Source: Mesorhizobium sp. (GTDB taxonomy: Bacteria; Pseudomonadota; Alphaproteobacteria; Rhizobiales; Rhizobiaceae). From it: a DNA stretch of 64,000 nucleotides. Shown in pieces: positions 1 to 64,000 of the stretch. The notes beneath the pieces are model-generated. The model was not told the DNA's origin and searched no databases. It saw only the letters and a list, made by a program, of their open reading frames with translations. The translations under genes and the position numbers were made by a program. Every line of letters starts with the position of its first letter. Position 1 is the stretch's first letter. The stretch lies in contig NZ_SUEG01000007.1 in assembly GCF_005063415.1 (NCBI RefSeq), positions 17,989-81,988 on the forward strand. The letters are read 5' to 3'.

Positions 1-634
1 CGGGATCGCCGGCCGCCGCTACGGTGTTGATCAGCGTGAGTGCCGCGCCGGCAAAGGCGTTGGCCGCGATCGTCGTCGGCACATAGAAGTCGAGATCGCC
101 GAAGATGGCGCCGGCATGCCGGGCCGTGGTGGTGACGGTATCGGTAACAACCGCCGCCGTCACCGGCAGCGAGGCGCCGGTCAGCGGATTGAAGTAGGCA
201 TTGATCGCGGCGGAAAGGGCAGCGGCCACGGTGTTGACGCTGTCGCCGGCGGCGATCTGCACCTGCACCGGCTCGCCGGCAATCTCGATCGTGCCGACGC
301 CGCCACCGGCCGGAACGGAATTGACCTTGATGGTGTCGGCGCGCGCCACGCCAACTGCGGCGGCGGCAACGATCCAGGTCTCCTGCACGGGCGCATTGAG
401 GAAGGCGACACGGGCCATTTCGGCGAGCATCGAGCCGGCGCCGGCAAGGGCAACGGCCTCCTGCGCCGAACCGATCGCCTGCGGCAAATTGTCGGCAATC
501 GCCGCGCCGGCATTCTTGTGGCCGATCAGCAGCAGCCGCGATTCCGACTGGTAGCTGCCGCCCGAGGTGACCTCGAAGGCGAAGAGCGGCGCGACCAGGC
601 CGGCGCCGGGGATGTTGTTGAACAGGATGCCCAT
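1..634 (-). CDS. Phage contractile tail sheath protein, N-terminal part
   Basis: This protein would form the contractile tube around the tail of the phage. The reading frame runs off the left edge, so only about 211 residues are visible. Its start (MGILFNNIPGAGLVAPL) and the following stretch about a reusable locus (LLLIGHK) resemble the Mu gpL-type sheath family, and a DUF2635 gene sits directly upstream exactly as in Mu-like phages. The ATG shares one base with the stop of the upstream gene (TGATG), so translation is probably coupled. A sheath implies a myovirus-type tail even though the head genes are of lambda type. Family assignment is by recognition of the N-terminus and by context. Confidence 0.8.
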   Translation of the reverse strand, partial: MGILFNNIPGAGLVAPLFAFEVTSGGSYQSESRLLLIGHKNAGAAIADNLPQAIGSAQEAVALAGAGSMLAEMARVAFLNAPVQETWIVAAAAVGVARADTIKVNSVPAGGGVGTIEIAGEPVQVQIAAGDSVNTVAAALSAAINAYFNPLTGASLPVTAAVVTDTVTTTARHAGAIFGDLDFYVPTTIAANAFAGAALTLINTVAAAGDP

Positions 635-843
635 CAGTTTTTCTCCTTGCGCTTGCCTGCAGCCGGGACGGCAGGCGCTTCGATTTCGTCGACGATCAGC
701 GAGCCGTCATTGATGAGCTGCATCCAGACCGGATCTTCGCGGTCGATGGACTGGCCTTCGGCCGGAAAATCGGTGGCCGGACGGAATGGATGCGGCAGGC
801 GGTGCGAGGCATCCGCCAGTCTGGCGTGAACGAATTTGGCCAT
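634..843 (-). CDS. DUF2635-type small phage protein
   Basis: A 69-residue acidic-to-basic small protein with the pattern 'PAEG..I...DPVWMQLINDGSL' seen in the DUF2635 family, which precedes the sheath gene in Mu-like phages. Its function is unknown; a chaperone or tail assembly role is only inferred from position. The C-terminus is Lys-rich. It lies three bases downstream of the preceding gene and overlaps the sheath start by one base, so it belongs to the late leftward operon. Confidence 0.7.
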   Translation of the reverse strand: MAKFVHARLADASHRLPHPFRPATDFPAEGQSIDREDPVWMQLINDGSLIVDEIEAPAVPAAGKRKEKN

Positions 844-846
844 GGT

Positions 847-1602
847 CTAGTCCTCAATATCGGGGAACGGCGGTTCGACTGCGGCGGCGGTACCGGCCTG
901 TCCGGACACACCGGCCTGTTTCACGTCGAAGGCGATCGTGTCCATGACGGGCAGCGGCGCTGAAGCCGCGAACTGTGCCGCCATGTTGTCCAGCGTGGCC
1001 CGGGCATAGGAATTCTCAGGTAGCAAAGCCGCGATGGTAGCTGCCGGCATCGGCAACCCGCCGGCCGGCGAGAATTCGTCGTCAGGGATCTGACATTCGA
1101 AGAGCATCGTCGTGCGCTGCCAGCGCAGTCCGAGCTCGGGAACGGCAAAGCCTTCCTCGTCGATGCTCTCGATCGCCATGACGATCTTGCGGAAGATCGC
1201 TCCGGTCGGCCCTTGCGTCAGGACGTAGCGAGCCTGCGCACACAGCGCCGACAGCACGAGGCGCGCCTTCGGATCGGAGCCAGCCATGGCGTCTACGAAT
1301 TCCGCGCCGTCCTCGTCCCTTGCCGCGACCGCCAGTTCGGCGACGACTTCCAAAATGGTGCTGCCATTGCGGGCAACACTGCCCTGCCCGGGTCCACGGC
1401 GCGGCGATTGCGACCGGCGCGTGAACAGCGACAGAACCGGCGTGTATTCCTCGCCGGGATCGAGCAGGTCGACCGACGGGCGGCGGCTGTCGAAGACGCG
1501 GGCGCGGGCGAGGGTCGGGAACCCTGTCTCGGCCAGGATGGCCGCGGTCGGGCAAAAACTCTCGACGGCCGCCAGCCGGGTGATCTCGGCAGCGATGGTC
1601 AT
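847..1602 (-). CDS. Phage tail/connector protein, unknown family
   Basis: A 251-residue protein between the capsid block and the tail sheath block. Position suggests a tail completion, tail terminator or neck protein, but I do not recognise a specific family. I chose the ATG at 1602 (MTIAAEITRLAAV) because it gives the ATGA overlap with the upstream gene; the frame stays open further upstream but with an Arg- and Gly-rich, non-protein-like sequence. The C-terminal part is Ala/Pro-rich. Assignment to the virion connector is inference from gene order. Confidence 0.65.
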   Translation of the reverse strand: MTIAAEITRLAAVESFCPTAAILAETGFPTLARARVFDSRRPSVDLLDPGEEYTPVLSLFTRRSQSPRRGPGQGSVARNGSTILEVVAELAVAARDEDGAEFVDAMAGSDPKARLVLSALCAQARYVLTQGPTGAIFRKIVMAIESIDEEGFAVPELGLRWQRTTMLFECQIPDDEFSPAGGLPMPAATIAALLPENSYARATLDNMAAQFAASAPLPVMDTIAFDVKQAGVSGQAGTAAAVEPPFPDIED

Positions 1603-2027
1603 GGCTTGCCCTTGGTCCGGTTGACGAAGATGGCCAGCCTTTTTCCGCCGTCGACAGGGATGGCTGCAACGAGAAAGCGACCCTTCACCTCGCCGGCCGG
1701 CCCCTCCCACACAATCTGGTCCTCGACCTTCACCGGCTCCGGCCAGTCGGCCGAGAGCGCAGTGATGACCGCCTCATGGCTCGGCATCTCACGGGACCGG
1801 TCGCGGTTCGACGTCAATGTGGAGGGATGCGAAAAGCCAGGCGTGAGGACAGCCGGGCCGAAGTCGATCGAGCCGAGGAAGGGAAATCCCACGCGATCCG
1901 GATCGGCCATGCGGGTTTCGTTGACACCAACGCGCCGCGCCGTCGGCACCACGCGGAAGCTTTCGCGGTCGAAGACTTCGGCGACGGTCGAGTCGGTCGC
2001 CGCCAAAGCCTCGTTCCAGTCGATCAT
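1599..2027 (-). CDS. Putative head-tail joining protein
   Basis: A 142-residue protein directly downstream of the major capsid gene, the place where lambda-like phages carry the head-tail attachment proteins (FI/FII type). I see no diagnostic motif; the call rests on position. The ATG at 2027 (MIDWNEALAATDS) lies 11 bases after the capsid stop; the frame continues open upstream through the capsid gene, but that part reads as an off-frame translation. The end overlaps the next gene by four bases. Confidence 0.6.
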   Translation of the reverse strand: MIDWNEALAATDSTVAEVFDRESFRVVPTARRVGVNETRMADPDRVGFPFLGSIDFGPAVLTPGFSHPSTLTSNRDRSREMPSHEAVITALSADWPEPVKVEDQIVWEGPAGEVKGRFLVAAIPVDGGKRLAIFVNRTKGKP

Positions 2028-2038
2028 GGCAGTCCCGA

Positions 2039-3067
2039 TCAGGTGTTGCGGGCGCCCATCAGCACGCCCGGCCGAGTGCAGAGCTGAAGCTCGTTCATCT
2101 GCAACTCGCCATTGATGCCCTTGTCGTTCGGCATCGGCCACTGCTTGGCATAAAGACGCTGGCCAAGCGTATTGACGGTCTCGATGTAGTCGGCCGGCGA
2201 CTGATATGTCTTGAACAGGTTCGGCACGCCGATCGGAAAGAAACGCGCCTTGGTCGTCGGGATGCCAACGCCTTCGCCATCGATCTCGCCGTAGTTTTCC
2301 CAGACGATGCCGCCGAACTCGAACATCGGATTTTCCGAGCGGTTTTTGCCGATATACGATTCGCGCAGGATCTGCGCTTCCGACCAGCCCTTATAGGTGT
2401 CGCGCACTTCCTTGTGGGTCAGCAGCTGATCGAAGAAGGTGTCGCCGACGAAGGCGTGGACTTCGGTGAAGGGCACAGCACCAAGCGCCTTCTTTTGCGC
2501 CCGAATGACCTTGGTGGCCGCGAGGCGCAGCGCGCCGTCGGCTGGTGTGGCATTGTCGAGATCGAAGTCGACTTCCGCCACCTGGGCAACGCCGAATTCG
2601 GTGAACAGGTTAAGCGTGGACCCGTCGGCATAGGTGATGATGCCAGTGATGGCGCCAAGACGCGCATGCTCCTCAGTCAGGTCCATGTCCGACGTGTTGG
2701 CGGCAATCACTTCGCCGACGATCTGCTGGACCGTGGCAAGTTCGCCCTCGGTGCCGCGGGCGCGTACGTTCTGCACCTGGTCGGCGTAGACCGCCCAGTC
2801 GCGCTGGAAATGCGGCACCTTGAAATCGGTCATCTTGCGCTTGGGCATATCGCGCGTTTCGCCGGGGCCGCCGCGCGGCGACGGCTTGACGAGCTGCAGG
2901 ATGTCGCCGACGCGCTCGATGGCGATCGAAGTCGTGGTGACGGGATGGGCCGAGAACAGCCCCATCTGGCCGATGCGGCCGGGCCGGTATTTCAGGTCAT
3001 TGACGAAGTCGGTCAGCGACGTGCAGCTGAACGCGTCATTCCTGAAGATGTCGAGGATGTTGTCCAT
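2039..3067 (-). CDS. Phage major capsid protein, lambda gpE family
   Basis: The main shell protein of the head. The 342-residue length matches the gpE family (about 340 residues in lambda). The N-terminal 'FVNDLKYRPGRIGQMGLF' followed by 'VTTTSIAIERVGD' and a central 'TEEHARLGAITG' are characteristic of this family. It follows a decoration protein gene and a protease/scaffold gene, which is the lambda head order. A 96-base gap separates it from the decoration gene and holds a short perfect inverted repeat (3088-3102) without a T tract. A strong AAGGG ribosome site lies just before the ATG. Confidence 0.9.
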   Translation of the reverse strand: MDNILDIFRNDAFSCTSLTDFVNDLKYRPGRIGQMGLFSAHPVTTTSIAIERVGDILQLVKPSPRGGPGETRDMPKRKMTDFKVPHFQRDWAVYADQVQNVRARGTEGELATVQQIVGEVIAANTSDMDLTEEHARLGAITGIITYADGSTLNLFTEFGVAQVAEVDFDLDNATPADGALRLAATKVIRAQKKALGAVPFTEVHAFVGDTFFDQLLTHKEVRDTYKGWSEAQILRESYIGKNRSENPMFEFGGIVWENYGEIDGEGVGIPTTKARFFPIGVPNLFKTYQSPADYIETVNTLGQRLYAKQWPMPNDKGINGELQMNELQLCTRPGVLMGARNT

Positions 3068-3163
3068 TTTGGGTTTCCCTTGGAAATCCTGCCAGGCAGG
3101 AGATGGTCGACGCGGCGTGCCGCGGGCTCAATTCAAAGAGGCCGGCGGTCGCCCGCCGTGCCG

Positions 3164-3832
3164 TCAGTTGCGGATAATGATGCCGCGCGCCTCGAGCGCC
3201 TGGATGGCGTCGGCCTTGGCCGCAGCGGTGATGCCGGCCGGCCATTCGATCTGGTGGCCGTTGACTTCCGCATCACGGGCGATGATGACGGCCGGCGCAG
3301 TTGCGTCGGCGGGCGTCACGACACCGTAGATCGCAAGGGCGACAGCCACTTCGGACCCGTCCGCCCCTGCCGGATTGTAGGCGACGTATTGGAAATCCTC
3401 TGCATCGGCCTCGACCGTGACGGTGAAGCGGTCACCGGCGACGAAGTCGTTCGCGTCGGCGATGGTGAACTTGATTTCCTTGTTGAAGGCGACACCGACC
3501 GTCGCCTTGCCGATCGACTTGCCGGTCGGGTCGGTCACCTCGAACGTGCCGCCATTGGTCGCCGGTTCGGTGCAGACGATGTTGTAGACGCCGTCCTTCA
3601 CCTTGGATGAAACGGCGGGATTGGCGAGCGTCAGTGCGCCGGCGCCGGCCGTGTTGCCGGCATCGGCGGCAGCGGTGGCAACGACGCCGGCCACGACCGC
3701 GATCCGCCCGAGCACGGTGCCGGCAAGAAGAGTCTGCGAAAAGGCGATGGTGGCGTTCTCGCGCGAGCGGTGGAAGTTCGCCTCGCTGAGCAGGAATTCG
3801 CCGGCATGCCGGCCTTCGGTAACAGTCGTCAT
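3164..3832 (-). CDS. Phage head decoration protein, gpD-like
   Basis: A capsid-stabilising surface protein. The first 40 residues (TEGRHAGEFLLSEAN... then 'TLLAGTVLGRI') are typical of the lambda gpD/HDPD family. At 222 residues it is about twice the length of lambda gpD: after an Ala/Gly-rich linker there is an added beta-rich domain of about 90 residues before the typical 'YNPAGADGSEVAVALAIYGV' end region. The insertion may be displayed on the capsid surface. The gene lies between the protease/scaffold gene and the major capsid gene. Confidence 0.85.
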   Translation of the reverse strand: MTTVTEGRHAGEFLLSEANFHRSRENATIAFSQTLLAGTVLGRIAVVAGVVATAAADAGNTAGAGALTLANPAVSSKVKDGVYNIVCTEPATNGGTFEVTDPTGKSIGKATVGVAFNKEIKFTIADANDFVAGDRFTVTVEADAEDFQYVAYNPAGADGSEVAVALAIYGVVTPADATAPAVIIARDAEVNGHQIEWPAGITAAAKADAIQALEARGIIIRN

Positions 3833-3882
3833 GGCTTCAGCCCTTCACGATGTTTAGAGGTGGGAGATGCGCGAAAGGCCGG

Positions 3883-4296
3883 TCAGCCGTTGCGCTTGTT
3901 GATGCTGTCCGCAGCCTTCTTCCAGCCGGCTGAGGCATCGGCCGGCTTCGGCGCGCCAGGTTGTGCCAGTCCGGACGCGGCAAGGCGCTGCTGCTCATAG
4001 GCGGCGGCATCCGCGCCGCCGGCAGGCTTGCTCGCCGCCACATTGGCAACGACGAAGGCGGCAACGTCCTCGCCGGACATGGCCGGCGACTTTGCTGCCA
4101 GGTCGAGCGCGGCCGACATGCGGCCAGCATCGCCCTTTACGCCCTCGGCGCCGAGGGCGGCGGTCAGGCGGGCGGTCGAAGCAGCCATGCCGGCGGCGTG
4201 GCCCTTGGTTTCAGCCGCCGCAACGGCGGTCTTCAGCTCGGCCTGGGTGATGCCCGCATCTTCGTTAGCGGCGGGCGCGCCGTTTGTCTCGCTCAT
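3883..4296 (-). CDS. Nested scaffold protein (lambda Nu3-like internal start)
   Basis: Inside the protease gene an ATG at 4296 (MSETNGAPAANEDAG) is preceded by AAGGAGAT six bases upstream, the best ribosome site of the whole head block. It would produce a 137-residue, Ala-rich, charged, probably helical protein identical to the protease C-terminus. In lambda, Nu3 is made in exactly this way from the C gene and forms the internal scaffold of the procapsid. The start, site and frame are seen directly; independent expression is inference. Confidence 0.7.
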   Translation of the reverse strand: MSETNGAPAANEDAGITQAELKTAVAAAETKGHAAGMAASTARLTAALGAEGVKGDAGRMSAALDLAAKSPAMSGEDVAAFVVANVAASKPAGGADAAAYEQQRLAASGLAQPGAPKPADASAGWKKAADSINKRNG

Positions 4297-5196
4297 GGAT
4301 GATCTCCTTTTCTGCGAGGTTGAGCGCCCGACGGTCAGCGTGGAGGCGCGGGAAAGTTCGGCAAGCACGGTCTCGAACGAACCGACGCGGTCGGCGATAC
4401 CTACGTCGACCGCCGCCTGGCCAATGAAAGTGCGAGCTTCGGTCTTGCGGGCGGCGGCGGCCGTGAGCCGGCTGCCGCGTCCCTTCGCCACCGTGGTGAG
4501 GAAGGCGCCGTAGAAGGCGTCGACTTCGGCTTGTAGGTCCTCGCGAACATCTTTGGACAATGGCTCGAATGGATTGCCATCCACCTTGTGCGCGCCGGCA
4601 TGGATAAGCGTCGGCGTGATACCCTCGCGGTCCAGCTGCCGGCTGAAATCGGCATGGAGCAGAACGACCCCGATCGAGCCCGAGATACCGGTTTCGATGG
4701 TGACAATCTCGTTGGCTCCCGACGCGATTCCGTACATGGCGGATGCCGCCATGCCGTTGACAACTGCGATCGTTCGCTTCTTCGCAGCCAGATCGCGGAC
4801 AAGGGCGGCTGTTTCAAAGGCGCCGACGGCCTCGCCGCCGGGCGAGTGCAGGTCGAGGATGACGGATTTCACCGCCGGGTCGGCGGCCGCTGCCTTCAGT
4901 TGGAAGCCGATGCCTTCATAGGAGGTCAGGCCGGAACTGGCGCCGACCCAGGCACCTCTGTTTACGAGCGAGCCGGTGATTGTGATGATGCCGACCCCTT
5001 CGCGGGTCACCCTGTACGGGACGGCTCGGCGTGCGCCATTCTCGTCCTCGACAACTGACGAACCTTCGAAGCGCGATGCTTCCGGGGCGTTCACGCCGAT
5101 CCTGCCGGCGAGAACCGCAAGAACGACCTCGGCCTTGTCGCGGGTGATCAGCAGCGGCCGGTTCAGCACCCGGTCGGCAATGTGGATCAGCGACAT
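3883..5196 (-). CDS. Head maturation protease (S49 family) fused to scaffold domain
   Basis: A 437-residue protein like lambda gpC. Residues from about 55 to 290 form an S49/SppA-type serine protease: 'DLHSPGGEAVGAFE', then 'NGMAASAMYGIAS' with the candidate catalytic Ser, then 'ETGISGSIGVV'. The C-terminal about 137 residues are Ala/Lys/Glu-rich and form the scaffold segment, which also has its own start (see the nested entry). I chose the ATG at 5196 (MSLIHIADRVLNRPL) because the upstream frame extension is Arg-rich and overlaps gpW. The start overlaps the end of gpW by ten bases. Known role of the family: processing of the portal and clearing of scaffold during head assembly. Confidence 0.88.
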   Translation of the reverse strand: MSLIHIADRVLNRPLLITRDKAEVVLAVLAGRIGVNAPEASRFEGSSVVEDENGARRAVPYRVTREGVGIITITGSLVNRGAWVGASSGLTSYEGIGFQLKAAAADPAVKSVILDLHSPGGEAVGAFETAALVRDLAAKKRTIAVVNGMAASAMYGIASGANEIVTIETGISGSIGVVLLHADFSRQLDREGITPTLIHAGAHKVDGNPFEPLSKDVREDLQAEVDAFYGAFLTTVAKGRGSRLTAAAARKTEARTFIGQAAVDVGIADRVGSFETVLAELSRASTLTVGRSTSQKRRSSMSETNGAPAANEDAGITQAELKTAVAAAETKGHAAGMAASTARLTAALGAEGVKGDAGRMSAALDLAAKSPAMSGEDVAAFVVANVAASKPAGGADAAAYEQQRLAASGLAQPGAPKPADASAGWKKAADSINKRNG

Positions 5197-5474
5197 GGAC
5201 CGCCTCCGACAAAACGGATCGACTTTGCGTAGCGCGAGCGCTTGCCCTGCTTTGCCGAACAGGCAGCGGCGAGCCGCATCAGCTCGGCATCGAGCGCGGC
5301 AACGCTGCCAACCGAGATACGTACGCGCCGATGCGTGACCGGCGAGCGGATCTCTGTCTCTTCGACCCGTTCGCCGGCGATCAGCTTCAGCTTGGCCGCA
5401 TAGAGCGCCTGATAGAGCGCGCACGGGTCTTCGGCATCTACCGAGACGCCGGCAATCTTGACGAGAGTAGCCAT
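5187..5474 (-). CDS. Head-tail joining protein gpW family
   Basis: A 95-residue basic protein in the place of lambda gene W, between portal and protease (order changed slightly from lambda, where W precedes the portal). The pattern 'ALYAAKLKLIAGERV' followed by a helix 'VAALDAELMRLAAA' matches the short alpha/beta/alpha gpW fold. The ATG at 5474 follows the portal stop after one base. Its likely role is to plug or adapt the portal after packaging. Confidence 0.72.
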   Translation of the reverse strand: MATLVKIAGVSVDAEDPCALYQALYAAKLKLIAGERVEETEIRSPVTHRRVRISVGSVAALDAELMRLAAACSAKQGKRSRYAKSIRFVGGGPCR

Positions 5475-5475
5475 G

Positions 5476-7077
5476 TCAGGGTGCCGCTTTCTGGACCGGC
5501 TCGGCCGCGCCCGGCTTGCCGGTGTTGCGCGGCACGAAGGGCGAAGGCATTTCGGCGGCAACATATTTCTGATGCTCGCGCACGCGCTGCTCGAATACTT
5601 CGTCGGGATCGTAACCGAGTTCGGCGCATTCGCTGGCCAGCGTCGAAGTGCCGTTGATCAGCCGCTCCGTCGCTGCATTGGCGCTCTTGCCGTCATCGGC
5701 GGAGGGTTTCGCCGGCCCCTGCCACAACGCCCAGCTGACGCGGTCGCGGTTGGCGGCAAAGGCCTCGTAGCCGCCCTTGAACGGAATGCGACCTTCGCCG
5801 ATCTCCTCGTCCAGCCAGGGCTCGTAAATAGCCTGGCACACTGGTGCTGCAATCCGCTCGCGGCGGCGGGTGACGACTGGCCAGATCGACGAATTCTCCA
5901 TCCGCACGCTCGAATAGGTGGCGGCCGTATGGTCCATCGTCAGGCCGCCGAAGGTGATGCCGATGGCGCGGGCCATGTCGCGCGAAAGCTCGGCCGAGAC
6001 CGGCAGGAATTCGGGGCCGGGCGTGCCGGTGGTCAGCAGCTTCAGCTCCTCGCCCGGCGCCAGATGCGAAACCTGCGGATCGCCACTGATAGAAATCTTG
6101 CCTTCCGCCGCTCGGCTCAAGGCGGCGGCGAAGTAGTCATGGAAATCGCCCTGCAGATCGCTGTCGTCGGGCAAAGCCTCGATGGCCTCGAAAGCTTCCT
6201 TCGACGGATTGGGGCTGGTCAGAGCGGCGGCGAAGACGGTCTGCAGGATGCCGGTCTGGATCTTGGCGTCCACCAGGATCTCATGCTGGATGTGCTTTCG
6301 GAACGCCGGCGCGATGCGCGAGATGCCGCGCACGTCGGTCGCATCCCAGGGATCGAAGACATGCATCACCTGCAGCCGGCCGGCCGCATCATAGGCGCGA
6401 TGGTCGCGCCTGGTGACGATGCCGTTTTCCTTTTCCTCGAAGCGGTAGGCGATCGGTCGCCCGTTCGCCTCATGGATGACGCCCTGGTAAAGGCCTTCAT
6501 ACTCGCTGCTGTCCTGGACAAGTGCTGTCGGCGGCACCATGCAGACCTTGGTCCCGGTCGTGATGCCGTAGCCGCGACGCTGCGCGATCGGCATGTAGGA
6601 GATCAGGCCCGTCGCCTCCCCATAGGCCATGTCCCAGCGCAGCGCGATGTCGACCATCTGCGGGACGGTGAACTTGCCGCGCATGTCGCATTCGCGAGGG
6701 TTCCAGGCGTAGCGCTTCCAGCGGCGCTTGATGATCCTGATCAGCTCCGCCGCCTCGGCGTCGCTGTAGCCGAGCCCGGTCAGGTCCGGCTGCGGGTTGA
6801 GCACCAGCTCGACGCCAACCGTGTCGGCGAGCACCTGGTCGGCGGCGCCCTTCAGCCGGCCCGAATTCTGGATCAGGTCGATGGCGAGGCCGGCGGCGCG
6901 GCGCCAGGCAAGGCGGATTTCGTCGCGGCTGTCGCGCAGGATCGCCGGCCGCGTGTTGATGATGGCCGATCGAGAATCGCGCAGGAACGCCGCGCCGGGC
7001 AGCGGGCGTGCGGAAACATCCGTGCCCGCCTTTCGTCCCAGGAGCCGGTCGATCAGTTTCACGTTCTTTTCGCCCAT
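5476..7077 (-). CDS. Phage portal protein, lambda gpB family
   Basis: A 533-residue portal subunit, the dodecameric ring through which DNA enters the head. The length equals that of lambda gpB (533 residues). Family marks are 'LVLNPQPDLTG...WKRYAWNPRECDMRG' in the first third, 'HVFDPWDATDVRGISRIAPAF' in the middle, and 'FGGLTMDHTAATYSSVRME' in the C-terminal third. The start overlaps the end of the large terminase by 19 bases. No truncation is seen. Confidence 0.92.
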   Translation of the reverse strand: MGEKNVKLIDRLLGRKAGTDVSARPLPGAAFLRDSRSAIINTRPAILRDSRDEIRLAWRRAAGLAIDLIQNSGRLKGAADQVLADTVGVELVLNPQPDLTGLGYSDAEAAELIRIIKRRWKRYAWNPRECDMRGKFTVPQMVDIALRWDMAYGEATGLISYMPIAQRRGYGITTGTKVCMVPPTALVQDSSEYEGLYQGVIHEANGRPIAYRFEEKENGIVTRRDHRAYDAAGRLQVMHVFDPWDATDVRGISRIAPAFRKHIQHEILVDAKIQTGILQTVFAAALTSPNPSKEAFEAIEALPDDSDLQGDFHDYFAAALSRAAEGKISISGDPQVSHLAPGEELKLLTTGTPGPEFLPVSAELSRDMARAIGITFGGLTMDHTAATYSSVRMENSSIWPVVTRRRERIAAPVCQAIYEPWLDEEIGEGRIPFKGGYEAFAANRDRVSWALWQGPAKPSADDGKSANAATERLINGTSTLASECAELGYDPDEVFEQRVREHQKYVAAEMPSPFVPRNTGKPGAAEPVQKAAP

Positions 7078-9173
7078 TTTTCGCGGTTTGCCTTACGGCG
7101 CGCGTCGCGCTCCGGATCGGCTTTTCTGGTCTTGCCTTTGAACGGGCCGTCCTCAGCCGCTTCGAACAGATCGGGTTCTGCCCGCTTACCGTGCACTTCG
7201 GTCAACAGGTCGGCCCAGCGCTCGGCGTTGAGCCGCCGCTTGTGCTTCAGGTGCCAGGCCAGCGCGAAGGCATAGACCGTGGTGTCGAACCAGTCGTTGG
7301 CGCGACCGAGGATCTTCTTCCACTCGCGTGGCGCCTTCGGGCTGATCAGGTTGCGCGCCCGCCGCGACACCGTCGCGCGCGCTTCCTCGTCTGGATCGAC
7401 CAGTCGCTCTGCCGTCATCTCCTTGGCGAACTCGTCGTCGCAGAGCTCGTTCGACAGATGGATGGTGTTGCGCGGCCAGCTGCCGCGCTCGTCCGGCCCG
7501 AGCACGAAATTGGCCAGCGCCGCCATCACCGAGGTCTTGATGTCGTAAAGCCCTACCGGATAGAGCATCACCTTGGCGACGCTGCGCTTGCGCTGGTCGC
7601 GAATGTCCTTCTTCACCGGCGTGCCAAGCCATGGCAGGCCGATCGGGTGGCGGCCGTCGAGCGCGTAGACGTTTGGCCGCGAGGCGCAGAATCTGTAGAC
7701 GCGGTCGGTGGCAAAGCCCGAATCGACGCCGGACAGATCGATGCCCTTTTCGGCGCCGGCGGCTGTACGGTATGTCTTGCCGAGCGCGTCGGCCAGTTCG
7801 ATCCATGCGTCGTCGACCTGGTCAGGCGCGCCCATGAACACCTGGCGGTCGATCAGCCAGGCGCGATCGCGCGGCCCGATGGCCCATACCGACCACTTGA
7901 TGCCGTAGCCCTGAACGTCGGCGGCCGAGACGATGATGCCGGCCTCGGCGGGAATGACGCCTTGCGGGAACGGAAACTTGCGCGCCGCCTCGACGATCTT
8001 TTCCCATTCGACGGCGACGCCGCCCGGATCATAGGGCAGCGCCAGATCCTGCTGGTAGAAGGTACGCAGCTTCGTGGTATCGCCTTCGGCGTCCTTGAAG
8101 CGGTTCCAGATGTCGGCGAAACGCTCGCGAGGCGCATAGGCGGCCCACAGATGATAGCTCGGCTGCCAGTCTCGGCAGCGGCCCTCGCATGGGTCACAGC
8201 GCCAGCGGTTGATACCCGCAGGCTCGATCGCCTCTGGCACCGGCTCCTCGCCATCATGGACGCGGCGGGCGATCCAGTAGGCCCTGGCATTCATCTCGGC
8301 CTTGTGACCGTCGAGAATGGCGCCGTTGCAGGCGATGCAGGCCATATGGACCGGAACGTTTCGGACCGGATCGGCCTCGCGCAGTTGGTCGAATTCGAGC
8401 GCCTGATAGATGCCGCAGTGCGGACAGGGCACGTAGCTGTAGCGCTGGTCGCCGGCCTCGAAGTCGCCGGTGATGGCGCATTCGCCGGTGATGCCGGGCG
8501 TCGAGCCTTCCCATTCCTTGGCGGCGTCGCCATACATCTTCTGCCGAGCGCGGGCCTGGTCGCGCGGGCTGCCCCGGCCATCGACATCCCTGGGATAGCC
8601 GGTGACCTCGTCCATGGCGAGGTATTTGATCGACACCATCTGCAGGCCCTTCGAGGAGCCTGCATTGACGATCTGGCAGAAGCCGCCGGCGTAGCGCTTG
8701 AACGACGTGGTCGAGCCCTGCTCGTCGCGGCTGTTGACTGGCATCACCTTGTGGGCGATGCGCGGGCTCGCCTCGATCGTCGGCTGCAGCTTGACCCGGT
8801 TGAACTTCGTCGCTTCCTCAAGTGTCGGCAGCACGATCATCATCGAGCCGGGCGCCTGGTCGACGATATAGCCGAACCAGTTCTCGATCGCCGTTGACTT
8901 GCCGAGCTGCGCCGCCCAGCGGCAGGTCACGCGGCGCGCCGGATGGTCGGGATGCAGGCAATCCTGCGGCTCGCGCAGGTATGGCACACGATCGGTCTTG
9001 AACTGGCCGGGCCAGGGCGATCCCGATTCCGGCGAGACGACACGGTAGCGGTCGGCCCATTCGGAGATGGTCAGGTCGGCGACGGGGCGGCTTGCGGCCT
9101 CGAGGCCAGCAAACAACACCTCCGCACCATTCGGCAACTCAGGAAATGAGAGCCGCGCGTCGTGATAGCTCAT
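7059..9173 (-). CDS. Terminase large subunit, GpA family
   Basis: DNA packaging motor and nuclease of the phage, 704 residues. The N-terminal ATPase shows a deviant Walker A (AAQLGKS, about residues 87-93) and Walker B (YLAMDE, about 184-189). A zinc-finger-like group follows (CPHC near 255 and CIAC near 280). The C-terminal nuclease region contains 'VSAADVQ' and 'GVDSGFATD'. The tail is Lys/Arg-rich. It overlaps the small subunit gene by four bases and the portal gene by 19. GpA-type terminases usually cut at cos or pac-like sites near the small-subunit gene. Confidence 0.92.
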   Translation of the reverse strand: MSYHDARLSFPELPNGAEVLFAGLEAASRPVADLTISEWADRYRVVSPESGSPWPGQFKTDRVPYLREPQDCLHPDHPARRVTCRWAAQLGKSTAIENWFGYIVDQAPGSMMIVLPTLEEATKFNRVKLQPTIEASPRIAHKVMPVNSRDEQGSTTSFKRYAGGFCQIVNAGSSKGLQMVSIKYLAMDEVTGYPRDVDGRGSPRDQARARQKMYGDAAKEWEGSTPGITGECAITGDFEAGDQRYSYVPCPHCGIYQALEFDQLREADPVRNVPVHMACIACNGAILDGHKAEMNARAYWIARRVHDGEEPVPEAIEPAGINRWRCDPCEGRCRDWQPSYHLWAAYAPRERFADIWNRFKDAEGDTTKLRTFYQQDLALPYDPGGVAVEWEKIVEAARKFPFPQGVIPAEAGIIVSAADVQGYGIKWSVWAIGPRDRAWLIDRQVFMGAPDQVDDAWIELADALGKTYRTAAGAEKGIDLSGVDSGFATDRVYRFCASRPNVYALDGRHPIGLPWLGTPVKKDIRDQRKRSVAKVMLYPVGLYDIKTSVMAALANFVLGPDERGSWPRNTIHLSNELCDDEFAKEMTAERLVDPDEEARATVSRRARNLISPKAPREWKKILGRANDWFDTTVYAFALAWHLKHKRRLNAERWADLLTEVHGKRAEPDLFEAAEDGPFKGKTRKADPERDARRKANREKWAKRT

Positions 9174-9808
9174 TGCAGGGACGCCTGGTCGAACGGACTG
9201 GCATCGCCGGCCACCCGCTCCCGCTCGCGCTGGTCGAGGCGTTCGCGGATCTCGCGGTTGAAGTCGTCGAGGCCGACACGGACGAATGCCTTAAGGGCGA
9301 TGCGCGCGACGCGCTCGTCCCAGCCATATTTTACCGACAGGCTCGCCGCCTCGCTCTCGATCGCCCGCTCGAAGGCGCTTTGCATCAGCGCGATCGCATC
9401 GCGTCCAGCCTTGTCGACCTCCGCCGTCGGCGTCAGTTCGCCGCGGCGCTTGGCGAGGTCCATCTCTCGCATCTCGGCATCGGCCTGCGCCTTGCGGGCG
9501 AAGCCGTCCGACTGGCTGCCGGCGAACCGTGAAGGCGGCGACTTGGCCTTTGTGCCGAGGCCTGGAGCCAGCCCGGCAACCGGAGGGATGTTGCGAAGGC
9601 GGATGTTCTCGCCGCGGTGCGCGACAAGCGCTCCGTACTCGACCAGGTGCGACTTGCCTTCCTCGCGCGTCGGCAGCGCTTCCGAGTGTTGCTTCAAATA
9701 GCGCGACAGCGTCGAGCGGTCGATCCGGTCACCGGCCGCGCTCAAACGCGCCGCGGCATCCGTGATCGAAATCCACTCGCCGGCGGCGGCGTCGGTTTCG
9801 ATGACCAT
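9170..9808 (-). CDS. Terminase small subunit, Nu1-like
   Basis: The DNA-recognition subunit of the terminase, about 212 residues. The N-terminus reads as a winged helix-turn-helix (WISITDAAARL...IDRSTLSRYLKQH), like Nu1, followed by a charged coiled-coil segment (DAEMREMDLAKRRGELTPTAEVDKAGRDA) that would bind the large subunit. I placed the start at ATG 9808; a GTG at 9832 in the same frame is an alternative. Its end overlaps the large subunit by four bases. Confidence 0.82.
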   Translation of the reverse strand: MVIETDAAAGEWISITDAAARLSAAGDRIDRSTLSRYLKQHSEALPTREEGKSHLVEYGALVAHRGENIRLRNIPPVAGLAPGLGTKAKSPPSRFAGSQSDGFARKAQADAEMREMDLAKRRGELTPTAEVDKAGRDAIALMQSAFERAIESEAASLSVKYGWDERVARIALKAFVRVGLDDFNREIRERLDQRERERVAGDASPFDQASLQ

Positions 9809-9881
9809 CTCGTGCAGTGTCCCGTGCAGCACGCGTGCATCACACGTTCTTGCGTGTACCGCTTTCCGACGCGCCTACTAG

Positions 9882-9906
9882 AAAAATCCCGGGCTCCCCC
9901 GGGCCC
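9882..9906 (-). terminator. Possible terminator between gpZ-like gene and terminase
   Basis: Two CCCGGG arms (9888-9893 and 9898-9903) separated by four bases, followed on the minus strand by A then five T. It lies in the 119-base gap after the gpZ-like gene and could end that transcript. Confidence 0.5.
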
Positions 9907-9951
9907 GTATGGGGTGGAAACGCTGATACGGTCCCTACACCGGGGGTGGGG

Positions 9952-10488
9952 TCAGCGGGGCAGGAGGCGATCGACCTCATGCAGGTACCGAGGCATCAGG
10001 CTCTGTTCGATGACCTCGGTCAGCACCTGGAGGTAGACCTCCGGGTTGTTGGTGATGTCATGCGCCGGGTTCGGCCCGAACAGTTCCCGGATGGGCAGCC
10101 TTGCCTTGCCCTGCCGCCTGAACACGCCAGCATGGCCGCTCTTCATCTCGGCGATGAAGGCAGAGCGATATGATCCTCTCAAACGGACGCGCACACCCTT
10201 GGCCGTCTGGGTCGCGCCAAGCTTGTAGAGCGGTATCCAGCCCGATCTCAGGATAACATCGGACGTGTTGCCGCCCGCATTGAACTGCGCCGTGGTGACC
10301 GCCCGCACCCGCGATGGCGGGATGTCGATGCGCTCGGCATTGCGCTTGACGATGCGGCTGCGCGCCATATCGGTGACGCGGCGCATGGCGCGGGCAGCGG
10401 CTTTGGCCTTGATCTCTTCCGGCAGACGGGCAATCGCCCGGCCGAGGTGCTCAAAGTCCGACGCATCGACATGAAGCTCGACGGTCAC
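9952..10488 (-). CDS. Phage minor tail protein Z-like
   Basis: A 178-residue basic protein of the lambda gpZ/'prophage minor tail Z' type: 'LGRAIARLPEEIKAKAAARAMRRVTDMARS' at the N-terminus and a C-terminal helix with 'EVIEQSLMPRYLHEVDRLL'. In lambda, Z acts in tail completion. Here it is separated from the tail genes and sits before the terminase, flanked by hairpins on both sides. The start is GTG at 10488. Codon use does not stand out from the neighbours. Confidence 0.75.
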   Translation of the reverse strand: MTVELHVDASDFEHLGRAIARLPEEIKAKAAARAMRRVTDMARSRIVKRNAERIDIPPSRVRAVTTAQFNAGGNTSDVILRSGWIPLYKLGATQTAKGVRVRLRGSYRSAFIAEMKSGHAGVFRRQGKARLPIRELFGPNPAHDITNNPEVYLQVLTEVIEQSLMPRYLHEVDRLLPR

Positions 10489-10502
10489 GCACTTTTCCCA
10501 AT

Positions 10503-10533
10503 GAAAAACCCCGGTCGCTTGGGGCGCCGGGGT
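10503..10533 (-). terminator. Rho-independent terminator, possibly bidirectional
   Basis: CCCCGG (10509-10514) pairs with CCGGGG (10527-10532). On the minus strand the stem is followed by five T; on the plus strand a T-rich run also follows (10535-10545). It lies only 15 bases upstream of the GTG start of the gpZ-like gene, so it separates that gene from the upstream early genes. Confidence 0.7.
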
Positions 10534-10581
10534 GATTTCTTTTTTACCGTGTTCAGATGTATGTCAAGTTTCTGCTGCACG

Positions 10582-11418
10582 TCAACAAGCAACGGCAGTT
10601 TTTTTCGCGGGCCGATCAGCCGCCCTTTCGACGATGGCGACGCCCGGCCGATCGGCCTCCAGCCATGGCGTCATTGAGCGGTCCGAGAACACCAGCCTGT
10701 GCCCGACCAGCTGCGTGGCGATCTCGGCCTCGAGCCGGCGCAGCGCGGCAACCCAGATCTGGTAATCGAGCCGGCCGAGGATATCGCCGGTCGGATCGAT
10801 CGAGAACTCATACTTGCGGTAGGCGCCCTTCACCGGGCGCTGAGTGCGGCCATTGTAGCCGTCGACCTCAAGATCGTAGGTCTGGCCATCCTCGTGCTTC
10901 ATCCGCCGTGTGACGAACCAGGCCGGCCTGCCGCCGCGCTCGATCATCCTGACCTTGGACGGCTCGGCGCCGAAGTCCGGCTCGCGGCCGAGAATTGCCG
11001 TGCCGACGACAAGGCTGACGATGCCGGCGGCGCGCCGTTGCGGTGTCCGCACCATGTAGCGCTCGACCGCCTTGCGGACCGCCGCCTCAGCCATGCCTTC
11101 GGTGTCCGGCCAGTCGGCCAACGCATTCCAGCCCGCCGGTACCGCAATGTCGCAGCGCGACAGGCCGGCGACCGCGCGCCCGACCGCGACCGCGTCGTCA
11201 TGCGGCTCACCCTGCTCGATCCAGTAATTCTCGGTATCGCCCCTGCCCTGGTCGACGATTGCGCCAAGCTCGGCAAAGCTGGTGATCTTGCCCCATGACG
11301 ATGCCTCCAGCATCCGCCAGGCCGAGTTGGCGTTGTCCAGCCCGTCAACCCCGCCGCCTTTCGGCAATTCATGGACAAAGGCCCATGTCAGCAATTCCTC
11401 AATGGTCACGGTCTTCAT
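10582..11418 (-). CDS. Hypothetical phage protein
   Basis: A 278-residue soluble protein with no family I recognise. Notable stretches are 'MKTVTIEELLTWAFVHELPK' at the start, an internal 'VVGTAILGREPDFG', and a C-terminal 'YEFSIDPTGDILGRLDYQIWVAALRRLEAEIA' followed by a Lys/Ala-rich end. It is the last gene before a strong terminator and stands between the replication genes and the late genes, the position where phages often carry late regulators or Holliday junction nucleases; neither is supported by motifs here. Confidence 0.65.
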   Translation of the reverse strand: MKTVTIEELLTWAFVHELPKGGGVDGLDNANSAWRMLEASSWGKITSFAELGAIVDQGRGDTENYWIEQGEPHDDAVAVGRAVAGLSRCDIAVPAGWNALADWPDTEGMAEAAVRKAVERYMVRTPQRRAAGIVSLVVGTAILGREPDFGAEPSKVRMIERGGRPAWFVTRRMKHEDGQTYDLEVDGYNGRTQRPVKGAYRKYEFSIDPTGDILGRLDYQIWVAALRRLEAEIATQLVGHRLVFSDRSMTPWLEADRPGVAIVERAADRPAKKTAVAC

Positions 11419-11799
11419 GGTCTATCGCCCCAAATTTCCGCTTTGCGACCCATTTTCTTATCTATCGTCCCTTTTTTGGCTTTACCAAGCCGTTGAAAAT
11501 AAAGAACAAACCTAGAGAGATGGGGAGCAAGGGACGCAAGGGACGCAAAACCACGCCTCCATATAGAACACTTCCACAAGCCTTTACCCAAACCCTTTGT
11601 TCATGATGCGCGCATGTGAAACCCGGGTTTATCGTCCCTAGCGTCCCTATCTTCCTAACCCGCTGCTTTCCCACACCCTTTTATTGGGGCGCAGGACGCA
11701 AGGCATCGAGATAGCGCCCCTGTAAGCCCAAACAATCGGACATCCAACCGCGGGGGATGGTGCAGGCCGATGCGCCTGTCGCCAAAGGGGGGACAAGGG
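11419..11799 (-). promoter_or_regulatory. Non-coding stretch with inverted pair of GGGACG repeats
   Basis: This 381-base gap between the helicase gene and the next leftward gene is AT-richer than its surroundings. It holds AGGGACGCAAGGGACG (11530-11545) and, in opposite orientation 87 bases on, the same 16-mer with one change (11633-11648), plus a lone CGTCCC at 11466-11471. No convincing ORF lies in it. Placement beside the primase/helicase genes makes a replication origin or a regulator-binding region plausible, but this is inference. Confidence 0.5.
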
Positions 11800-13599
11800 T
11801 CACGCGTCATAGCCATAGTCCTCCGGCGCCGGAGTTCGGTCGGCGCCTGCCTTGATGAATTCATCCTTCACGCGAATGCCGCGGTAGACCGTCGTGCCGG
11901 ACTTTGCCTTCCAGAACTGGTGCATCTTGCCGTCCGGCCCCGGCCAACTGAGCCGTGCATAGTCAGGGAAGCGCCGTGAAAAGGTGTTCTGCTTAAACTC
12001 CGACGCGCCCTCTTTGGTGGCGAAGTTCGAATAGCCGATGAATAGATCGCCCGGCGTGGCGCTGTCCTCCTCCACGCCCGTCACCACGCAAGCGGCGCGG
12101 ATAAACGCGCCGATAGGATCGCTCTCCTCACGATACTCGCGCGTCGCAGCCAGCACCTTCTCGGGCGGCGACAGTCCATAGTTGAGATAATCGAGCGCGC
12201 CCTCGACCATCCAGGCGAAGACCCCGGACGCCTCCTTGCGCAGCTTCACAGGCAGGCCTCGATCGACATCGGCCAGCGGAACCTGAACCTCCCATGGCAG
12301 CAGATAGACACGCCGCCAGATGCCGTCGGAGTTGTCGTCAATACGCGGCTTGTGGTTGCCAGACAGGATGATCTTGAACTGCGGAAGCACCTCGATGAAG
12401 TCCTGGTGCAGCCGTCGCACAGGGATCTTCTCACCGCCCGTCAAGGCCTTGATCAGCGCATCCTTCAGCTTGACGCCCATTTCCGGTTCGGACGCCGCAA
12501 CTAGCCGTGCGCCCGGCAACCTGGCCAGGTCAGGCGTCGCCTCGTTGCCGCCTCGGCGGCTGTCGCCAGCAAAGCTGTCGATTGACAGTGTCACGGCATA
12601 GTCGCCGAGGATGTCGCATAGAAGATCGAGGAATGTCGATTTGCCGTTCCGGCCCGCGCCATGGAAAAAAACGAGGCATTGCTCGACAGTGATGCCGAGA
12701 AGGCTATAGCCGACAAACCGCTTCAGAAAATTTCGGATGTCGATATCGGGCTGGACTACCTTCAGGAAGTTCTCGAAGGTCTCGCATCTTGCCCGCTCCA
12801 TATAGTCATGCGGCGCGAGCTTCGATATGAAATCCGACGATCGATGCGGGTCGAGCCGCGCGCGCCAGACAAAGCGCGGGTCGTCCGGGTCGGATTCTTC
12901 GTCCTCGACGCGAATAAACCGCAAGGTGCCGTTGCCGCAGTTCAGCGCATAAAGATCCCGGTTGAGGTCGTTCACCATCTTGGCGACATGCGGCGACGCC
13001 TCGATCATCATATTGTTCAGCTTCGAAGTGCCGGCGGTCGACTTGGCATGCCGGTGACGGGAACTCTTGCGGCCGTTGACCTTTTTCTTGGACTCCTCGG
13101 CCTCCTCGATCTTGTCGTCGAGCGCCATCCAGTGCGCCATTTTTTCAGGGTCCCAGTCCTTTTTCGGCTGGCCCATGTTCTTGCGTTCAATCTTGGCGGC
13201 CCGGCCCGCCTCGATCGCGGCTTCCTCGTCCTGCGTCGCTGTGAGAAGCATCGCCTCGTCCGAAATCATCTCGGCCGTCCGCTGGGCGAGCGGGCGCACA
13301 CCGGAACCGTCCTCATCCTCCTTCCATCGCTTTTCATCGAAGGCATGCCATCCGACACGGGCGACATGGATGACCTTGTCGCCGTAACGGGTGAGAAACC
13401 GGCGGCCGTTGCCGATATCGGTTTCAGGCTCGGCCGCGCACTCGGCCAGCAGTTCTTCCTTCGTAGGGATGCGATCGTCAGGACGTTCTTCCACAGGCAA
13501 GGGGGACGGGACTTTCTGTCCCGCCGCGGCTGCCTGGCGCGCAGCTTCCTCGAGTACAGCCGCGACCTCGTCGGGCATGCTTTTCTTCTTTTTGGTCAC
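11800..13599 (-). CDS. P4-type SF3 helicase / D5-like replicative ATPase
   Basis: A 599-residue phage replication helicase. The N-terminal third is charged and probably a linker. A D5_N-type region precedes a superfamily 3 helicase core: Walker A GAGRNGKST at about residues 314-322, a B-like motif (LVAASEPEMG near 367), and the sensor region 'FKIILSGNHKPRI' with the following 'DGIWRRVYLLPWEV'. The C-terminus holds a winged-helix-like region (FIGYSNFATKEGASEF). The separate Zn/toprim gene just upstream supplies the primase function, so the P4 alpha activities are split over two genes. Start and upstream stop overlap by four bases. Confidence 0.9.
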   Translation of the reverse strand: MTKKKKSMPDEVAAVLEEAARQAAAAGQKVPSPLPVEERPDDRIPTKEELLAECAAEPETDIGNGRRFLTRYGDKVIHVARVGWHAFDEKRWKEDEDGSGVRPLAQRTAEMISDEAMLLTATQDEEAAIEAGRAAKIERKNMGQPKKDWDPEKMAHWMALDDKIEEAEESKKKVNGRKSSRHRHAKSTAGTSKLNNMMIEASPHVAKMVNDLNRDLYALNCGNGTLRFIRVEDEESDPDDPRFVWRARLDPHRSSDFISKLAPHDYMERARCETFENFLKVVQPDIDIRNFLKRFVGYSLLGITVEQCLVFFHGAGRNGKSTFLDLLCDILGDYAVTLSIDSFAGDSRRGGNEATPDLARLPGARLVAASEPEMGVKLKDALIKALTGGEKIPVRRLHQDFIEVLPQFKIILSGNHKPRIDDNSDGIWRRVYLLPWEVQVPLADVDRGLPVKLRKEASGVFAWMVEGALDYLNYGLSPPEKVLAATREYREESDPIGAFIRAACVVTGVEEDSATPGDLFIGYSNFATKEGASEFKQNTFSRRFPDYARLSWPGPDGKMHQFWKAKSGTTVYRGIRVKDEFIKAGADRTPAPEDYGYDA

Positions 13600-14840
13600 A
13601 AATCCCCCGCAACGGCCTCGGCCGCCATGCTCGAAAAATCATAGCCCTCGCGCGGCCAGACGATCGGGATCAGCCGGCCCGGCCGCGCATGCCTGGCACG
13701 GGCCCGGGCCATGGCGGCCGCCGTCATCACCCGCTCGGAATCGCCATCGGCCAGCAGCACCAGCTCGCTAACGTGATCCTCCACCCACATTGCATCATCA
13801 GCGTCCTGGTCCGCCTTCGGCACCGGCCCGGCGACCATCACCGGCCGCGCGACGCCCTTAGCGTCCGGCTTCTTCAGCGCCGGATGGGCGAAGCGTGACG
13901 ACGGATCGGCCGGGCCCGACAAATTGCCAAGATCGCCGGCGGCGAAGTAGAAGGTGTCCGAGCGAAACCCTTCCCAGACGCCAAAGGCGACGCCGTTCTC
14001 AATGCCTTCACCGCCGACCCAGCGGCTGCAGTCCGGATGGCCGGCAATCGGGATCAGCCCGCCCTTCTTCGAGCCGCGCATCTTCTTGGCCGGCAGCAGT
14101 TCGCCGGTCGACGGGTCGGAAAGCTCCGGCCGGAACTTCGGCGGCCGATCAAGATCGATCCAGGTGATGTGGCAGCCGATCGGCACCAGGTCGGGCATGA
14201 TGAAGGGCGCGACCATGGCCGGGCCCGAATAGAGCGCGAGAGGGCTGCCGCGCTCGTCCTGCCCGTGCCAGTAGGTCACGTCGGCGCCGACGCGCAGCCA
14301 GATGGCGTCAGGATAGCCGCCGCAGCGGCGCTGAAGATAGAACCGGCCATGCATCTGCGCGGCCGTGCGCAGGGCGGCCAGCGATTGATAGATGCCGCGC
14401 GCCTTGTTTCGCTCCCGTTCGCGAAAATCGGCCTGGCTGTCCGCGCGCGCTGCCGCGTCGGTCTCATTCTGCAGTCGCCGCTGTTCCAGCCGCTTCTTGC
14501 GCGCTTCGCGATCCTCGTCGCTTTCGCGCTCGCCCTCGTCCGGAATGTCGCGGCCGAGCACTATCGAGCAGGCCTCGAGGAGGCCCTCGCGGCTCTTGAT
14601 GTCGAGATCCTCGCAATGAGCCGCCATACCGATGGCGTCATTGCCACCGATGCCGCCAGTGCGGCAGTTCCACTTTTCCTTGCTCGTGTTGAAGGAGAAC
14701 GTGTCGGTGCCACGGCAATTCGGGCATGGCTGCGGATGCTCGAAGCCGGTCCGCTTGAACTTGAGGCCCATGGTTTTCGCCGCGGCCTCGATCGACACCG
14801 CGCGCGCATCTTCGACGAAGAGCTTGATCGCCTCGCTCAT
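13596..14840 (-). CDS. Phage primase with zinc-binding and Toprim domains
   Basis: A 414-residue protein that would make primers for phage replication. The N-terminus has CPNC at 39-42 and a third Cys at 59 (KEKWNC). The usual fourth Cys (CxxC) is missing: the sequence continues RTGGIGG, and His35 may complete the site. After a Glu/Arg-rich coiled segment (about 100-150) comes a DUF7146-like middle part and a Toprim fold with 'GEGIENG' (about residue 275) and 'LADGDSE' (about 368). It overlaps the helicase gene by four bases. Function is known for the family; metal binding with three Cys is inference. Confidence 0.85.
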   Translation of the reverse strand: MSEAIKLFVEDARAVSIEAAAKTMGLKFKRTGFEHPQPCPNCRGTDTFSFNTSKEKWNCRTGGIGGNDAIGMAAHCEDLDIKSREGLLEACSIVLGRDIPDEGERESDEDREARKKRLEQRRLQNETDAAARADSQADFRERERNKARGIYQSLAALRTAAQMHGRFYLQRRCGGYPDAIWLRVGADVTYWHGQDERGSPLALYSGPAMVAPFIMPDLVPIGCHITWIDLDRPPKFRPELSDPSTGELLPAKKMRGSKKGGLIPIAGHPDCSRWVGGEGIENGVAFGVWEGFRSDTFYFAAGDLGNLSGPADPSSRFAHPALKKPDAKGVARPVMVAGPVPKADQDADDAMWVEDHVSELVLLADGDSERVMTAAAMARARARHARPGRLIPIVWPREGYDFSSMAAEAVAGDL

Positions 14841-15742
14841 GCTGCCGGCACCGCGTCAAATAGATCGGGGGAGCGCTCACTCTGCAGAGCCGTTTTGGCC
14901 GAGCGCTGATAGCCCTCGAAATCGGTGTACTTGTAGAGGTAGCGGTTCGACCAGCGAGCCAGATCGCGAAGCGATTGCTCAGACCAGTCGAAGCGAACAT
15001 GCGGCTTCCGCTCAAGCGCGTTCAGCTTCATGTAGGGCTGCACGTGAGGCTCGCCGCCCCATGCGATCACCTCACGGACGCGCTCGATGCATGCCGCCAT
15101 CGGTTCATTACCGACCAGCACGTAGACGCGCTTTTTGCGCGAAGGGACATCGCGCAGCATGTGCATGACGCGCTCGACGAACGGCCGCTCGGCCTGGTCG
15201 TCATAGGCGAAGCGCCACGGCCCGACATTGATCGTGGACCAGCGCGCGAAAACCTCGTCGTCGAAGGTGCGCGGCTCGAAACCGGAGTTGGCGTCCATAA
15301 GCGGCACGCCGGCAGCCCGATAGCGGCTGATGATGTGATCCTGAAAATCCGTAGGCAGCGCTGACAGATTGTTGTCGCAGAGCACCGGCCGCACCGGGAA
15401 ATCGGGGATCAGTGTGAAGGTCTTCCCCTCGAGCTTCGGCACGATGCAGAACCAGCAACCAACCGGACAGCCGCGACTGGCGAAGGTGGCCATCGGGTTG
15501 TGATGAACGACAGCATCAGGAATCGAGCCGCCGATCTCGGCCACATCTGCAAGGAAGTGCTTTCGGGTGAAGATGCCAGGCCCGCCGGCTCGAACCTTGT
15601 AGCCCGCCGCCTTATACCAGCAAGCTCGCTGATAGGCGTCGTTGAGCCGCCAGGTGAAGGCCACTGAGAGATAGGCGGTGTCGACGTCTGTCCACTCGGC
15701 TAAGCCGCCAGACCAACGGCCGATGTCGAAGCCTTGGCTCAT
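14837..15742 (-). CDS. Phage-encoded radical SAM protein
   Basis: A 301-residue protein with the canonical radical SAM cluster motif CX3CX2C (Cys92, Cys96, Cys99 in RGCPVGCWFCIVP), followed by the usual 'DNNLSALP' and 'GVPLMDANSGFEP' strands of a partial TIM barrel. It would bind a 4Fe-4S cluster and cleave S-adenosylmethionine. No substrate domain is recognisable. It lies in the early DNA-metabolism operon between a DNA cytosine methyltransferase fragment (upstream) and the primase (downstream), with four-base overlaps on both sides. A role in base modification is possible but only inferred from context. Confidence 0.85.
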   Translation of the reverse strand: MSQGFDIGRWSGGLAEWTDVDTAYLSVAFTWRLNDAYQRACWYKAAGYKVRAGGPGIFTRKHFLADVAEIGGSIPDAVVHHNPMATFASRGCPVGCWFCIVPKLEGKTFTLIPDFPVRPVLCDNNLSALPTDFQDHIISRYRAAGVPLMDANSGFEPRTFDDEVFARWSTINVGPWRFAYDDQAERPFVERVMHMLRDVPSRKKRVYVLVGNEPMAACIERVREVIAWGGEPHVQPYMKLNALERKPHVRFDWSEQSLRDLARWSNRYLYKYTDFEGYQRSAKTALQSERSPDLFDAVPAA

Positions 15743-16020
15743 GCCGGCACCCTGAAGTCGAGAAGCGGCAGGCCGGTCAGCACCGGCTTCGGCGCAGCAG
15801 GGAGAATTGGCGCGAAGTCAATCGGTGGCCGCTTCGCGATGCTGAGTGCCCAGTTGATCGCCTTGCGGCTATTCTCCACCGCGACCGCGACCGGATCGTG
15901 GTTGATCGCGACATGAACATGGAAGCCGGCATCCTCCAGCCCGTCGCAGCCGCCACCCATGCCGGCGAAGAGAACCACCGTCATGCGGTTGTCCAAGGCG
16001 AAGCCCGTCATCGCGTTCAT
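15739..16020 (-). CDS. C5 cytosine DNA methyltransferase, N-terminal fragment
   Basis: A 93-residue protein whose first half matches the SAM-binding motif I region of C5 cytosine methyltransferases (VVLFAGMGGGCDGLEDAGF, then 'VAINHDPVAV'). Family members are usually over 300 residues. Here the catalytic Pro-Cys motif, the target-recognition domain and the later motifs are absent, and the last 45 residues (Pro-rich) do not resemble the family. It is thus truncated or has been shortened to a SAM-fold module. Four-base overlaps with both neighbours show that it is still kept in the operon. Confidence 0.65.
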   Translation of the reverse strand: MNAMTGFALDNRMTVVLFAGMGGGCDGLEDAGFHVHVAINHDPVAVAVENSRKAINWALSIAKRPPIDFAPILPAAPKPVLTGLPLLDFRVPA

Positions 16021-16262
16021 CGTGCAGCCCTCGCATCCGCACGCGCGCCGTCATGCGCCATTGCCAGGGTGCGGCAGACGGCATCCTCGCGAACGGTCAG
16101 GACGGCTGCGATGGCGTTGGTGTCGAACTGGCCGCTGGACCAGAGCACGATCGCAGCCAGGGCGGCGTCGCCGGTCAGCCAGCCCCCGCCCAGCCGCATC
16201 AGAGCCTGCCGAAGCTCGACCTCCGATGCTAAGTCGGGTGTGGAAATCTTGTGGCGCAGCAT
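16017..16262 (-). CDS. Small hypothetical phage protein
   Basis: An 81-residue protein of unknown function, start MLRHKISTPDLASEVELRQAL. It shares one base with the upstream stop (TGATG), and its own end overlaps the methyltransferase fragment by four bases. It is Ala-rich and helical; the segment 'FDTNAIAAVLTVREDAVCRTLAM' could be a helix-turn-helix. The frame extends upstream but only as Arg-rich sequence. Confidence 0.55.
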   Translation of the reverse strand: MLRHKISTPDLASEVELRQALMRLGGGWLTGDAALAAIVLWSSGQFDTNAIAAVLTVREDAVCRTLAMAHDGARADARAAR

Positions 16263-16507
16263 CACATGCCCTCCGCCACGACGTTGACATCGCCGCCGCG
16301 GGTGAACGGCTTGGCCTTTTGCAGGATCAGGTCGATCGTGCCGGCCGACAGGCCGACGCATTTCTTCACCTGGCTCATGCTCAAGCCCATTTCGAAGAGC
16401 AGCCGGATGCCTTCGGCCTGCATGGCGAGCGGCAGCTTCATCAGCCTGGCCGGATCGATGCTGCCCGGCTTGCCAAAGCCGGGTGCGGGTCTCTTCATAG
16501 CGGCCAT
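16262..16507 (-). CDS. Small phage protein with HTH-like segment
   Basis: An 81-residue protein, start MAAMKRPAPGFGKPGSI. The C-terminal half reads 'MGLSMSQVKKCVGLSAGTIDLILQKA', which has the spacing of a helix-turn-helix and suggests a small DNA-binding regulator. It overlaps the upstream gene by 13 bases and the downstream start by one base. No family name can be given. Confidence 0.55.
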   Translation of the reverse strand: MAAMKRPAPGFGKPGSIDPARLMKLPLAMQAEGIRLLFEMGLSMSQVKKCVGLSAGTIDLILQKAKPFTRGGDVNVVAEGM

Positions 16508-16788
16508 GCGTCGGGCTCCCAGCAGGGTTTGTGATAGGATTGGATGGAGACCAGGCCGGCGACGCCGAACATGAAATCGGAGCGGTTGCGGATCAGCCGC
16601 CCGCCCTTGCCGTCGTCGACCGTGTCGAGCCGAGAGCCATTGACGACGCCGTGCTGGCGCAGCTCGCGGTCGAGATCGGCAGTCGTCGCAAATGGGCATT
16701 CGAACACGACGACGAACGCCCTGGCCTTCGGCCCGAAGCCGTTGACCAGCTGCACCCAGTAGACGTAGCGCCTGGGATCATCCGACAT
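16495..16788 (-). CDS. Small hypothetical phage protein
   Basis: A 97-residue protein starting MSDDPRRYVYWVQLVNGFG. Two alternating hydrophobic strands (VYWVQLV and AFVVVFECPF) and the end 'HKPCWEPDAWPL' are visible; no family recognised. It overlaps the HTH gene upstream by 11 bases and lies in the continuous leftward early operon. Confidence 0.55.
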   Translation of the reverse strand: MSDDPRRYVYWVQLVNGFGPKARAFVVVFECPFATTADLDRELRQHGVVNGSRLDTVDDGKGGRLIRNRSDFMFGVAGLVSIQSYHKPCWEPDAWPL

Positions 16789-17080
16789 CGGCCTGCCCCT
16801 CTGTTTCAGTGCTCTTCCCGTGAAACACTTCTGGTGTTTCACGCTCTGGCTCGGCTGCCTGCGGCGGGTCGTAGAAGGCGCGAAACGACAGTTTCAGCCA
16901 GTCGCAGACGGCGATGACCTTGGGCGCCGACACGCTCTGGCCGTTGCAGATGCGCGACAGGTCGGAGGCGCAGACGCCGATCTCGGCCGCGCAGACGCGC
17001 CAGCCGCGCCCGTCATCCTCCAGCCGGGCGCGCAGCAGCCGGCCCAGCGCGCGATAGTCATACGTGGCGAGCCTAGCCAT
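16778..17080 (-). CDS. Small HTH (Cro/CI-like) protein
   Basis: A 100-residue protein. Residues about 25-60 form a likely helix-turn-helix (WRVCAAEIGVCASDLSRICNG) followed by 'VIAVCDWLKLSFRAFYDPP', a typical end of phage-type XRE domains. The C-terminus is acidic and disordered. The next upstream gene encodes a related shorter protein with the same 'CDW' turn, so the pair may come from duplication. It may control part of the early operon. Confidence 0.6.
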   Translation of the reverse strand: MARLATYDYRALGRLLRARLEDDGRGWRVCAAEIGVCASDLSRICNGQSVSAPKVIAVCDWLKLSFRAFYDPPQAAEPERETPEVFHGKSTETEGQADVG

Positions 17081-17333
17081 GCCGGAACTCCCTTTTCAGG
17101 AAGAGCGCCGGCTCCTCGCCGATCCAGTCGCAGAGCGCGAAGAACTCTTGAGCGCCGGGGTTGCGGCCGCGCGCGGCACGCAGGACAGCGTCGAGCTCGA
17201 CCTCGGCCTCTTTGGCAACACGCCGCTGAGTTTTGCGGCGATGGACGCGGCGCGCCTCGAGGAACATGGCGAACACGTCGAAATCGACATGGTTGGGGTC
17301 GAAGGCATCGGCGACGATCGGCGCGAGGTTCAT
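17073..17333 (-). CDS. Small HTH-like protein, relative of its neighbour
   Basis: An 86-residue, strongly basic protein: 'RRVHRRKTQRRVAKEAEVELDAVLRAARG' would give the DNA-binding helices, followed by 'FFALCDWIGEEPALFLKREF', which parallels the neighbour's 'VIAVCDWLKLSFRAFYD'. It overlaps the helicase-methyltransferase stop by four bases and the next gene by eight. A regulator role is inferred. Confidence 0.58.
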   Translation of the reverse strand: MNLAPIVADAFDPNHVDFDVFAMFLEARRVHRRKTQRRVAKEAEVELDAVLRAARGRNPGAQEFFALCDWIGEEPALFLKREFRHG

Positions 17334-20041
17334 TCCGCCGCCTCGTCAACTTCATCCGCCGATTGCTCGGCCGCGATCAGATCGAACAGGCCTGGGCCCT
17401 GCCCGCCGCCGGCGGCGATCTCGGCATAGGTGCAGCCATCGGCGAAGTAATCCGGGTTTAGCTCGACCGCGACCGCCTTGCGGCCCATGCGCAGCGCGCA
17501 ATAGGGCACGGTCATGATGCCGCCGAACGGGTCGAACACCGTCTCGCCAGGCATGGAATGCTGCTCGATCGCCCGCTCGACGATGTCGAACTGAAGCGGG
17601 CAGAGATGCATTTCGCGGCCCTTGCGCTGCTGCAGCATGTTCAGCGTGCGCATGCGCGCCACATCGGTCCAGATCTCGGGATGGTCGCTGTGCGGCGGCG
17701 CGATCATGAAGGTCGGCGGCAGCCTGCCTTCGGCGTCGAGCACTTCGGCGAATTCGACATGGATTGCGTGATCGTAGACGTTCTCTTCCGCCCATTTCTT
17801 CCAGCCGCGATAGATCAGCTTGGCGTCGAGCTTGATCAGGCGGCGCAACTCGTCGGGCAGCAGCGGCCGGTCGCCGCTTGACCGGCGCACGCCATGCGCA
17901 TCGATCTGCCAGCGGCCGCGCGAATAGCCGGTGCCGGGCACGCTGCGCAGCGAACGCTCGAAGGTCTGGGTGCGCACGCCCTCGCCCAGCGGCAGCGACT
18001 TATCCGGCTGCTCGGTATGGTCGGTGAAGGACAGCGGCTTCTGCTTGACCACGGGCTGGTCGGCATAGCCGTTCGAACGGTCTGTTGGCGGCTTGCGGAA
18101 GGTCAGCGTGTATTCCGGCATGCCGTTGCCCTGCCGGGTACCGTCCTTGCATTGCTCGCTCCAGCCGAGCCGATAGGTGCCGTTGTTCTCGCGCACGACA
18201 TCGGTGCCGATGGTGACGCGCGACATGAAGGCGAAGCCGTGCCGGCGGAAATGCGCGCAGCAATCGTCGGAGAACGGATTGACAGTCTGGAAGCCGAAGC
18301 CGTTGACACCGCCCGGCACAATCCGGTCCTTGACGTGGATGACGGCGAGACGCCCGGGCTTCAGCACGCGCAGCAGTTGCGGCGTCAAAAAGTCCATCTG
18401 CGCCCAGAAATGCGCATCGCTGTCGGTGTGGCCGAAATCGTTGAAGGACGGCGTGTATTCGTACTGCGTCGAGAACGGGATTGAGGTGACGATCAGGTCG
18501 ACGCTGTTCTCAGCCATCGACCGGGTTTCCTCGACCGTGTCATTGTGCACGACCAGGTAGTTTTCGCCGCGCACCTCCTGCCTGACGACACCCATCGAGC
18601 GCTTCAGCGCGCCATCCATCGCCTGTTCGGCCAGCCCGTACTGGCGGATGATGGCCGACATCTTCTCGGCCTGCGCCTCGAACTCGCGCCATTTGCGTTC
18701 GAGCTCGCGCCGCGTGCCGCGCTCGGCCTCGGTGTAGATCAGATCGGCCCTGACGCGGCGCGTCTGGCCGAATCGCTGGGTGCGAAACAGCGACTGGAAG
18801 AAGTCGTGGAACTTGAAGCCGATGCCGAGATAGATGTTCCACCAGCAATGCTTCTGGAAATTGCAGCCCGAGCCTGAGATCACCGGCTTGGTGGCCAGTT
18901 CGGCGAATTCGCCCCTGGCGAAGCCGACGACACGATCTTCCTTGGATTTGTCGTCGAGCGTGCCCCATACCGACTTGACGGTCGGGATCGCCTTCTCGAT
19001 CGCCACCCGCTCGGCCTCGAGGTCGTGCCAGAGGATGCGATGCGCCGAGGGATCCTCGGCACGGATTTCCAGCATCTTCTCGACACGCGCGTCGAGCGAT
19101 CGTTTCTTCTCGCGGCTGGCGTCGACCACGCCATGGGCGGCATCGGCGAACATGCGCGCCTGGCCGTTCCTGTCCTCGCCGGCAGCGCCATGGTCGGACG
19201 GGATTTCGTGCCAGCGCACGTCGATCTCGGGGAGCTCATAGCCCTCGTCGGAAAAGCCGAGGTCGGAGGGCTTCTGCACGAACAGCGCCCAGCTCGCGAC
19301 CCACAGCCAGAACTCGTCCTCCTTGTGCGGATGCAGCGTCAGCCGGTCGGCCTTGGTGCTGTCGCGCTTGAAGAATCTTGTCTTGGCTTCGCCGACATCC
19401 ATGACGCCGAGGAATGCGGCATAGGCGAGCAGCTCGATATACTCGTTCGGATCGGGGATGGCGGTGGCGACGAAACGATAGCGCACGCCGGCGTGTTTTA
19501 CGCCGGTCTTGCGATCGTCTCCGGCAAAGGTCGCCATGAACTCGCGAAACGTCTTGGTGCCGCCGAAGCCGCGCAGGCATGCCGCCTCGTCGAGCGCGGC
19601 CGCGGTGAAAAGGCAGGGGTCGAGCTTGCCGTCGCGGATCGGCTCGTAATTGGTGAGGTGGATCAGCTTCCTGCCCGGGCCGGGCTTGTTCGGCTCGTCC
19701 ATCTGGTTCGGGCGGTTGACGAACTTCAGCTCGATGTCCGGATGCCGCTCGGCCTGCTCCAGGAAGAACTCATGCCTGACGCCAAGCGGCACGACCTGCA
19801 GCGCGTGGCCGCCGGCATGCATCATCGACTGGCGCAGGATCTCGAGCTGCGTCGATGTCTTGTGAAGGCCAAAGCGCAGGAACAGCGCGCGCCGGCCGCC
19901 GCGGCAGGCCCATGGCACGATCGCCTGCGTCATCGGCTTCAACAGCGGATTGATCGTCGCCTTGTCGATATCGAAGCCGAGCGACGGCGCCAGTCGAACC
20001 TTGGCCTTGAGGAATTCGGCATAGTCGGGATGCGCCGTCAT
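17330..20041 (-). CDS. SF2 helicase fused to N4/N6 DNA methyltransferase
   Basis: A 903-residue fusion. The N-terminal half is an SF2 (Snf2-like) helicase with altered motifs: GLHKT at residues 58-62 in place of GxGKT, LDEA at 150-153, ATAIP at 192-196, and QRFGQ at 422-426. A charged linker (430-470) leads to an amino-methyltransferase domain of beta order: motif IV TSIPF at 519-523, in place of the usual SPPY or DPPY, and motif I FDPFGG at 836-841 followed by VAVELNPDYF. The start at 20041 gives an ATGA overlap with the upstream gene; upstream in-frame sequence is not protein-like. Such fusions occur in phages and may protect phage DNA; that role is inferred. Confidence 0.85.
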   Translation of the reverse strand: MTAHPDYAEFLKAKVRLAPSLGFDIDKATINPLLKPMTQAIVPWACRGGRRALFLRFGLHKTSTQLEILRQSMMHAGGHALQVVPLGVRHEFFLEQAERHPDIELKFVNRPNQMDEPNKPGPGRKLIHLTNYEPIRDGKLDPCLFTAAALDEAACLRGFGGTKTFREFMATFAGDDRKTGVKHAGVRYRFVATAIPDPNEYIELLAYAAFLGVMDVGEAKTRFFKRDSTKADRLTLHPHKEDEFWLWVASWALFVQKPSDLGFSDEGYELPEIDVRWHEIPSDHGAAGEDRNGQARMFADAAHGVVDASREKKRSLDARVEKMLEIRAEDPSAHRILWHDLEAERVAIEKAIPTVKSVWGTLDDKSKEDRVVGFARGEFAELATKPVISGSGCNFQKHCWWNIYLGIGFKFHDFFQSLFRTQRFGQTRRVRADLIYTEAERGTRRELERKWREFEAQAEKMSAIIRQYGLAEQAMDGALKRSMGVVRQEVRGENYLVVHNDTVEETRSMAENSVDLIVTSIPFSTQYEYTPSFNDFGHTDSDAHFWAQMDFLTPQLLRVLKPGRLAVIHVKDRIVPGGVNGFGFQTVNPFSDDCCAHFRRHGFAFMSRVTIGTDVVRENNGTYRLGWSEQCKDGTRQGNGMPEYTLTFRKPPTDRSNGYADQPVVKQKPLSFTDHTEQPDKSLPLGEGVRTQTFERSLRSVPGTGYSRGRWQIDAHGVRRSSGDRPLLPDELRRLIKLDAKLIYRGWKKWAEENVYDHAIHVEFAEVLDAEGRLPPTFMIAPPHSDHPEIWTDVARMRTLNMLQQRKGREMHLCPLQFDIVERAIEQHSMPGETVFDPFGGIMTVPYCALRMGRKAVAVELNPDYFADGCTYAEIAAGGGQGPGLFDLIAAEQSADEVDEAAE

Positions 20042-20631
20042 GGCCGGAACCTCGCCGGCTGCGCGTCTTTGGGCAGATAGAGTGGATGCTTCGGGTGCCC
20101 GTCCTTCGTCAGGCCCAACGAATAGCGAGCCCGGCTCCCCATCCAGCCCAAGGCCGTCTCGTCCTGGCCGAGGAACGTGCCATGCTGGCCCCACGCACAA
20201 ATGATGGTGCCGACCGGATAGTTTCTGACCAGGACGTGGTCGAACGCAGCCCGGTTGCCTTCGCCGACGGCGTCATCGTCATGATTGAGCGCCAGAAGCG
20301 CCTTCGGATCGGTGGCCCGATAGGCAAAGAGGTTGAGAACCTCGAGCCGATCGTAACCCCAGGCTTGGGCAAATCCGACGCACCGCCTGATTGTCGGGTC
20401 GTCCTCGTTGCCGTCGGCAGTTGACGGATTAAGCATGACGAAGACGCAGGTCTTAGGCTCGCCAAGCTGCGCCCCGGCGCCATCGACGATCGGCTTGCCG
20501 CGCCCGTCGGTCCACATGTCCCATTGGGCCGGCGCAGGGTGCAGCCGCCATTCTCGCCACAGCCGGTAGCGATAGGCGCCACAGGCGGAGAGTTGAGCGC
20601 CCTTGTCGATGTAGGTCAGACGATTGGCCAT
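20038..20631 (-). CDS. DUF1643 family protein
   Basis: A 197-residue protein. The sequence 'VFVMLNPSTADGNEDDPTIRRCVGFA' and 'LEVLNLFAYRATDP' are the signature of DUF1643, a family common in phages and in bacterial gene islands. Its biochemical role is not established. The ATG at 20631 shares one base with the upstream stop; a GTG one codon earlier is possible. It lies in the early leftward operon directly before the helicase-methyltransferase gene. Confidence 0.82.
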   Translation of the reverse strand: MANRLTYIDKGAQLSACGAYRYRLWREWRLHPAPAQWDMWTDGRGKPIVDGAGAQLGEPKTCVFVMLNPSTADGNEDDPTIRRCVGFAQAWGYDRLEVLNLFAYRATDPKALLALNHDDDAVGEGNRAAFDHVLVRNYPVGTIICAWGQHGTFLGQDETALGWMGSRARYSLGLTKDGHPKHPLYLPKDAQPARFRP

Positions 20632-21149
20632 CACGAGCCCCCGTCCGAGGGCTCGCAGGGCGCGTGCTTGCCGCCGCCGAAGACGTATTCACGCCAGGGC
20701 GTCCAACACCAGTTGCCGTCGCGGTTGCGCAAGAAACCCCATTTGCGGTTAGACTTACCTTGCCAGACGATGGTGATGATCTTGCCCGGCTGGCATTGCG
20801 GCGGCACGCGGCGGGTGCCGAAGACGAAGGCGGCCATGGCTGCTTCCATCGTCGCCAGGCTGTCATAGCGGCCAAGCACCCGATGCGTGTGTTCGGCCGG
20901 CCGGTATGACCAGCGCCATGCCGGCACGACCTGGCGGAACACATTCATCGAACCCCGGTCGACAACCTCTTCGACGTAGCTTGTCAGCGGAAAGGTCCAA
21001 AAATCCCAGGGATGGTCATGCGGATCGGGATCGGCATCACCGCGATGGAAGATGTGCAGGCGCAACCGCCCCAGCCGGATGCGGGTCAGTAACGGCGTTT
21101 TATGCTCGCCCTCAACGCCATAGATCGTCTCGAAACCGAAGCTCCTCAT
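20631..21149 (-). CDS. Cupin-like hypothetical phage protein
   Basis: A 172-residue protein with histidine groups typical of a cupin barrel: 'HIFHRGDADPDPHDHPWDFWTFPL' near residues 32-56 and 'EHTHRVL' near 86. These could bind a metal. The C-terminus contains 'KWGFLRNRDGNWCWTPWREY'. Proteins of this kind occur in many phages of alphaproteobacteria; the function is unknown. It overlaps the GcrA-like gene by four bases and DUF1643 by one. Confidence 0.6.
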   Translation of the reverse strand: MRSFGFETIYGVEGEHKTPLLTRIRLGRLRLHIFHRGDADPDPHDHPWDFWTFPLTSYVEEVVDRGSMNVFRQVVPAWRWSYRPAEHTHRVLGRYDSLATMEAAMAAFVFGTRRVPPQCQPGKIITIVWQGKSNRKWGFLRNRDGNWCWTPWREYVFGGGKHAPCEPSDGGS

Positions 21150-21685
21150 GCCGCCACCTGTCGTTTCGCGATCAGGTGCCGACGGCAGTAGCGCGTCTCC
21201 AGCACGTCATGCGCGCGCGGTGCGCCGCACACCGGCATGTCGGGCCCATCGGGATCGTATGGCGCGCCGGCGTAGTGCAGGCAGCGGTCTGTCATGACCG
21301 CTTCGAGGAAGGTGATCGGCAGGGTGGCTGGAAGGTTCGCGACAACCTTGACTTCAGCCGGCTTCGAAAAGTGCGCGCAAGGCGGAGACGTGAACAAAAG
21401 CTCGACCGGCGAGGCCGCCTCGACCGGCGGCGCAATGATCACCCGGCGGACCGGCCGATACTTCCGCTTCGGCGGTGTCTCGGTCTTGGGCGTAGCCCGG
21501 CCGATCGCCTGGTTCTTCGGCTGGCCCATCAACTGGCCATATTTGCCCTTGCCGCGCATGAGCTTGCCGATGACGGCGTTGCGGCTGCGTCCGGTCGGCA
21601 GCCGCTTGGATATCTGAAGGGCCGAAAGCCCCTGCCCGGCAAGGTCGTGCAACGCCTTGAGTTCTTCGGCGGTCCAGTCGCTCAT
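21146..21685 (-). CDS. GcrA-like cell cycle regulator encoded by the phage
   Basis: A 179-residue protein. The start 'DWTAEELKALHDLAGQ' and 'LSALQISKRL...SRNAVIGKLMR' are the GcrA DNA-binding domain, and the C-terminus keeps the GcrA end pattern (CGAP...YCRRH). GcrA acts with sigma70 at promoters holding CcrM-methylated GANTC sites in alphaproteobacteria. The start at ATG 21685 gives a four-base overlap with the upstream gene. The middle part is basic and Pro-rich. A phage copy may direct transcription to phage promoters or couple lysis timing to host replication; that is inference. Confidence 0.85.
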   Translation of the reverse strand: MSDWTAEELKALHDLAGQGLSALQISKRLPTGRSRNAVIGKLMRGKGKYGQLMGQPKNQAIGRATPKTETPPKRKYRPVRRVIIAPPVEAASPVELLFTSPPCAHFSKPAEVKVVANLPATLPITFLEAVMTDRCLHYAGAPYDPDGPDMPVCGAPRAHDVLETRYCRRHLIAKRQVAA

Positions 21686-22173
21686 GCTGCGCCTCCGCCG
21701 ACAAGGCTGAGGCCGGTGCCGCGCGCGGCGGCAGCCGACTTGCGCAGTTCGGCAAGGGCGATTTCCAGCTTCGCCGCACCACGATCGATGCCGGCAAGCT
21801 CGGCAGGCGTCAGCCGGCCGTCCGCGAATGCCATGGCGGCGGCGGCAATCAGCTCGCCAAACTGCACGACGACATCGGCATGCGCCGCCATCATCGTGGC
21901 GTTGGCGGCACCCGGCGCATCGGCATCGGCAAGACGGCGGCCGTTCAGTTCCGCCATCACGCTGGTGACCAGCGGCGTGCCGCATTCGGCCTCGAGCAGC
22001 ATCACGGCCGAGAGCGGCATGAGTTCCGGATCGCCGGCATTGTTGAAGCGGCCCATCTGGCTCTTCGACAGCGAAGCGATGGTAGCTGCGCGCTCGATCG
22101 TGCCGCAGCGTTCGATCAGGTCGCGCTGGGCTGCCTTGAGGCGGTAAAACCACTGACTGGAAATTTCGGCCAT
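21682..22173 (-). CDS. Phage regulatory protein, possibly CII-like
   Basis: A 163-residue protein. The N-terminal 70 residues contain an HTH-like run (LIERCGTIERAATIASLSKSQMGRFNN) followed by 'LMPLSAVMLLEAECG', seen in phage CII or host-regulation proteins. The C-terminal half is Ala-rich and helical. It is the second cistron after the Cro-like gene in the leftward operon and comes after a 131-base spacer packed with hairpins (22207-22290), so its expression may be controlled there. Confidence 0.6.
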   Translation of the reverse strand: MAEISSQWFYRLKAAQRDLIERCGTIERAATIASLSKSQMGRFNNAGDPELMPLSAVMLLEAECGTPLVTSVMAELNGRRLADADAPGAANATMMAAHADVVVQFGELIAAAAMAFADGRLTPAELAGIDRGAAKLEIALAELRKSAAAARGTGLSLVGGGAA

Positions 22174-22206
22174 GTCGGCCCCCTCTTCTCAATGCTCGGG
22201 CACAGT

Positions 22207-22290
22207 TTTCCCGGCGTGGGAAATGCGGGCTGCATTTCCCATGGCGGGACGACGGGGAAAGGGTTCAACTCGCGGGCATGAAAACCCGCG
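22207..22290 (-). promoter_or_regulatory. Cluster of alternative hairpins in leftward leader
   Basis: In the 131-base gap upstream of the CII-like gene, GGGAAATGC (22218-22226) pairs perfectly with GCATTTCCC (22232-22240), but it can also pair with TTTTCCC (22206-22212), and the second arm can pair with GGGGAAAG further right. A separate stem, CGCGGG/CCCGCG, lies at 22271-22290. Mutually exclusive stems ahead of a gene suggest an attenuator or an operator. No T tract follows. Confidence 0.45.
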
Positions 22291-22304
22291 TCTACGTCAC
22301 ATCA

Positions 22305-22673
22305 TCAAGGCGGCCCCCTGGAGGACAGCCACAGGCCTGCCCTCCAGGGTCCATCGTCATAGTGGGCGGCGAGCTTTGCTCCTGCGCACGGCTTTCGCCG
22401 GGCGCGCCTCAACAGGTGCAGGGGGCCTCGCGAGCCGTACCTGACCGCCCTTCGCTCTGGGGGGTTATGGGTGAGCATTGTCGCCTCCCTTCCTGGGAGC
22501 CAGCGCAGCACCCGCTTCGCCTCGTCGCGCAGAAGGCGCGCCAGCAGCTCGGCGGGATGTTCGCGGGAAAAGGCGGACAGCAGTTTCAAAAGACGCAGCG
22601 TTTTTGGCGGCAGCCGGCGCACCGGCTCAGCCGGCGGCGGCAGCAATGTCAGCGAGGGCGAGACGCGGATCAT
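22305..22673 (-). CDS. Small hypothetical protein downstream of Cro-like gene
   Basis: A 122-residue Arg/Leu/Pro-rich protein, start MIRVSPSLTLLPPP, overlapping the Cro-like gene by four bases (ATGA). The first 70 residues look like a real helical protein (KTLRLLKLLSAFSREHPAELLARLLRDEAKRVL); the remaining 50 are less convincing, and a perfect 9-bp inverted repeat (22316-22324 with 22341-22349) lies in that end. I cannot name a family. Confidence 0.5.
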   Translation of the reverse strand: MIRVSPSLTLLPPPAEPVRRLPPKTLRLLKLLSAFSREHPAELLARLLRDEAKRVLRWLPGREATMLTHNPPERRAVRYGSRGPLHLLRRARRKPCAGAKLAAHYDDGPWRAGLWLSSRGPP

Positions 22674-22957
22674 TCGGCCGCCTCGCGGGAAAGAGGTTGG
22701 CCGGTCCCGGCTTGGGGGATTTCGGGACCGGCCGCGACGCCGCCGGGGCGAGCAGCATCGGAAAGCGATGCCTGGAGTTGCCGCAGGAGGATCAGGGCCG
22801 GCCCTTTGGTCGGCGGCCTGGTCTCCCAGGTGGACACTGTCGAGCGGTCGACGCCGCAATGGTCCGCGAGCTGCTGCTGCGTCCACCCAAGCTCGCCCCG
22901 CAGAGCGACCACATCGACAGCCTTGTCCGTCTCTAGTTCGAATGAATGATCCATCAT
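22670..22957 (-). CDS. XRE-family regulator (Cro-like), leftward
   Basis: A 95-residue protein with a clear helix-turn-helix: 'LGWTQQQLADHCGVDRSTVSTWE' (about residues 22-44). It heads the leftward early operon and lies back to back with the other repressor gene, the CI/Cro arrangement. Two adjacent ATGs (22957 and 22954) can start it. The TGTGA-N5-TCACA operator at 22967-22981 lies just upstream, next to a TTGACA (minus strand, 22993-22988), leaving almost no 5' leader. Confidence 0.8.
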   Translation of the reverse strand: MMDHSFELETDKAVDVVALRGELGWTQQQLADHCGVDRSTVSTWETRPPTKGPALILLRQLQASLSDAARPGGVAAGPEIPQAGTGQPLSREAAE

Positions 22958-22966
22958 GACGAATAG

Positions 22967-22981
22967 TGTGAGAAAGTCACA
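22967..22981. promoter_or_regulatory. Repressor operator TGTGA-N5-TCACA (switch, left)
   Basis: Perfect 15-bp palindrome TGTGAGAAAGTCACA just upstream of the leftward HTH gene. The same half-sites in the same spacing occur at 23014, 24138 and 24172. It lies between the minus-strand TTGACA and the start codon, so a bound repressor would block leftward transcription. Confidence 0.8.
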
Positions 22982-23001
22982 TCGATCTGTCAAGTAGAAA
23001 C

Positions 23002-23028
23002 TCACATCAGAAATGTGAAAAAGTCACG
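23002..23028. promoter_or_regulatory. Repressor operators at the rightward repressor gene
   Basis: TGTGAAAAAGTCACg (23014-23028) repeats the operator pattern with one mismatch, and TCACAT-N5-ATGTGA (23002-23018) overlaps it in inverted-half order. The site ends three bases before the ATG of the rightward repressor gene, so binding could also block its own translation start region or promoter. Confidence 0.72.
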
Positions 23029-23030
23029 CC

Positions 23031-23417
23031 ATGACGGATGTAACCAGAGCAGACCAGCAGGCCGCCCGCCTACGCCAAGCTCGCGAGATGCGCGGCTTCG
23101 ACAATGCGAAGGCCGCCGCGAAGCGGTTCGGCTTTAACTACAACACCTACATCCAGCACGAAAGCGGCCGGACCGGCATCACCCGCGCTGTTAAAGATTA
23201 TGCCCGCGCCTTCCGGGTCAGGGAAGCGTGGCTTATCACCGGCGAAGGCTCACCGCAGGATATAGATGGGAGCGACGAGCTGCGCGAGATTTTCATGCGC
23301 CTGGCGGCGGCGCCACGGGAGGTCCAGGCCGCCGTGCTGACCTATGCCAGATTCGCGCTGGGCGAGCCGAGCGGCACCGAAAAATCCCGCGAAACCGCGA
23401 CCACGCCGACGTCGTGA
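23031..23417 (+). CDS. CI-like XRE repressor lacking a peptidase domain
   Basis: A 128-residue protein whose first 80 residues match the N-terminal DNA-binding domain of rhizobial phage repressors (RLRQAREMRGFDNAKAAAKRFGF, then 'YARAFRVREAWLITGEG'). Those proteins normally carry a C-terminal S24 (LexA-like) peptidase domain of about 100 residues; here the protein ends shortly after a 40-residue helix. It is divergent from the Cro-like gene with shared operators. Probably the prophage maintenance repressor, but without the RecA-cleavable part. Confidence 0.75.
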   Translation: MTDVTRADQQAARLRQAREMRGFDNAKAAAKRFGFNYNTYIQHESGRTGITRAVKDYARAFRVREAWLITGEGSPQDIDGSDELREIFMRLAAAPREVQAAVLTYARFALGEPSGTEKSRETATTPTS

Positions 23418-23596
23418 TCGATAAGCACGTGCCAGTGCCCACCATGGATTTCCCTCATCGCCTCCGCGATCGATCGCGTGTCCCTGGCAATGCGCTCGGA
23501 GATCATCGCTGCTCTTGATTGAGGCGATGTCGCGATCGCTCGCAATTTGTCCATTGCCTGATCGCCCGCAGCTTCGCGCGATTCGTACTGGATCAC
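23342..23596 (-). CDS. Small hypothetical protein antisense to repressor end
   Basis: An 84-residue protein from a GTG start preceded by GGGAGAAG at good spacing. 'DKLRAIATSPQSRAAMISERIARDT' is helical, and 'GGHWHVLIDHDVGVVAVSRDF' looks like a genuine beta hairpin rather than an off-frame translation. Its 3' 76 bases run antisense to the repressor gene, which could limit repressor expression. Existence is likely but not certain. Confidence 0.45.
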   Translation of the reverse strand: MIQYESREAAGDQAMDKLRAIATSPQSRAAMISERIARDTRSIAEAMREIHGGHWHVLIDHDVGVVAVSRDFSVPLGSPSANLA

Positions 23597-23834
23597 TTGT
23601 CTCTTCTCCCAAACCGAACGGCAGTGAAGTTAGGAACAATTTCCTCTAGGCTGTCAAATCAGTTTTTCACGCCGTCCAGTGTCCCATTTCGGTACGCATA
23701 CAACCGTTGCTGAATGATCACCAGATTGTTTCAACCTGTAACGATCCCCTGTGAATAGCGGGGAAAGTAGTACCAGTTTTCGACAAAATCTGGAACCATT
23801 TCGAACACTTGACCTTTCGGCGATAAGTCGGGGC

Positions 23835-24104
23835 ATGTCCCGATCGCCACGCCCCAGCTTCCATGTCCGCCTGCCGCCTGAGCTCAAAGCACGGCTCGAG
23901 GCGGTTCGCGGCGGCAAGAGCCTCAACCGGGAGGTGGTCGACAGGCTGGAGCGGTCGTTCGGAGAGGACTTGGCCTCGCAGTTTGGCGACGTCATCGCCG
24001 CCTATCTTGCGCCGCTCGACGATGAGGACCGCGCCAAGGTCGTGGATCTGGCGAGCGAACTGGCGGCGCTATTGATGGCCAAGCCGCGCAAACGGGCCCC
24101 ATAA
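23835..24104 (+). CDS. Arc-like ribbon-helix-helix regulator
   Basis: An 89-residue protein. The N-terminus (SFHVRLPPELKARLEAVRGGKSLNREVVDRLE) is a classic Arc/MetJ ribbon-helix-helix domain, with the beta strand residues contacting DNA and a helical C-terminus. The ATG at 23835 begins just before this domain; the frame is open upstream to 23751 from a GTG. It lies between the switch and the second operator group, so it may be a second early regulator like Mnt/Arc in P22-type phages. Confidence 0.72.
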   Translation: MSRSPRPSFHVRLPPELKARLEAVRGGKSLNREVVDRLERSFGEDLASQFGDVIAAYLAPLDDEDRAKVVDLASELAALLMAKPRKRAP

Positions 24105-24130
24105 GCCTGCATGATTCTCACTCCCGCATT

Positions 24131-24186
24131 TTGAAAGTGTGAGTTTATCACATTTATGCTTGACACTGCGATGTGAGTAATTCACA
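24131..24186 (+). promoter_or_regulatory. Rightward early promoter with two operators
   Basis: TTGAAA (24131-24136) and TATGCT (24155-24160) are spaced by 18 bases. The operator TGTGAGTTTATCACA (24138-24152) fills the spacer and a second, TGTGAGTAATTCACA (24172-24186), covers the start of transcription. Both are perfect copies of the palindrome at the repressor switch, so the same protein probably controls this promoter. A host-like GATTC methylation site lies at 24113-24117. Confidence 0.65.
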
Positions 24187-24227
24187 CTTTGCCCATCGTC
24201 TCATTCGATGGAGCGTTCCCCGTGTCC

Positions 24228-24560
24228 CTACATTCCAAGATCCTCGTCGGTCACAAAACCGCGACAGCCCTTGTGGGCGCCGTCGATGACAAGGATGGTC
24301 TTTGCGGCCAGCGAGGGGCGCCCGACAATGACCGCATGGTCGCCCTTCTTGGCGATGCACGCCAACAGGCGGATGACCATCTGCGGGTCGGTCTCATGCA
24401 CACCGGCCCGAATGAGCGCCAGCCCTTCGCTCCACGATTCGTAATTCAGCCAAACGTAGATCTGTTCCATGCCCGGCCGGCCGAGCAAGGCCGGATCGTC
24501 TGCTCGGCCCAGTCCGGCCCAAGCCGTCACCAGCGCCGCCGCGATCATCAAGCGTCTCAT
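24228..24560 (-). CDS. Small exported prophage protein, unknown
   Basis: A 110-residue protein with a plain Sec signal peptide (MRRLMIAAALVTAWAGLGRA, cleavage expected before DDPAL). The mature part of about 90 residues has 'LALIRAGVHETDPQMVIRLLACIAKKGDHAVIV' and ends 'KGCRGFVTDEDLGM'. It is on the strand opposite the rightward operon, directly behind the operator-controlled promoter. Start chosen at ATG 24560, preceded by GGGGGATT. The location resembles lysogenic conversion or exclusion genes of other prophages; function unknown. Confidence 0.65.
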   Translation of the reverse strand: MRRLMIAAALVTAWAGLGRADDPALLGRPGMEQIYVWLNYESWSEGLALIRAGVHETDPQMVIRLLACIAKKGDHAVIVGRPSLAAKTILVIDGAHKGCRGFVTDEDLGM

Positions 24561-24715
24561 CCAATCCCCCCGCGCAATCTCGGCGTCATCGAAGGTGAGC
24601 GCCTGCAGCGGTCGCGAGGCTATCACGAGGATTACTCGCTGGCCAAGAACCTCGCCTCGCTCGCGGCGCTCGCGGCGGTCCTGTCCTGCGCCGCTGTCGT
24701 CATGGGGGCGCTCTG

Positions 24716-25216
24716 ATGTCTGTTCAAGTCATCGCCGACGAAAACACGACGGTCCGGTTTCTTCGGAAGGACGGCGTCTGGTTCTCTGTCACCCTGGACG
24801 GCGACCAGATCTTTGTCAGGGTCGATACCGACGATCATCCTCAGCGGCCGGTTGTAGACTGGTCTCCCAACTGCGCCAACGAAGGCTGGGCACAGGTGAG
24901 CTTTGTCGAGCGCGTGGCCTCGCAGCCAGTGCCGCCGCGGCGATGCTCGGCTCCTATCATGAACGTCGGCGAGCATCCTGAGGGCATGTCGGCCGAAAGG
25001 CGCGATCTGATCGAGACGCTCGAATGCCTCGGCTACGACACCATGCCAGGCGTTCAACGCGACTGGGCCGACTGGCGCGACAGTTCGTCCAACGACGATC
25101 TCCGGACGATCATAACCAATATCGAAAGCCGGTTCGAAGAGCAGGCTGCGCTTGCCCGGCAGGCAGAACTTCTTTCCGCAATGGCACGGACCCGGGAGGC
25201 CAATTGTTATGCTTAA
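24716..25216 (+). CDS. Hypothetical phage protein
   Basis: A 166-residue acidic protein with no recognised family. The N-terminal 50 residues suggest a beta-rich domain (VIADENTTVRFLRKDGVWFSVTLDG). The C-terminal third has a helix with 'LRTIITNIESRFEEQAALA'. It starts the tightly overlapping rightward operon; its ATG shares a base with the stop of an open frame upstream that lacks a good start codon. Confidence 0.6.
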   Translation: MSVQVIADENTTVRFLRKDGVWFSVTLDGDQIFVRVDTDDHPQRPVVDWSPNCANEGWAQVSFVERVASQPVPPRRCSAPIMNVGEHPEGMSAERRDLIETLECLGYDTMPGVQRDWADWRDSSSNDDLRTIITNIESRFEEQAALARQAELLSAMARTREANCYA

Positions 25217-25727
25217 CCACGCCGACTTTCGCTCGCCGCAAACGCGGCCGGTGTTCCCCGAACAAGCCGACGACGCGCATCCGCGCTGCCGCGAAATGGC
25301 CGAGGCGATGCGCGAGCTGTTCTCGGTCGGCGGCGGTGTCCGCTCGAAGGACCTGATCAGCGCCGGCTTCACCTGGGCCGAAATCGCCGAGTTCAGCGAT
25401 GCGGCGGCAAAACTGGCATACGACGCCAGCGTACGCCATCTCACCAGCCGGCCCGACCTGTTGGCCGACATCATCGAGAAGGCGCGCGCGCCGCTACCGA
25501 ACCGGCCGCCGCTGCCGCGCGACACCAAGGAAAGCCAAGCGCTGCTTGTCGCGTGGGGAACCTACTGCACGGCACGCGCGGCACTCGTGCTCGACCCTTG
25601 GTCCGGCCAACGCGAGCGCTGTTTAAATCTTCTGTCGCTCTACCTCAACCGCCTGCCGATCTTCCCGGCCAACCGTGAAACGGTGATGCGCGCGATAGAG
25701 CAGTCGCTTCCGCAGGTGAGCCAGTGA
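25209..25727 (+). CDS. Hypothetical phage protein
   Basis: A 172-residue helical protein, start MLNHADFRSPQTRPVFPEQ at 25209, overlapping the previous gene by eight bases. 'SKDLISAGFTWAEIAEFSDAAAKLAYDAS' may hold an HTH-like turn. No family recognised. It ends with a GTGA overlap to the HD gene. Confidence 0.6.
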   Translation: MLNHADFRSPQTRPVFPEQADDAHPRCREMAEAMRELFSVGGGVRSKDLISAGFTWAEIAEFSDAAAKLAYDASVRHLTSRPDLLADIIEKARAPLPNRPPLPRDTKESQALLVAWGTYCTARAALVLDPWSGQRERCLNLLSLYLNRLPIFPANRETVMRAIEQSLPQVSQ

Positions 25728-26443
25728 ACCAGGAGGTGCGGCACATCTCGAAAGACGCGCGGCGGGCCGGCCAGCAAGCGGCCCGCCGCGCCAGCAAGAT
25801 GGTTCCGATCGTCATGCTGGACGGGCGGATCGCTGACCTTGCCGACTTAAGGGCCAACCAGGTCGATTTCGCCCATATCGCGGCGGCCTTGTCGAAGACA
25901 GCGCGTTTCGCGGGTCGCCATCGTGGCGGCGCGCTGTCGGTGGCGCAGCATTGCGTCATGGGGGCCGACGCTCTGTTCCGTGAAAGCGGCGATGGCGTGT
26001 TGGCCGGCTATTTCCTGTTGCATGATGCCCATGAATATCTGCTCGGCGATATCAGCCGGCCGACCGTTCTGGATATCGACCTCAAGACCGCGGAATATTT
26101 GATCGAGAATGGCGTGCCCGCCGCGATTGCTCACGGTGCCGTGGCGCATGGCATCAAGCGCTCGAAACTCGCCCTGGACGCCCCGATAATCGAGGCGGCG
26201 CAGCTTCCACCTATTTCGCGCATGCCGCTCTATGCCCGCCAGGTCGCCGAGATGGATGAACGCATGTGCATGGCGGAAGCCCGTGCGCTTTATGGCGCCA
26301 AAGGCGATTTCCCGCTCGTTCGATGCGATCTGCCGCCGCCGAAACTGACCGGCGCGATCGAGCCATGGGGCGCGATGAAGGCCGAGATCGCCTTCCTCGA
26401 CCGGCTGGAGCGCTATCTCGGCATCGTCGTGAGGGCGGCATGA
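25724..26443 (+). CDS. HD-domain phosphohydrolase (nucleotidase-like)
   Basis: A 239-residue protein with the HD signature: 'LSVAQHCVMGADAL' gives the first His, and 'YFLLHDAHEYLLGDISRP' gives the His-Asp pair and the second acidic motif. The layout is like YfbR-type 5'-nucleotidases. Phages use such enzymes to shape the nucleotide pool. Start is GTG at 25724, overlapping the preceding stop by four bases. The exact substrate cannot be deduced. Confidence 0.75.
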   Translation: MNQEVRHISKDARRAGQQAARRASKMVPIVMLDGRIADLADLRANQVDFAHIAAALSKTARFAGRHRGGALSVAQHCVMGADALFRESGDGVLAGYFLLHDAHEYLLGDISRPTVLDIDLKTAEYLIENGVPAAIAHGAVAHGIKRSKLALDAPIIEAAQLPPISRMPLYARQVAEMDERMCMAEARALYGAKGDFPLVRCDLPPPKLTGAIEPWGAMKAEIAFLDRLERYLGIVVRAA

Positions 26444-26691
26444 GCGAGCCCACCATCCGCCATTGGCACGACACGGTCGAGCGCCTGCGCGGCGGCGAGC
26501 CGCTGCGCCTGCTGATCGGCGAGAAGCTCTACAATTCGAGCGAGATCATGCTCGCCGCGCCGTTCGCGGCCAGCCTGCGCAAGGATCTGATCGCCGACAT
26601 CGAGGCGCAGATCGCCGGCCTGACGCCGCCTGATCCGAATGCGCCGGCCGGCCATGCGCTGGTCACACTGCCCGAAGAAAGGACCGCCTGA
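26440..26691 (+). CDS. Small hypothetical phage protein
   Basis: An 83-residue protein, start [16 protein letters not shown], with ATGA overlap to the HD gene and one-base overlap to ssb. '[33 protein letters not shown]' is helical and amphipathic. No family recognised. Position directly before ssb suggests a role in early DNA metabolism. Confidence 0.6.
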
Positions 26692-27170
26692 TGGCCGGAA
26701 GCCTAAACAAGGTGATGTTGATCGGCCATCTCGGCGCCGACCCGGAAATCCGCCGGCTGAACAGCGGCGACAGCGTGGTCAATTTCCGCATCGCCACATC
26801 CGAAAGCTGGCGCGACAAGACGACGGGTGAGCGCAAGGAAAAGACCGAGTGGCACACGATCGTCTGCTTCAACGAGAACATCTGCAAGGTCGCGGAGCAG
26901 TATCTGAAGAAGGGCATGAAGGTCTATGTCGAGGGTCAGCTCTCGACCCGCAAATGGGAAGACCAGTCAGGCGCCGCGCGCTACTCGACGGAAGTCGTGC
27001 TGCAGAAGTTCCGCGGCGAACTGCAGATGCTCGACAAGTCAGACCATCCCGCGCGCAGCCCTGACGATTACGGCACCCAGCGCGGCGCCTCAACGCGTCA
27101 GGAGCGCAGCCCGGCCGAGCAGCAATCGCCTGGCATGCGCGAAGCGCTCGACGACGAAATCCCGTTCTAA
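26691..27170 (+). CDS. ssb: Single-stranded DNA-binding protein
   Basis: A 159-residue SSB. The OB fold is complete ([20 protein letters not shown]... '[11 protein letters not shown]' ... '[19 protein letters not shown]' ... '[12 protein letters not shown]'), followed by a disordered linker with Gln/Arg/Ser, and the conserved acidic tip LDDEIPF at the C-terminus that recruits replication and repair partners. It would coat phage single strands during replication. Start overlaps the preceding stop by one base. Close to bacterial SSB in length. Confidence 0.95.
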
Positions 27171-27186
27171 CCAGAGGAGCAAGAGC

Positions 27187-27456
27187 ATGGCGCAAGCCAG
27201 GAAGAAGTCTGCCGTCGATCAGGCGATTAACCAGACCGAGACACCGGAGGCAACCATCAAGCGCCTGGCTGGAGAGGTAAAGAAGTTTTCCGACTGGTGG
27301 CACGAGGACAGACGAAAAGTGGAGCGTCTGGAGCACCAGTTGCAGGCTCTTCAGGGCACCCTTCGCTCGATCTCAAATCTCGCACGCATCGATATCGGAG
27401 GCTTTGTCGAGCGCTGCGATCGCGGCAGCCCTTACGACGACCATATCCCCTTCTAG
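27187..27456 (+). CDS. Small coiled-coil protein with SSB-like C-terminal tip
   Basis: An 89-residue protein from ATG 27187, 16 bases after ssb, with AGAGGAGCAAGAG as ribosome site. It is highly charged, with a predicted coiled-coil (ATIKRLAGEVKKFSDWW, then 'RKVERLEHQLQALQGTL'). It ends PYDDHIPF, which copies the SSB acidic tip (DDxIPF) found in the neighbouring gene. It has no OB fold. It may compete with SSB for tip-binding host proteins or bring them to the phage; this is inference from the C-terminus. Confidence 0.7.
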   Translation: MAQARKKSAVDQAINQTETPEATIKRLAGEVKKFSDWWHEDRRKVERLEHQLQALQGTLRSISNLARIDIGGFVERCDRGSPYDDHIPF

Positions 27457-27563
27457 CCCGCGACTGCGGGCCGGCGATCGTTCGCCGCCCCGTCCGGAGG
27501 CCAGCCTGCCGGCGGCTTCGGTTCGGCCAACACTGACGGCAGGCGCACGGCCGTGAGGAAACC

Positions 27564-27902
27564 ATGAAGAAAATACGCGATGCCCAGACCATCATCGGCA
27601 TGCTGGAGGGCGGCGAAGTCGCCGCCGCCATGTCGACCGAGATCACCGAGACGCTGGCCAAGCTGAAGGAGCTTTCCGGCGACCGGCCAAAGACCAAGAT
27701 CAAGGGCCACGTCTCGCTCAAGATCAACGTGGAGGTCGAGGCCGGCACGGCGACGATCACCTGCGAGATCGATTCGAAGCGACCGAAGCCGGCGCGCGGC
27801 TCGTCCTTCTACTGGGTGCTGGATGACGGCTCGCTGTCGACCGAGCATCCGCAACAGACCGACATGTTCGCCGGCCCGCGCGCGGCCGCCGATCGCCAGT
27901 AG
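27564..27902 (+). CDS. Hypothetical phage protein with clamp-binding motif
   Basis: A 112-residue protein. A helical N-terminus (TIIGMLEGGEVAAAMSTEITETLAKLKEL) leads to a beta-rich middle (VSLKINVEVEAGTATITCEI) and a C-terminal tail with QQTDMF, which fits the QxDMF/QL[SD]LF pentapeptide that binds the bacterial sliding clamp. It stands beside DUF2303 and a phage clamp gene. The family often accompanies DUF2303 in phages; function is unknown. Confidence 0.65.
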   Translation: MKKIRDAQTIIGMLEGGEVAAAMSTEITETLAKLKELSGDRPKTKIKGHVSLKINVEVEAGTATITCEIDSKRPKPARGSSFYWVLDDGSLSTEHPQQTDMFAGPRAAADRQ

Positions 27903-27937
27903 TCCTGCCCCCCAACCCCTGAAGAGGATCCTTTACG

Positions 27938-28903
27938 ATGAACGCCAAGACCACGCCTGCCGCCGAGACGTCGGAACTTATAGCGCCAGCCGCCGGCATC
28001 GACATCAAGGCCATCGCCCAGCTCGGCGCCGATGCAAGCGCCATCACCTTGTCGATGCTGGCCGCACCCGCAGGCATGGTCGGCGTGCCCGCTTCGATCC
28101 CCGTGGCCTTGGTCAACGGCCGCTCGCCCGAAGCCCGCGGCGTCGCCAACCTGTTCGAACCGTTCCGCCAGCACCCTGCCCGCAAAAGCGGCCAGGCGGT
28201 CGCGCAGACCTTCGAAGCGTTCTGCGACCTGACCAATCGCCACAAGACTGTCGACAGCGTCATCTTCGCCGACGCCGACTGGCGCAATCCGTCCTTCACC
28301 GCCGTCATCGACTATCACCAAAACTTATCGGGCGGCCTCGCCGCGTTCGGCAAGCACCGCGTCCACTACGCTTTCCCGCTGTCCGAGGAGTGGAAGAAGT
28401 GGATCGAGATGAACGGCGAACCGATGAAGCAGGCCGAGTTCGCCTATTTCCTCGAGGATCGCGTTGCCGAGCTCTCCTCGCCGACCGAGCATGAGCGGGC
28501 CACCTTCGAACAGCAGTTCCAGACCAAGATCGCGACGCCTGCGCAAGTGGTCGAGCTATCGCGCGGGCTGAAGATCAACATCGACACCAAGGTCAAGACG
28601 GCAACCACGCTGCAGAGCGGCGAAGGCCAGATCGCCTGGGAAGAGGCGCACAACGATGTCGATGGCAAGCCGCTGAAGGTGCCCGGCCTGTTCATGCTCA
28701 ACCTGGCGCCGTTCTTCATGGGCGAGAAGGTGCGCATTCCGGTCAGGCTGCGTTACCGTCCGTCGGGCGCCATGATCATGTGGTCGTATCAGATCTATCG
28801 GCCCGACCAGGCGATCAACGAGCATGTGCGCAGCACGCTTGCCGAGGTGCGCAGTAAGACCGACCTACCGGCCTACGAAGGCACGCCGGAGATGTCGGCG
28901 TGA
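27938..28903 (+). CDS. DUF2303 family phage protein
   Basis: A 321-residue protein of the DUF2303 type, with 'RHKTVDSVIFADADWRNPSFTAVIDYHQ' and 'HRVHYAFPLSEEWKKW' in the first half and 'PLKVPGLFMLNLAPFFMGEKVRIPVRLRYR' in the second. The family is frequent in temperate phages next to recombination genes, but its role has not been established. It overlaps the clamp gene by four bases, which suggests joint production with it. Confidence 0.8.
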   Translation: MNAKTTPAAETSELIAPAAGIDIKAIAQLGADASAITLSMLAAPAGMVGVPASIPVALVNGRSPEARGVANLFEPFRQHPARKSGQAVAQTFEAFCDLTNRHKTVDSVIFADADWRNPSFTAVIDYHQNLSGGLAAFGKHRVHYAFPLSEEWKKWIEMNGEPMKQAEFAYFLEDRVAELSSPTEHERATFEQQFQTKIATPAQVVELSRGLKINIDTKVKTATTLQSGEGQIAWEEAHNDVDGKPLKVPGLFMLNLAPFFMGEKVRIPVRLRYRPSGAMIMWSYQIYRPDQAINEHVRSTLAEVRSKTDLPAYEGTPEMSA

Positions 28904-30024
28904 AAAAGCCAGACGCCATCATTCTCGCGCGGGAGGCTTTGCTTCCCGCGCTCGGCCTGGTCAGCAAGGCCGTCGAGCGGCGCAGCACCATTCCGGTGCT
29001 GGCCAACGTCTTGCTCGCCGTCGACGCCGCGGCCGGCACGCTGACGATCACCGGGTCCGACCTCGACTGCGAGCTGCGCACCACGCTTTCGTGCCAGGCT
29101 GGCAAGGACGAGGCGTTCACGCTGCCTTCGGGGATCCTGCACGACGCGGTGCGCAAGATGCCGGACGGCGCCGAGATCGCGCTTGTCGCTGAAAAGGATT
29201 TCGCCGCGCTGAGCGCAGGCCGCTCGCGCTTCCGCATCCAGATCCTGCCGGCAACCGATTTCCCGACCATGGATGCCGGCAGCCTTAGCCACAGTTTCGA
29301 ACTCGACGCCGGGCTGGTCGCGCGCATGCTCGACACCGTCTCGTTCGCCATCTCGAGCGAGGAGACGCGCTATTACCTCAACGGCATCTATTGGCATGCC
29401 GGCGAAACGCTCAACGCCGTTGCCACCGATGGCCACCGCCTGGCCAAGTTCGCCGCCCCCTTGCCCGAGGGCGCCTCCGGCATGCCGGCCATCATCATCC
29501 CGCGCCGCACGGTCGGGCTGATCCGCCAGCTGATCGGCGACAAGGACGCGGTCAAGGTCTCCCTTTCCGACCTGAAGATCCGCGTCGAGACCGGCCAGGG
29601 CACGCTCCTGTCGAAGCTGATCGACGGCAGCTATCCGGATTACCAGCGCGTCATCCCGGCCAGCAACGCCAACCATTTCACCGTCGAGCGGGAAGCGCTG
29701 GCCAAGTCCGTCGATCGCGTCACCACCGTATCGAGCGGACGCGGCAGCGCGGTGAAATTCGCCTTCGAGCCCGGCGGCAATCTGACCCTGACCACAAATA
29801 ATCCTGATGCCGGCAGCGCCAATGACGAGGTGACGATCGAGCATGGCGAGGGCGACAGCGTCGAGATCGGCTTCAACGGCCGCTACTGCCTCGACCTGCT
29901 CAACGCCGCGGAAGGCAAGCGCCTGGTGTTCAGCCTCGGCGACCCCGGCTCGCCGACCTTGATCCAGCCGGAAACCGATGACGAGCTGAAGCCGCTCTTC
30001 GTCCTGATGCCAATGAGGGTTTGA
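28900..30024 (+). CDS. dnaN: Phage-encoded DNA polymerase III beta sliding clamp
   Basis: A complete 374-residue clamp subunit, the usual length of bacterial DnaN. All three clamp domains are present: domain 1 with 'VERRSTIPVLANVLL', domain 2 with 'FAISSEETRYYLNGIYWH' and 'LNAVATDGHRLA', domain 3 with 'IPASNANHFTVEREAL', ending in 'LFVLMPMRV' like host clamps (MPMR/L). It starts with GTG inside the DUF2303 end. Bacterial-type clamps are unusual in temperate phages. It would tether the host polymerase to phage DNA; the phage has no polymerase gene in this window. Confidence 0.93.
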   Translation: MKKPDAIILAREALLPALGLVSKAVERRSTIPVLANVLLAVDAAAGTLTITGSDLDCELRTTLSCQAGKDEAFTLPSGILHDAVRKMPDGAEIALVAEKDFAALSAGRSRFRIQILPATDFPTMDAGSLSHSFELDAGLVARMLDTVSFAISSEETRYYLNGIYWHAGETLNAVATDGHRLAKFAAPLPEGASGMPAIIIPRRTVGLIRQLIGDKDAVKVSLSDLKIRVETGQGTLLSKLIDGSYPDYQRVIPASNANHFTVEREALAKSVDRVTTVSSGRGSAVKFAFEPGGNLTLTTNNPDAGSANDEVTIEHGEGDSVEIGFNGRYCLDLLNAAEGKRLVFSLGDPGSPTLIQPETDDELKPLFVLMPMRV

Positions 30025-30026
30025 AG

Positions 30027-30266
30027 ATGGCCTGCGAATGTATCGAAATACTCGACGCTCAATTGGCCGAGCGCAACAGCCGGCTTGCGGTAGGCTTCAC
30101 GTTCGGCACGGCGGAGCGGCCCGGATACGTCTTCCCTGCTCTCTCCACCGAAAAGATCGACAAGCGCAACCGGGACAAGGTCGGGGCCATCCCGACGTTC
30201 TGCCCGTTCTGTGGCGTGAAATATCGCGAGGACGAAGCAGCCGCCACCACTGGAGACGACAGATGA
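30027..30266 (+). CDS. Small zinc-ribbon-like phage protein
   Basis: A 79-residue protein from ATG 30027 (MACECIEILDAQLAERN). CEC near the start and CPFCG near residue 60 could bind one zinc ion. No family recognised. It overlaps the next gene by four bases. Confidence 0.6.
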   Translation: MACECIEILDAQLAERNSRLAVGFTFGTAERPGYVFPALSTEKIDKRNRDKVGAIPTFCPFCGVKYREDEAAATTGDDR

Positions 30267-30880
30267 ACGCCGCCGAACAAACTAAAGCAGAAGTCGCGCA
30301 TTTCGAATTTGCGGAGAAATACATTCGCGAGTTGCTGGAAACCTCTTCCAGCCTCACGGACCACGAGCGGACGCTCATCGCAGGGAACATTCGTGGCTTC
30401 TATGCGACAGCCTTCCCGTTCGATCATCGCGACGATAGTGCCGCAGATTTACTTAGAGAGGCTGAGACGGCGATCGAGGAATATTCCTGCCGCACGCCGG
30501 TAGCTCATGTCGCAACTGAGATGGAAGGGCTGGCTGTTCGCATCCGCTCATTCCTGTCCGGAAAGAACACACAAGTTTCGGACGCGCAGAAATATCTCGA
30601 CGCGCTTGAAAGCATCGACGCCGTCGCCGTTGACTTCGGCCACTTCGAAAGCGCGGCGCGGACCATGCAGGAGATCGCCCGCAAGGCTCTTAAGGCTGGA
30701 GAGACCGAAATCGTCCTCGCCAAGCGTTGCAACGAATTCAACGATCAAGTCATCGGTCTTCGGTGCCAAAGAGACGATTTGCTCGCTGCGCTGAAAGCCG
30801 TCGTGAGGGTTGCCGACAGGAATAGCGATGAGTTCGACCTCGCCCGCGCAGCCATCGCCAAAGCGGAGGTCGCGTCGTGA
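30263..30880 (+). CDS. Hypothetical helical phage protein
   Basis: A 205-residue, mostly helical acidic protein. The C-terminal half contains a heptad-like segment (AARTMQEIARKALKAGETEIVLAKRCNEF) and ends 'FDLARAAIAKAEVAS', a pattern seen in many phage proteins without known role. It overlaps both neighbours by four bases. Confidence 0.6.
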   Translation: MNAAEQTKAEVAHFEFAEKYIRELLETSSSLTDHERTLIAGNIRGFYATAFPFDHRDDSAADLLREAETAIEEYSCRTPVAHVATEMEGLAVRIRSFLSGKNTQVSDAQKYLDALESIDAVAVDFGHFESAARTMQEIARKALKAGETEIVLAKRCNEFNDQVIGLRCQRDDLLAALKAVVRVADRNSDEFDLARAAIAKAEVAS

Positions 30881-31494
30881 TGGCCGCTCCGATTGATCCA
30901 CGCTGCGACTATTGCAAGGGACATGGGTTCCAGGCGCCCAACCTATGCGAGGACTGTCGAGAAAAGGGCCTTAACGAAATCCGCCCCGATCCGATTGCTT
31001 GGCAATGGCGAGCGCTTGAGAGTGGCGAACCGAGAACAAGCTGGTATCCAGTCGGCTATGGTGACATGGCCGGATGGCAGGCGCTCGCGAAGCGCAGCCC
31101 GGATAAATACCGCGTCGAGACACGCCCCCTCTTCGCCTCCCCTCCCAAGCCTGAAGGCATCGTGGATGCTTTGCGGGACATCGCGGCAGAACGGCAGCGG
31201 CAGATCGAGTCCGAAGGCTGGACGCCGGAGCATGACGATAAGCATGACAACGCCGAGATGGCGTGGGCTGCTGCGGCCTATTCAATCGGGCTGCCTAGAT
31301 TATCCGGCAGCGTTCAGTTTGGAAAAAGATTCCTGCCTTGGCTCGAAAGGCTTTGGCCTTGGGACCTAGCGTGGTGGAAGCCAACCGATCGCCGGCGCAA
31401 CCTTGTCAAAGCCGGTGCTCTGATCCTCGCTGAAATCGAACGCCTCGATCGAGTCACCGCCGCCTCGAAAGCTGGGAGCGGGGAATGCGTGTGA
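30877..31494 (+). CDS. Hypothetical phage protein with zinc knuckle
   Basis: A 205-residue protein. The N-terminus has CDYCKGHG and CEDC, a zinc-binding pattern. The C-terminal half reads 'AAERQRQIESEGWTPEHDD...AEMAWAAAAYS' and 'WWKPTDRRRNLVKAGALILAEIERLDR', a module present in many phage early proteins; the conserved acidic/His positions suggest a small enzymatic or nucleotide-binding fold, but no activity is known. Codon 2 is also ATG. Confidence 0.65.
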   Translation: MMAAPIDPRCDYCKGHGFQAPNLCEDCREKGLNEIRPDPIAWQWRALESGEPRTSWYPVGYGDMAGWQALAKRSPDKYRVETRPLFASPPKPEGIVDALRDIAAERQRQIESEGWTPEHDDKHDNAEMAWAAAAYSIGLPRLSGSVQFGKRFLPWLERLWPWDLAWWKPTDRRRNLVKAGALILAEIERLDRVTAASKAGSGECV

Positions 31495-31718
31495 TCGAGA
31501 AGCGCCGCGGCTATTTCCGCGGCACTCACAAGGGCGGCGAGATCGAAATCACGCGCGACCACGATTATCCGGATCGGCATTTCTACATCATCGTGAGGTG
31601 GAAGGACGGCGGCTATCTCTACAACGGCTATTCACCCGAAGGCATCACCACAATAGCTCAGGCTAAGAAGGAAGCAATTCGCGGCGCATGCCTCGACGGG
31701 GGATTGGCCCATGGCTGA
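31485..31718 (+). CDS. Small hypothetical phage protein
   Basis: A 77-residue protein with a compact mixed fold (EKRRGYFRGTHKGGEIEITRDHDYPDRHFYIIVRWKDGG), overlapping the preceding gene by ten bases and the DUF5131 gene by eight. No family recognised. Confidence 0.58.
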   Translation: MRVIEKRRGYFRGTHKGGEIEITRDHDYPDRHFYIIVRWKDGGYLYNGYSPEGITTIAQAKKEAIRGACLDGGLAHG

Positions 31719-32898
31719 CCATTCCTCCATCGAATGGACTGACGCGACCTGGAACCCGATCACCGGCTGCTCGATCGTCTCGCCCGGCTGCGTCCGCTGC
31801 TATGCCATGAAGCTCGCCGGCACCCGGCTGAAGCACATCGACAGCCGCAAAGGCCTGACCCGCGAGACAGCAATCGGCCCGGTCTGGACCGGCGAGGTGC
31901 GCCTTAATGAGCAATGGCTCGATCAGCCGTTGCGCTGGAAACAGCCGCGCAGAATCTTCGTCTGCGCGCATGGCGACCTGTTCGCCGAGAACGTGCCGGA
32001 CGAATGGATTGACAGGGTGTTCGCCGTCATGGCGCTGGCACCACAGCATACCTTTCAGGTGCTGACCAAGCGCGCGAAGCGCATGCGGGAGTACGTGAAC
32101 GGAACGCGTTCTTCGGTCCCATTTCTCGGCAGGATGCCCCTTGAGCGCATCCACCTCGAAGCGTCCGGCCACATGGAAGGCGATGGCGGCTTCATGGACA
32201 CGCTGAAACGCCATGGCAACGTCTACAGCCTGTATTGTTCCGTTCCCTGGCCCCTGCCGAACGTCTGGCTTGGCGTTTCCGCCGAGCGCCAGCAGGAAGC
32301 CGACGATCGCGTGCCCGAGCTGCTCGCCACGCCGGCGGCGATCCGCTTCGTCTCGGCCGAGCCGCTGCTTGGGCCGATCAGGTTTGATCGCATAGGCGAG
32401 TTTCTGGACACCTTCGAAGATTGCGGCGGCCATCCAGATCCGCATTGGCCGGCAACTTCTCAAGACGCAACTTGGTTGAACGCACTCGTCGGCAGGATGC
32501 AGGCGGAGGCGCGCGACCCTTACGGCAAGCGGCTGGGCGACATCGATGTCGGGCTTCGTCACGAGGGCGGAAAACTCGACTGGATCATCGTCGGCGGCGA
32601 GAGCGGCCAAAACGCCCGGCCGATGCATCCGGATTGGGCACGGTCAATCCGAAACCAATGCGCCGCCGCTGGCGTGCCGTTCTTCTTCAAGCAGTGGGGC
32701 GCATGGCGCGAGACTGACTGGCAGCTTTGCGCACATCCGCTGCCGGCCGGAACGATAGCGCCAGCTAAACCCTATTGGATGGGCGCTGGCTACGGCCTCG
32801 ATCGACCCAGCATGAGTTTGGAGCAGGTCGGCAAGAAAGCCGCCGGCCGGCTACTCGACGGCCGTGAACACTCAGAATTTCCAAAGGTGGCAGCATGA
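31711..32898 (+). CDS. DUF5131 (phage Gp37/Gp68) three-Cys protein
   Basis: A 395-residue protein of the phage Gp37/Gp68 family. The start (SSIEWTDATWNPITGC...SPGCVRCYAMKLA) contains the family's three Cys at 20, 27 and 30 (CX6CX2C), similar in spacing to Fe-S clusters of radical SAM enzymes. Further marks are 'GDLFAENVPDEWIDRVFAVMALAPQHTFQVLTKR', 'VWLGVSAERQQEADDRVPEL' and 'WIIVGGESGQNARPM'. Function is not established. The frequent partner gene (TcmP) is not seen next to it. Confidence 0.85.
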   Translation: MADHSSIEWTDATWNPITGCSIVSPGCVRCYAMKLAGTRLKHIDSRKGLTRETAIGPVWTGEVRLNEQWLDQPLRWKQPRRIFVCAHGDLFAENVPDEWIDRVFAVMALAPQHTFQVLTKRAKRMREYVNGTRSSVPFLGRMPLERIHLEASGHMEGDGGFMDTLKRHGNVYSLYCSVPWPLPNVWLGVSAERQQEADDRVPELLATPAAIRFVSAEPLLGPIRFDRIGEFLDTFEDCGGHPDPHWPATSQDATWLNALVGRMQAEARDPYGKRLGDIDVGLRHEGGKLDWIIVGGESGQNARPMHPDWARSIRNQCAAAGVPFFFKQWGAWRETDWQLCAHPLPAGTIAPAKPYWMGAGYGLDRPSMSLEQVGKKAAGRLLDGREHSEFPKVAA

Positions 32899-33173
32899 CC
32901 CCGGCACAGAAGGAACTCGCGCGGCATGCGCTTGGACTGAACAGGCAACGGCGATCATATCGAAACCACTTCGTCACAGGCGAAGGCGGCAACGATCATC
33001 GCGAATGGATGGCGCTCGTCGAGGCCGGCCACGCCCAGCGCCGCGCCGGCTCAGAATTAACAGGTGGTGGTGACCTATTTCGCCTCACCCGGGCCGGCGC
33101 AGAACTCGCTCTGGAAAAAAGGGAAAGCCTCGATCCCGAGGACTTTCCAAAGGTGGCGGGAGCCAGCGCATGA
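32895..33173 (+). CDS. Small hypothetical phage protein
   Basis: A 92-residue protein beginning MTPAQKELARHALGLNRQRR, a stretch common in small phage proteins ('HALGL....YRNHFVTGEG..H..W..LV..G.A'). Its C-terminus shares 'EDFPKVAGA' with the end of the upstream protein (EFPKVAA). Function unknown. Confidence 0.62.
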   Translation: MTPAQKELARHALGLNRQRRSYRNHFVTGEGGNDHREWMALVEAGHAQRRAGSELTGGGDLFRLTRAGAELALEKRESLDPEDFPKVAGASA

Positions 33174-33457
33174 GCATCAAGCATCAAGGCGTTTGCGGCG
33201 TCGTGACGGCACCGGACGGGCACGTCGTCGCCACACACTCGGATTTTGAACGCCAGGGCTACGGCGGCTTCACTCTTAAGGAGGCGCAGACCATCCGCGT
33301 CAGGGAAGGTCTCAAGCGAGCATTCCTGCGCGCATTTCTGTTCCAGGGTCTCACCAGCAAGACGAGCGGCTATTTCTGCGATCAGTTCTGGGAGAACGCC
33401 GCGCAGCATGGTTACCGCATGGAAACCTTCCCGATCGGCTACGAGGTGGCGGCATGA
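33170..33457 (+). CDS. Small hypothetical phage protein
   Basis: A 95-residue protein, four-base overlaps on both sides. The middle is helical and basic (AQTIRVREGLKRAFLRAFLFQGL), the end 'WENAAQHGYRMETFPIGYEV' is mixed. No family recognised. Confidence 0.58.
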   Translation: MSIKHQGVCGVVTAPDGHVVATHSDFERQGYGGFTLKEAQTIRVREGLKRAFLRAFLFQGLTSKTSGYFCDQFWENAAQHGYRMETFPIGYEVAA

Positions 33458-33912
33458 AAGCGCTGACAATCTGGCAGCCTTGGGCGACGTTGATCATGGC
33501 CGGCGTCAAGCCCTACGAATTTCGCGGCTGGCCGGCGCCAAAGGCGCTGCGCGGCACAAGGATCGCCATCCACGCCGGCGCCCGGCCGGTGAAGAAGGCG
33601 GAGATCGCAGACCTGATCCTGCGCCTGCGTTCGGCCGAATCGTGGTCGACGGCGTTGAAGCCGGAGGCTCTGGCCATGCTCGAGCGCTGGCATTCCAACC
33701 CGTTCGCCCTGCCGCTCGCCTCGATCCTCGGCACGGCCGTGCTCGGCGAACCGAAGCGCGCCTTTGACATCGTTTCCGAATTCGGCGCCAAGCTGAACGA
33801 CAGCGATCGCCACGAGCATAGCAACTGGGCGTGGCCGCTGACCGACATCGAGCCGCTGGAGCCGATCCAGCCCGCCAAAGGCGCGCAGGGCTTCTGGGAT
33901 TGGAGGGCATAG
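33454..33912 (+). CDS. ASCH domain protein
   Basis: A 152-residue protein whose start 'KALTIWQPWATLIMAGVKPYEFRGW' is the ASCH signature, followed by 'RGTRIAIHAG' and a C-terminal 'HSNWAWPLTDIEPLEPIQPAKGAQGFWDW'. ASCH domains are PUA-related folds that bind RNA or modified nucleic acid, or hydrolyse modified nucleosides. In a phage with methylation genes, sensing or handling of modified bases is possible but unproved. Its stop is directly followed by the next gene's TTG. Confidence 0.8.
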   Translation: MKALTIWQPWATLIMAGVKPYEFRGWPAPKALRGTRIAIHAGARPVKKAEIADLILRLRSAESWSTALKPEALAMLERWHSNPFALPLASILGTAVLGEPKRAFDIVSEFGAKLNDSDRHEHSNWAWPLTDIEPLEPIQPAKGAQGFWDWRA

Positions 33913-34128
33913 TTGGACGCCCTGCCCTACATCTATCGATGGGACCGCCAAGGCCGCAAGGGCCAGCCCTGCGCCGTGACGGCACGCAGCAAGCCATGCG
34001 CGGCATCGTTCACACTGCCGGGCTTCGGGCGGGCAAAGCCGGCGCGCTTCAACTCGGTCCGCGTTGAGTTCGCCGACGGCTACGCGATGGTCACCAGCGG
34101 CAACGCCATCCAGAAGGTGACGCGGTGA
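33913..34128 (+). CDS. Small hypothetical phage protein
   Basis: A 71-residue basic protein starting with TTG, immediately after the ASCH stop and overlapping the excisionase-like gene by four bases. 'YRWDRQGRKGQPCAV' and 'FNSVRVEFADGYAMVTSGNAI' suggest a small beta-rich protein. Function unknown. Confidence 0.55.
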   Translation: MDALPYIYRWDRQGRKGQPCAVTARSKPCAASFTLPGFGRAKPARFNSVRVEFADGYAMVTSGNAIQKVTR

Positions 34129-34520
34129 CCGACGACGACAAGCCGATTCGGCTCCAGGAAGCCTGCGACCGGTTCTTCGGTGGCAGGCTGACGCCAAAGG
34201 GGCTGCGCGCCGAGGCGCGCAAGGGGAATTTGACAATCGAGCGGATTGCAAACAAGGATTTCGTCACCCCTTCCGCAATCATGGAAATGCGCCTCAAATG
34301 CCGCGTCGGAAAAGCCCTCCCCGCATCGTCCCCCGGCTCGACCGGGACGGCGTCAAGCGGCTCGTCATCCGCGACGGGTCCGTTTACAAGCGAACGGGAT
34401 GCCTTGTTGGCGAAACTGAGAGCGCGGCGGAAAAGCTCGCGGAATACATCGGCCAAAAAAAGCAAAAGCCCGTCGTCGTCGAACGTGGTCCAGATCACAT
34501 CGCGTGCGCGGCAGCTCTAG
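34125..34520 (+). CDS. Excisionase-like DNA-binding protein
   Basis: A 131-residue protein. Residues 8-60 (IRLQEACDRFFGGRLTPKGLRAEARKGNLTIERI, then 'DFVTPSAIMEM') form a MerR/Xis-like winged helix. The rest is Ser/Lys-rich and low in complexity, and it is read out of frame with the beginning of the integrase for 223 bases. Position directly before the integrase supports a recombination directionality factor. A role as regulator alone cannot be excluded. Confidence 0.7.
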   Translation: MTDDDKPIRLQEACDRFFGGRLTPKGLRAEARKGNLTIERIANKDFVTPSAIMEMRLKCRVGKALPASSPGSTGTASSGSSSATGPFTSERDALLAKLRARRKSSRNTSAKKSKSPSSSNVVQITSRARQL

Positions 34521-35359
34521 ATTACTATCTCGCCGCCAAGCAATCCCGTGACGAAGATACCAGCCCGCTTGAGGGCCGAATCGCCTTCCTGACGCTCTTC
34601 TGGGGCGACAAGCCGCTGTCGGCGATCGACGGCGAGACCTGCCGCGAATACGCCGAAAGCCGCATCCACCAGGCGGCCGCGCGCCGCGAGCTCGAGGATC
34701 TTCGAGCCGCCGTCTACATGTTCTGCAAGGAGAAGCGGCTGAACTTCCGGCCGTATTTCGACCTTCCCGACAAGCCCGTCGCCCGCGAACGCTGGCTCAC
34801 GCGCCAGGAGGCGGCCGAGCTGCTGCGCGCAGCACTTCGCCTGCGCCGCGCCAGGCCGAAGACCTATGAGTGCCTGCCGCGCTTCATCCTGATCGGGCTC
34901 TATACCGGCACCAGGCACGCGGCGATCCTGGATCTCAACTGGAACCGCGGCCCGGCCGGCGGCTGGCCGGATCTGGACGCCGGCGTTCTCTACAGGCGTG
35001 GCGAGCGCGTGCGCGAAACGACCAAGCGCCGGCCGCCGATGCGGCTGCCGCGGCGGCTGATAGCGCATCTGAAACGGTGGCGCCGGATCGACGGCGGCAA
35101 GGGTCCGGTGATCCACGCCAAGGGCGGCGAGCCGATCGGCCTGATGCGCAAGTCGTTCGACGCCGCGCGCGTCGAGGCCAAGCTTGGCGAGGAAGTCACC
35201 CCGCACATCATGCGCCACACGCGCGCGACCTGGTTGATGCAGCGCCGCGTTCCGATCTGGGATGCTGCCGGCTCGCTCGGCATGACCGTCAAGCAGATGG
35301 AAACGACATACGGCCACCATCATCCGGACTTCCAGCAGGCTGCCGCCGATGCCTACTAA
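34298..35359 (+). CDS. int: Tyrosine site-specific integrase
   Basis: A 353-residue tyrosine recombinase that would insert and excise the prophage. The N-terminal arm-binding part is basic, the core-binding part runs from about 70 to 160, and the catalytic domain shows the first Arg (LYTGTRHAAIL), the His-x-x-Arg pair (ITPHIMRH-type sequence, here TPHIMRHTRATWLM), and the nucleophile region (METTYGHHHPDF) with the Tyr. It is the last gene of the rightward operon. Start ATG 34298 lies inside the excisionase-like gene. Confidence 0.9.
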   Translation: MPRRKSPPRIVPRLDRDGVKRLVIRDGSVYKRTGCLVGETESAAEKLAEYIGQKKQKPVVVERGPDHIACAAALDYYLAAKQSRDEDTSPLEGRIAFLTLFWGDKPLSAIDGETCREYAESRIHQAAARRELEDLRAAVYMFCKEKRLNFRPYFDLPDKPVARERWLTRQEAAELLRAALRLRRARPKTYECLPRFILIGLYTGTRHAAILDLNWNRGPAGGWPDLDAGVLYRRGERVRETTKRRPPMRLPRRLIAHLKRWRRIDGGKGPVIHAKGGEPIGLMRKSFDAARVEAKLGEEVTPHIMRHTRATWLMQRRVPIWDAAGSLGMTVKQMETTYGHHHPDFQQAAADAY

Positions 35360-35417
35360 AGCGGCCTTATGTAGGACTATCGATAAGCACGTTTACGGCA
35401 GCTTTTGTTCTCAATGC

Positions 35418-35446
35418 TTGACGGTGATCAATGTTAATACTATCAA
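35418..35446 (+). promoter_or_regulatory. Putative promoter for the 54-residue membrane protein
   Basis: TTGACG (35418-35423) and TATCAA (35441-35446) are 17 bases apart. Transcription would start at about 35453, the A of the ATG of the small gene, giving a leaderless message; no ribosome site is seen before that ATG. Confidence 0.45.
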
Positions 35447-35452
35447 TACCTA

Positions 35453-35617
35453 ATGACTGTTAATATGAAATGGCCACAGATATTATTCTTGATTGCTGTG
35501 TTTTTCACGGTATACATCACGCTTGAGGCCGTCAAGTTTCGTATCCATCCGTATGTTGCTTATGTGTTAGGCCTTTTTGTTTTGATTTATGCTGTTTCTT
35601 CATTCAGACGAAAATAA
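35453..35617 (+). CDS. Small two-helix membrane protein
   Basis: A 54-residue ORF with two likely membrane helices: ILFLIAVFFTVYITLEAV (10-27) and YVAYVLGLFVLIYAVSSF (34-51), ending in RRK. It lies in the AT-richer segment between integrase and tRNA-Val and overlaps the end of the convergent gene by 18 bases. No ribosome site precedes the ATG at 35453, so leaderless translation or the second ATG (35465) is possible. Small membrane proteins beside integrases are often exclusion or toxin-type products, but no family is recognised. Confidence 0.5.
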   Translation: MTVNMKWPQILFLIAVFFTVYITLEAVKFRIHPYVAYVLGLFVLIYAVSSFRRK

Positions 35618-36463
35618 ATCACTGATGTCGTCATCTGTTCTGATTTCAATAACATTGGAAATGTTTCGTTCGGCAATTTGCCACACACCATCCTTTTTTC
35701 TCTCTATTATCTCAACGTCTGCTAGTAAAATAATCCCACTGCGCATTTTAAGGTCGGCCTGACCTGAAAGTATGCTATTAAGAAACCTCTCATCCTTTAT
35801 GCCGGCATAGATGTTTCCATCCTTCGACAGGAAACGCCATTTGTTCCTATTGTTCTGCAAGACGGGACTAATCAACGTTAGGATCATACGCTCGGAGCGG
35901 GTGCGCGCTTCGCCATCCGGAGCATCGTCCTCATCTCCCTGACTGCGCTCGGAGAATTGCTCTCTCGGCACAACTGAGCGCGGCCTTGCGCCCTTTTCGG
36001 TGCTAACGCCGACACCCTTAATGCTCTTGTCTTTCTGAAGCTCTTTGAACACTTCCTGTACCGGCTTGGCGCCTACCTTCTTTTCGAGAAGTTCTTGGAC
36101 CTTTTCGGCTATCCGTTGCGCATCCTCCTCTGATATTGGCGTCTCGTCGGCGATAAGGTCATTTATTGCGACACCAAGTAGCGCAGAGCCTGTTTCGTTC
36201 GCGAACCAAAGCACGATGCCGAGGATAATGACCTTTCTGGTTACCGGGTCACTCACCTGTTGTTTGATGAATCGGACAACCGAATTGAGGGTGAGGCTCC
36301 CCTCGGTGCCGCTTTCAAGTTCAAGGCGGATCACGAGCGATGGATCGACGATATAGGCTATTTCCCGTACCGCATTCGCAAATGCCAAACTGGCTTTTGC
36401 CACAACCTCCAGGTCGGCGAGTTCACCCGGCGCCAAGTCTAGGTACAGATTCAGACGGTCCAT
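35600..36463 (-). CDS. Membrane-anchored hypothetical cargo protein
   Basis: A 287-residue protein from ATG 36463, with GAGAGGGGAAA as ribosome site. An N-terminal domain (MDRLNLYLDLAPGELADLEVV, 'DPSLVIRLELESGTEGSLTLN') is followed by one hydrophobic stretch (VIILGIVLWFANETGSALLGVAI, about 85-107), a charged coiled-coil (ISEEDAQRIAEKVQELLEKK), a disordered acidic linker, and a C-terminal beta-rich domain (WRFLSKDGNIYAGIKDERFL...). No known family. Its sequence is visibly AT-richer than phage and host neighbours, a sign of separate origin. It lies between integrase and the probable attachment tRNA, the usual place for cargo or defence genes. Confidence 0.75.
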   Translation of the reverse strand: MDRLNLYLDLAPGELADLEVVAKASLAFANAVREIAYIVDPSLVIRLELESGTEGSLTLNSVVRFIKQQVSDPVTRKVIILGIVLWFANETGSALLGVAINDLIADETPISEEDAQRIAEKVQELLEKKVGAKPVQEVFKELQKDKSIKGVGVSTEKGARPRSVVPREQFSERSQGDEDDAPDGEARTRSERMILTLISPVLQNNRNKWRFLSKDGNIYAGIKDERFLNSILSGQADLKMRSGIILLADVEIIERKKDGVWQIAERNISNVIEIRTDDDISDLFSSE

Positions 36464-36663
36464 GCGTTTCCCCTCTCGCATGCCGCAACAATGGAGCGAA
36501 GACGTTGATAAAATGCAACCGGCCGAAAAATGCTTGGTGCTTTTGCTACATAAGACCGTACTAAAGCGCCTCAAAACCATCGTTTCTGAGCGCATAGCTG
36601 GGCGCACCGGCCGCAGCCCGCCTTCGAGTGAAGACAGACCGCTTTGATTTTATTAAGAAAATA

Positions 36664-36739
<76 letters not shown>

Positions 36740-36956
36740 GCTCCGGGCCGGACCTTTAAGCAGTTAGGACCGGCTTCGCAAGGCCAAATGAGCGGCCAGC
36801 GGCTTGGCCGGGAGCCGGTTTCGGCAACAAAGTTCTGCTTGTCAAAAAACCTTCTGCTGTTTGCTGTTATGCTGTCCGGGTCCGCTTGACACCCGGTGGC
36901 TTACCCCTTATCCACCGCCCCAACGACGAACACGGCTGACACGTGCTCGTCCATGC

Positions 36957-37033
36957 GCGGGTGTAGCTCAGTTGGTTAGAGTGCCGGCCTGTCACGCCGG
37001 AGGTCGCGGGTTCGAGCCCCGTCACTCGCGCCA
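36957..37033 (+). tRNA. tRNA-Asp (anticodon GUC)
   Basis: A 77-base gene with acceptor GCGGGTG/CACTCGC, D-arm GTAGCTCAGTTGGTTAGAG, anticodon loop CTGTCAC (GUC), T-arm GCGGGTTCGAGCCCCGT and encoded CCA at 37031-37033. No gene is visible in the 233 bases that follow before the ribokinase stop. Confidence 0.95.
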
Positions 37034-37266
37034 TTTCTCCTTGGGGTCACGTCCCCTTGATGTCGGAGAAATGTCCACGTTGATTTGTCAAAACTATCTT
37101 CTTTCGTGACCCAGTCCAGGTTCATTGCTTTCGAAATTCTGGCATCGATCCTCATCCATCGACCTGCCAGCCTGTTGTGGTCCAGCCTGAAGACGATAAT
37201 CTCTCGGACAGGCGCCGGGTCTAACCCATTCGCTCCCGCTTACAGTCTCATCCCGCAGCGACGGCT

Positions 37267-38187
37267 TCACTCCCTGGCCAGCAGTGCCTCGACTTCCGGC
37301 AGCGCCGGCATGGACGGGGCCGTGCCTGGACGCGTCACCGAGATGCCGGCGACGGCGCAGGCGAAGCGCACCGCCTGCAGGGGTTCCATCCCCCTCGACA
37401 GCGCCGCAGCCAGGCCGCCATTGAAGGCGTCGCCCGCGCCGGTGGTCTCGATGACCGGGCCGGCGGCGACCGCCGCGACATGCTCGGAACGATCGGCCGC
37501 ATGCAGCAGCGCACCCTTTTCGCCGAGCGTCACGATGACCGTGCCAACGCCTTTCTCCAGCAGACTGTCGGCGGCACGGCGGGCATCGTCGATGGAGGAC
37601 ACCTTGATGCCGGTCAGTTCCTCGGCCTCAGTCTCGTTCGGCGTGACATAGTCGCAAAGCGTATAGATGCGGTCCGGAAGCTTTGCCGCCGGCGCCGGGT
37701 TGAGGATGGTGGTCACCCCTGCCCCGCGCGCGATCTCCAGCGCCCGCAGCGCCGCCTCGATCGGCTGTTCGAGCTGGGTGACGAAGACGCCGGCCGCGCG
37801 GATCAGCCCGGCATTTGCCTCGATGTCGGCGGGCGAGATCAGCATCGCCGCGCCGGGGCTGACGATGATGGCGTTGTTGCCGCTCGTCTCCTCAATGAAG
37901 ATATAGGCGGCACCGGTGTAGCTTTCCGGCGTGTCGATGACGGCGCTCTTCACGCCGGCCTGCGACCAGGTCTGTCTCGCCATATCGGCAAAGGGGTCGA
38001 CCCCGAGGCGGGTCAGGAAGGTGACGTCGGCGCCGAGCCGGCCGGCCGCCACCGCCTGGTTCGAACCCTTGCCGCCGGGGCCGAGCGTAAAGGACGTGCC
38101 CAGGATCGTCTCGCCCATGCGCGGCTGGCGGGCCGCGCGGTAGGCGGTGTCGGCGACGAAGACGCCCAATATGACAACAGGCTTCAT
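37267..38187 (-). CDS. rbsK: Ribokinase-like PfkB family sugar kinase
   Basis: A 306-residue kinase. The N-terminal signature GPGGKGSNQAVAAGRLGA and the C-terminal ETTGAGDAFNGGLAAAL (anion hole and catalytic Asp) identify the PfkB/ribokinase group; 'LNPAPAAKLPD' and 'VTPNETEAEELTG' are specific to ribokinase-like members. It is the last gene of a leftward unit after the ABC ATPase and a FucU/RbsD mutarotase, 25 bases downstream of the latter. The substrate may be ribose or another furanose; the FucU relative makes a fucose-like or rare sugar possible. Confidence 0.88.
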   Translation of the reverse strand: MKPVVILGVFVADTAYRAARQPRMGETILGTSFTLGPGGKGSNQAVAAGRLGADVTFLTRLGVDPFADMARQTWSQAGVKSAVIDTPESYTGAAYIFIEETSGNNAIIVSPGAAMLISPADIEANAGLIRAAGVFVTQLEQPIEAALRALEIARGAGVTTILNPAPAAKLPDRIYTLCDYVTPNETEAEELTGIKVSSIDDARRAADSLLEKGVGTVIVTLGEKGALLHAADRSEHVAAVAAGPVIETTGAGDAFNGGLAAALSRGMEPLQAVRFACAVAGISVTRPGTAPSMPALPEVEALLARE

Positions 38188-38212
38188 GACGATCGGTCTC
38201 GCCGGCATGCCG

Positions 38213-38665
38213 CTACTCCGCATCCGGTGGCACGACGCCCTTGCGGAAGGCAAAACAGCCATAGAAGCGGCGCTCGCCGGTCTGGATGACGCAATAGGCC
38301 TTCTTGGCGCGTTCGTAGAAGGCGTAGCGCTCTACCGAGATCATCGGCCAGGCCTTGCCCTCGGCGGCATCGATCTCTTTTTGCACTTCCTGCTGCACGG
38401 CGGGAATCTCGTCCGGCCTGCCGACGATCTCCATGCGCGCGGCGGCATCGTCGACGAAGGTGTCCAGCGGATAGAGCGAAAGCACCGCTTTGACCACGTC
38501 GGCCGCCGACGCATCGATGCGCAGCAGCCGGCCAAGCACAGTCTGGCGCGCCACCGAATCGGACGGGAAATTAGTGTCGGCGATAATCAGATCGTCGCCG
38601 TGTCCCATCGCCCGCAGCGCCTGCAGCACATCGGCATTGAGCAGCGGATTGATTCCTTTGAGCAT
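38213..38665 (-). CDS. RbsD/FucU family sugar mutarotase
   Basis: A 150-residue protein that interconverts sugar anomers. The start 'MLKGINPLLNADVLQALRAMGHGDDLIIADTNFPS' (given in part; catalytic His in GHGDD) is typical of FucU. The C-terminal 'YAFYERAKKAYCVIQTGERRFYGCFAFRKG' is the conserved FucU end. It follows the ABC ATPase gene after 31 bases and precedes the kinase. Within the pathway it would speed delivery of the correct anomer to the kinase or dehydrogenase. Confidence 0.88.
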   Translation of the reverse strand: MLKGINPLLNADVLQALRAMGHGDDLIIADTNFPSDSVARQTVLGRLLRIDASAADVVKAVLSLYPLDTFVDDAAARMEIVGRPDEIPAVQQEVQKEIDAAEGKAWPMISVERYAFYERAKKAYCVIQTGERRFYGCFAFRKGVVPPDAE

Positions 38666-38696
38666 GGTATTCCTCGCGAAGTTTGCTGGGGCGAAA

Positions 38697-39755
<1,059 letters not shown>

Positions 39756-39839
39756 CATTCCCCCTTCATTTGCCGTGAAGCTAAACAACGCAAACGGCGA
39801 GGGCAAGTCGGTCTCTTATAGATAAAAAACCCATTCACG

Positions 39840-39868
39840 TTGACACCGCACTTCGTTGTGCGAATAGT
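39840..39868 (+). promoter_or_regulatory. Promoter with embedded palindromic operator for sugar uptake
   Basis: The 290-base divergent gap contains TTGACA (39840-39845) with AATAGT 17 bases later. CGCAC-N6-GTGCG (39847-39862) fills the spacer, and it overlaps a second symmetry (TTCG-N5-CGAA, 39852-39864). This looks like a repressor site that controls the binding-protein operon; no regulator gene for it is next to it in the window. Confidence 0.5.
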
Positions 39869-40048
39869 GACAACTGCCCGGTTTATGACCCTGTTCCGGG
39901 CGCACCGGTACGCTTGTCCGGTACTGAATGCCAAGCGTCGCGGGAGGGAGAATTCGGGCCGCTATTTACGGGAGTCGCTGTCGTTGGGGACATAATCGGC
40001 GCTCCACTATCTGAACCAATTCACAATTGACCTTCTGGGAGGAACGAG

Positions 40049-41713
40049 ATGAAAGTCAGCCTTTATAACCAACTTGTCCGCGCCGGAGCCACCCGCCGCG
40101 ACGTGCTGAAGGGAGCGGCCAGCATGGCCGCCCTCGCCGCGGCCTCAAGCGCCGGACTTGGTGCCCTGTCGCGCCCGGCTGCGGCCGCCGATGACCTGCG
40201 CGCGCAGATCCTGCAGATCCCGGGCGTCGGCAAGGGTCAGCCGACCGATGCCGATTTCCAGCAGGTCGGCGAGCTTTGCCTGGGAGCCACCAAGGCCAAC
40301 GTCAAGGAAGGCGAATTCGCCGGTGTCGAACTCACCTTCATGGGTCTCAACAACCAGAACCTGCACAATGTGCTGTTTCGCGGCTTCCTGAAGCCGTGGG
40401 AGACCTATACCGGCGCCAAGATCAACTGGATCGACCTGGCGCAGGCTGACTACAACGCCCGGCTGCAGCAGTCGATCGCGACAGGCACCGTCGATTTCGA
40501 CATCATCGAAATGGGGGCACCGTTCGAAGGCGACGTCTGCGGCAAGGGTCTCACCTCCGAAATGCCGGACTGGGTCAAGGACCAGATCGACATGAAGGAT
40601 GTCGTGGCCTATCTGCAGCCGCCGGTCGGCACATGGGACGGCAAGCAATATCGCGTGACCGTTGACGGCGACGCACATAATTTCAACTACCGCACCGACG
40701 TGTTCGCCGATGCCGACCTCGCCAAGGCCTGGAAGGACGGCGGCGGAGAAGGCGCATGGGGCGTGCCGAAGACCTGGCAGCAGGTGCAGGCGGTGACGAA
40801 ATTCCTCAAGGGCAAGCAGGTGAAGGGCCAGGATGTCTTTGGCTATCTCGATGCGCCCAAGCCCTGGGGCGGTTTCGGCTTTTATTTCCTCGGCAGCCGC
40901 GCCAGCGCCTACGCCAAGCATCCCGATGACAAGGCCTGGCTATTCGATGCCGACACGATGAAGCCGCGCGTCAACAATCCGGCATGGGTGCGGGCGATCC
41001 AGGACGTCATCGATGCCCTGCCCTCCGAGCCTGCCGACCAGATCAACGCCGACCCGAACACCACCGCCTTCCAGCAATTCCTGGCAGGCACCGGTTCGAT
41101 GGTCACCTGGTGGGGCGACGTCGGTTCGAACGTCAAGACCAACGATTCCTCGGTCGTCGGCGACATCACCGGCTTCTCGATCCTGCCGGGCTCGGACGAT
41201 GTCTACAACTCCAAGACCGGCCAGTGGGACAAGCTCGCCAGCGGCCCGAACCATGCGCCGAACTGCGCCTATCTCGGCTGGGGCGTCTATGTCATGGCCC
41301 GTGTCGACAGCGACGAAAAGAAGAAGAAGGCGGCATGGTCTGCCGCTGCCCATCTCGGCGGCAAGGACCTGTCGCTCTGGTGCGCGGCCTATCCGTCGGG
41401 TTTCCAGCCCTATCGCAACTCGCATTTCAACATTCCGGAATGGGTGGCGGCGGGCTACGACGAGGCGTTCATCACCTCGTATCTGAAGTCGGAAGCCGAC
41501 AGCTACAACCATCCGAACGCGGCGATCGAGCCGCGCATCCCCGGCATCTTCCAATACTACAGCGCCGCCGAGGACATTTTGGCCAACACCTTTGCCGGCA
41601 AGATGAAAGCGCAGGAAGGCGCCGACGCCATCGCCGCCGCCTGGGAGAAGCTGACCGACCAGATCGGCCGCGACAACCAGGTCAAGCTCTACAAGGCCTC
41701 GCTCGGCATGTAG
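40049..41713 (+). CDS. Tat-exported sugar-binding protein of ABC importer
   Basis: A 554-residue extracellular solute-binding protein (family 1). The N-terminus has a twin-arginine signal (ATRRDVLKGAASMAALAAAS, cleavage near AAAADDL), so the protein is exported folded. The length exceeds the usual 420 residues of the family. Aromatic and polar stretches such as 'NWIDLAQADYNARLQQSIATG' and 'GSMVTWWGDVGSNV' fit a carbohydrate-binding lobe structure. GGAGGAACGAG is the ribosome site. It starts the rightward importer operon. Confidence 0.9.
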   Translation: MKVSLYNQLVRAGATRRDVLKGAASMAALAAASSAGLGALSRPAAAADDLRAQILQIPGVGKGQPTDADFQQVGELCLGATKANVKEGEFAGVELTFMGLNNQNLHNVLFRGFLKPWETYTGAKINWIDLAQADYNARLQQSIATGTVDFDIIEMGAPFEGDVCGKGLTSEMPDWVKDQIDMKDVVAYLQPPVGTWDGKQYRVTVDGDAHNFNYRTDVFADADLAKAWKDGGGEGAWGVPKTWQQVQAVTKFLKGKQVKGQDVFGYLDAPKPWGGFGFYFLGSRASAYAKHPDDKAWLFDADTMKPRVNNPAWVRAIQDVIDALPSEPADQINADPNTTAFQQFLAGTGSMVTWWGDVGSNVKTNDSSVVGDITGFSILPGSDDVYNSKTGQWDKLASGPNHAPNCAYLGWGVYVMARVDSDEKKKKAAWSAAAHLGGKDLSLWCAAYPSGFQPYRNSHFNIPEWVAAGYDEAFITSYLKSEADSYNHPNAAIEPRIPGIFQYYSAAEDILANTFAGKMKAQEGADAIAAAWEKLTDQIGRDNQVKLYKASLGM

Positions 41714-41763
41714 GCTGAGATCGTGAAACTTGGTCCGGCAGCGCACAGCCGCCGGACCTCCCC

Positions 41764-42963
41764 TTGACCGACTTGGCCTCGACCGGCTCGGCCGGTCATC
41801 GAGCCTCCTGTGAACGGGCAAGACGCGTGGCTGACCGGACCCTGGCTGACCAGACTTTGTCGACAAGTGAATGGCCGGCAGGCGCCGTGCCATCCGACCT
41901 GATACCGCGGAGCCGCAAACGGCTTGGCTGGGCGCTGATGGCTGCTGCAACGCTCGGCCTTCTGGCGGTGATTGCGCTGCAGATCCTTTACAAGAGCGAT
42001 GTCGACGCTATCGGCTTCGAGACCTGGCGGCCGGTGGTCTACGCCTATGTGCTGTGGGGTGTCGCGCTTGGCATCGGCCAGGTGCTGACGCGCGGCGAGG
42101 ACGGCCAGCGCGCGCTGTTCCTGCTGCCGGCGCTGCTGTTCACCATTGCCATGGTGATCTTCCCGACGCTGTTCGGCTTCTACATCGCGCTGACCGACTG
42201 GAACCTCAGTTCCTTCAGCGGCCGGCAATTCAACGGGCTCGACAATTTCTGGCAGATGCTGAACGACGCCTATTATCGCAACGCGCTGTTCAATATGGTG
42301 CTCTACGTGCTGGCGGTGTTCGTCGAATATGTCATCGCCTTCGGCCTGGCGCTGCTGCTCAACGCGCAGATTAGGGCACGAAAATTCTTCCGCGTCGTGT
42401 TTCTCATGCCCCTGATGCTGTCGCCGGTCGCGGTTTCGTGGATGATCGGCAAGTCGCTGATGGAATACCGCTTCGGGCCCGCCGCGACGCTGGCGCGGCA
42501 TCTCGGCTGGGAAAACCCGGCCTTCTTCTCCAACCCGATCACCGCCCGCATCTCGATCATGGTGCTCGATGCCTGGACTTTCATTCCGTTCATGATGATC
42601 ATGCTGCTCGCCGGCCTGCAGGCGATGTCGCGCGAGGTGCTCGAGGCGGCGCGTGTCGATGGCGCCACCGCCTGGCAGACTTTCTGGCAAGTCACCTTCC
42701 CGCTGATGCTGCCGGTGTCGGTGACGGCGGTCATCCTGCGCATCATCTTCAAGTTGAAGCTCGCCGACATCATCATCACCGTCACTTCCGGCGGACCGGG
42801 CGGCGCGACCGATTCGGTGTCCAGTTTCATCTACCGCGAATATCGCGACCGCTCGAACGTCGGCTACGGCACGATGCTGGCGATGGCCTATTTGATCATC
42901 ATCATCGTGTTCGTGACCTGGCTGCTGAAATTCGCCAGCCGCTTCGTGCGCAACGTCAACTGA
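41764..42963 (+). CDS. Sugar ABC transporter permease, MalF/UgpA type
   Basis: A permease of up to 399 residues. It has two N-terminal hydrophobic helices, then the MalF-like core with six helices and the EAA loop (VLEAARVDGATAWQTFWQVTFPLM). The first 50 residues are poorly conserved in character and no ATG is present there: the TTG at 41764 is a default, while GTG at 41827 or another start is possible. It lies 50 bases after the binding protein gene. Confidence 0.88.
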   Translation: MTDLASTGSAGHRASCERARRVADRTLADQTLSTSEWPAGAVPSDLIPRSRKRLGWALMAAATLGLLAVIALQILYKSDVDAIGFETWRPVVYAYVLWGVALGIGQVLTRGEDGQRALFLLPALLFTIAMVIFPTLFGFYIALTDWNLSSFSGRQFNGLDNFWQMLNDAYYRNALFNMVLYVLAVFVEYVIAFGLALLLNAQIRARKFFRVVFLMPLMLSPVAVSWMIGKSLMEYRFGPAATLARHLGWENPAFFSNPITARISIMVLDAWTFIPFMMIMLLAGLQAMSREVLEAARVDGATAWQTFWQVTFPLMLPVSVTAVILRIIFKLKLADIIITVTSGGPGGATDSVSSFIYREYRDRSNVGYGTMLAMAYLIIIIVFVTWLLKFASRFVRNVN

Positions 42964-42976
42964 TCGGGCCGGCAAG

Positions 42977-43894
42977 ATGAGCGTTCAAACCACCGACTTT
43001 GCCGCCTCCGAAATCCGCTCGCCGGCGGGCTTCGTCGCCAACCGCGTCTTCATCTACGGCGCCCTCATCTTCTGGGCTTTCATCTGCCTGTTCCCGATTT
43101 ATTGGACGATAACCACCTCGTTCAAGACCGCGGTCGACGTCACCCAGGGCCATCTGATCCCGTTCGTCGATTTCAACCCCGACTGGAAGGGCTGGCGTTC
43201 GCTCGGCCTGTCGCCGGACTCGATCTTTCGGACGTCGACGGTTCGCGACGAATTCATCAAGCGCTTCATGAATTCGGTCATCACCTCGGTCGGCGCGTCG
43301 TCCCTCGCCATCGTCATCGGCAGCCTCGCCGCCTACGGGCTGACCCGCTACCGCTACAAGTTCGCCTGGTTCAGGAACGAGGATATTTCCTTCTTCTTCC
43401 TGTCACAGCTGATCCTGCCGCCGGTGGTGCTGGCCCTGCCCTTCCTCGTGCTTTACCGGGAGGTCGGCCTGCTCGACACACGCATCGGGCTGATCCTGCT
43501 CTACACGCTGATGGTGTTGCCGATCGTCATCTGGATCATGCGCGACCAGTTCAACTCCATCCCGGTGGAGCTGGAGGAGGCAGCACTCGTCGACGGCCTG
43601 TCGATCTGGGGCGCTTTCTTGCGCATCGTCATGCCGATCGCGCTGCCGGGCATGGTCGCCGCCTTCATCCTGGCGATGGTGCTGTGCTGGAACGAGTATT
43701 TCTTCGCCGCGCTTCTGACCTCGACCGACGCCAAGACCATTCCTGTCATGGTGGCGAGCCAGACCGGCTCACAAGGCATCAACTGGTGGTCGATGGCGGC
43801 GCTTGCCACCGCCGCCATCACACCGCTCGCCGTCATCGGCATCGCGCTCGAGCGTTACCTGATCATGGGCATGACAGCGGGCGCGGTGAAGTAA
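42977..43894 (+). CDS. Sugar ABC transporter permease, MalG/UgpE type
   Basis: A 305-residue inner-membrane permease with six predicted helices and the EAA loop (ELEEAALVDGLSIWGAFLRIVMPIA). The ending 'LALERYLIMGMTAGAVK' type sequence (here GIALERYLIMGMTAGAVK) is typical of MalG-like subunits. It follows the first permease by 13 bases and completes the importer. Confidence 0.92.
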   Translation: MSVQTTDFAASEIRSPAGFVANRVFIYGALIFWAFICLFPIYWTITTSFKTAVDVTQGHLIPFVDFNPDWKGWRSLGLSPDSIFRTSTVRDEFIKRFMNSVITSVGASSLAIVIGSLAAYGLTRYRYKFAWFRNEDISFFFLSQLILPPVVLALPFLVLYREVGLLDTRIGLILLYTLMVLPIVIWIMRDQFNSIPVELEEAALVDGLSIWGAFLRIVMPIALPGMVAAFILAMVLCWNEYFFAALLTSTDAKTIPVMVASQTGSQGINWWSMAALATAAITPLAVIGIALERYLIMGMTAGAVK

Positions 43895-43910
43895 CTGCGC
43901 CGGCTCTCCC

Positions 43911-43931
43911 TTCTCCACAATAAGGGGAGAA
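43911..43931. terminator. Hairpin between convergent permease and creatininase genes
   Basis: TTCTCC (43911-43916) and GGAGAA (43926-43931) form a six-pair stem in the 49-base gap between two genes that end toward each other. Sequences of this kind (CTTCTCC...GGAGAA) are dispersed in rhizobial genomes; no T tract follows, so a terminator role is moderate. Confidence 0.4.
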
Positions 43932-43943
43932 CGGAAAACCGGG

Positions 43944-44687
43944 CTAACCCGAAAGTGTTCCCCGCAAATGATCGAGAATCATAGCAACCCCTTTTTGCCC
44001 CAATTCCGCCGAGGCTTCGGGCGCACTTGCCGTGTACCAGCCGGTGTTGTCGGCGAAGCGGCCGGCATCCACCGCTTCCGGGCACAGCGCAAGCATCAGT
44101 GACGTCTCGCCGGTGCCGGCATGGTCAAACGGGTACAGGCTGTGCATTGAAGCCGGCATCAGCGGATGCACCTGCACCCAGTTGAAGAAATTGATGCCCT
44201 CGGCGTGCTCGGCATAATAGTCGGCCATCGCCGCAGAGCCCCACCAGCCTTCGCCGCGTTCTTTCTCCAGGAAGCGGAAGATCGCCTGCCGGCCGGCGGC
44301 CTTGAAGGCGAGATCGGTCGGCATGCCGGCGGCAAAGTTTTCGGTCTGGTGGTGAATGATGGCATGGATGTTGCGGAAGCCGATGCGCAGCAGGCTGTAG
44401 AACAGTTCTTCCGCAAATGGCGCCAGCACATTGCCGCCGACCTGCACCGAACCACTGCCTTCCGGCGCCGCCACCGCATAGCTCGCCGCGCCGTAATAGA
44501 AGGGCGGCAGAATGACGATCTCGGCTTCTTTTTCGAACAGTTCCAGGCTCTTGATCACCGCCAGCGTGTCCATGCCGACGGCCATGTGCTCGCCATGATA
44601 TTCGAGCACACCGAGCGGCAACACGACCGGCCGGTTCTCGGCGATAGCCTTGCGGATCTGGTGCGGCAGCATCAATTCGTAGCGCAT
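43944..44687 (-). CDS. Creatininase-family metal hydrolase
   Basis: A 247-residue protein of the creatininase (creatinine amidohydrolase/FAPy deformylase) superfamily. The metal-ligand strand 'VVLPLGVLEYHGEHMAVGMDT' provides Glu, His and Asp; 'NIHAIIHHQTENFAAG' and 'AGTGETSLML' give the further ligands. In a sugar cluster it may hydrolyse a lactone or amide made from the sugar; the substrate cannot be deduced. Five bases separate it from the SIS gene upstream. Confidence 0.85.
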   Translation of the reverse strand: MRYELMLPHQIRKAIAENRPVVLPLGVLEYHGEHMAVGMDTLAVIKSLELFEKEAEIVILPPFYYGAASYAVAAPEGSGSVQVGGNVLAPFAEELFYSLLRIGFRNIHAIIHHQTENFAAGMPTDLAFKAAGRQAIFRFLEKERGEGWWGSAAMADYYAEHAEGINFFNWVQVHPLMPASMHSLYPFDHAGTGETSLMLALCPEAVDAGRFADNTGWYTASAPEASAELGQKGVAMILDHLRGTLSG

Positions 44688-44692
44688 GACAC

Positions 44693-45259
44693 CTACTCCA
44701 TATTGGTGTGGCGGGCGCGCATCGCTTCCGGCGAGACGCCGGTCAGATCCCTGAGCTTCAGCACCATCACTTCGAAGAGGACGAACAGCGCGCCTTCGAA
44801 AACCGAGCCCATCGGCAGCACGGATGTCTTTTCCGGGCCCTGGTCGTCGGCCATGGTCTGAGCGGGGATAAGCAGTGTGAAGTCGGCCAGCTTCGCGGCA
44901 TTGCTGTCGGCGTGCGCGGTGAGCAGCAGGACGGCGGCACCGGCCTCACGTGCGACCCGCATCAAGGTCAGCACCGTCGATGTCTCCCCCGGGCCGGAAC
45001 TTGCGAAGAAGACATCGCCCGCGCCCAGCGGCGGCGTGGTCATGTCGCCGACAACCGACACCGGCAGGCCGAGATGGTGGAGCCGCATGGCAAAACCCTT
45101 GACCTGCAGCGCCTCGCGGCCGCAGCCATAGGTGACGATCTTTCTAGCTCCGGCCAAGATGGCGCAAGCGGCGTCGATGCGGCTTTCGTCGATACGCTCC
45201 AGCACGGTGCCAAGCTCGCTCAGCGCAATCCCAAACAGGTTTTCGCCAGCCTCCGTCAT
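44693..45259 (-). CDS. SIS-domain sugar isomerase, hexuloisomerase-like
   Basis: A 188-residue single SIS domain protein like 6-phospho-3-hexuloisomerase: 'GARKIVTYGCGREALQVKGFAMRLHHLGL' (phosphosugar-binding loop), 'FFASSGPGETSTVLTLMRVAREAG' (second Ser-rich loop), and 'SVLPMGSVFEGALFVLFEVMV'. The ATG at 45259 overlaps the stop of a 28-codon frame upstream (ATGA). No HTH domain is present, so it is an isomerase rather than an RpiR regulator. Confidence 0.82.
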   Translation of the reverse strand: MTEAGENLFGIALSELGTVLERIDESRIDAACAILAGARKIVTYGCGREALQVKGFAMRLHHLGLPVSVVGDMTTPPLGAGDVFFASSGPGETSTVLTLMRVAREAGAAVLLLTAHADSNAAKLADFTLLIPAQTMADDQGPEKTSVLPMGSVFEGALFVLFEVMVLKLRDLTGVSPEAMRARHTNME

Positions 45260-45342
45260 GACATTTGCACCAGCTTGCAGGTGCCGGAGAACCACTTGAA
45301 TATCTCAGTCACATCTGCCCCGAACAGCTTGTTTTCACTCAT
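45256..45342 (-). CDS. 28-residue ORF coupled to the SIS gene
   Basis: An ATG at 45342 with GGTGA upstream opens a 28-codon frame (MSENKLFGADVTEIFKWF...) that ends in an ATGA overlap with the SIS gene. It is the first frame after the divergent promoter gap. It may be a real small protein or a coupling leader peptide. Nothing similar is known to me. Confidence 0.4.
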   Translation of the reverse strand: MSENKLFGADVTEIFKWFSGTCKLVQMS

Positions 45343-45398
45343 GCTATCACCGCGAAAATCGGTGTCCAACGACACGCAGTGCTTTTGATGCGCTATAG

Positions 45399-45415
45399 CC
45401 GTGATAGTGTCACGG
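45399..45415. promoter_or_regulatory. Palindromic operator CCGTGA-N5-TCACGG
   Basis: A perfect six-base inverted repeat with five-base spacer in the 100-base divergent gap between the SIS leader ORF and the aldo/keto reductase gene. Its symmetry and place suggest a repressor site for both directions. Confidence 0.5.
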
Positions 45416-45442
45416 CAAATCCAAATGAGGAAACGACAGCAT

Positions 45443-46465
45443 ATGAAGACACGGCATTTCGACCGCATCGGCAATGGCGGCATCAACTTCACCGAGCTCG
45501 GCTTCGGCACCGCGCCGCTCGGCAATCTCTACCGCGCCGTCTCCGACGAGGATGCCAGTGCCACTCTGGAGACGGCATGGCGGGTCGGCTGCCGCTACTT
45601 CGACACCGCGCCGCTTTATGGGCTGGGCCTTGCCGAAACGCGGCTCAATCCGTTCCTGCGTTCGAAGAAGCGCGACGACTACGTGCTGTCCAGCAAAGTC
45701 GGGCGCATCATGCGCGCCTGCCCGCCGGAACAGCGCACCGGCATCGGCAAATTCTTCGACACCCCATCGCGCCGCGAGGTCTACGATTACAGCTATGACG
45801 GCGTCATGCGCTCCTTCGAAGCCTCGCTGGAACGGCTCGGCGTCGACCGCATCGACATCCTCTTCGTGCACGATGTCGACATCTTCACCCATGGCAGCAA
45901 GGAAGCCTCGGACCAGCGCATCCAGGAATTCATGAGCTCCGGCTACTACGGATTGCTGGCATTGCGCGACCAGGGCGTGATCAAGGCGTTCGGCGGCGGC
46001 ATCAACGAGTGGCAGGTTGCCCAGACGTTGGCGGAGCGCGGCGATTTCGATCTGTTCCTGCTTGCCGGGCGTTACACGCTGCTGGAGCAGGAAGCGCTGC
46101 AGTCTTTCCTGCCGCTATGCCAGCAACGCGGCATCGGCATCGTTCTCGGCGGGCCGTACAATTCCGGCATCCTCGCAACCGGGCCGAAGCCCGGCGCCTA
46201 CTACAATTATTCGGAGGCGCCGCAGGACATCATCGACCGCGTTACCCGCATCGAGGCCGTCTGCAAGCGCCACGGCGTGCGCCTGATCGAGGCGGCGCTG
46301 CAGTTCCCGCTGCTGCATCCCTCGGTCGTCTCGGTAATCCCCGGCGGCCAGCGGCCGGGCGAAGTCGAAAGCAATCGCTCGCTGCTCGACGCGAAGCTGC
46401 CATCGGCGCTGTGGGCCGATCTCAAGAAAGAAGGCTTGATGCGCACGGACGCGCCGACGGCATAG
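45443..46465 (+). CDS. Aldo/keto reductase, aldose 1-dehydrogenase-like
   Basis: A 340-residue NAD(P)-dependent oxidoreductase. The catalytic tetrad is visible: Asp and Tyr in CRYFDTAPLYGLG, Lys in VLSSKVGR, His in IDILFVHDVD. The length and 'DIIDRVTRIEAVCKRHGV' are typical of the D-threo-aldose (L-fucose) 1-dehydrogenase branch, which oxidises sugars to lactones. GAGGAAA precedes the ATG at 45443. This agrees with the FucU mutarotase of the cluster and suggests a fucose-like or other aldose substrate. Confidence 0.85.
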   Translation: MKTRHFDRIGNGGINFTELGFGTAPLGNLYRAVSDEDASATLETAWRVGCRYFDTAPLYGLGLAETRLNPFLRSKKRDDYVLSSKVGRIMRACPPEQRTGIGKFFDTPSRREVYDYSYDGVMRSFEASLERLGVDRIDILFVHDVDIFTHGSKEASDQRIQEFMSSGYYGLLALRDQGVIKAFGGGINEWQVAQTLAERGDFDLFLLAGRYTLLEQEALQSFLPLCQQRGIGIVLGGPYNSGILATGPKPGAYYNYSEAPQDIIDRVTRIEAVCKRHGVRLIEAALQFPLLHPSVVSVIPGGQRPGEVESNRSLLDAKLPSALWADLKKEGLMRTDAPTA

Positions 46466-46481
46466 CGCCGCCTTTTCCAAC

Positions 46482-46518
46482 AGAAAAGAAAAACCGGATA
46501 TGCCGGCTTTTCTTTTCT
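46482..46518. terminator. Bidirectional terminator
   Basis: AGAAAAGAAAAACCGG (46482-46497) pairs with CCGGCTTTTCTTTTCT (46503-46518), giving a long stem with A-rich 5' and T-rich 3' sides. It serves the aldo/keto reductase gene on the plus strand and hupB on the minus strand. Confidence 0.85.
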
Positions 46519-46539
46519 CTGAAAGACTTAAGGAGACGC

Positions 46540-46812
46540 TTAGTTGACAGCGTCCTTGAGGCCCTTGCCGGCCGAGAACTTCGGCACGGTGCGCGCCGGG
46601 ATCTTCACTTCCGCACCGGTCTGCGGATTGCGGCCGGTCGACGCGGCGCGTTTTGACACGGTGAAATTTCCGAAGCCGACAAGCCGGACATCGCCGCCCT
46701 TTTTCAGTTCGCCGGTGATGACGGAAAACACCGCATCAACCGCCGACTGCGCGTCACCCTTCGAAATACTCGCGGCATCGGCGACAGCGGATACCAGTTC
46801 GTTCTTGTTCAT
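46540..46812 (-). CDS. hupB: DNA-binding protein HU
   Basis: The 90-residue HU subunit, a nucleoid protein that bends DNA. The start MNKNELVSAVADAASISKGDA and the DNA-binding arm 'FGNFTVSKRAASTGRNPQTGAEVKIPA' are complete. GGGAA precedes the ATG at 46812. The order hupB next to lon, clpX and clpP is conserved in many alphaproteobacteria. Confidence 0.95.
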   Translation of the reverse strand: MNKNELVSAVADAASISKGDAQSAVDAVFSVITGELKKGGDVRLVGFGNFTVSKRAASTGRNPQTGAEVKIPARTVPKFSAGKGLKDAVN

Positions 46813-46953
46813 AAAAATTCCCTTCCATGAGAAAACCGGAACACTCGACTCGATCCGGCAGGAAACGGACTTTAGAAAGAAGCGCTCCGGCAACCAAGTC
46901 GAAAAGCGCCAAGAATGTCGAAAAAAGCCCGGAAATCCGGGGTTCTTCACATG

Positions 46954-46979
46954 AAAAAGCCGGGCTCAAGGCCCGGCTC
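46954..46979 (-). terminator. Terminator of lon
   Basis: AGCCGGGC (46958-46965) pairs with GCCCGGCT (46971-46978); on the minus strand the stem is followed by a T run. It separates lon from hupB. Confidence 0.85.
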
Positions 46980-47009
46980 TCTCTTTGTGCATTGCAACTT
47001 TAGCAAGAA

Positions 47010-49421
<2,412 letters not shown>

Positions 49422-49651
49422 TGTCCAACCTTTCATGTCGCGGCCGCCAATCGGCCAACCGCGAATCTCATATTAACGACCGGGGATCGTTCCGCCTACC
49501 ACCGTTTGTGACGGGAGTTTTACAGCACAGAATTCGGCACCACGGCCTTCTGGCATTAGTTGGAGGCACAGTGGGTAAAGATCAAGGGTCAACACGGTCC
49601 GTCCCTCCAATACGCGGCCATTTCGCGGCGCCGTACGCGGTGTGCGACAGC

Positions 49652-49677
49652 AAAACGGCGCCCTGCGGCGCCGTTTC
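49652..49677 (-). terminator. Terminator of clpX
   Basis: AAACGGCGCC (49653-49662) pairs with GGCGCCGTTT (49667-49676), a ten-base stem, followed on the minus strand by TTTTG. It lies 25 bases beyond the clpX stop. Confidence 0.8.
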
Positions 49678-49701
49678 AGAAAAATCCATTGCCGGCTCAC
49701 G

Positions 49702-50976
<1,275 letters not shown>

Positions 50977-51282
50977 TTTCCTGTCCTTTCATGGCCGCCC
51001 GCCGATGGTCTGGTTGAAAGGGCGTATATTCAATCTATCGCGGGAATCCGCTGCCGCCAGTGCCCCGGCTCCCGCAACGCATTCCGTACGAAACACAAAT
51101 CGGAAAACGGGGCAATGATTCGAACAACCCCACGCGCAAAGCTAAGCCGTCGAAAATCAACATAGCCTTAACGTAGGCAATTGCACCCGTCGAGGGAACA
51201 GCCAATTGTGGCCGAAATGCCGCAAGCTGCGCCAAAAGCGCGTGATCCCGCCACTCATTGCCACCGCGGGGCCACCGCGGAC
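50977..51282 (-). promoter_or_regulatory. clpP-clpX intergenic region
   Basis: A 306-base stretch without a convincing gene. It should hold the clpX promoter. Two GAATC (GANTC) methylation sites are visible, and a TTGATT is present in its upstream half (minus strand), but I cannot fix a promoter with confidence. Confidence 0.4.
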
Positions 51283-51912
51283 CTATAAGGCAATACCTTC
51301 GACTGGCTCACGTGACGAAATGACCTTGTCGATGAGGCCGAAATCCCTGGCCTCGTCGGCAGTCATGAAATGGTCACGGTCGAGCGTTTTTTCAATCTCA
51401 TCGTAGCTCTTGCCGGTGTGCCTGACATAAACCTCGTTGAGGCGGCGCTTCAGCTTGATGATGTCCTGGGCATGACGCTCGATGTCGGAAGCCTGGCCCT
51501 GGAAGCCGCCGGAAGGCTGGTGAACCATGATGCGGGCGTTCGGCGTGGCAAAGCGCATGCCCTTCTCGCCTGCAGTGAGAAGCAGCGAGCCCATCGATGC
51601 GGCCTGGCCGATGCACAGCGTCGACACAGCGGGCTTGATGAACTGCATTGTGTCGTAGATCGCCATGCCGGAGGTCACTACGCCGCCGGGCGAGTTGATG
51701 TAGAGGTTGATTTCCTTCTTCGGATTCTCCGCCTCGAGGAACAGCAGCTGCGCGCAGACCAGCGTCGCCATGCCGTCCTCGACCGGGCCGGTGATGAAAA
51801 TGATGCGCTCCTTGAGGAGCCGCGAGAAAATGTCGTAGGCCCGTTCGCCGCGATTGGTCTGTTCGACCACCATCGGAACGAGGTTCATGTAGGTTTCGAC
51901 GGGGTTCTTCAT
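51283..51912 (-). CDS. clpP: ATP-dependent Clp protease proteolytic subunit
   Basis: A 209-residue serine protease subunit. The catalytic Ser lies in [11 protein letters not shown], His in [10 protein letters not shown], and the Asp in '[10 protein letters not shown]' or nearby as in other ClpP. The propeptide is short ([19 protein letters not shown]). AAAAAGGGATAG is the ribosome site. Complete, with no unusual feature. Confidence 0.97.
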
Positions 51913-52260
51913 GGACTATCCCTTTTTGAGGATGGGATTCCGGCGCCGGAGATTTGCAATCGGGCAGAATCGGTTCTGGATCGTTATTGTGTAAATAGGA
52001 TGCCGGCTCACCCTAGCGCAAGGCCGCCTCTCCTAGCCATCCGGTTAAGTCGAATCAAGGTTTCCAAACCAGTTTCGCCTGTCGCCGTGCCGGCAGCCCC
52101 TCTCCTGCGGTGGGAAGGGGCGCTCATGCCTGGCCGTTGTTTAGCAGTTTCTTAACCGCATCGCTTAACGAAAAGTGGTGAAACCGCTTTTTCCGGCCGC
52201 GGCTTGCCCTACAATCCAACGTTGAACCCGCTTCACGCAGTTCAAATAAGGGGGAGTGCG
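51913..52260. promoter_or_regulatory. Divergent gap between clpP and secreted protein gene
   Basis: A 348-base stretch that should contain the clpP promoter (leftward) and that of the secreted protein gene (rightward). An imperfect symmetry AGAatcggtTCT lies near 51965. Nothing else could be recognised. Confidence 0.35.
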
Positions 52261-52851
52261 ATGATCAGGAAAACTGCTTCCTTGGCCCTTACCGGCATCA
52301 CCGTTCTCGGCATGGCGTCCGAGGCGGCGGCCGGCGGACGCGCGGTCGAATGCTACGAGCAGGTCAACCGGCCGGCCGTCTACGACACGGTCTATGAGGA
52401 CGTGCTCGTCAGCCCAGCCGGCCAGCAGGTGGAATACGAGGCGCCAATCTACGGGACGCGCGAGCGCGTGGTGCAGATCGCGTCGGCGCGCGTCAGCTAT
52501 GAGATCGTGCCCGCCATTACCCGCACCATCTACCGCTCCGTGAGGGTCGATGACGGCGGCTATTCCTGGGAATGGCGCATCATCAATGGCCGCAAGGTGC
52601 TGTGCAAGGTCAGGCACAAGGCGCGCTATGAACGCGTGGCCGAAATCGTCGTGGTTGAGCCGGAACGCCGTCGGCGCGTTGTCCTCCCCGCCGAATATGA
52701 GAGCGTCGCCGAAGAGGTGCTGGTGCGGCCGGAGCAGCGGCGCATCATCGACATTCCGGCGTCCTATCAGACAGTGGTTCGCCGCGTGGTTGTTAGGGAG
52801 GGCTCATCGAGCTGGCGGCGCGTGCATATTCCGAGGCATTGCCGATACTAG
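52261..52851 (+). CDS. Exported protein with internal repeats
   Basis: A 196-residue protein with signal peptide (MIRKTASLALTGITVLGMAS, cleavage near AAAGG). The mature part consists of degenerate repeats of about 45 residues with the pattern 'Y..V.E.VLV.P...R....PA.Y..V...V': YDTVYEDVLVSPAGQQVEYE, YERVAEIVVVEPERRRRVVL, YESVAEEVLVRPEQRRIIDI. It ends with one Cys after a basic stretch. Function unknown; a surface or periplasmic binding role is possible. GGGGGA precedes the ATG. Confidence 0.78.
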   Translation: MIRKTASLALTGITVLGMASEAAAGGRAVECYEQVNRPAVYDTVYEDVLVSPAGQQVEYEAPIYGTRERVVQIASARVSYEIVPAITRTIYRSVRVDDGGYSWEWRIINGRKVLCKVRHKARYERVAEIVVVEPERRRRVVLPAEYESVAEEVLVRPEQRRIIDIPASYQTVVRRVVVREGSSSWRRVHIPRHCRY

Positions 52852-52855
52852 GCGC

Positions 52856-53956
52856 TCAGGCCGCCTCGGCCCTGAGCCATTTCTTCAGGCCGTCGACATC
52901 GCCATTGCTGACGCAGGCCGCAACCCTTCTGCCAACTGCCGCGCCGAACTTGTAGCCGTGGCCGGAGCAGGCCGAGACGACCAGGCATTTGCCTTTGCGG
53001 TGGGCCAGGAACTTCTCGGCGGTGAAGGTGTAGGCGCAGGTGACCACTTCGGTGACCTTGTATTCCTCGATGCGGGCAATCGGCGGCGAAAACAGGTTGC
53101 GGATCGCCTCACCCTCGCCCGGCACCGGCTGGCGGTTCCAGTCGGCATCGCTGGTCGGCGCCCTGTGCAGGCCCGAGCCGAATTTCATGCCGGCGCCACC
53201 TGTCGGCGGGATTGCATAGCCGTCGACGCTGCCGCCGATGTCGAGGACAACGGATGCAGCCTGCCAAGCTGCTTTCAGATCCGCCGGCGGTTCGACATAG
53301 GCGAGCGCGGTGCGCCAGGTTTTCAGTTGGCCATCCAGCTCCGGGAACAGCTTTAGCACCCAGGCACCGGCAGCGACGATGATCCGGTCGGCCTGCATCG
53401 TTTCGCCGCTCGCAAGCACGACATGTCCGACGTCGGAGTCGATCTCGACCACCTTACTGTTTTCGTAGACATTGGCGCCGTTCTCGCGCAGCCATCGGGC
53501 GAGGCCCCAGGCGATCTTGCGGCAGTGCAACGCGCCGCCGTCCGGTGAAAAATAGGCATAGCGGAACGAACCGGGCTGCAGGAACGGCCAGCGTTCAACC
53601 GCGGCGTCCGGTTCGAACAAATCGAACGGATAGTTCCCGGCTTCCATGCCTTCGCGGTATTCCTCCGCCTCATCTCCCGGCTCCCGCGAAATACAGATGA
53701 AGCCGCGCGGATCGAGATGGCTTTCGCCGAGATCGGCCCACATCTCATCCCATGCTTCATAGGCCTCGGTGATCAGCCGGCCGTAGCCCGTGCCAGCCCG
53801 GTAGGCGCGGCGGATAATGCGATGATGGTCGCCCGACGCTGCAAGCGGATTGGGGATCGGTCCCTGCTCGACGATCGAGACGAGGTGCCCGGCCTTGACC
53901 AGCGACCACGCTGTGGAAAGCCCGGCAATGCCTGCACCGACCACGATCACATTCAT
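52856..53956 (-). CDS. FAD-dependent amine oxidoreductase, sarcosine oxidase-like
   Basis: A 366-residue DAO-family flavoprotein. The FAD-binding GxGxxG is in VIVVGAGIAGLSTAW. 'HHRIIRRAYRAG' and the later 'TCAYTFTAEKF' resemble monomeric sarcosine oxidase, where the corresponding Cys binds FAD covalently. The end 'CSGHGYKFGAAVGR' matches that family too. It oxidises secondary amines or N-methyl amino acids in related enzymes; the substrate here is not known. Divergent from the P450 gene with a 96-base gap. Confidence 0.85.
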   Translation of the reverse strand: MNVIVVGAGIAGLSTAWSLVKAGHLVSIVEQGPIPNPLAASGDHHRIIRRAYRAGTGYGRLITEAYEAWDEMWADLGESHLDPRGFICISREPGDEAEEYREGMEAGNYPFDLFEPDAAVERWPFLQPGSFRYAYFSPDGGALHCRKIAWGLARWLRENGANVYENSKVVEIDSDVGHVVLASGETMQADRIIVAAGAWVLKLFPELDGQLKTWRTALAYVEPPADLKAAWQAASVVLDIGGSVDGYAIPPTGGAGMKFGSGLHRAPTSDADWNRQPVPGEGEAIRNLFSPPIARIEEYKVTEVVTCAYTFTAEKFLAHRKGKCLVVSACSGHGYKFGAAVGRRVAACVSNGDVDGLKKWLRAEAA

Positions 53957-54052
53957 GAAACCGTCCTTCCGCAACCGCTTCGGCGGCTCACCTCTCGGGA
54001 GGGCCAACATACGGTCTGGCACCAGACTGGCAAGCCGCGCTAATGATCTGGC

Positions 54053-55300
54053 ATGACCGAATTGAAGCCGCCCTACCTTGCCTTTGATCCAGCCACACGT
54101 CGCCTGCGGCTCGATCCGCACGAGCCGGCCTTTTTCCAGAATCCATACGAGGCCTATGCCTTCCTGCACGGCGCATCGAACGCCTTCGTCTGGGAAGAAT
54201 TTGGCTTCTGGTGCTTTGGCGGCTTCGACGACGTCAACCGTCTGCTGCGCGATCGCCGCTTCGGCCGGCAGAACCCGGCCGGCATTCCGGACAGCCGGGG
54301 CATCGGCCAGGACCGCACGCATCTCAGCGCCTTCGACGGCGTCGAGGCCAATTCGATGCTGGAGCTGGAGCCGCCCGTCCACACACGGCTCAGAACGCTG
54401 GTCAACCGCGCCTTCGTCTCGCGCCAGGTCGAGCGGCTCAGGCCGCGCGTCGAGGCGCTGGCCAATGAATTGATTGACCGTTTCGAACCAGGAGGAGTCG
54501 ACCTGCTGCCGGCGTTCGCCGCTCCCTTGCCGATCACCATTATTGCTGAAATGCTCGGCGTGCCGGTCGACATGGGGCCGCAGCTGCTCGACTGGTCGCA
54601 TCGGATGGTCGCCATGTACATGCATGGCCGCACCCGCGAGACGGAGGAGACAGCCAATCGCGCCGCGCGCGACTTTTCCGATTTTCTGCGCGGCTACGTC
54701 GCCGAGCGGCGAAAGAGGCCGGGCGAGGATCTTCTGTCGCTGCTGATTGCGGCACAGGAGGATGGCCAGAAACTGTCGGAGGACGAGCTGGTATCCTCGG
54801 CCATCCTTTTGCTCAATGCCGGCCATGAAGCAACTGTCCACCAGACCGGCAATGCGGTGCGCTCGATCCTTGCGCAAGGCGGCGACCCGCGCCGCTTCTT
54901 CGCCTCACCGGAAGCAACAGCCGCGACGGTCGAAGAGTGCCTGCGCTTCGACGCGCCGCTGCACATGTTCACGCGCTACGCCTATCAGGAGGTCGAGGCC
55001 GGGCCGGGGATCATCGTCCAGCCGGGAGAGACGATCGGGCTGTTGCTCGGCATGGCCAATCGCGACCCTACTGCGTTTGCCGAGCCCCTCGCCTTGAGGC
55101 CGGACCGTGCCGACCAGAAGAACGTATCGTTCGGCGCCGGCATCCATTTCTGCATCGGCGCGCCGCTCGCCCGGCTCGAACTGCAGGTGTCGCTGAAAAC
55201 CCTGTTCGAGCGCTTGCCGCGGCTCCATCTCGCCGAACAGCCACGCTTCCGCGACAGCTATCATTTCCACGGGCTGGAAACGCTCGCGGTACGCTTTTGA
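54053..55300 (+). CDS. Cytochrome P450
   Basis: A 415-residue soluble bacterial P450. The heme loop is FGAGIHFCIGAPLA with the Cys ligand, the ExxR is in EECLRF, and the I helix reads LNAGHEATVHQ, where the usual acid-Thr pair is Glu-Ala with Thr one step later, as in some macrolide P450s. It would hydroxylate a small molecule with electrons from a ferredoxin not encoded nearby. The substrate is not deducible. Confidence 0.93.
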   Translation: MTELKPPYLAFDPATRRLRLDPHEPAFFQNPYEAYAFLHGASNAFVWEEFGFWCFGGFDDVNRLLRDRRFGRQNPAGIPDSRGIGQDRTHLSAFDGVEANSMLELEPPVHTRLRTLVNRAFVSRQVERLRPRVEALANELIDRFEPGGVDLLPAFAAPLPITIIAEMLGVPVDMGPQLLDWSHRMVAMYMHGRTRETEETANRAARDFSDFLRGYVAERRKRPGEDLLSLLIAAQEDGQKLSEDELVSSAILLLNAGHEATVHQTGNAVRSILAQGGDPRRFFASPEATAATVEECLRFDAPLHMFTRYAYQEVEAGPGIIVQPGETIGLLLGMANRDPTAFAEPLALRPDRADQKNVSFGAGIHFCIGAPLARLELQVSLKTLFERLPRLHLAEQPRFRDSYHFHGLETLAVRF

Positions 55301-55333
55301 GCATTCGATCCGGCAGGCTCAGCCGCAGGGTGA

Positions 55334-55684
55334 TCAAAGCTTGATCACATACTCCTTGCGAGTCGTTTCAAGCACTTCCCAGCTGCCCTTGAAGCCCGGC
55401 CTCAGCACGAAACTGTCGCCGGCCCCGACAGTGCGCGCATCGCCGCCGTCTTCGGCGATCACCGAGACCCCTGAAAGGATGTGGCAGAACTCCCACTCGT
55501 CATATTCGATGCGCCATTTGCCTGGCGTTGCTTCCCATATGCCGGCATAGAGGCCGCCGTCCTGCTCCTCAACATTCCAGGTGCGGAATTTCGGATCGCC
55601 CGAAATCAGGCGATCCGGCGCCGGTGCGCCAAGCTCCGGTTCGACGGTGTCGACGCCGACGGAAAGAAATTTCGGCCTGGTCAT
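55334..55684 (-). CDS. Cupin domain protein (DUF861-like)
   Basis: A 116-residue single cupin, related to (S)-ureidoglycine aminohydrolase-like proteins: 'WNVEEQDGGLYAGIWEATPGKWRI', 'EWEFCHILSGVSVI' and 'VGAGDSFVLRPGFKGSWEVLE'. The ATG at 55684 lies inside the end of metY, which suggests coupling. Function unknown. Confidence 0.8.
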   Translation of the reverse strand: MTRPKFLSVGVDTVEPELGAPAPDRLISGDPKFRTWNVEEQDGGLYAGIWEATPGKWRIEYDEWEFCHILSGVSVIAEDGGDARTVGAGDSFVLRPGFKGSWEVLETTRKEYVIKL

Positions 55685-55689
55685 GGCGA

Positions 55690-56970
55690 TCAAACCTTGG
55701 CGAGAGCCTGTTCCAGATCAGCGACGATGTCGTCGACATCCTCGATGCCGACCGAGAGCCTGACCGTGTCCGGCCCTGCCCCGGCGTTGATCTTCTGCTC
55801 GTCGGAAAGCTGGCGATGCGTGGTCGATGCCGGGTGGATGACCAGCGACTTGGTGTCGCCAACATTGGCCAGGTGCGAGAACAGTTCGAGCGCTTCGACG
55901 AATTTGATGCCCGCCGCGTAGCCGCCCTTCAACCCGAAGGTGAACACCGCGCCGGCGCCAAGCGGCGAGTACTTCTTCTGCAACGCGTTGTTCTTGTCGC
56001 TGGGCAGGCCGGGATAGGACACCCAGGCGACCTTGGGATGGTTGGAGAGCCATCCGGCGACCGCCGCCGCATTGTCGCAGTGGCGCTGCATCCTGAGCGG
56101 CAAGGTTTCCAGGCCGGTCAGGATCAGGAACGCGTTGAACGGCGAAATCGCCGCGCCGATATCGCGCAGGCCGAGCACGCGGGCGGCAATGGCGAAAGCG
56201 AAATTGCCGAAGGTTTCGTGCAGGACGAGGCCGCCATATTCGGGGCGCGGCTCCGAAAGCATCGGATATTTGCCCGACTTCGACCAGTCGAACGTGCCGC
56301 CGTCGACGATGGCGCCGCCGATCGAATTGCCGTGGCCGCCGATGAACTTGGTCAGCGAATGCACGACGATGTCGGCGCCATGTTCGATCGGCCGCAGCAG
56401 ATAGGGCGAGGCCAGTGTGTTGTCGACGATCAACGGCAGGCCGTGCTTGCGGGCAATGTCGCCGATCTTCTCGATGTCGACGAAGACGCCGCCCGGATTG
56501 GCCAGGCTTTCGATGAAGATCGCCTTGGTCCTGTCGTCGATCTGGCTCTCGAAGGTCGAGATGTCGTTGGTGTCGGCCCAGCGCACCTGCCAACCGAAAT
56601 TCTTGAAGGCGTGGCCGAACTGGTTGATCGAGCCGCCGTAAAGCTTTGTCGCTGAAACGAAATTGTCGCCGGGCTGCATCAGGTTGTGGAAGACCAGCAC
56701 CTGCGCGGCATGGCCGGAGGCGACGGCAAGGCCTGCCGTGCCGCCTTCGAGTGCCGCGATGCGCTCTTCCAGCACCGCCTGGGTCGGGTTCATGATGCGG
56801 GTGTAGATGTTGCCGAACGCCTTCAGCCCGAACAGCGAGGCGGCATGGTCGGCATCGTCGAAGACGAAGGAGGTCGTCTGGTAGATCGGCGTCGCTCGCG
56901 CCCCTGTCGCCGGATCCGGCTTAGCGCCGGCATGGACGGCGAGCGTATTGAAACCGGGCGTGCGGGCCAT
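55690..56970 (-). CDS. metY: O-acetylhomoserine sulfhydrylase
   Basis: A 426-residue PLP enzyme of the Cys/Met metabolism family that makes homocysteine from O-acetylhomoserine and sulfide. The PLP Lys is in DIVVHSLTKFIGGHG, 'TTSFVFDDADHAASLF' and 'IYTRIMNPTQAVLEERIAALEGG' mark the long MetY group. GAGGGAGG precedes the ATG by six bases, and directly upstream of it starts the heptanucleotide tandem repeat. Confidence 0.92.
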   Translation of the reverse strand: MARTPGFNTLAVHAGAKPDPATGARATPIYQTTSFVFDDADHAASLFGLKAFGNIYTRIMNPTQAVLEERIAALEGGTAGLAVASGHAAQVLVFHNLMQPGDNFVSATKLYGGSINQFGHAFKNFGWQVRWADTNDISTFESQIDDRTKAIFIESLANPGGVFVDIEKIGDIARKHGLPLIVDNTLASPYLLRPIEHGADIVVHSLTKFIGGHGNSIGGAIVDGGTFDWSKSGKYPMLSEPRPEYGGLVLHETFGNFAFAIAARVLGLRDIGAAISPFNAFLILTGLETLPLRMQRHCDNAAAVAGWLSNHPKVAWVSYPGLPSDKNNALQKKYSPLGAGAVFTFGLKGGYAAGIKFVEALELFSHLANVGDTKSLVIHPASTTHRQLSDEQKINAGAGPDTVRLSVGIEDVDDIVADLEQALAKV

Positions 56971-56984
56971 CGAAAACCTCCCTC

Positions 56985-57046
56985 AATGGTGAATGGTGAA
57001 TGGTGAATGGTGAATGGTGAATGGTGAATGGTGAATGGTGAATGGC
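56985..57046. repeat. Heptanucleotide tandem repeat (AATGGTG), eight units
   Basis: Eight perfect AATGGTG units from 56985 to 57040 followed by a partial unit. It lies 15 bases upstream of the metY start codon, just beyond the ribosome site. Three units in inverted orientation lie at 57120-57140. Confidence 0.95.
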
Positions 57047-57119
57047 AAAGTCGGCCAGCCCCACCCTGATTGCAAGCGGCTCATATGCCGCCTTGCCCGC
57101 CTTCCAGAAAAATCCTTCT

Positions 57120-57140
57120 ATTCACCATTCACCATTCACT
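57120..57140. repeat. Inverted three-unit copy of the heptamer
   Basis: ATTCACC units in tandem, the reverse complement of the AATGGTG array 75 bases away. They lie immediately after the stop codon side of the CoA-binding gene and could pair with the long array. Confidence 0.9.
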
Positions 57141-57142
57141 AC

Positions 57143-57664
57143 CTACTTCTGGCGAACGCCGAAACTCTGGAACCCCGGGCGCATCAGCGGCTTCTTGGAG
57201 GACAGCACGCCTGAATTGACGCCGGTCCAGCCGATCTCGCCGGACAGCTTGCCATATTCGATCTTGGGGCAACGGTTCATCACCACCTTGATGCCGGCGG
57301 CTTCGGCGCGTGCGGCTGCCTCGTCATGGCGTATGCCAAGCTGCATCCAGATGACCTTCGGCAGCGGATCGAGCCGCAATACCTCGTCGACAATGCCCGG
57401 CACGGCAGAGGAAGCGCGAAACACGTCGATCATGTCGACAGGTCCCGGAACGTCGGCGAGCCTGGCGTAGGTCATCTGGCCGAGGATCTCCTTGCCGGCC
57501 TGGCCGGGATTGATCGGGAACACCGAAAACCCCTTGCCGAGCAGATATTTCAGCACGAAATAGCTCGGCCGCACGTCATTGGCCGACGCGCCGACCATGG
57601 CGATGGTCTTCACCGAATTGAGGATGCCGGCGATATAGGCGTTGTCGTAGGCGTCGTGGTTCAT
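57143..57664 (-). CDS. CoA-binding domain protein (YccU-like)
   Basis: A 173-residue Rossmann-fold protein: 'VKTIAMVGASANDVRPSYFVLKYLLGKGFSVFPINPG' and 'DMIDVFRASSAVPGIVDEVL' are the CoA-binding family signature, with 'VIWMQLGIRHDEAAARAEAAGIKVVMNRCPKIE' at the end. Close to one domain of acyl-CoA synthetases (NDP-forming) but without the rest. Its gene overlaps the broken AAA gene by four bases. Function unknown. Confidence 0.85.
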   Translation of the reverse strand: MNHDAYDNAYIAGILNSVKTIAMVGASANDVRPSYFVLKYLLGKGFSVFPINPGQAGKEILGQMTYARLADVPGPVDMIDVFRASSAVPGIVDEVLRLDPLPKVIWMQLGIRHDEAAARAEAAGIKVVMNRCPKIEYGKLSGEIGWTGVNSGVLSSKKPLMRPGFQSFGVRQK

Positions 57665-58443
57665 GCCTCGTCCTCATACAGCGCTTCGGCGAGAAAACCA
57701 TCTGGATCATTGCAAAAATTGCGCATCATGCGGAAATGGTCGGTATCGCTAAGATCGGTGGGATCGAGCCCGGACCGGCTGATGCGGAACAGCCGCGCGC
57801 CGGGACAGGCCATCAGCAGCGGCGAATGCGTGGCCATGATCACCTGTGCCGTGCCGGACTGGTCCATCCGCCGCAGCATCTTGAGAAGTTCGATCTGGCG
57901 CGTCGGCGACAAGGCGCTTTCGGGCTCGTCCAGGATGTAAATGCCTTGCCGGCGGCAGCGCTCCTCGAAGAACCTGATGAAGCCCTCGCCATGCGACCAG
58001 GACAGGAAGTCGGGCGGCGCCTCATGTGCGTCGATGGCAGCCTGATCGAGATAGCGGGCGACCGAATAGAAGGATTCGGCGCGAAAGAACTAGCCTGCGG
58101 TGACCTTCGGCAGCCAGTGGCCACGCAACGTTGCCGCCAGCGCCGCGCCGCTCTTGTCGATGGCTCGGGAGTGGTCGACCGGCATGTAGCCCTTGCCGCC
58201 GCCAGCTTCATCGTAGCCGGCCAGCGCGCCGATCGCTTCGAGCAATGTCGATTTGCCGGTGCCGTTCTCGCCGACGATGATGGTGATCGGCGTGGTGAAT
58301 TCGAGCTCGAATTCGTGGCCGTGAAAGATCGGCAGGTTCCAGGGATATTTTTCCCAATCGACGACCCGGCCGGGCTCGATCAGGATACGCTTGAGATAGG
58401 GCGCCTTCAGCCGCGTCAGTTGCTTGCGATGAGCCAGAGGGAA
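57661..58443 (-). pseudogene. AAA ATPase of SMC/ABC type, broken by in-frame TAG
   Basis: The frame encodes an AAA family ATPase with N-terminal 'RKQLTRLKAPYLKRILIE', Walker A VGENGTGKSTLLEAIG, a middle part, ABC-like Walker B IYILDEPESALSPTRQ and 'QVIMATHSPLLMA'. At 58092-58090 a TAG interrupts it in the sequence LPKVTAG-stop-FFRAESF; relatives carry Trp there, so TGG to TAG is likely. In addition I find no ATG, GTG or TTG at the expected start. The second half (from 57912) could be translated separately but lacks Walker A. Sequencing error is an alternative. Confidence 0.8.
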
Positions 58444-58448
58444 CCTCG

Positions 58449-58871
58449 TCAGGCCGGCAGCGAAATCGATCCGTCTTCCGCGATCGGAAAAGCCGGATTG
58501 TGCGCCACTTCCCAGACATGCCCGTCGGCATCGGCGAAATAGCCATACCAGCCGCCCCAGAAGGCGCGTTGCGCCGGCTTGACGATACGGCCGCCGGCCG
58601 TCTCGGCCAGCGCCAGCACTGCATCGACCTCGGCGTCGGAGCGGGTGTTGTAGGCAAGGTAGACGGCGGACGGCGCCTTGGAGAAGGTAACGCCCGAATC
58701 CTCTTCGGCGCTTGGGCGCGGAAACAAGCCAAGAATGGCGCCGCCCATCTGGAAGAAGGCAACACCATCGGTGATCCCGGCATGGCGGGTCAGGCCCATT
58801 GCCTCATAAAAGCGCGTGGCGCGCTCGAGATCGTCGGTGGCGATGGTGATGATGGAGATGCGCGGTTCCAT
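58449..58871 (-). CDS. VOC family (glyoxalase-like) protein
   Basis: A 140-residue protein with two beta-alpha-beta-beta-beta modules: 'ISIITIATDDLERATRFYEAMGL' and 'ILKPAQRAFWGGWYGYFADADGHVWEVAHNP' type sequence. Metal ligands typical of the fold (Glu in WEVAHN, first-module His missing) are only partly visible. Nine bases downstream of the crotonase gene. Confidence 0.85.
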   Translation of the reverse strand: MEPRISIITIATDDLERATRFYEAMGLTRHAGITDGVAFFQMGGAILGLFPRPSAEEDSGVTFSKAPSAVYLAYNTRSDAEVDAVLALAETAGGRIVKPAQRAFWGGWYGYFADADGHVWEVAHNPAFPIAEDGSISLPA

Positions 58872-58880
58872 ATCCGCCTC

Positions 58881-59702
58881 CTATTCCTCCGGCCATTCCG
58901 GCTTGCGCTTGCCGATGAAGGCGCCAATGCCCTCTTCCGCATCGCGCGCCAGCATGTTCTCGACCATGACGCGCCCGGTGTAATCATAGGCCTCGGCCAG
59001 CCCCATTTCCGCCTGCTCATAGAAGGCTTCCTTGCCGATCTTGACGACCAGGGAGGATTTGGACGCAATGGTTTGCGCGTATTTGGTGACAATCTGATTC
59101 AGATATTCGCGCGGCACGACGCGGTTGACCAAGCCGAATTCCTTGGCGGTTGCCGCATCGATGGTCTCGCCGGTCAAAAGCATCTCCATGGCGTGCTTGC
59201 GCGAGACGTTGCGCGACAGCGCCACCATCGGCGTCGAGCAGAACAGTCCGATATTGACGCCAGGCGTGCAGAAGGTCGCTTCGTGCGAGGCGATGGCGAG
59301 ATCGCAGCTGGCGACCAGCTGCAACCCGGCCGCCGTCGCCAAGCCGTCGACTTCGGCGATCACCGGCTTAGGATGGCGAACGATCGCCTGCATCAGTGAA
59401 GCGCAGGCGGAAAACGTCTTTTCGAAGAAGGCCCTGCCGCGGTCGGCATCGGCGCGGTGCGTGCTCAACTCCTTGAGGTCGTGCCCGGCGCAGAACACTT
59501 TGCCGGCCGCCCCGAGGACGATGACGCGGACGGACTTGTCGCCCTTGGCGCGGTCGAGTTCCGTCATCAGCGCCGCCATCACTGCAAGCGAAAGAGCATT
59601 GGCCGGCGGATTGGCGAGCGTCAGGCGCAGCACGCCCTTATCCAGCCGGGCGGCGACCGGCCCTTCGGCCACGGCAGGCTTGATGGCGACGATTTCGGCC
59701 AT
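58881..59702 (-). CDS. Crotonase-family protein, ECHDC3-like
   Basis: A 273-residue enoyl-CoA hydratase/isomerase family protein. 'GKVFCAGHDLKEL' and 'GLATAAGLQLVASCD' form the oxyanion hole. Both catalytic Glu of true hydratases are replaced: Gln in AAGLQLV and Gly in FCTPGVNIGLFCSTP. The pattern agrees with the ECHDC3 group, whose reaction is unclear. GGAGGAACG is the ribosome site for ATG 59702. Confidence 0.88.
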   Translation of the reverse strand: MAEIVAIKPAVAEGPVAARLDKGVLRLTLANPPANALSLAVMAALMTELDRAKGDKSVRVIVLGAAGKVFCAGHDLKELSTHRADADRGRAFFEKTFSACASLMQAIVRHPKPVIAEVDGLATAAGLQLVASCDLAIASHEATFCTPGVNIGLFCSTPMVALSRNVSRKHAMEMLLTGETIDAATAKEFGLVNRVVPREYLNQIVTKYAQTIASKSSLVVKIGKEAFYEQAEMGLAEAYDYTGRVMVENMLARDAEEGIGAFIGKRKPEWPEE

Positions 59703-59852
59703 GGGTCGTTCCTCCGCGATTCCGGATCGGTGATCGACTAATCTAGTATGCGGGTCTCGCTTCGTCCAACACCCCGCTTCTGCCATAATGAATGGCTGTT
59801 GCCAGAAACGGCACGCTACGCTCATACAGGCAGCCGCAAACGAGGGACCGAC

Positions 59853-60308
59853 ATGCCTGCCCAAAGCGATCTCAAGCCGGTGCTGACGGCTGCTGATGTC
59901 AACGCGCTGATGGCGACCGTTTTCCCGCAACTCAACGACCAGTTCACCTTCTACGAGGCGTTGGACGTGTTTCCAGGCGGCTGTATCGTGCGGCTCAATG
60001 CCGACGAGCGCCATTTGCGTCCCGGCGGCACCGTGTCGGGTTCGGCGCTGTTCACGCTGGCCGACATAGGCGGCTATGTCTGCGTGCTCTCGCATGCCGG
60101 GCCGGATGCGCTTTCGGTCACCACCAGTCTCAACATCAATTTTGTCCGCAAGGCCGAGGCCGGGCCGATCGACGGCCATTGCCGCATCCTCAAGCTCGGC
60201 AAGAGCCTGATGGTGTTCGATATCGACATCGTCGCCGGCCCGGAGGGACACACGGTAGCGCACGCCACGGGCACCTATTCGATCCCGCCAAGGCCGGAAC
60301 CGGCCTGA
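59853..60308 (+). CDS. PaaI-type hotdog thioesterase
   Basis: A 151-residue hotdog-fold protein, with 'HLRPGGTVSGSALFTLADIGGYV' holding the catalytic-region Gly and Asp, and 'SLNINFVRKAEAGPI' and 'VAHATGTYSIPP' strands. It should hydrolyse acyl-CoA esters. GAGGGACCG precedes the ATG at 59853, about 150 bases from the divergent crotonase gene; a shared acyl-CoA context is plausible. Confidence 0.85.
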   Translation: MPAQSDLKPVLTAADVNALMATVFPQLNDQFTFYEALDVFPGGCIVRLNADERHLRPGGTVSGSALFTLADIGGYVCVLSHAGPDALSVTTSLNINFVRKAEAGPIDGHCRILKLGKSLMVFDIDIVAGPEGHTVAHATGTYSIPPRPEPA

Positions 60309-60361
60309 TGCTTTCTATTGAGTTTTTCGTTGATGTGTATATATGTGCGCATTGGTGACGT

Positions 60362-60547
60362 TTGCTTGAGCGTGACAGCCGCAAAATCGTGAAGCGTCTC
60401 AAGGATGATGGTTTCGAGCTGGTTTCCATACGCGGCTCACATCACAAGTTCCGAAAGGGCGAGATCGTGTTGATCGTTCCGCATCCTGAGAAGGATCTAC
60501 CAACCGGTACAGCTCGCGCCATCGCCAAGCAAGCGGGCTGGACATAG
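60362..60547 (+). CDS. hicA: HicA mRNA interferase toxin
   Basis: A 61-residue toxin with the HicA fold; 'LVSIRGSHHKFRKG' holds the catalytic His, and 'VPHPEKDLPTGTARAIAKQAGW' is the family end. It cleaves mRNA in ribosome-independent fashion in known relatives. The start is TTG at 60362. The AT-rich sequence just upstream (TTGATGTGTATATATGTG) may be promoter and operator. HicB follows after 27 bases. Confidence 0.88.
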   Translation: MLERDSRKIVKRLKDDGFELVSIRGSHHKFRKGEIVLIVPHPEKDLPTGTARAIAKQAGWT

Positions 60548-60574
60548 GCGACCTGAAGCGTCTTGGAGGCTGAG

Positions 60575-60973
60575 ATGAAGAACTATTTCGCGTTGGTCGA
60601 CAAAGATCCAGACAGTGCGTTCGGTATTCGCTTTCCCGACATTCCCGGCTGCTTTTCAGCCGCGGACGAGGCGGAAGACATCGTACCGAATGCAGTCGAA
60701 GCGTTGCAACTGTGGGCGGAGGACATGCCTGTTCCCGAGCCGTCCAGCCACGAGGCGATCGTCGCGCTTGCGGATATACGCAAAGCACTTGCTGAAGGAG
60801 GCTATCTGGTCTCGGTACCACTCATCGACAATGACAGCGCCGTTGTGAGGGCGAATGTAACTTTCGAGCGCGGCGTCTTGCGGGCGATCGACGCGGCAGC
60901 GCGCGACCGAGGCATAACGCGATCGGCATTCCTCTCCAGCGCAGCTCGCAAGGAAATCGAGGCAAAGCACTGA
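60575..60973 (+). CDS. hicB: HicB antitoxin
   Basis: A 132-residue antitoxin. The N-terminal HicB domain (MKNYFALVDKDPDSAFGIRFPDIPGCFSAADE) neutralises HicA, and the C-terminal part (ERGVLRAIDAAARDRGITRSAFLSSAARKEI) is a ribbon-helix-helix DNA-binding domain for autorepression. TTGGAGG precedes the ATG at 60575. Confidence 0.9.
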   Translation: MKNYFALVDKDPDSAFGIRFPDIPGCFSAADEAEDIVPNAVEALQLWAEDMPVPEPSSHEAIVALADIRKALAEGGYLVSVPLIDNDSAVVRANVTFERGVLRAIDAAARDRGITRSAFLSSAARKEIEAKH

Positions 60974-61077
60974 ACTTACCTACACAGGGCCAAAAATCGC
61001 GATGTGGTAAAATCATACCTTTAACTCAAATCCTTGTTTTCATTTAAGTTTATCTTCCGGCAATCATTTCATGCGCC

Positions 61078-61106
61078 TTGACGCGATAACCACCCTCCCC
61101 TATAAG
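61078..61106 (+). promoter_or_regulatory. Sigma70 promoter of rplM-rpsI
   Basis: TTGACG (61078-61083) and TATAAG (61101-61106) are separated by 17 bases, close to consensus. Transcription would begin near 61113, leaving a leader of about 115 bases with a hairpin. Confidence 0.75.
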
Positions 61107-61119
61107 CCGTGACGAAGCA

Positions 61120-61145
61120 GCGGCCCGCAAAGGCCGCCGTTTTGT
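61120..61145 (+). promoter_or_regulatory. Terminator-like hairpin in the rplM leader
   Basis: GCGGCC (61120-61125) pairs with GGCCGC (61132-61137), followed by CGTTTTGTT. It lies in the leader just after the start of transcription and could act as attenuator for the ribosomal protein operon. Confidence 0.5.
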
Positions 61146-61228
61146 TATTGGCGACGGCAAGTGCCTTTTGCCAATCCAAGCAACAAGAAACGCCTTCTTT
61201 TGAAGGTCCGAACAGAAAGCAACAATCC

Positions 61229-61693
61229 ATGGCAACCTTTTCGCAGAAGCCTGCGGATGTGGTGAAGAAGTGGGTGCTGATCGACGCCGAGGGTCTCGTA
61301 GTCGGCCGTCTCGCCACTGTCATCGCCAATCATCTTCGCGGTAAGCACAAGCCCACCTTCACCCCGCACGTCGACGACGGCGACAACGTCATCGTCATCA
61401 ATGCCGACAAGGTGGTGTTCACCGGCAAGAAGTTCACCGACAAGGTCTATTACTGGCACACCGGTCACCCCGGCGGCGTCAAGGAGCGCACCGCGCGCCA
61501 GCTGCTCGAGGGCCGCTTCCCCGAGCGTGTCGTGGAGAAGGCCGTTGAACGCATGATCCCGCGCGGCCCGCTCGGCCGACGCCAGATGAAGAATCTCCGC
61601 GTCTACGCAGGCACGGAACATCCACATGTCGCCCAGCAGCCCGTCACGCTCGACGTGGCCAAGCTGAACGCCAAGAACAAGAAGGTTTCGTAA
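61229..61693 (+). CDS. rplM: 50S ribosomal protein L13
   Basis: A complete 154-residue L13: '[35 protein letters not shown]', '[18 protein letters not shown]' and '[25 protein letters not shown]' are conserved parts (quoted in pieces). It is followed after one base by rpsI, the universal order. The ATG at 61229 fits the family start MATFSQKPA. Confidence 0.97.
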
Positions 61694-61694
61694 A

Positions 61695-62177
61695 ATGGCT
61701 GAGCTTTCCTCGCTCGCAGAACTCGGAACTGCCACCGGCAACACCAACACCCAGCCGGCAGCACCCGTCCATGTCCAGAAGCTCGACAAATCGGGCCGCG
61801 CCTATGCCACCGGCAAGCGCAAGAACGCCATTGCCCGTGTCTGGGTGAAGCCCGGCTCCGGCAAGATCGTCGTCAACGACAAGGTGTTCGCCGAATATTT
61901 CGCGCGTCCGGTCCTGCAGATGATCCTCAACCAGCCGATCATCGCCGCCAACCGCGCCGGCCAGTACGACATCGTTGCCACCGTCATCGGCGGCGGCCTC
62001 TCCGGCCAGGCCGGTGCCGTGCGCCACGGCATCTCCAAGGCGCTGACCTATTACGAGCCGGCGCTGCGCGCCGTACTCAAGAAGGGCGGCTTCCTGACCC
62101 GCGACAGCCGCGTCGTCGAGCGCAAGAAGTATGGCAAGGCGAAGGCCCGCCGGAGCTTCCAGTTCTCCAAGCGCTAA
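61695..62177 (+). CDS. rpsI: 30S ribosomal protein S9
   Basis: A complete 160-residue S9. The N-terminal 30 residues ([16 protein letters not shown]...) are an alphaproteobacterial extension. The core '[17 protein letters not shown]' and the C-terminal tail '[11 protein letters not shown]', which reaches the P site of the ribosome, are intact. Confidence 0.97.
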
Positions 62178-62201
62178 GCGCTGCGCAATTACACGCCATC
62201 G

Positions 62202-62230
62202 AAAGGCCGCCTCCGGGCGGCCTTTTCTTT
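62202..62230 (+). terminator. Terminator of rplM-rpsI
   Basis: AAAGGCCGCC (62202-62211) pairs with GGCGGCCTTT (62216-62225) around a TCCG loop, followed by a T-rich run. Confidence 0.9.
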
Positions 62231-62287
62231 TCGTACAGGGGCATCACCCCACCCGCGCGTGCGGCGCGGTTCATGCCTGCACAGAGC

Positions 62288-63190
62288 TCAGATCCGGCTG
62301 TCCTTGATGAAGTCGATGAACGCTCGCAGCGGCGCCGGCACGAGGCGCCGGCCGGGATAGTAGAGGAACGGTCCGGAGAAGCTCTGCCACCACGGTTCAA
62401 GCACCGGTTCGAGCGCCCCGCTCTCGAAGTGAGGGCGCAGCCAATCCTCGAACAGGCTGACGATGCCTGTGCCGGCGATGGCTGCATCGACCTTGAGGTC
62501 GGTCGCCCCGCCCAGTGTCACGAGAAGCGGCCCACTTGGGTCGACCCGCACCACCTCGCCGTCGCGCTCGAATTCCCACGGCGGCATCGCACGGCTGGCA
62601 AAGCGGCCGCGCAGGCAGGCGTGGCCGAGCAGGTCGCGCGGGTGCTGCGGGCGGCCGTGACGATCCAGGTAGGCAGGGCTGGCGGCGGTGGCGAAGCGCT
62701 GCACGCGCGGCCCGATCGGCACGGCGATCATGTCCTGCTCCAGCCGCTCCTCATAGCGAATGCCGGCGTCGCACCCCGCCGCCAGCACATCGACGAAGCT
62801 CTCCTCTGAGATCACCTCCAACCGGATGCCTGGATAGGCGGCGAGAAAAGGCGGAACGATGCTGGGCAGCACCAGCCGCGCGGCGCTGACCGGCACATTG
62901 AGGCGCAGCGTACCCGCCGGCCTGTCGCGAAAGCCGTTCACCACGTCCAGGGCCGACTCTACCTCGGTCAAGGCAGGACCGAGCCGCGCCAGCAGGCCTT
63001 CGCCGGCTTCCGTCAGGACAACGCTGCGGGTCGTCCGGTTGAGCAGCCTGACACCGAGCTGCGTCTCCAGGCGGCGCACCGCCTCGCTTAAGCCGGACGC
63101 ACTGCCGCCGCTGGCGCGTGCCGCATCCCGAAAACCTTTGGCGCGCGCTACGGCCACGAAGGCGTTCAGATCCCCGAGATCAATCTGCAT
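62288..63190 (-). CDS. LysR-type transcriptional regulator
   Basis: A 300-residue regulator. N-terminal winged helix (AFVAVARAKGFRDAARASG, then 'LSEAVRRLETQLGVRLLNRTTRSV') and C-terminal effector domain (LRLNVPVSAARLVLP ... 'AGCDAGIRYEE'). It is divergent from the aldo/keto reductase gene (95-base gap), which it probably controls. Confidence 0.92.
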   Translation of the reverse strand: MQIDLGDLNAFVAVARAKGFRDAARASGGSASGLSEAVRRLETQLGVRLLNRTTRSVVLTEAGEGLLARLGPALTEVESALDVVNGFRDRPAGTLRLNVPVSAARLVLPSIVPPFLAAYPGIRLEVISEESFVDVLAAGCDAGIRYEERLEQDMIAVPIGPRVQRFATAASPAYLDRHGRPQHPRDLLGHACLRGRFASRAMPPWEFERDGEVVRVDPSGPLLVTLGGATDLKVDAAIAGTGIVSLFEDWLRPHFESGALEPVLEPWWQSFSGPFLYYPGRRLVPAPLRAFIDFIKDSRI

Positions 63191-63284
63191 TGTTCGTCAT
63201 TCCGCACAGCCCGTGCGAATTGTACCCAATTATCATGAGATCGGACAACGTCTATCTGTGCACCGTTCCTGAAGGAGAAAGACC

Positions 63285-64000
63285 ATGTCCAGCGTCGACC
63301 AGTCCGGCACATTCATCCTCGGCGACCGCAAAGTGAGACGGCTCGGCTACGGCGCCATGCAGCTCGCAGGGCCAGGCGTCTTCGGCCCACCAAAGGACCA
63401 CGACGCCGCGTTGGCCGTACTGCGCGAAGCCGTTGCACAAGGCGTCAATCACATCGACACCAGCGACTTCTATGGCCCGCACGTGACCAACCTGTTGATC
63501 CGCGAAGCGCTCGCACCCTATCCCGACGACCTCGTTATCGTCACCAAGATCGGCGCCCAGCGCGGCCAGGACGGATCGTGGTTGCCGGCCTTCTCGGCCG
63601 AAGAGCTGACTAAGGCGGTGCACGACAATCTGCGCAATCTCGGGCTCGACGCGCTGGAGGTGGTCAACCTTCGGATCATGTTCGACGCGCATGGCCCCGC
63701 CGAAGGGTCGATCGAGGCGCCGCTTGCGACGCTTGCCGAGCTTCAGCGCCAGGGCCTTGTGCGTCACATCGGGCTGAGCAACGTCACCGCTGCGCAGATC
63801 GCCGAAGGCCGCAGGATCTGCAAGATCGTGTGCGTGCAGAACCAGTACAATCTGGCGCATCGGGGCGACGATGCCTTGATTGACGATCTGGCCCGCGACG
63901 GCATCGCCTATGTGCCGTTCTTCCCGCTTGGCGGCTTCAACCCGTTGCAGTCGTCGACCTTGTCCAAGGTCGCGGCACGCCTCGGCGCCACGCCGATGCA
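63285..64000 (+). CDS. Aldo/keto reductase, cut by window end
   Basis: The first 238 residues of an oxidoreductase of the AKR family (YdbC/PhdYeFN-like). Catalytic residues: Asp and Tyr in NHIDTSDFYGP, Lys in IVTKIGAQRG, and 'VVNLRIMFDA', where the usual catalytic His appears to be replaced. 'RHIGLSNVT' and 'CVQNQYNLAHR' are family marks. AAGGAGAAAG precedes the ATG. Probably regulated by the divergent LysR gene. Confidence 0.88.
   Translation, partial: MSSVDQSGTFILGDRKVRRLGYGAMQLAGPGVFGPPKDHDAALAVLREAVAQGVNHIDTSDFYGPHVTNLLIREALAPYPDDLVIVTKIGAQRGQDGSWLPAFSAEELTKAVHDNLRNLGLDALEVVNLRIMFDAHGPAEGSIEAPLATLAELQRQGLVRHIGLSNVTAAQIAEGRRICKIVCVQNQYNLAHRGDDALIDDLARDGIAYVPFFPLGGFNPLQSSTLSKVAARLGATPM

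Follow-up and report, generated by a model that had tools for sequence, protein, structure and literature searches.

A small phage protein encoded directly after ssb carries an SSB-like C-terminal tip and no OB fold

The C-terminal tip of the single-stranded DNA-binding protein SSB is a hub signal by which bacteria recruit proteins of repair and replication to single-stranded DNA. In the available text of PMC10164576, a pocket of the SSB-interacting proteins takes up the terminal Phe of the tip together with its Asp residues, and the tip determinants named are this Phe, the Pro before it and the Asp residues: deletion of the Phe abolishes the binding between SSB and its interacting proteins, and loss of the Phe or a Pro to Ser exchange abolishes or weakens binding. 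According to the accessible part of PMC5928155, the tip of a phage SSB of the DUF669 type (end NDYPPF) recruits the phage recombinase Sak4. The tip has further been placed on another protein, as the excerpt of PMC8509808 on the PriB-SSBc chimera describes for the C-terminal part of SSB. A survey of the open-licence literature yielded no report of an SSB tip on a natural phage protein other than SSB, which is weak evidence of absence as subscription papers lie mostly outside it.

Here we describe a phage protein of 89 residues, referred to as the tip protein, which shares with the SSB C-terminus (PF00436) the last six residues D-[DE]-x-[IL]-P-F, the terminal Phe and a flexible tail, but has neither an OB fold nor homology to SSB and has a predicted helix instead. 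It has the C-terminal tip in common with divergent phage SSBs (DUF669, phrog_18154, the Gp2.5-like phrog_112) and Erf-type annealing proteins; however, these carry annotations for DNA binding or annealing, and the tip protein matches none of them. The likeness to the PriB-SSBc chimera, as far as the excerpt goes, ends at the arrangement, since the chimera is artificial and its carrier is an OB-fold protein.

The gene is located at 27187..27456 on the forward strand of the window, i.e., the whole stretch of 64,000 nucleotides of Mesorhizobium sp. DNA that was analysed, directly 3' of a phage ssb gene (26691..27170, forward strand; 159 residues; Pfam SSB, E 1.8e-35; phrog_44, E 1.4e-46). The earlier note on this DNA had given this position and content, and both were correct; also the C-terminal ends it had read, PYDDHIPF in the 89-residue protein and LDDEIPF in the upstream SSB, were confirmed in the translations. 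The ssb stop lies at 27170 and the tip gene begins 16 nt later with an ATG, which is preceded by the purine-rich site ccagaggagcaagagc; direct reading of the gap (27171..27186) reveals an RBS-like gaggag, and a gap of similar size occurs in the related loci L004, L007 and L008. Codons 84-89 (27436..27453) encode the tip, DDHIPF. That the ORF is a stray frame was rejected on account of its coding signal, a core pN/pS of 0.16-0.33 among five homologues.

The tip gene is embedded in a block of phage genes on the same strand. Upstream lie, in addition to ssb, an 83-residue ORF without a family in Pfam or PHROGs and a phosphatase-like gene (25724..26443), which matches phrog_318 and phrog_8467 (deoxyribonucleoside 5' monophosphate phosphatase) and had no Pfam match at 0.01. 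Downstream follow p112 (27564..27902; 112 residues; phrog_204, function unknown), a gene for a DUF2303 protein (27938..28903; PF10065, E 2.2e-45; phrog_210) and dnaN for a phage DNA polymerase sliding clamp (28900..30024; Pfam DNA_pol3_beta domains; phrog_947). A D5-type primase and a second primase-like protein are encoded on the opposite strand, and a phage integrase gene is located at 34298-35359. The closest relative, MesoLjLa5 of Mesorhizobium sp. L-2-11, is a circular record of 56,663 bp. As its annotation includes terminase, portal, capsid, tail sheath and integrase genes, the host element is a temperate phage.

Five distinct sequences were accepted as members of the tip protein family: the window protein and its homologues in MesoLjLa5 (L004 3513-3848; 84% identity to the window protein; end DDSLPF), L007 (4489-4794; 68%; DDEIPF), L008 (4489-4797; 69%; DDNIPF) and L077 (start taken at 2067, stop ending at 2393; 60%; DEDIPF). 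All five, the window protein included, end in D-[DE]-x-[IL]-P-F, so that homologues lacking the motif, which the earlier note had named as evidence against its reading, were absent from the accepted set (0/5). Adjacency to ssb, likewise raised there, was found in all five loci. In each case the tip gene lies between ssb upstream and p112 downstream, and DUF2303 and dnaN follow further downstream in the window, L004, L007 and L008, for which the whole block was compared; the neighbourhood of L077 was compared for ssb and p112 only.

Within the tip, the second acidic residue is D or E and the inner x is H, S, E, N or D, and both the linker upstream of the tip and the N-terminus vary among the homologues, as do the codons. 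The N-terminal part is basic, with a net charge of +2 to +6; its length is 15 to 37 residues and its pN/pS ranges from 0.27 to 2.05. The core displayed a low pN/pS in all ten pairs at a pS of 0.41-0.78, i.e., at strongly diverged synonymous sites, and by this measure is under purifying selection. The last six codons are too few for a pN/pS statistic of their own. Kept in 5/5 against a changing x residue, linker and N-terminus, the tip itself appears to be selected. Judged by alignment, the most telling homologue is that of L077, where the ssb is divergent (55% identity to the best of four SSB queries) and the linker differs (PKWSAHDH), but the tip is still there. Shared descent may explain part of the tip conservation in this small family of five sequences, four of which are the window protein or 68-84% identical to it. 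Taken together, the tip protein is real, conserved and probably functional, and it represents a new small family.

Accepted matches occurred in 2/146 whole genomes of the genus and in 1/394, 1/397 and 1/352 genomes of the family, order and class draws, respectively, the window's own genome being counted in each; a contig of assembly G087 was counted as the same sequence as MesoLjLa5, and the MesoLjLa5 record was the only match in the plasmid search. No homologue was found among genome contigs, in the phage set with three queries, or among viral contigs with a single-sequence query; the last search missed two isolate loci that were later reached through their SSB. Matches in L003 (E 8.8e-4), L005 (E 9.4e-4) and L147 (1e-5 relative to the candidates) were rejected as unrelated ORFs or frames with no tip and no adjoining ssb, the L147 ORF having a KQFSDWW stretch in common with the family. 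L006 (E 0.0084) and the eight matches L056-L063 (3.4e-4 to 0.009) were likewise dropped as weak; searched with the profile of the five sequences, none reached E 0.01 (best 0.015).

A chance origin of the tip was rejected from two counts. In the window's own assembly, G000 (6,168,130 bases), the pattern GANGANNNNVTNCCNTTYTRR matched three times, in the host ssb, the phage ssb and the tip gene, and once when read backwards; the host ssb (L068) is located on another contig, and its product is 66% identical to the phage SSB. The second count used a tip-blind sample of 83 stretches picked by ssb or by the neighbouring gene p112 (the window, L149, L007-L054 and L071-L103), in which 39 of the 5,234 distinct ORFs of at least 60 residues end in [DE][DE]x[ILVM]PF. 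SSB profiles account for 34 of these 39 and the tip family for the remaining five, leaving none outside both groups. Scrambled motif orders (359) averaged 0.25 ends, and the two high ones (43 and 38) were variants of the SSB tip. In two phage SSB frames, those of L073 and L095, the reading frame runs four residues beyond the tip (DDEIPF and DDDIPF, then APEWR-type ends), and the tip is therefore not C-terminal.

The claim that the protein has no OB fold and is not an SSB held up, as neither Pfam nor PHROGs returned an SSB match and the AlphaFold2 model is helical. From the five-sequence alignment A5, helices at residues 3-15 and 20-78 and a loose tail were predicted with a mean pLDDT of 76 and a pTM of 0.39. 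Codons 20-78 (27244..27420) would form a single long helix; pLDDT is 80-93 for residues 21-70, 63 for residues 71-80 and 55-63 in the tail, and the short helix 3-15 is of low confidence. The label 'coiled-coil' rests on one predicted helix. Pfam matches of the window protein were all below the cut-offs, alignment A5 had no PHROGs match at 0.1, the best PDB sequence match reached E 0.44, and NCBIfam and PADLOC gave a few low-score matches of single members. Profiles of DUF669 (Pfam) and Gp2.5-like phage SSBs (PHROGs, at 0.1) did not match the protein either. The BFVD fold search gave no E below 4; for a single-helix model, this and the PDB result carry little weight.

All determinants named in the available text of PMC10164576 are present in the tip protein, on a flexible end, and docking to SSB-interacting proteins is therefore the reading we favour. 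We consider it rather probable that the tip docks into genome-maintenance proteins of host or phage through their SSB-tip pockets and that the protein is an accessory display for this tip. The long helix, perhaps as an oligomer, would bear a flexible tail with a functional SSB C-terminal tip, and proteins normally called to SSB-coated DNA would bind the tip protein, too. Candidate partners are, on the host side, RecO and Pol III chi, whose genes the assembly of the window contains, and, on the phage side, primase or recombination proteins. Encoded right after ssb, the tip protein would be made together with this SSB, sharing its tips or competing with them. A point against the docking reading is the N-terminus, whose length of 15 to 37 residues leaves no evident conserved module for binding apart from the helix. 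As to the direction of the effect, a decoy acting by competition would rank a little above an adapter within the docking reading, and the phage may use the SSB-like tail to redirect tip-binding enzymes. The tip protein is perhaps a phage means of steering host recombination, and a phage protein that shows the SSB tip without being an SSB would offer a small, genetically tractable probe of the tip interactions that matter to infection.

The possible, if less likely, alternative is an adapter, in which the helix binds a phage protein (p112, the DUF2303 protein, the clamp or the primase) and the tip ties this complex to host SSB-interacting proteins, or in which extra tips are brought to SSB-coated DNA through a target that the helix binds there. 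It draws on the conserved company of the gene, next to ssb and p112 in all five loci and with DUF2303 and dnaN in four, and on the helix core, which is the most conserved part of the protein. In the available text of PMC4776307, overexpression of the E. coli prophage cluster yfdQRST, of which YfdQ is a DUF2303 protein, inhibits the initiation of host replication, so that DUF2303-type blocks can act on host replication. However, other phages have the complete block and lack the tip gene, and the AlphaFold2 model of p112 is poor (pLDDT 62).

The first of these objections derives from the slot between ssb and p112. Among 33 viral loci with p112, 19 have an SSB match upstream; three of these contain the tip gene, 14 are empty (ssb and p112 less than 131 nt apart) and two harbor another ORF. 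With the window and MesoLjLa5 added, which were found by other routes, the tip gene occupies 5/21 slots. Since it is absent from 16/19 of the related ssb-bearing viral loci, the tip gene is dispensable, which also weighs against the docking reading, and by its distribution it is an accessory cassette. The occurrence of the tip gene, of other ORFs or of nothing marks the slot as a site of gene gain. In L019 (4502-4793; the contig also appears as L102), the slot contains an unrelated 86-residue P-loop ORF, behind which the ssb 3' end recurs as a vestigial second copy that reads SRDLDDDIPF; from its placement, this copy is a trace of cassette insertion.

It is unlikely that the protein is a regulator of the phage SSB, with the tip binding the SSB OB fold in place of the SSB's own tails and tuning DNA binding or tail exposure: an interaction of the SSB tip with its OB domain is mentioned in the available parts of PMC10164576 and PMC5928155, and the gene sits directly 3' of ssb in 5/5 loci, but the interaction is described as weak in PMC5928155. 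Slightly less likely still is a functionless leftover, in which a cassette inserted at the ssb 3' end happened to become joined to a duplicate of the ssb tail; the L019 copy demonstrates that such duplication happens there, but the tip is kept in five homologues despite the diverged synonymous sites and the changing linker, and codons and stop differ from ssb, so that duplication may explain the origin of the tip and not its upkeep. A recent copy of the ssb end was rejected from these differences, and none of the five tips looks recently copied. For the first tip in a non-SSB gene, duplication of the ssb tail could, we infer, have been the source.

The earlier note knew of no described family of this kind, and this part did not stand. 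A scan of IMG/VR for GACGAYNNNATHCCNTTYTAG gave at least 120 stretches, of which 80 were kept, a sample that is selected for the tip and therefore bears on existence and not on frequency. Among the 80 tip ORFs listed, 23 match an SSB profile built from the phage's relatives and 57 do not. Of the latter, 53 were aligned and scanned after removal of one with an X and of L186, L189 and L206, which are short or of low complexity. At least six of the 53 match PHROGs SSB families and two match a Gp2.5-like family (counted among 25 of the 42 PHROGs families matched); further matches are DUF6511 (four), Pam3_Gp34 (three) and ERF, AAA, DUF669 and a CAP12 TIR domain (one each). Direct scans placed DUF6511 above the cut-off in L224, L160 and L222 and below it in L177, and recovered ERF in L154, AAA in L207 and the TIR domain in L159; L218 matches a Cas4-domain exonuclease in PHROGs. 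The L159 ORF (4873-5745, forward strand), with its CAP12-type TIR domain, ends in DDDIPF.

DUF6511 (PF20121, function unknown) is a non-SSB family with the same end, and its 69-position Pfam model reaches the last residue in three members. Relatives were fetched without regard to the tip pattern (80 kept out of 200, L270-L349; 71 distinct), and 69/71 of these close relatives end in [DE][DE]x[ILV]PF, the two others in DDPIQF and ADEIPF; as the relatives are at least 74% identical to the query, descent accounts for part of this conservation. Like the tip protein, DUF6511 members are non-SSB phage proteins with this tip, and L222 is even a stand-alone protein of 72 residues; unlike it, some carry a Cys-rich region upstream. 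PF20121 did not match the window protein up to E 1, and no paper in the open-licence literature names DUF6511. When the profiles of DUF6511 and the tip family were compared, only the last 18 columns aligned (probability 32%, E 0.0005), and an alignment confined to the tip end points to separate gains of the tip. That this end also occurs on Erf, AAA, Cas4-like and TIR-domain proteins further argues against uniqueness in kind. A broader and more tentative reading, to which we give somewhat less than even weight, is that the SSB tip is a portable phage docking motif, with which the tip family, DUF6511 and the single Erf, AAA, Cas4-like and TIR cases would capture SSB-interacting proteins of host and phage or redirect them, the tip family being the pure display form without a DNA-binding domain. 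The retention of this end in DUF6511 and other phage families suggests that the motif has a general use which has gone largely unexamined.

A separate observation concerns the region between the tip gene and p112 (27457-27563), a conserved non-coding element and a candidate cis-regulatory RNA. It consists of two short hairpins, GTCCGGAGGCCAGC, a variable hairpin and ACGGCCGYGAGGACA, the last reaching into the p112 start region. Rfam gave no match for 27150-27620 up to E 5. RNAalifold on nine sequences predicted 23 pairs, six of which are changed on both sides, with a covariation term of -0.44. The element also occurs in L074, where the tip gene is lacking, and in L140, L141 and L142 in unrelated contexts; the window copy reads GAGGAAACC where the others have GAGGACA.
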